Source of the DNA: an uncultured Collinsella sp.
GTDB lineage: Bacteria; Actinomycetota; Coriobacteriia; Coriobacteriales; Coriobacteriaceae
Length of the DNA: 13,871 nucleotides
Assembly (NCBI GenBank): GCA_958346165.1
Contig: CATVQO010000023.1
Coordinates: 1-13,871 of the forward strand
Direction of reading: 5' to 3'
In this document: positions 1 to 13,871 of the stretch, in pieces
Numbering within the stretch: position 1 is the first letter of the stretch
How the letters are laid out: each line of letters begins with the position of its first letter
Program-made: the position numbers and the translations under genes
Notes under the pieces: model-generated
The model's database searches: none
Told to the model about the DNA's origin: nothing
The model's input: the letters and a program-made list of their open reading frames with translations, nothing else

Positions 1-557
1 TGGGGCCCGAGATGAAGTCGACGGGCGAGGTCATGGGTATCGCCAAGAGCTATCCTGAGGCATACGCCAAGACGCAGCTGGCGATCGACTACAAGCTGCC
101 CGGCCCGAGTTGCGGCAAGGTGTTCATTAGCGTGTGCGACCGCGACAAGCGCCATATCCTTTCGGTCGCCCGTATCCTGCGCTATCTGGGCTTTGACATC
201 TGCTCTACCGAGGGTACGGCGCGCGTGCTGCGTGGAGGCAACGTGACGTGCGAGATCGTGGAGAAGATTAGCGGCCCGCACGACGGCGAGCGCCCCAACA
301 TCGGCGACCTCATCGCCGATGGCAAGATCGCGGTGATCATCAACACGCCGTACGGTCCGGGCTCGCGCGGCGACGGCTATCTGCTGCGCACCGAGGCAGT
401 GCGACGCGGTGTGACCTGCGTGACCGCGATGTCTGCCGCCAACACGTACGTGAGTGCCATCGAGGCGGTGCGTGAGGACCAGCAGGGTCACGGCAGCGCC
501 AACGACATGGGCATGGACGTCATCGCCCTGCAGGACCTGCCGCAGCACACGGTGTAA
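1..557 (+). CDS. carB: Carbamoyl-phosphate synthase large subunit, C-terminal part (5' end outside the window)
   Basis: This is the end of the large subunit that makes carbamoyl phosphate from glutamine-derived ammonia, bicarbonate and two ATP, feeding pyrimidine and arginine synthesis in the cytoplasm. The reading frame is open from base 3 and begins GPEMKSTGEVMG, the conserved end of the second ATP-grasp synthetase domain. About 35 residues later the MGS-like regulatory domain begins (KVFISVCDRDKRHI), with the typical STEGTA and NTPYGPGSRGDGYLLR segments that bind allosteric effectors in this family. The protein ends normally (QDLPQHTV, stop at 555-557), so only the 5' part is missing because of the window edge. 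The Met at base 12 is an internal codon, not the start. The gene is followed by a hairpin repeat and a strong terminator. The identification is close to certain from the motifs. Confidence 0.96.
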   Translation, partial: GPEMKSTGEVMGIAKSYPEAYAKTQLAIDYKLPGPSCGKVFISVCDRDKRHILSVARILRYLGFDICSTEGTARVLRGGNVTCEIVEKISGPHDGERPNIGDLIADGKIAVIINTPYGPGSRGDGYLLRTEAVRRGVTCVTAMSAANTYVSAIEAVREDQQGHGSANDMGMDVIALQDLPQHTV

Positions 558-569
558 TGTGACCTGGTC

Positions 570-654
570 GGCCGGGGCGGCAGCCGGACACTTTCTCTCG
601 GAAACTGGGCTTCGCGAAGTTTTCCGAGAGAAAGGACCGCCTCCCGCCCCGGCC
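570..654. repeat. Hairpin repeat, copy 1 (44-nt core at 591-634) inside a longer inverted repeat
   Basis: The core has a left arm at 591-606 and a right arm at 618-634 that pair over 16 bp with one bulged A. The 11-nt loop is GGGCTTCGCGA. An outer pair of arms, GGCCGGGGCGG (570-580) and CCGCCCCGGCC (644-654), is a perfect 11-bp inverted repeat around the core. The same core occurs in inverted orientation at 5834-5877, with 40 of 44 bases identical and all four differences compensatory. It lies just after carB. No U-tract follows the stem, so it does not look like a simple terminator. A REP/MITE-like dispersed element is the best description, and its function is unknown. Confidence 0.85.
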
Positions 655-727
655 TACGGTGACTCGGTTGCACCGTGTGCTGCCGAAGGGGCTTTGTGCG
701 ATGACTAGGGCTGAATAGAAAATGAGT

Positions 728-768
728 GTGGGCGCCGTCGTTCGTTTGAACGACGGCGCCCACGTTTT
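728..768. terminator. Strong bidirectional intrinsic terminator between carB and the GntR gene
   Basis: A perfect 16-bp stem (728-743 paired with 748-763) closes a four-base loop, GTTT. It is followed by GTTTT on the plus strand. On the minus strand the stem is followed by ACTCATTTTC. It sits between two convergent genes, carB (+) and the regulator that ends at 773 (-), so it can end transcripts from both sides. Confidence 0.92.
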
Positions 769-772
769 GGAT

Positions 773-1555
773 TTATTGGGCTGTGGCGGTGAAGGTTGTT
801 TTGTCGGCGGCGATGTGCACGTGCAGCTTTGCCTGACCGTCGCAGCTGATGAGCACGCCTACCTCGAACGGGGTTCCCGTCTTGTCGTAGGTCGAACGCA
901 CGATGCGCATCGCCGCCTTACCGGTGTTCTGTCCCAAAAGACGCGCCTCATGCTTGTCGAGGTTGACCGTCTCGTAGACGGCATCGACGCTTGCGGGCAG
1001 GATGCCGGTCTTTTCCGCGATGTAGGCGTAGAGCGAGCCATCCACGTCTTTGCGCGTGAGCTCGGGGCAAAGTGACACGGGGATATAGACGTAGTTGAGC
1101 TCCATGGGTTTGTCGTTGGCGAGACGCAGGCGGCGAATCTCCCAGACGGGTGTCCCTTCGGGCACTTTGAGCCCGGAGGCGATGCCGCGGACGGCCGGTA
1201 TGCTTGAAAAGGCGAGAATCTGCGAGCTCGGAACCCGTCCCGCTTCGCGCATCCGCGCGCTGAAATTCAGGGCCAGGTCGATGCCGGGTGCTGAAGTTTG
1301 GGGCTTGATGAACGTGCCCTGGCCGCGCTTGCGCACCACGCGCCCCTCGATGACGAGATCTTGGAAGCAACGGCGCACGGTCGCGCGCGATAACTCCAGC
1401 CGCTCACAGATTTCGAGCTCGCGTGGCAGCGGCGTCTTGGTGTCGAACGCCTGGCTGGCGATAAGCAGAGCGATTCGATGTTTAAGCTGGACATAGAGCG
1501 GCGTATCACCGCTGCGGTCGAAGGGTTCGGAGGCGAGAAACGAGATCATATCCAT
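773..1555 (-). CDS. GntR-family transcriptional regulator with UTRA effector domain (HutC subfamily)
   Basis: This is a 260-residue DNA-binding regulator, normally a dimeric repressor that lets go of DNA when a sugar, sugar phosphate or similar ligand binds its UTRA domain. The winged helix is at about residues 18-82 (YVQLKHRIALLI, then LPRELEICERLELSRATVRRCF, ending in GQGTFI). The rest, from about residue 100, is a UTRA-type chorismate-lyase-like fold (TPVWEIRRLRLANDKPMELNYVYIP, then the late MRIVRSTYDKTGTPFEVG). The start at 1555 is chosen because GGAGGT at 1561-1566 lies five bases upstream; a start at 1588 would place the Shine-Dalgarno sequence inside the gene. It is divergent from the PTS operon across 308 bp, the classic layout of a local repressor, so control of that operon is inferred. 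Its ligand cannot be read from the sequence; the imported sugar phosphate is a guess. Confidence 0.93.
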   Translation of the reverse strand: MDMISFLASEPFDRSGDTPLYVQLKHRIALLIASQAFDTKTPLPRELEICERLELSRATVRRCFQDLVIEGRVVRKRGQGTFIKPQTSAPGIDLALNFSARMREAGRVPSSQILAFSSIPAVRGIASGLKVPEGTPVWEIRRLRLANDKPMELNYVYIPVSLCPELTRKDVDGSLYAYIAEKTGILPASVDAVYETVNLDKHEARLLGQNTGKAAMRIVRSTYDKTGTPFEVGVLISCDGQAKLHVHIAADKTTFTATAQ

Positions 1556-1560
1556 GGGGT

Positions 1561-1566
1561 ACCTCC
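1561..1566 (-). promoter_or_regulatory. Ribosome binding site that fixes the start of the GntR gene
   Basis: GGAGGT on the minus strand lies five bases before the ATG at 1555. It is 11 bases from the next Met codon (1549) and downstream of the longer frame's Met at 1588, so 1555 is the best start. Confidence 0.8.
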
Positions 1567-1728
1567 ATGTCGTGGGCGTACGTGACATGGTCTGACACTG
1601 CGGGGCAAACCGGAGATGCCAGGCCCGATTCTTGCTGGTATGTATGGTGCATAAGGAACATAAAACATTTATCAGGCAATCTACCTGCTATTTTAAAAAT
1701 AATTAGAAGGAAAAATAATTTAGGCACA

Positions 1729-1779
1729 AAAATAGTTGCTACCGTTAACCGATGAATAGTTACCGTTCGCAACTATTTT
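1729..1779. promoter_or_regulatory. Probable operator: 11-bp inverted repeat with internal direct repeats
   Basis: AAAATAGTTGC (1729-1739) and GCAACTATTTT (1769-1779) are perfect reverse complements separated by 29 bp. A further AATAGTT lies between them at 1755-1761. TACCGTT occurs at 1740-1746 and again at 1761-1767, a 21-bp step, which is two helical turns, and TACCGAA follows at 1784-1790. This is a plausible binding array for the adjacent GntR/UTRA protein. The assignment to that protein is inferred from position. Confidence 0.55.
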
Positions 1780-1863
1780 CTTGTACCGAACATGCCCCGG
1801 CGCAACAATAATCTCAGCAAAAAGCAAAGCCGTGCGACACACGGCAGGTCGAGAGGAGACCGC

Positions 1864-2298
1864 ATGCGGTATCTGGTAATGGTCAGTCACGGAACGCTCG
1901 CTCCCGGACTGCACAGTGTCCTCAAGATGCTCGGCAATGACGCCCCGAACATCTTGTCGACGAGTCTCGTGGACGGCATGGGCGCTGACGAGTATGTCGA
2001 GAACGTCAAGGCGATGCTCGCTCCCGTTACCGCCGATGACGAGGTTGTCCTGCTTGGTGACATCCTGGGCGGATCGCCGCTCACCAATGCCATGAACACG
2101 CTGGCCGAGAAGGGTTTGCTCGCCCACACCATTGCCTTCGGCGGTATGAATCTGCCCATGGCTATGACCGCCATGATGGGGCTTGCCACCATGGACCTGG
2201 ATTCCCTCAAGCAGATGATGCTGCAGGAGGGCAAGAACGGTATGTCCGAGCTCGTTGTCCCGACCGATGACGCCGACGACGAGGACGACGACATCTAG
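1864..2298 (+). CDS. PTS mannose-family EIIA component
   Basis: This 144-residue cytoplasmic protein accepts phosphate from HPr and passes it to EIIB. The fold signature is seen in MRYLVMVSHGTLAPG, where His9 is the expected phosphorylated residue, and in the core segments VVLLGDILGGSPLTNA and IAFGGMNLPMAMTA, typical of the mannose-family EIIA domain. It is a free-standing IIA and is not fused to IIB as in E. coli ManX. The start at 1864 is chosen because AGGAG (1854-1858) is five bases upstream; an in-frame ATG at 1792 has no such site and would add 24 unrelated residues. The C-terminus is a strongly acidic tail ending TDDADDEDDDI, not part of the usual fold and echoed in the IIC protein. 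It is the first gene of a IIA-IIB-IIC-IID operon. The substrate is not readable from sequence. Confidence 0.94.
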   Translation: MRYLVMVSHGTLAPGLHSVLKMLGNDAPNILSTSLVDGMGADEYVENVKAMLAPVTADDEVVLLGDILGGSPLTNAMNTLAEKGLLAHTIAFGGMNLPMAMTAMMGLATMDLDSLKQMMLQEGKNGMSELVVPTDDADDEDDDI

Positions 2299-2330
2299 GC
2301 AGCGCATCCGCCCAAATTTTCGTGATGGAG

Positions 2331-2355
2331 CGGGGGTTAAGAGGAAAGACCCCCG
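2331..2355 (+). other. Intercistronic hairpin before the IIB gene
   Basis: CGGGGGT (2331-2337) pairs with ACCCCCG (2349-2355) around an 11-base loop in the IIA-IIB gap. No U-tract follows. Instead ATAAAGAAAGGGAG leads directly into the IIB start, so this is more likely an mRNA processing or stability element than a terminator. Confidence 0.6.
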
Positions 2356-2377
2356 GTGATAAAGAAAGGGAGAACGC

Positions 2378-2866
2378 ATGATTTCGTTCATCCGTATTGA
2401 TGACCGTATGATCCATGGACAGACCGTTACCCGTTGGGCCCTCGAGTATCCCTGCGACGGTCTTATCGCCGTCAACGACGCTGCAGCGTCCAACCCCGTG
2501 CTCAAGGAGGCCTACAAGAGTGCCTCGGGCAAGAAGACGTTCGTGTGGACCAAGGAGCACTTCAAGGAGGTCTCCGAGAAGGTTCTCAAGTCCGACACCA
2601 AGTACTTCCTGATCACCAAGAACCCGCTCGACATGAAGGAACTTCTCGTCGATTTTGGCTTTAAGCCCGGCATGGACCGCATCATCGTCGGTCCCTGCAA
2701 CGATCGTCCCGGCACCACCAAGCTTGGCAACAACCAGTCGATCACGCAGGAAGAGGCCCAGGCGCTCGAGGATCTCACCAACGCCGGTTACACGGTCGAG
2801 TTCGCCCTTATCAAGGAGAAGTCCATCGGTGAGTGGCCCAAGTTCCGCGGTCAGTTTGGCTTCTAG
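2378..2866 (+). CDS. PTS mannose-family EIIB component
   Basis: This 162-residue cytoplasmic phosphotransferase takes phosphate from EIIA and gives it to the sugar as the sugar passes through IIC/IID. The family signature is at the very start: FIRIDDRMIHGQTVTRWA, with His13 as the expected phosphorylated residue. Further family features are LIAVNDAAASNPVLKEAY and the closing GPCNDRPGTTKLGNNQSIT region. Length is normal for a single IIB domain. GGGAG at 2368-2372 is five bases before the ATG. The gene lies 79 bp after IIA and 72 bp before IIC; both gaps hold a hairpin and nearly the same purine-rich leader. The specificity within the mannose/fructose/sorbose/hexosamine group cannot be decided from this sequence. 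Confidence 0.95.
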   Translation: MISFIRIDDRMIHGQTVTRWALEYPCDGLIAVNDAAASNPVLKEAYKSASGKKTFVWTKEHFKEVSEKVLKSDTKYFLITKNPLDMKELLVDFGFKPGMDRIIVGPCNDRPGTTKLGNNQSITQEEAQALEDLTNAGYTVEFALIKEKSIGEWPKFRGQFGF

Positions 2867-2894
2867 TTAGGTGCCAGCCGCATTTTGGTATCTA

Positions 2895-2916
2895 CAGCCC
2901 TTGGTGAAAGGGGCTG
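2895..2916 (+). other. Intercistronic hairpin before the IIC gene
   Basis: CAGCCC (2895-2900) pairs with GGGCTG (2911-2916) in the IIB-IIC gap. It is followed by GAATAAAGAAAGGGGAAAGC and the ATG, closely matching the leader after the hairpin upstream of IIB. No U-tract is present. Confidence 0.55.
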
Positions 2917-2938
2917 AGGAATAAAGAAAGGGGAAAGC

Positions 2939-3796
2939 ATGGCAATCAATGCATTCCAAGCCGCGCTGTTCGGCCTGTTCGCCTGCCTGGCATCACTGCC
3001 TGGCATGGGCGGCACGACGATCGGCAACTACACTCTGGGTCGTCCTCTGGTCGCCGGCCTCATCGTCGGCATCATCATGGGCGATATGCAGACGGGTATC
3101 CTCGTCGGCGCTGCCATCCAGGTTGTCTACATCGCTCTCGTGACCCCCGGCGGAACCGTCTCCGCCGACGTCCGCGCCGTGTCCTATATCGGCATCCCGC
3201 TGGCGATCCTCGCCATCAAGAACTCGGGCATCGATCCCGCCTCCGCTGAGGCTGCCGGCATGGCCGCATCCCTCGGTGCCGCCGTCGGCACGCTCGGCAC
3301 TGTGCTCTTCTATGGCACCGCCACCATCAACCTGGTGTGGCAGGGCATGGGCTGGAAGTGGCTCGAGAAGGGCGATCTCCACAAGCTCTACCTGGTCAAC
3401 AACGTTCTGCCTTGGATCGGTCACATCGTCTGCTCGTTCCTCCCGACGTTCATCATCACCATGGGCGGCACCGCCATGGTCGACCTCATGAAGACCTACA
3501 TGCCCATGGACGGCATCGCGATGAAGACGCTGTTTACCGTCGGCTCGCTGCTGCCTACCGTCGGTATCGCCATCCTGCTCAAGCAGGTCATCTCTAAGCC
3601 CACGGACTTCCTGACGTTCTTCTTCGGCTTCACCCTGTCCGCTGTTATGGGCTGCAACCTGATCGCCGCTGCCGGCATCGGCTGCTTCTTCGCCCTGATC
3701 AACTATGAGATCGCTTCGCTCAAGATCGACCTCGCAAACGCTCCCAAGGCAGCTATCGCCTCGGGCTCAGATGATGAGGAAGAGGAGGACATCTAA
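2939..3796 (+). CDS. PTS mannose-family EIIC membrane component
   Basis: This 285-residue integral membrane protein forms the sugar channel with IID. It opens with a hydrophobic helix (FQAALFGLFACLASLPG) and the family segment GRPLVAGLIVGIIMGDMQTGILVGAAIQ, then VTPGGTVSADVRAVSYIGIPLAI, all typical of the EIIC sorbose/mannose family, followed by several more membrane segments. The start has a strong AAGGGGA site a few bases upstream. The last ten residues are an acidic tail (GSDDEEEEDI). The GAG-GAG-GAC codons of that tail also supply the Shine-Dalgarno sequence for the next gene. The stop codon overlaps the IID start by one base (TAATG), which suggests translational coupling and equal production of the two membrane subunits. 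Confidence 0.95.
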   Translation: MAINAFQAALFGLFACLASLPGMGGTTIGNYTLGRPLVAGLIVGIIMGDMQTGILVGAAIQVVYIALVTPGGTVSADVRAVSYIGIPLAILAIKNSGIDPASAEAAGMAASLGAAVGTLGTVLFYGTATINLVWQGMGWKWLEKGDLHKLYLVNNVLPWIGHIVCSFLPTFIITMGGTAMVDLMKTYMPMDGIAMKTLFTVGSLLPTVGIAILLKQVISKPTDFLTFFFGFTLSAVMGCNLIAAAGIGCFFALINYEIASLKIDLANAPKAAIASGSDDEEEEDI

Positions 3797-4623
3797 TGGC
3801 AGAGAAGAAAAAGCTCTCTAAGAAAACGCTTGCCAAGTCGTTCCGTAACTGGTCCTATGGCAACCTGACCTGCTTCTCGCAGGAGCACATGCAGACCTTC
3901 GGTTACCTGTGCGCCATGCTTCCGATTGTCGAGGAGCTCTACGACACGCCCGAGGAGCAGAAGCAGGCCCTCCAGACCTACTCCGCGTTCTTCAACACCG
4001 AGCCGCAGATCGGCACCATGATTGTCGGCGTCACCGCCGGCCTCGAGGAGGCTCGCGCAAACGGCGAGGCCATCGACGACGACGCCATCAACGGCATCCG
4101 CGCCGGCCTCATGGGCCCGCTCGCCGGCCTTGGCGACTCGCTGATCGTCGGTACCCTGATCCCGATCCTGCTCGGTATTGCCCTCGGTCTCTCGACCGGC
4201 GGCTCCCCGCTCGGCGCCATCTTCTATATTGTCGTGTGGAACCTGCTCATGTTCCTTGGCATGCGCTTTGCCTACAACCAGGGCTATGAGCTCGGCGGCA
4301 AGGCGGTCGAGGCCCTCGTCGGCCCCAAGGCCAAGGCTCTGCGTGATTCCATCGTGATGGTCGGTACCATGGTCATCGGTGCAGTCGGTGCTACCTGGGT
4401 CTCCATCACCTGCAGCCCCAACCTGGTGCTGCCCGGTGGCGGTAAGTTCCAGGACACGCTCGATGGCATCTATCCGCACCTGCTGCCGATGATCTTCATC
4501 ATCTTCTGCTGGTACATGATGACCAAGAAGAAGGTCAACCCCATCGTTATGATGCTGATCCTCGTTGTGATCGCATTTGTGGGCGTTCTCATTGGCTTCT
4601 TCGACCCGGCACTGAGCTACTAG
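3796..4623 (+). CDS. PTS mannose-family EIID membrane component
   Basis: This 275-residue membrane partner of IIC is found only in mannose-family permeases. It begins with a basic segment (AEKKKLSKKTLAKSF), then the family signature SYGNLTCFSQEHMQTFGYLCAMLP, an EIGT-like stretch (FNTEPQIGTMIVG) and GIRAGLMGPLAGLGDSLIVGT, the most diagnostic IID motif. Hydrophobic helices follow, with one near the C-terminus (IVMMLILVVIAFVGVLIGFF). Length is normal. Its ATG overlaps the IIC stop. It is the last gene of the operon; a terminator starts 22 bp later. No sugar isomerase, aldolase, deacetylase or kinase gene is in the operon, so the sugar it carries must be processed by enzymes encoded elsewhere. 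Confidence 0.95.
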   Translation: MAEKKKLSKKTLAKSFRNWSYGNLTCFSQEHMQTFGYLCAMLPIVEELYDTPEEQKQALQTYSAFFNTEPQIGTMIVGVTAGLEEARANGEAIDDDAINGIRAGLMGPLAGLGDSLIVGTLIPILLGIALGLSTGGSPLGAIFYIVVWNLLMFLGMRFAYNQGYELGGKAVEALVGPKAKALRDSIVMVGTMVIGAVGATWVSITCSPNLVLPGGGKFQDTLDGIYPHLLPMIFIIFCWYMMTKKKVNPIVMMLILVVIAFVGVLIGFFDPALSY

Positions 4624-4645
4624 TCATCATCCCCTGGCCCCCTGT

Positions 4646-4684
4646 AAGGCCGTGCGGCCTCAACCGCACGGCCTTCTGATTTTG
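4646..4684 (+). terminator. Intrinsic terminator of the PTS operon
   Basis: A perfect 12-bp stem, AAGGCCGTGCGG (4646-4657) with CCGCACGGCCTT (4664-4675), closes a six-base loop and is followed by CTGATTTTG. It lies directly after the IID stop. Confidence 0.88.
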
Positions 4685-4690
4685 CGCCGC

Positions 4691-4757
4691 CCTTCAAGGG
4701 CAATATGGCCAGCGACCTCCATCGCCTACACGACACCCGCTATATTGCTCTTGAAAG
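4691..4757. repeat. Imperfect 16-bp inverted repeat upstream of the small membrane protein gene
   Basis: CCTTCAAGGGCAATAT (4691-4706) and the reverse complement of 4742-4757 (CTTTCAAGAGCAATAT) agree at 14 of 16 positions, with a 35-bp centre. The right arm overlaps a TATATT element at 4741-4746 that could be a -10 box, so the repeat may be an operator or a structured element in the promoter of the gene at 4819. Confidence 0.5.
4741..4746 (+). promoter_or_regulatory. Possible -10 element for the small membrane protein gene
   Basis: GCTATATT matches the -10 consensus at five of six positions and lies 72 bp before the start codon at 4819. No convincing -35 box is seen. A very similar GCTATACT occurs upstream of purE. 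Confidence 0.3.
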
Positions 4758-4818
4758 ATGACGTATTCGACAAACGATGCACTTGCGCATGATGCACACT
4801 TTGCACGAGGAGGACCAT

Positions 4819-5145
4819 ATGCACGAGAAACATGGACACGACCTTTCGCGCGACGACTTGATTCGCGAGGCAAAGATGCAGACCGATGCTATTCAGCGGC
4901 TCAATGTTTGGCTGCGCCTGGGCTATTCGCTCGTGGCGATTGGCTTTTTGATGGGGATGTGGGGTATGCAGGGCGGCCCCGGCTGGGGTGTCCCCGTGGG
5001 CATCGTGTGCCTGGTGGTGGGCACTCCGCTTTCGATCGTGCTTAAGGTCGGCACGACCAACGCCAAAAAGAATGTCGAGCGCATGCTCGAGGCCGCTGGT
5101 GTCGACGTTGAGGAGCTTATGCGACGCAAGAAGGACGAGCAATAG
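4819..5145 (+). CDS. Small two-helix membrane protein of unknown function
   Basis: I do not recognise this 108-residue protein. It has a charged N-terminal segment rich in His, Asp and Lys (MHEKHGHDLSRDDLIREAKM). Two hydrophobic segments follow at about residues 31-50 and 56-76, separated by a Gly/Pro-rich turn (QGGPGWG). It ends in a charged, probably helical C-terminal tail (NAKKNVERMLEAAGVDVEEL, then RRKKDEQ). Both ends would lie on the same side of the membrane, probably the cytoplasm given the positive charge. The start at 4819 is chosen because GAGGAGG (4808-4814) lies four to five bases upstream; an in-frame ATG at 4777 lacks a comparable site. It stands alone after the PTS terminator and 68 bp before a MarR-type gene in the same direction, so the two might be cotranscribed. 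No function is proposed. Confidence 0.82.
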   Translation: MHEKHGHDLSRDDLIREAKMQTDAIQRLNVWLRLGYSLVAIGFLMGMWGMQGGPGWGVPVGIVCLVVGTPLSIVLKVGTTNAKKNVERMLEAAGVDVEELMRRKKDEQ

Positions 5146-5213
5146 ACTTCCGCGTTGGGGTATCATAAATAATTGTTGCGAATGTTAACTAATGTACGGC
5201 AAATGACGGTTTT

Positions 5214-5690
5214 ATGGCCCTTCTAGAGTTGCAAAGGACAATATCCCCAGTGGATTACGATGACGTCGCTCGAAAACTGATTGTGTACTCACGTTCCCTT
5301 GCCAAGGGATCCTTGAGTGCTGCCGGCGGCGCCAGTGTGGGCGAGGCACCGGTTTTACAGTATCTATCGGGTATTGACGGTGATGTCATTCCCTCCGAGA
5401 TTGCCAAGAAGCTGAAATTCTCCCGTGCGCGCATGTCGCATATCTTGGATTCACTCGAGAGTAAGGGTTACGTTCAGCGCAGGACTGATCCAAACGATCG
5501 TCGGCGTGTGCTGGTGAGCATTACCGAGGAAGGCCGTGATTTCGCGGCGAAAAAAAATGCCGAGAGTGTGGCATCGCTCTCGAAACAACTCTCAGCGCTC
5601 GGCGAGCACGATGCCCAGGAGCTCGTGCGCATCCTGAATAAAGCTTACAGCCTTACCTATGATGCCGACGACTACCTGGACAATCTATAA
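5214..5690 (+). CDS. MarR-family transcriptional regulator
   Basis: This is a winged-helix DNA-binding protein of up to 158 residues. The DNA-binding part is clear: a helix-turn-helix at about residues 61-87 (PSEIAKKLKFSRARMSHILDSLESKGYV) followed by the wing QRRTDPNDRRRVLVSITEEG, the classic MarR signature with the D-x-R-R-R turn. N- and C-terminal helices would form the dimer interface. The start is uncertain. The ATG at 5214 has no clear Shine-Dalgarno site. A GTG at 5250 (Val13) has AAAGGA about 11 bases upstream and would give 146 residues, a common family size. MarR proteins usually repress their own or neighbouring genes in response to a small molecule. Candidate palindromic sites lie downstream at 5921-5964, ahead of the GH31 gene, but the link is only positional. 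The ligand is unknown. Confidence 0.9.
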   Translation: MALLELQRTISPVDYDDVARKLIVYSRSLAKGSLSAAGGASVGEAPVLQYLSGIDGDVIPSEIAKKLKFSRARMSHILDSLESKGYVQRRTDPNDRRRVLVSITEEGRDFAAKKNAESVASLSKQLSALGEHDAQELVRILNKAYSLTYDADDYLDNL

Positions 5691-5709
5691 GGATAAAGAC
5701 AGACATTTA

Positions 5710-5729
5710 GGTGCATCTTGAAATGCACC
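5710..5729 (+). terminator. Weak hairpin after the MarR gene
   Basis: GGTGCAT (5710-5716) and ATGCACC (5723-5729) pair perfectly around a six-base loop 20 bp after the MarR stop codon. There is no U-tract, so terminator activity is doubtful. Confidence 0.3.
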
Positions 5730-5832
5730 CGGGACAGTTGTGCCCATCAGCCACCGTCAACATCTCATTCCAAACCAAATCAGCCAACGTACGTCATGGC
5801 AATCCCCGGTAGGTTGCAGGATGGCGGCTGAG

Positions 5833-5878
5833 CCTTTCCCTCGGGAAACTTCGCGAAGCCCAGTTCCCGAGGGAAAGG
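5833..5878. repeat. Hairpin repeat, copy 2 (44-nt core at 5834-5877)
   Basis: The left arm (5834-5850) pairs with the right arm (5862-5877) over 16 bp with one bulged A, around the loop TCGCGAAGCCC. This loop is the exact reverse complement of the loop of copy 1 at 607-617. Both copies keep the bulge at the same place. Four of 44 bases differ, and these form two T-A to C-G type pair exchanges. Unlike copy 1 it has no GC-rich outer arms. Confidence 0.85.
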
Positions 5879-5920
5879 TATGGTCTGTGTAATACCAGAC
5901 AAACAGTACATTTTTGCTAG

Positions 5921-5964
5921 ATTGGTATTTGACTGAAGAACCAATTGGTATGGCTTATTAAGCC
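5921..5964. promoter_or_regulatory. Cluster of palindromes in the GH31 upstream region
   Basis: ACCAATTGGT (5940-5949) is a perfect 10-bp palindrome. ATTGGT at 5921-5926 forms a second inverted pair with ACCAAT at 5940-5945. TTGGTA is repeated at 5922 and 5945. GGCTT (5952-5956) and AAGCC (5960-5964) form a third small palindrome. A -35-like TTGACT lies at 5929-5934 in the middle. This looks like an operator region, perhaps for the MarR protein encoded just upstream; binding is inferred only. Confidence 0.4.
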
Positions 5965-6033
5965 CACCTTGCCGTTGACGCTTATTTTGCTGCCGCTGGG
6001 AGAATTCCGAACTTGGGTGCGCAAGTGCTCCCA

Positions 6034-6039
6034 TATATT
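6034..6039 (+). promoter_or_regulatory. Possible -10 element for the GH31 gene
   Basis: TATATT sits in a small palindrome (CATAT 6032-6036 with ATATG 6041-6045). It would start a transcript near 6046 and a leader of about 140 nt. No good -35 box is at the right distance; the TTGACT at 5929 is too far away to pair with it. Confidence 0.3.
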
Positions 6040-6128
6040 GATATGACCTAGTAGGTGGCTATCTGGTTACTACCAGTTGGCCCCCATTGTGCGGAATGTA
6101 CCGAACATCTCCGTTTGATACGTTTTCC

Positions 6129-6167
6129 CATGCTGCCGGGGGGGGGCGTCCTCGGCACCTCAGCATG
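6129..6167 (+). promoter_or_regulatory. Leader hairpin containing a run of nine G
   Basis: CATGCTG (6129-6135) pairs with CAGCATG (6161-6167), with CCG/CGG (6136-6138 and 6153-6155) able to extend the stem. The nine G residues run from 6138 to 6146 in the loop region. The hairpin ends eight bases before the ribosome binding site AAAGGAG (6175-6181) of the GH31 gene, so it could affect translation. Confidence 0.5.
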
Positions 6168-6186
6168 TCGGAAGAAAGGAGACCAG

Positions 6187-9100
6187 ATGCGCAGGAATTC
6201 CATTTTTACGAAACGGTGGGTGAAGGGAAGCGCGGTCCTCGTTGCCACTGCAGCGACGCTCGTGTTTGCCAATCCCCAGCAGGCGATTGCCACGCCACTC
6301 AAGGGCGTCGACTCGGCGACCGTGTCCCAGTCTGCCTCGAATGTCGTCGACATCGATTTCGCTGACGGCATCAAGGGCCGTATTACGTTCCTCGAGGACG
6401 GTATTTTCCGTTATAACGTCGACCCCAAGGGTGAGTTTTCCGAGTACGCCACGCCGCGTAGTAAGTCCCACACGGCTAAGATCCAGGCTCAGCCCGATAC
6501 CTCGGACACCTACAGCAAGCCGAGTGCGACGGTTGCCGACAAGGGCGACACTATCGAGATCACCGGCGGAAAGGCGACCGTGATCCTGGACAAGGCGACT
6601 GGCAAGATGAGTATCAAGTCAGGCGACCGTGTCGTGGTTTCCGAGTCCGCGTCCCTCGACCTTGATAAGAAGGGTACCGTCCAGACGCTCGCCAAGGAGA
6701 AGTCCGAGAACTTCTTTGGCGGCGGCACCCAGAACGGACGCTTCCTGCACACCAACCAGACCATCGCCATCTCCAACACGAACAACTGGACCGATGGCGG
6801 CGTTGCCTCGCCCAACCCGTTTTATTGGACGAGTGACGGCTACGGCGTACTCCGAAACACGTTTGCAGAGGGTTCCTACGACTTCGGTTCCACGGACTCA
6901 TCGACGGTCACGACTTTGCACAGCGAGAATGAGTTTGATGCCTACTACTTCGTGGCGACCAACGAGGGCGCTTCGAACGTGGCAACCGAGATGCTGCAGG
7001 ACTACTACAAGGTGACCGGTAACCCGGTACTGCTGCCCGAGTACGGGTTCTACCTTGGTCATCTTAATGCCTATAACCGTGATGGCTGGTCAACGACCTC
7101 GGGTCAAAAGAAGTGGGAGACCAAGGGCAGCAAGTCCTCGAGCGAGAAGGGCGACGTTAAGTACGAGTCTGGCATGTCGACGGGCTACAAGCTCGACGGC
7201 ACACTTGCGGCCGAGACGCTCAACGGTGAGGGCCCTACGGTTGATACCGAGAACATGAAAGCGACCGATTTCGACCGCCAGTTCTCTGCTCGTCAGGTTA
7301 TCGATGACTACGAGGACAACGACATGCCGCTCGGCTGGTTCCTGCCGAACGACGGTTACGGCGCCGGCTATGGCCAGAACGGTTACTACAAGACCGGCGG
7401 CGTCAACTCCGACGGAGCGAGCTCGGCCGACCGTCTTAACGCTGTGCGTGCCAATGTCGACAACCTTAAGAAGTTCACCGAGTATGCCAACTCCAAGGGT
7501 GTGAGCACGGGCTTGTGGACCCAGTCCAACCTTGAGCCCGACAGCAACCCTGAGACCCCGTGGCATCTGCTTCGCGACTTCGACGCCGAGGTCAAGACGG
7601 GAGGCATCACTACCCTTAAGACCGACGTTGCCTGGGTTGGATCTGGCTACTCCTTTGGTCTTAATGGCATCAAGACAGCTTATGACACGGTGACGACCGG
7701 CGCTAACAAGCGCCCCAACATCATCACGCTCGATGGTTGGGCCGGCACGCAGCGCTTTGGTGGCATTTGGACCGGCGACCAGTATGGCGGTAACTGGGAG
7801 TACATTCGCTTCCATATCCCCACGTATATCGGTCAGAGTCTTTCGGGCAACCCCAACATCGGCTCCGACATGGATGGCATCTTTGGCGGCGACCCCATCA
7901 TCTCTGCGCGTGACTACCAGTGGAAGACGTTCACGCCCTCTATGCTTGACATGGACGGTTGGGGCACCTACCGTAAATCGCCCATGACGCACGGCGATCC
8001 CTACACAGGCATCTCGCGCTTCTACCTCAAGCTCAAGGCGCAGCTCATGCCCTATATCTACACGAGCGCGGCCTCGGCGGCCAACATCGACACGGGTAAC
8101 GGCGATGCCGGCCTGCCCATGATCCGCGCCATGCTGCTTTCCGACAACTCCGAGTACGCCGCAAGCACTTCGACGCAGTACCAGTATATGTTCGGTGAGA
8201 ACTTCCTAGTGGCACCGGTGTATCAGGATACCCAGGCAGACGAGAACGGCAACGACATTCGCAATGGGATTTACCTCCCCAACTACGGCACCGACGAGAA
8301 TCCCACCATCTGGATCGATTACTTCTCGGGTAAGCAGTATCGCGGCGGCCAGGTTCTCAACAACTACGAGGCTCCGCTTTGGAAGCTGCCGCTGTTTGTG
8401 AAGGCCAACGCTATCGTGCCGATGTACGCCGAGAACAACAACCCCGAGGCCGTGAGCGACACCAACACCAAGGGTACCGACCGCAGCCAGCGTATCGTCG
8501 AGTTCTTCGCCACCGAGGGCGACGGCACCTTTACGCAGTACGAGGACGACGGCTCCTCCATCGAGAACAACACGACTGAGGACGATTCCTACGGCACGAT
8601 CGACAATATCTCCTACGGTGAGCATGTGAGCACCGTCTACAGCTCCAAGGCCGCAGGCGGCACCGCGACCTTTACCGCCGAGGCCTCGCAGGGCGGCTAC
8701 AACGGCTACGACTCCAACCGCACCACGACCTTCGTGGCCAATGTGTCCGCCAAGCCCACGAGCGTTGTCGCCAAGAACGGCGGATCCGCACTCAACGTGG
8801 TTGAGGTCGACTCGCAGGAGACCTTTGACGCCGCGACCCCCGAGGCCGGCCAGGCGGTCTACTTCTACAGCGAGACCCCCAACCTCAACCACTACGGCAG
8901 CGATGCGGACGGCACCGAGGCCGAGCAGGGCGAGAGCTTCAACAACACCAAGATCACCACGAACCCCAAGGTCTACGTCAAGTTCGCGAAGACCGATGTT
9001 GCTGCAGCGGCGCAGACGCTTGAGCTGGGCGGTTTCGTGAACGCCGACGCCACGCTCACAGCCGATCGCCTCAACGAGAACCTCTCCGCACCCACGAACC

Positions 9101-12100
9101 TTGCTGCCCCCGAGGACGCCACGACCCCAACGAGCATCAAGCTCACCTGGGGAAAGGTCGATGGTGCTACCTCCTACGACCTTAAGGTCGACGGCACTGT
9201 GTTTGCCGTGGGTGATGCGGCCGAGTTCACGCACACCGACCTCGCCTACAATAGCAAGCACACCTACCAGATTCGTTCGCGCAACGCCGAAGGTTACTCC
9301 GCCTGGAGCGATGTGCTCGAGGCGAACTCCGCACTCGATCCGTGGCGGAACGTCCCCGACGCCGAGGAAATCACCTGGGAGGGCTCACTTTACGGCAGCC
9401 ATAAGGCCGAGCTCGCCTTCGACCATGAGTTCCAGTCGGGCGACGGCGGTTTCCACTCCGGTGGCAACGATCTGGGCAAGGCGCTTACCGTTGACTATGG
9501 ACGCGCTTACAAGCTCGATAAGCTCGAGTACTATCCGCGCGATGACGCCGGCAACGGCACCGTGACCAAGATGCGTGTTGAGACGAGTCTCGATGGCGTC
9601 CACTGGACGAGCCAGGAGGTCGATTGGGCACGTTCCGCTGATTGTAAGACGGTAGCGTTTGACGGCACCGTGGCCGCCCGTTACGTGCGCATGACACCGC
9701 TCGCCTCGGTCGGCAATTTCTTCTCCGCGTCCGAGATTGCCATCTACAAGACCGACGGCACGGATGGCTTCGCCGTGGGCTCCAACCTCAACAAGGCCAC
9801 GATCTCCGACGGAGACTACTCCAACATGAAGAACTATCTGGGCCTCGAGAATCGCGAGCCCGATACCCCGACGTTCGGTTCGCAGATCCGCGACCACTTC
9901 GCCGACCTCAACGATAACGGCGTTTACGACGTCTACGATTACTCGTTCACCATGGCGGGTCTTGACGGCGGCACTAAACAAAAGGGCAAGGTCGCAGGTT
10001 CGCTCGCGGTGATTCCGAGCAAGACCGAGGTCGAGGCCGGTGATGAGATCACCGTTGATGTCTATGCGGCCGACGCCAAGAACGTCAACGCCCTGGGCGC
10101 CCTCGTCAACTTCAAGAGCGACCAGTTCGAGTTTGTGTCCGAGAGCATCGCGCAGGACGGCTCGACTGCCGGCATGGAGAACCTGTCTCGCGAGAAGGTC
10201 CAGTTCGTGGACGGAACGCAGACTATCAATCTCGCCTTTGCCAACCGCGGCGATGGCAAGCTCTACAACGGTACTGGCGCGGTGGCGAGTTTCAAGCTCA
10301 AGGCCAAGACCGCCGGAAAGGTCGAACTGCCCTCGACATCTTGGCTTATCGGCCCGGCATGCGACGCACTTGAGTTTGCGAGCGACGGCACGGTGACGAT
10401 GCCGGACGTTCCTCAGCCAACGGTCGCCGAGTACGCCCAGGATGCCTTCAACATCACGATGACCAACGATGAGCTCACGACCGACGACGGGACCAACGTC
10501 GAGAAACTTATCCAGCAGAAGAGCTATAACGCGCTGTTCGATAATAACGAGGGCGACAACGGCTTTGAGTTCCTGTGGAACTGGAGTGGCAACTGGGACA
10601 GCGAGGGTAAGCTACCGAGTTACGTGAAGCTTCCCACCACGATGACATTCGCATTTAAGACGCCGTCGAAACTCGATAGCGTCGAGGTCGTTAACCGCAA
10701 CGGCGGCAACGGAACCGTACAGAAGATCAAGGCCGTCGTGACGTTCGAGGATGGCTCGATCCAAGAGTTCGCGGGCGGGGAGTACGATTCCTTCCTGGCT
10801 CGCTACGCCTTTGACCTCTCTGCCGAGAACAAGGGCAAGAAGGCGACCAAGGTCGAGGCCACGCCGCTTGAGGCATCGGGTGACCAGATGCTCACACTGC
10901 GTGAGGTCAACTTCAACTACACGCAGGGTGTCGAGGCCATCGAGGGTGTCGAGCTAGGCAAGAACCAGACCGAGTTCTTTGAAGGCGACATTACGCCCGT
11001 CGACGCCAAGGCTACGCCTGAGAGCGCTGGCTACCCCTATGTGACGGTCGAGAGCTCCGACCCCTCTGTGGTAAGCGTCTCCGCTGTTCAGGCTGGCGAT
11101 AGCGTGAGCTACTACCTGCGTGCCAACAAGGCCGGCAAGGCAAAGATCACGGTGGCGTCGGTACTCGACCCCTCCAAGACCGCATCCTATGAGGTCGAGG
11201 TCAAGGCTGGTGTCGATACCTCTGCGCTCGTGGCAGCGCTTTCCAAGGCCGCGGGCTACAGCGAGTCCGTCTACACCAAGGATTCCTATGCAGCTCTCAC
11301 CACTGCGGTCGAGGCGGCTCGGAAGCTCCTCGACAGCGGCCAGGGCAGCTATAGCAAGAAGGATGTCGCAGACGCCACTGCCAAGATCGAGAAGGCAATC
11401 GACGGCCTCAAGATGCGCCCTGTCGATGAGAAGATCCTCATCAACACGCCCGAGAACCGCAAGAACGTCAAGGTGGCCGACTTCTCGAGTGAGGCCGACT
11501 ACGAGGGCAGCAACGCCGTCAACGCTCTCGACGGCGACGAGCGGACGCTTTGGCACAGCGACTGGGCCCATGGGACCGGTATGCCCCAGTATCTGAGTGT
11601 CGACCTGGGCCGCGACTACGATCTCACCGACGTTACATTCCTGCCGCGCCAGGACGGCGGCACTAACGGCGATATCTTCGAGGCCGAGATACTGGTCTCC
11701 GACACTGCCGACGGTTATGAGATGGGCACCGCCGCGTCGATGGGTACGTTCGCCTTCGACAACGACGGCCGCGTGCTCACCGACCGTGGCGACTGGAAGC
11801 AGATGAGCTTTGGCGCCGCGCGCGGTCGCTACGTGACCGTCAAGGTGATTCACGCCGGCGGTGGCGACGTTGATGCCTACTGCAGCATGGCGGAGCTCAA
11901 GTTCTACGGTACGGCCGTCCCCGATCCGGTGGCGAAGGATGATCTCGCTACCGCGATCGAAAAGGTTGATGCCGAGGTTGCTGCCGGCGACCTCAAGGCC
12001 GGTGACTACACCGAGGCCTCCTGGACGGCGCTCGAGAACGCCCTGGCGAGCGCCCGCGCCATCTTGAGCGATGAGGACGCCACGCAGGACGAGGTCGACC

Positions 12101-12600
12101 AGGCGCTCAGGGCGCTCGAGAGCGCCCGCGGCGCGCTCGAGAAGACCCCGGTGGTCCCGGTCGAGAATCCGACTAAGAAGCAGCTCAAGGCCCTGGTCAA
12201 GCAGGCGAAGGAGACTGACACCAGGGGCAAGACGGACGAGTCTGTCAAGGCCCTGACGGATGCCATTACCTACGCCGAGGACGTCTTGGGTGATGAGAAT
12301 GCTTCCGACACCCAGCTCCAGGCGGCCTATGACCAGCTCAAGCTGGCCATTGAGAGCCTCAGGGATGCCGACTCCGGCAACCAGGGCGGCTCGGGCAACC
12401 AGGGTTCCGGCAATGGCTCGAACGGCTGCAACCAGGCGGGCAAGCCCGCAGGCGACAAGGCCCAGGGCAGCAAGAAGAACGGTTCGGCGATCCCCAATAC
12501 CGGCGACCAGACGGCGGCGACCGTCGTGACCGTCGGTGGTCTCGGCGCCATCATCGCCGCGATCGGCGCTTTCTTCCATCGTCGCAGCAAGGCCAAGTAG
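6187..12600 (+). CDS. Cell-wall-anchored multimodular GH31 glycosidase (possible alpha-N-acetylgalactosaminidase)
   Basis: This is a secreted retaining alpha-glycosidase of about 2137 residues held on the wall. In order: signal peptide (1-35, basic MRRNSIFTKR, hydrophobic core, AIA cleavage site); GH31 N-terminal beta domain (FFGGGTQNGRF near 178); catalytic barrel from about 280, with probable nucleophile Asp480 in KTDVAWVG and acid/base Asp531 in GIWTGDQYGGNWEY; GH31 C-terminal beta domains; FN3 (about 967-1050); CBM32/F5-8C (1056-1192); dockerin-like calcium loop (DLNDNGVYDVYDYSF, from 1240); cohesin-like (1269-1409); CBM-like (1410-1582); Ig-like (1585-1675); FIVAR (1677-1745); F5-8C (1752-1911); two FIVAR (1917-2060); Gly/Ser/Asn linker; IPNTGD (2102-2107), hydrophobic helix and basic tail. 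The start is set by AAAGGAG at 6175-6181. GH31 is certain. The GalNAc specificity is inferred from the 51-residue spacing of the two Asp residues and the accessory modules, which recall enterococcal Nag31A; another alpha-glycoside remains possible. Confidence 0.93.
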   Translation: MRRNSIFTKRWVKGSAVLVATAATLVFANPQQAIATPLKGVDSATVSQSASNVVDIDFADGIKGRITFLEDGIFRYNVDPKGEFSEYATPRSKSHTAKIQAQPDTSDTYSKPSATVADKGDTIEITGGKATVILDKATGKMSIKSGDRVVVSESASLDLDKKGTVQTLAKEKSENFFGGGTQNGRFLHTNQTIAISNTNNWTDGGVASPNPFYWTSDGYGVLRNTFAEGSYDFGSTDSSTVTTLHSENEFDAYYFVATNEGASNVATEMLQDYYKVTGNPVLLPEYGFYLGHLNAYNRDGWSTTSGQKKWETKGSKSSSEKGDVKYESGMSTGYKLDGTLAAETLNGEGPTVDTENMKATDFDRQFSARQVIDDYEDNDMPLGWFLPNDGYGAGYGQNGYYKTGGVNSDGASSADRLNAVRANVDNLKKFTEYANSKGVSTGLWTQSNLEPDSNPETPWHLLRDFDAEVKTGGITTLKTDVAWVGSGYSFGLNGIKTAYDTVTTGANKRPNIITLDGWAGTQRFGGIWTGDQYGGNWEYIRFHIPTYIGQSLSGNPNIGSDMDGIFGGDPIISARDYQWKTFTPSMLDMDGWGTYRKSPMTHGDPYTGISRFYLKLKAQLMPYIYTSAASAANIDTGNGDAGLPMIRAMLLSDNSEYAASTSTQYQYMFGENFLVAPVYQDTQADENGNDIRNGIYLPNYGTDENPTIWIDYFSGKQYRGGQVLNNYEAPLWKLPLFVKANAIVPMYAENNNPEAVSDTNTKGTDRSQRIVEFFATEGDGTFTQYEDDGSSIENNTTEDDSYGTIDNISYGEHVSTVYSSKAAGGTATFTAEASQGGYNGYDSNRTTTFVANVSAKPTSVVAKNGGSALNVVEVDSQETFDAATPEAGQAVYFYSETPNLNHYGSDADGTEAEQGESFNNTKITTNPKVYVKFAKTDVAAAAQTLELGGFVNADATLTADRLNENLSAPTNLAAPEDATTPTSIKLTWGKVDGATSYDLKVDGTVFAVGDAAEFTHTDLAYNSKHTYQIRSRNAEGYSAWSDVLEANSALDPWRNVPDAEEITWEGSLYGSHKAELAFDHEFQSGDGGFHSGGNDLGKALTVDYGRAYKLDKLEYYPRDDAGNGTVTKMRVETSLDGVHWTSQEVDWARSADCKTVAFDGTVAARYVRMTPLASVGNFFSASEIAIYKTDGTDGFAVGSNLNKATISDGDYSNMKNYLGLENREPDTPTFGSQIRDHFADLNDNGVYDVYDYSFTMAGLDGGTKQKGKVAGSLAVIPSKTEVEAGDEITVDVYAADAKNVNALGALVNFKSDQFEFVSESIAQDGSTAGMENLSREKVQFVDGTQTINLAFANRGDGKLYNGTGAVASFKLKAKTAGKVELPSTSWLIGPACDALEFASDGTVTMPDVPQPTVAEYAQDAFNITMTNDELTTDDGTNVEKLIQQKSYNALFDNNEGDNGFEFLWNWSGNWDSEGKLPSYVKLPTTMTFAFKTPSKLDSVEVVNRNGGNGTVQKIKAVVTFEDGSIQEFAGGEYDSFLARYAFDLSAENKGKKATKVEATPLEASGDQMLTLREVNFNYTQGVEAIEGVELGKNQTEFFEGDITPVDAKATPESAGYPYVTVESSDPSVVSVSAVQAGDSVSYYLRANKAGKAKITVASVLDPSKTASYEVEVKAGVDTSALVAALSKAAGYSESVYTKDSYAALTTAVEAARKLLDSGQGSYSKKDVADATAKIEKAIDGLKMRPVDEKILINTPENRKNVKVADFSSEADYEGSNAVNALDGDERTLWHSDWAHGTGMPQYLSVDLGRDYDLTDVTFLPRQDGGTNGDIFEAEILVSDTADGYEMGTAASMGTFAFDNDGRVLTDRGDWKQMSFGAARGRYVTVKVIHAGGGDVDAYCSMAELKFYGTAVPDPVAKDDLATAIEKVDAEVAAGDLKAGDYTEASWTALENALASARAILSDEDATQDEVDQALRALESARGALEKTPVVPVENPTKKQLKALVKQAKETDTRGKTDESVKALTDAITYAEDVLGDENASDTQLQAAYDQLKLAIESLRDADSGNQGGSGNQGSGNGSNGCNQAGKPAGDKAQGSKKNGSAIPNTGDQTAATVVTVGGLGAIIAAIGAFFHRRSKAK

Positions 12601-12618
12601 CCCCAGCAACAGCTAAGC

Positions 12619-12662
12619 AAGCGTGCCCGCCGTCCCACCCAAGGACGGTGGGCATGCTTTTT
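12619..12662 (+). terminator. Intrinsic terminator of the GH31 gene
   Basis: The left arm (12619-12635) and right arm (12643-12659) form a 17-bp stem with two G-U pairs around a seven-base loop. The stem runs into CTTTTTG. It lies 18 bp after the GH31 stop and separates that gene from purE. Confidence 0.9.
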
Positions 12663-12745
12663 GAATGTAGGCGGAAAGCTCCGACCCTTCGGCCTTAATC
12701 TCGCAAAGCATTCCGTCTCTCACCGAACACATCGGCATCGGTGGC

Positions 12746-12751
12746 TATACT
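12746..12751 (+). promoter_or_regulatory. Possible -10 element for purE
   Basis: GGCTATACT matches the -10 consensus at five of six positions, 66 bp upstream of the purE start. No convincing -35 hexamer is seen 16-18 bp upstream. It resembles the GCTATATT before the gene at 4819. Confidence 0.35.
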
Positions 12752-12802
12752 TGAATTATTTGCAGTTAAGGGTCGCGGATTCGCTGCGTCACCGCTCTCA
12801 AC

Positions 12803-12809
12803 AGGAGGT
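12803..12809 (+). promoter_or_regulatory. Ribosome binding site that decides the purE start
   Basis: AGGAGGT lies eight bases before the ATG at 12818 and only two bases before the in-frame ATG at 12812. The spacing favours 12818. Confidence 0.75.
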
Positions 12810-12817
12810 CTATGTTT

Positions 12818-13282
12818 ATGGCAGATCAGAAGCCGGTTGTCGGGATCATCATGGGTTCCAAGTCCGATCTGGGCGTTATGGAAGGCTGCACCGCCGAGCT
12901 CGAGGCACTGGGTGTGCCCTATGAGCTCGTCATTGCGAGCGCGCACCGCACGCCGGCGAAGGTCCACGAGTGGGCTTCGACTGCTGCCGATCGCGGTATC
13001 AAAGTGATTATCGCCGCCGCCGGCAAGGCCGCTCACTTGGGTGGTGTCGTGGCTGCCTTTACGCCGCTGCCGGTTATCGGCGTGCCTATGAAGACGAGTG
13101 ACCTGGGCGGTATGGATTCGCTGCTGTCGATGGTGCAGATGCCTTCGGGCGTGCCCGTGGCCTGCGTTGCCATCAACGGTGCCAAGAACGCCGCCATCTA
13201 TGCCACACAGATTCTGGGTGCTTGCGACCCCGAGTACCGCAAGGTTATCGAGAAGATGAAGCAGGAGATGGCTGACGCCTAA
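12818..13282 (+). CDS. purE: N5-carboxyaminoimidazole ribonucleotide mutase
   Basis: This 154-residue cytoplasmic enzyme converts N5-CAIR to CAIR in de novo purine synthesis and normally acts as an octamer. The class I signature is clear: VGIIMGSKSDLGVM (phosphate loop), IASAHRTPAKVHEW with the conserved His, IIAAAGKAAHLGGVVAA, and the late PVIGVPMKTSDLGGMDSLLSMVQMPSGVPVACVAI. Length is normal. The usual partner PurK is not in the window. The start at 12818 (MADQKPVV) is preferred over 12812 because of ribosome binding site spacing. A terminator upstream separates it from the GH31 gene. A sortase gene follows after 35 bp with no terminator between, so the two are probably cotranscribed, although their functions are unrelated. 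Confidence 0.97.
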   Translation: MADQKPVVGIIMGSKSDLGVMEGCTAELEALGVPYELVIASAHRTPAKVHEWASTAADRGIKVIIAAAGKAAHLGGVVAAFTPLPVIGVPMKTSDLGGMDSLLSMVQMPSGVPVACVAINGAKNAAIYATQILGACDPEYRKVIEKMKQEMADA

Positions 13283-13317
13283 GCGTTCCGCCGTTTCACC
13301 GCAGTATAAGGAGAGCC

Positions 13318-13871
13318 ATGTCCGATTATCAGGGAAAACGATTCAAGGCTTCTCAGATTCCCGATCCGTCGAAGCCGGGTGCTGCCCGTGCGGCACAGCA
13401 GGGTCGGACATCCTCTCCTCAGCAGCCGCGCGCACCGCGCCCCGTGACACCGGCGACGCATCGTCGACAGGACGCGCCGGCCGCATATCGTCCTTCGTCT
13501 TATAGCTCCGCTAAGAAGCCGCCCCGGTCTTCATCGCATGCCGCGCCGTCGGATCGCACCGAGCCGCCGCGCAAAAAGCGCCACTCCATTATTCCCATTC
13601 TGCTTATCATCATCGGTATCGGCCTGATTGTCGCCGCCGCCGCTATCTTTATTAATGCCCAGATTGGCTATAAGCAGGCGAGCGATTCGTATCAGAAAAT
13701 CGAGAAGCAATATGTAAGCGATAAGGACGCCAGCGGCGTGCCGATTATCGACTTTGATGCGCTTGCTCAGACGAACCCCGAGATTGTGGGTTGGATTTAC
13801 GTGCCGGGAACCAATATCAACTATCCCGTGGTGCAGACCAACAACAACTCCAAATACCTCAACACGCTGTT
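13318..13871 (+). CDS. Class B sortase, N-terminal part (3' end outside the window)
   Basis: Sortases are membrane-bound transpeptidases that cut a sorting motif and attach proteins to peptidoglycan or to pili. The visible 184 residues show a long, basic Pro/Ser/Arg-rich cytoplasmic tail (about 1-88, including PRKKRH just before the membrane), one membrane helix (about 90-113, SIIPILLIIIGIGLIVAAAA) and the start of the extracellular catalytic domain. The segment NPEIVGWIYVPGTNINYPVVQTNNNSKYLNT is the characteristic opening of class B sortases. The catalytic His, Cys and Arg lie beyond the window edge, so activity and exact class cannot be confirmed. AAGGAG lies a few bases before the ATG. It follows purE by 35 bp. 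Whether it anchors the nearby IPNTGD protein is unknown; class B enzymes often have their own, different motifs. Confidence 0.88.
   Translation, partial: MSDYQGKRFKASQIPDPSKPGAARAAQQGRTSSPQQPRAPRPVTPATHRRQDAPAAYRPSSYSSAKKPPRSSSHAAPSDRTEPPRKKRHSIIPILLIIIGIGLIVAAAAIFINAQIGYKQASDSYQKIEKQYVSDKDASGVPIIDFDALAQTNPEIVGWIYVPGTNINYPVVQTNNNSKYLNTL

Follow-up and report, generated by a model that had tools for sequence, protein, structure and literature searches.

The window, by which we mean the whole 13,871-nt stretch of Collinsella DNA that was analyzed, begins with the 3' end of a gene that we take to be carB and reaches, near its other end, a gene that is presumably purE. Two hairpins in opposite orientations lie between them, with the following features.

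3 to 557, plus strand: 3' end of carB; between its stop codon and copy 1 lie 12 nt up to the middle stem and 33 nt up to the inner stem
536 to 557, plus strand: outermost 5' arm of the copy 1 palindrome, made of the last carB codons and the stop; 22 nt, 86% complementary, centre shared with the hairpin
567 to 657, plus strand: extended hairpin of copy 1, in which the middle stem GGCCGGGGCGG / CCGCCCCGGCC encloses the inner hairpin; a somewhat altered form of this stem bears tip A or tip B in other genomes
591 to 634, plus strand: copy 1 (site X), inner hairpin of 16 bp with one bulge and the tip GGGCTTCGCGA at 607 to 617
668 to 689, plus strand: outermost 3' arm of the copy 1 palindrome, which matches the carB end imperfectly in reverse complement
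728 to 763, no strand assigned: ordinary terminator-like hairpin with a T-run, lying after copy 1 and before the GntR-like gene
5781 to 5814, plus strand: left flank of copy 2, which in other genomes precedes the purE-side hairpin
5834 to 5877, minus strand: copy 2 (site P), inner hairpin with the same tip as copy 1, its orientation opposed to the flanking genes
12812 to 13282, plus strand: purE, the other border of the variable carB-purE interval

A sequence-only reading had described two covarying 44-nt hairpins in inverted orientation, and these are real. The copies are identical at 40 of 44 positions, and the mismatches (positions 6, 12, 33, and 39) amount to one T-A pair changed to C-G and one A-T pair changed to G-C, both compensatory. 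As that reading had said, the copies have the same 11-nt loop, each contains a single bulged base (a U on the copy 1 strand, an A on the opposite strand), and inspection of both found no U-tract on the 3' side of either. Of the inverted pairs listed for the window, theirs is the longest (45 nt, 91%; the runner-up is 37 nt, 76%), and all four folds tested had better energies than 200 of 200 shuffles (z of -4.47 to -5.38). The proposed extent of 44 nt holds for the inner hairpin but not for copy 1 as a whole, where two further arm pairs, 567-587/637-657 (86%) and 536-557/668-689 (86%), are concentric with the hairpin around a centre at about 612. Copy 1 is the core of a larger concentric palindrome, 536 to 689, which overlaps the 3' end of carB. 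At the copy 2 position, two other genomes (G003 and G025) have a counterpart with a 30-bp stem.

The carB-purE interval is gene-free between its hairpins in some genomes (e.g., L271) and about 12 kb long in the window. Copy 2 retains its purE-side left flank, and its next gene is now a large glycoside-hydrolase-like gene. The product of that gene (6220-12600, plus strand), a very large secreted-looking protein that adjoins copy 2 inside the variable interval, is presumably related to glycoside hydrolase family 31, with what we take to be a C-terminal sorting-type motif, IPNTGD. Upstream of the GntR-like gene, a 21-nt inverted repeat (86%) at 1729-1779 is a possible operator.

Both borders of the interval could be followed across genomes. 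On the 3' side of carB, most of the outer stem is common to 22 loci of other genomes (L279 and L280 are the most altered); eight carry tip A, which is the window tip, 13 carry tip B, and one has lost the hairpin. On the purE side, among 11 unique hairpins, one has tip A and ten have tip C or a variant of it; tip C resembles tip B by eye. Within the 30 nt beside the tip at site P (11 hairpins, 55 pairs), a hairpin's own arms are 94% alike and the same arm is 69% alike between genomes, while the flanks are 97% alike. Additionally, a comparison of loci L041 and L045 shows 24 differences in 240 positions, and inverting one 88-bp segment removes 22 of these differences. Judged from the alignments, the arm likeness at site P and this inversion bear the signature of template switching between inverted repeats. 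Such switching is described as generating and maintaining hairpins (PMC8794818) and as homogenizing arms and inverting spacers (PMC8604942). Paired changes, arm homogenization, and spacer inversion are shared with the hairpins of these two papers, which concern RNA genes and yeast coding DNA, whereas ours form a dispersed bacterial family. At another locus (L268, genome G020), inverted copies of the purE-side left flank stand on both sides of a C-type hairpin, an arrangement that suggests a genomic inversion with its ends at two hairpins.

The family extends well past this interval. The idea of a family was to be given up if a genome held only two copies; the nearest genome (G001, with 93% of the window's sampled words shared) holds four places matched by covariance model R1, and a third place there combines the 11-nt tip with a 37-bp stem of unrelated sequence. 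Built from 12 hairpins of the tip-bearing type, R1 matches 26 of 43 genomes of the genus, presumably Collinsella (E 0.01), and, at the order level, 23 of 149 genomes in 5 of 77 genera (E 1e-4). A second model, R2, built from 54 Atopobiaceae hairpins, has hits in 19 of 30 chosen genomes; G082 (putative Thermophilibacter) accounts for 39 matches and G027 for 30, counts in which a single hairpin can score on both strands. Phylum-wide and under stricter filters, R2 matches 5 of 296 genomes, all five from Coriobacteriales. When GTDB contigs were scanned for the tip, at least 119 stretches were returned. Among the 135 tip matches listed (one viral contig included), 107 sit on stems of at least 16 bp, in most cases 22 bp or more, and 28 on shorter ones; 80 of the stretches listed come with titles, and the 11 of these from outside Coriobacteriia have stems of only 4-9 bp. 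A reading as DNA-uptake sequences was weighed against these short stems and put aside. The viral contig has the tip on a stem of only 5 bp. A viral or plasmid origin was considered and rejected, window positions 560-665 being unmatched in phage and plasmid records.

We found no named family to which these hairpins belong, as the sequence-only reading had supposed. Rfam release 15 gives nothing above threshold in the window, and its matches at seven family loci are all below the gathering score and nearly all to microRNA models. The Collinsella-1 RNA (RF01700), as named in PMC2864571, has the genus name in common and is not among the Rfam matches of the window or of these seven loci. Among the best-ranked titles and abstract openings in the literature, there was no published account of this hairpin family.

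Other giant hairpins occur in these genomes. A second Collinsella locus, whose genes we take to be a phosphoketolase, an AEC-type transporter, and GntR, has one to four of them (L077, L078, L079, L080, L081, and L092); at L080 the arms are unlike and the transporter is missing, as if two hairpins had recombined. G082 has another giant hairpin family with variable arms of 24-31 nt (L346:19770-19869, L347:14567-14809, and L352:12674-12757), whose tip is GAGTTCTTGCCG...CGGCAAGCTGTCTGA or a variant.

Next to the spread of the family stands the pairing of its stems, which are shown to be free in sequence yet paired across sites. In alignment A8 (54 sequences, 24 pairs, 1,296 cells), 97.1% of the cells are paired, a percentage raised by a row filter that favors pairing (rows from the matches listed that formed no fewer than 11 of 17 outer pairs and had a new outer arm, with only three inner-stem types taken). 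The same alignment has 271 cells with two-sided changes, 8 with one-sided changes, and 38 unpaired cells; shuffles gave 71 two-sided cells, and slid partners gave at most 62. Only 9 of the 1,296 cells are G-U. Alignment A5 (12 sequences) contains 61 two-sided, 3 one-sided, and 11 unpaired cells. With a model that finds relatives and covariation far above the controls, the proposal of a dispersed, structure-conserving family is upheld. Noncompensatory stem changes had been named as evidence against it, and here the outcome is divided: two-sided changes dominate overall, but the seven window-type bulged rows (six distinct) have 78.5% of their cells paired, no better than shuffles, and 21.5% unpaired, mostly in the outer part. 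The covariation signal of these rows is weak, with five two-sided cells (equalled by 24 of 500 shuffles) and a covariation score equalled by 9 of 500. We also considered an outer helix abutting the stop codon and set it aside; past the main stem there are 11.8 pairs compared with 9.6 in controls, a slight excess.

To place the hairpins relative to genes, we used a gene caller that was seeded with the window genes and returned the expected ones. Among the matches listed, the tip pattern gave 98 unique hairpins, 88 with both neighbors called and 10 at contig edges. In the frame of the tip, the 88 fall into 46 with both neighbors on the same strand as the tip (++), 25 convergent (+-), and 17 with both on the opposite strand (--), with none between divergent genes and none inside genes. 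A same-strand gene lies upstream of 71 of the 88, and 67 of these 71 hairpins sit 9-33 nt past its stop codon (the rest at -17, 3, 49, and 58). Divergent gaps make up 25 of 156 in a background sample from G082, against no hairpins (p = 5e-7), and the tandem copies are biased in orientation, 46 versus 17 (p = 0.0003); both p values are optimistic because orthologs of one site in related species each entered the count. The 17 opposed copies are 45-223 nt away from the next stop codon, and several are the second member of an inverted pair; 5 of the 25 convergent copies are also within 44 nt of the second gene's stop. The upstream genes (70) fall into 29 C-terminus clusters, one of which ends like a protein that we take to be GroEL. 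Most copies are thus shown to lie just past a stop codon, with the tip then oriented one way relative to the gene, and the family is found mostly 3' of stop codons in Collinsella, Olsenella, and relatives.

The tip is shown to recur on unlike stems. Because the search pattern of the GTDB scan fixed its letters, the invariance of the tip in that set is uninformative, and the 20 tip columns of A8 are invariant by construction. Five groEL loci found by homology and not by the tip bear it all the same. In a scan for any long hairpin, the A-type tip is found in 5 of 79 hits in G059 and 10 of 42 in G082, in two 400-kb samples that were picked so as to include known matches. The tip variants found by R1 include GGGCTCCGCGA, GGGTTTTGCTA, and GCGCTTCGCGAA.

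The sequence-only reading likened the hairpins to REP or MITE elements and proposed a search for a REP-associated tyrosine transposase. As such elements, they would be selfish short palindromes, spread by a transposase and tolerated 3' of genes. The dispersed copies agree with this comparison, as do inverted neighboring pairs (L154, L174, L184, and L190), and in G027 many of the 30 model matches have identical scores and 15 aligned copies are nearly identical, so spread of some kind occurred there. The G027 hairpins (L438-L453) sit within a larger mosaic repeat, and they look like products of recent amplification, which would fit a mobile repeat. According to the account in PMC3733652, REPs prefer gene ends and are rare between divergent genes, which is also the placement of our 88 listed copies, and they resemble the family in being extragenic, near gene 3' ends, in inverted pairs, and with alternative paired letters in the stem. 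GTAG REPs are described there as having stems of 6-13 bp within elements of 20-40 bp, although loops with as many as 27 bp of complementary residues are also noted. Main stems here are mostly 22-37 bp (107 of the 135 listed are at least 16 bp), they differ in sequence at most sites outside G027, tips are exchanged at fixed loci, and G-U pairs are almost absent, in contrast to the GT pairs often seen in the REPs of that account. GTAG, which in such REPs stands unpaired at one foot of the palindrome, is present in 33 of 70 cases versus 102 of 323 in the background (p = 0.018) and is usually the stop codon of the upstream gene, which weakens a reading of the hairpins as GTAG-tagged REPs; TAG stops are slightly overused (52 of 70 versus 185 of 323, p = 0.010), a point in favor of REPs.

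Y1_Tnp has 85 matches in 37 of 43 Collinsella genomes and 37 matches in 15 of 19 chosen others. In flanks of up to about 1.5 kb a side, fetched for 50 of these 122 matches (30 from the genus and 20 from the others), R2 had no match at E 0.1, and R1 had a single 26-nt match (E 0.01, L363) to a short hairpin that lacks the tip. Five hairpin-bearing genomes (G027, which is 1.7 Mb, G033, G066, G047, and G100) have no Y1_Tnp match at E 0.001; the mobilizing gene may have been lost there or be a different one. The expected link to a transposase was therefore not borne out in this sample, and of the REP/MITE comparison the dispersal stands and the transposase does not. Three Y1_Tnp genes (L368, L370, and L379) lie near GGGACAG-type inverted repeats, reminiscent of the TIRYT arrangement as PMC3733652 presents it. 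We consider a transposase-spread selfish element rather unlikely as the explanation of the family as a whole.

Intrinsic (Rho-independent) terminators likewise have a GC-rich hairpin in sense orientation, and the family shares with them its usual position 9-33 nt past the stop. Unlike them, it has a recurring 20-nt tip, main stems mostly of 22-37 bp, and no clear U-tract: among 69 stop-proximal copies, T occupies 57% of first bases 3' of the stem and 23-45% at bases 2-8, a moderate enrichment. Copy 1 itself has an ordinary terminator after it, as do 9 of 46 cores and 2 of 5 groEL cores, so the terminator may be something other than the hairpin. As a possible sign that cores replace ordinary terminators, the 9 of 46 core sites (200 nt examined) compare with 17 of 56 control gaps in G082 and 32 of 72 in G059 (270 nt), where shuffled sequence gave 6 and 3. 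Among the 30 best-scoring groEL loci, five have the core, and 14 of the other 25 have an ordinary terminator in that place by the script's rule; several remaining groEL loci that lack the core have other giant hairpins. Giant hairpins with other inner modules are present at groEL 3' ends in other Atopobiaceae genera (L405, L409, L410, L414, and L415), and the module CAAACGTCCTC...TGCGGAATGTTTG occurs at the groEL 3' end in two genera.

These hairpins could be strong intrinsic terminators of the ordinary kind that need no factor, their similar tips being due to inheritance or convergence, as with stable UUCG-type loops. Their position just past stop codons fits, hairpin terminators that lack a poly-U trail are reported in PMC8355165, and the fixed letters of the A8 tip are partly an effect of the search pattern. 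However, the same tip sits on unlike stems at the five homology-found groEL loci and in the unbiased scan, tip orientation is uniform at stop-proximal tandem sites, and other genera have other inner modules at the same groEL place. We therefore judge this quite unlikely. A human-microbiome survey lists 250 palindromic candidate structured RNAs, 230 of them with terminator predictions (PMC8040213); as described there, some could overlap the family, a likeness drawn from the descriptions. The family is partly REP-like and partly terminator-like, and it departs from each at the defining trait: from REPs in its size and, within the sample, in having no adjacent transposase, and from terminators in the U-tract.

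Alternatively, a protein could bind the cruciform or the tip in DNA, in connection with the nucleoid, supercoiling, or recombination. Pairs that are almost exclusively Watson-Crick would suit such a site, as would the variable gene content next to the hairpins in the carB-purE and phosphoketolase/transporter intervals. A DNA site, however, needs neither an orientation and distance that track the upstream gene nor empty divergent gaps, and we hold this to be very unlikely.

What we consider somewhat better than an even bet is that these are oriented RNA hairpins at 3' ends, acting as terminators or decay barriers, with a recurring head and with arms kept complementary largely by replication template switching. 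The element would act in the transcript, either by terminating it without a classical U-tract or by forming a barrier at which the mRNA 3' end is set; its gap to the stop codon suits either role. Selection on RNA is indicated because the asymmetric tip is uniformly oriented behind tandem genes although a palindrome can flip. The recurring tip and the missing U-tract together suggest a protein partner, and RNA polymerase, a Nus-type factor, or an RNase may read the oriented tip. Template switching across the palindrome during replication would copy one arm onto the other, a step with direct support in the arm likeness at site P, the 88-bp inversion, and the carB end within the concentric palindrome; paired changes would therefore arise, flanks, even the end of carB, would be drawn in, and the centre would sometimes be flipped. 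RNA-level selection would then hold the tip in one orientation 3' of genes. Copy 1 would be the carB 3'-end element, and copy 2 a copy turned the other way within the carB-purE interval, a region in which cargo genes come and go. Weighing against this reading, 17 of the 88 listed copies and copy 2 itself face the other way, and the G027 copies are nearly identical, like those of a recently amplified mobile repeat. A function as terminator or barrier is what position and orientation lead us to infer.

More tentatively, and less likely than not, Coriobacteriales may possess a modular 3'-end system, in which a dedicated factor reads an oriented RNA head that can be exchanged (families A, B/C, and others), the stem is freely rewritten by template switching, and messages end at sites that have no U-tract. 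If so, each gene would have a stem of its own as a scaffold that keeps changing. By what means long, perfect hairpins keep their two arms matched has long been asked in the study of RNA evolution. On this, culturable gut bacteria offer a natural data set here: dozens of stems unlike one another that share one tip, a clean inversion, and a hairpin arm copied from the end of a gene. New here are the position at the stop codon, the orientation, tip exchange and inversion at fixed loci, and the larger palindrome. With a tip that varies little and stem sides that change in step, the family is a natural case for the study of how messages end and how perfect hairpins are kept up, and if its tip is read by a factor, it would represent a U-tract-free way of ending transcripts in a poorly studied class.
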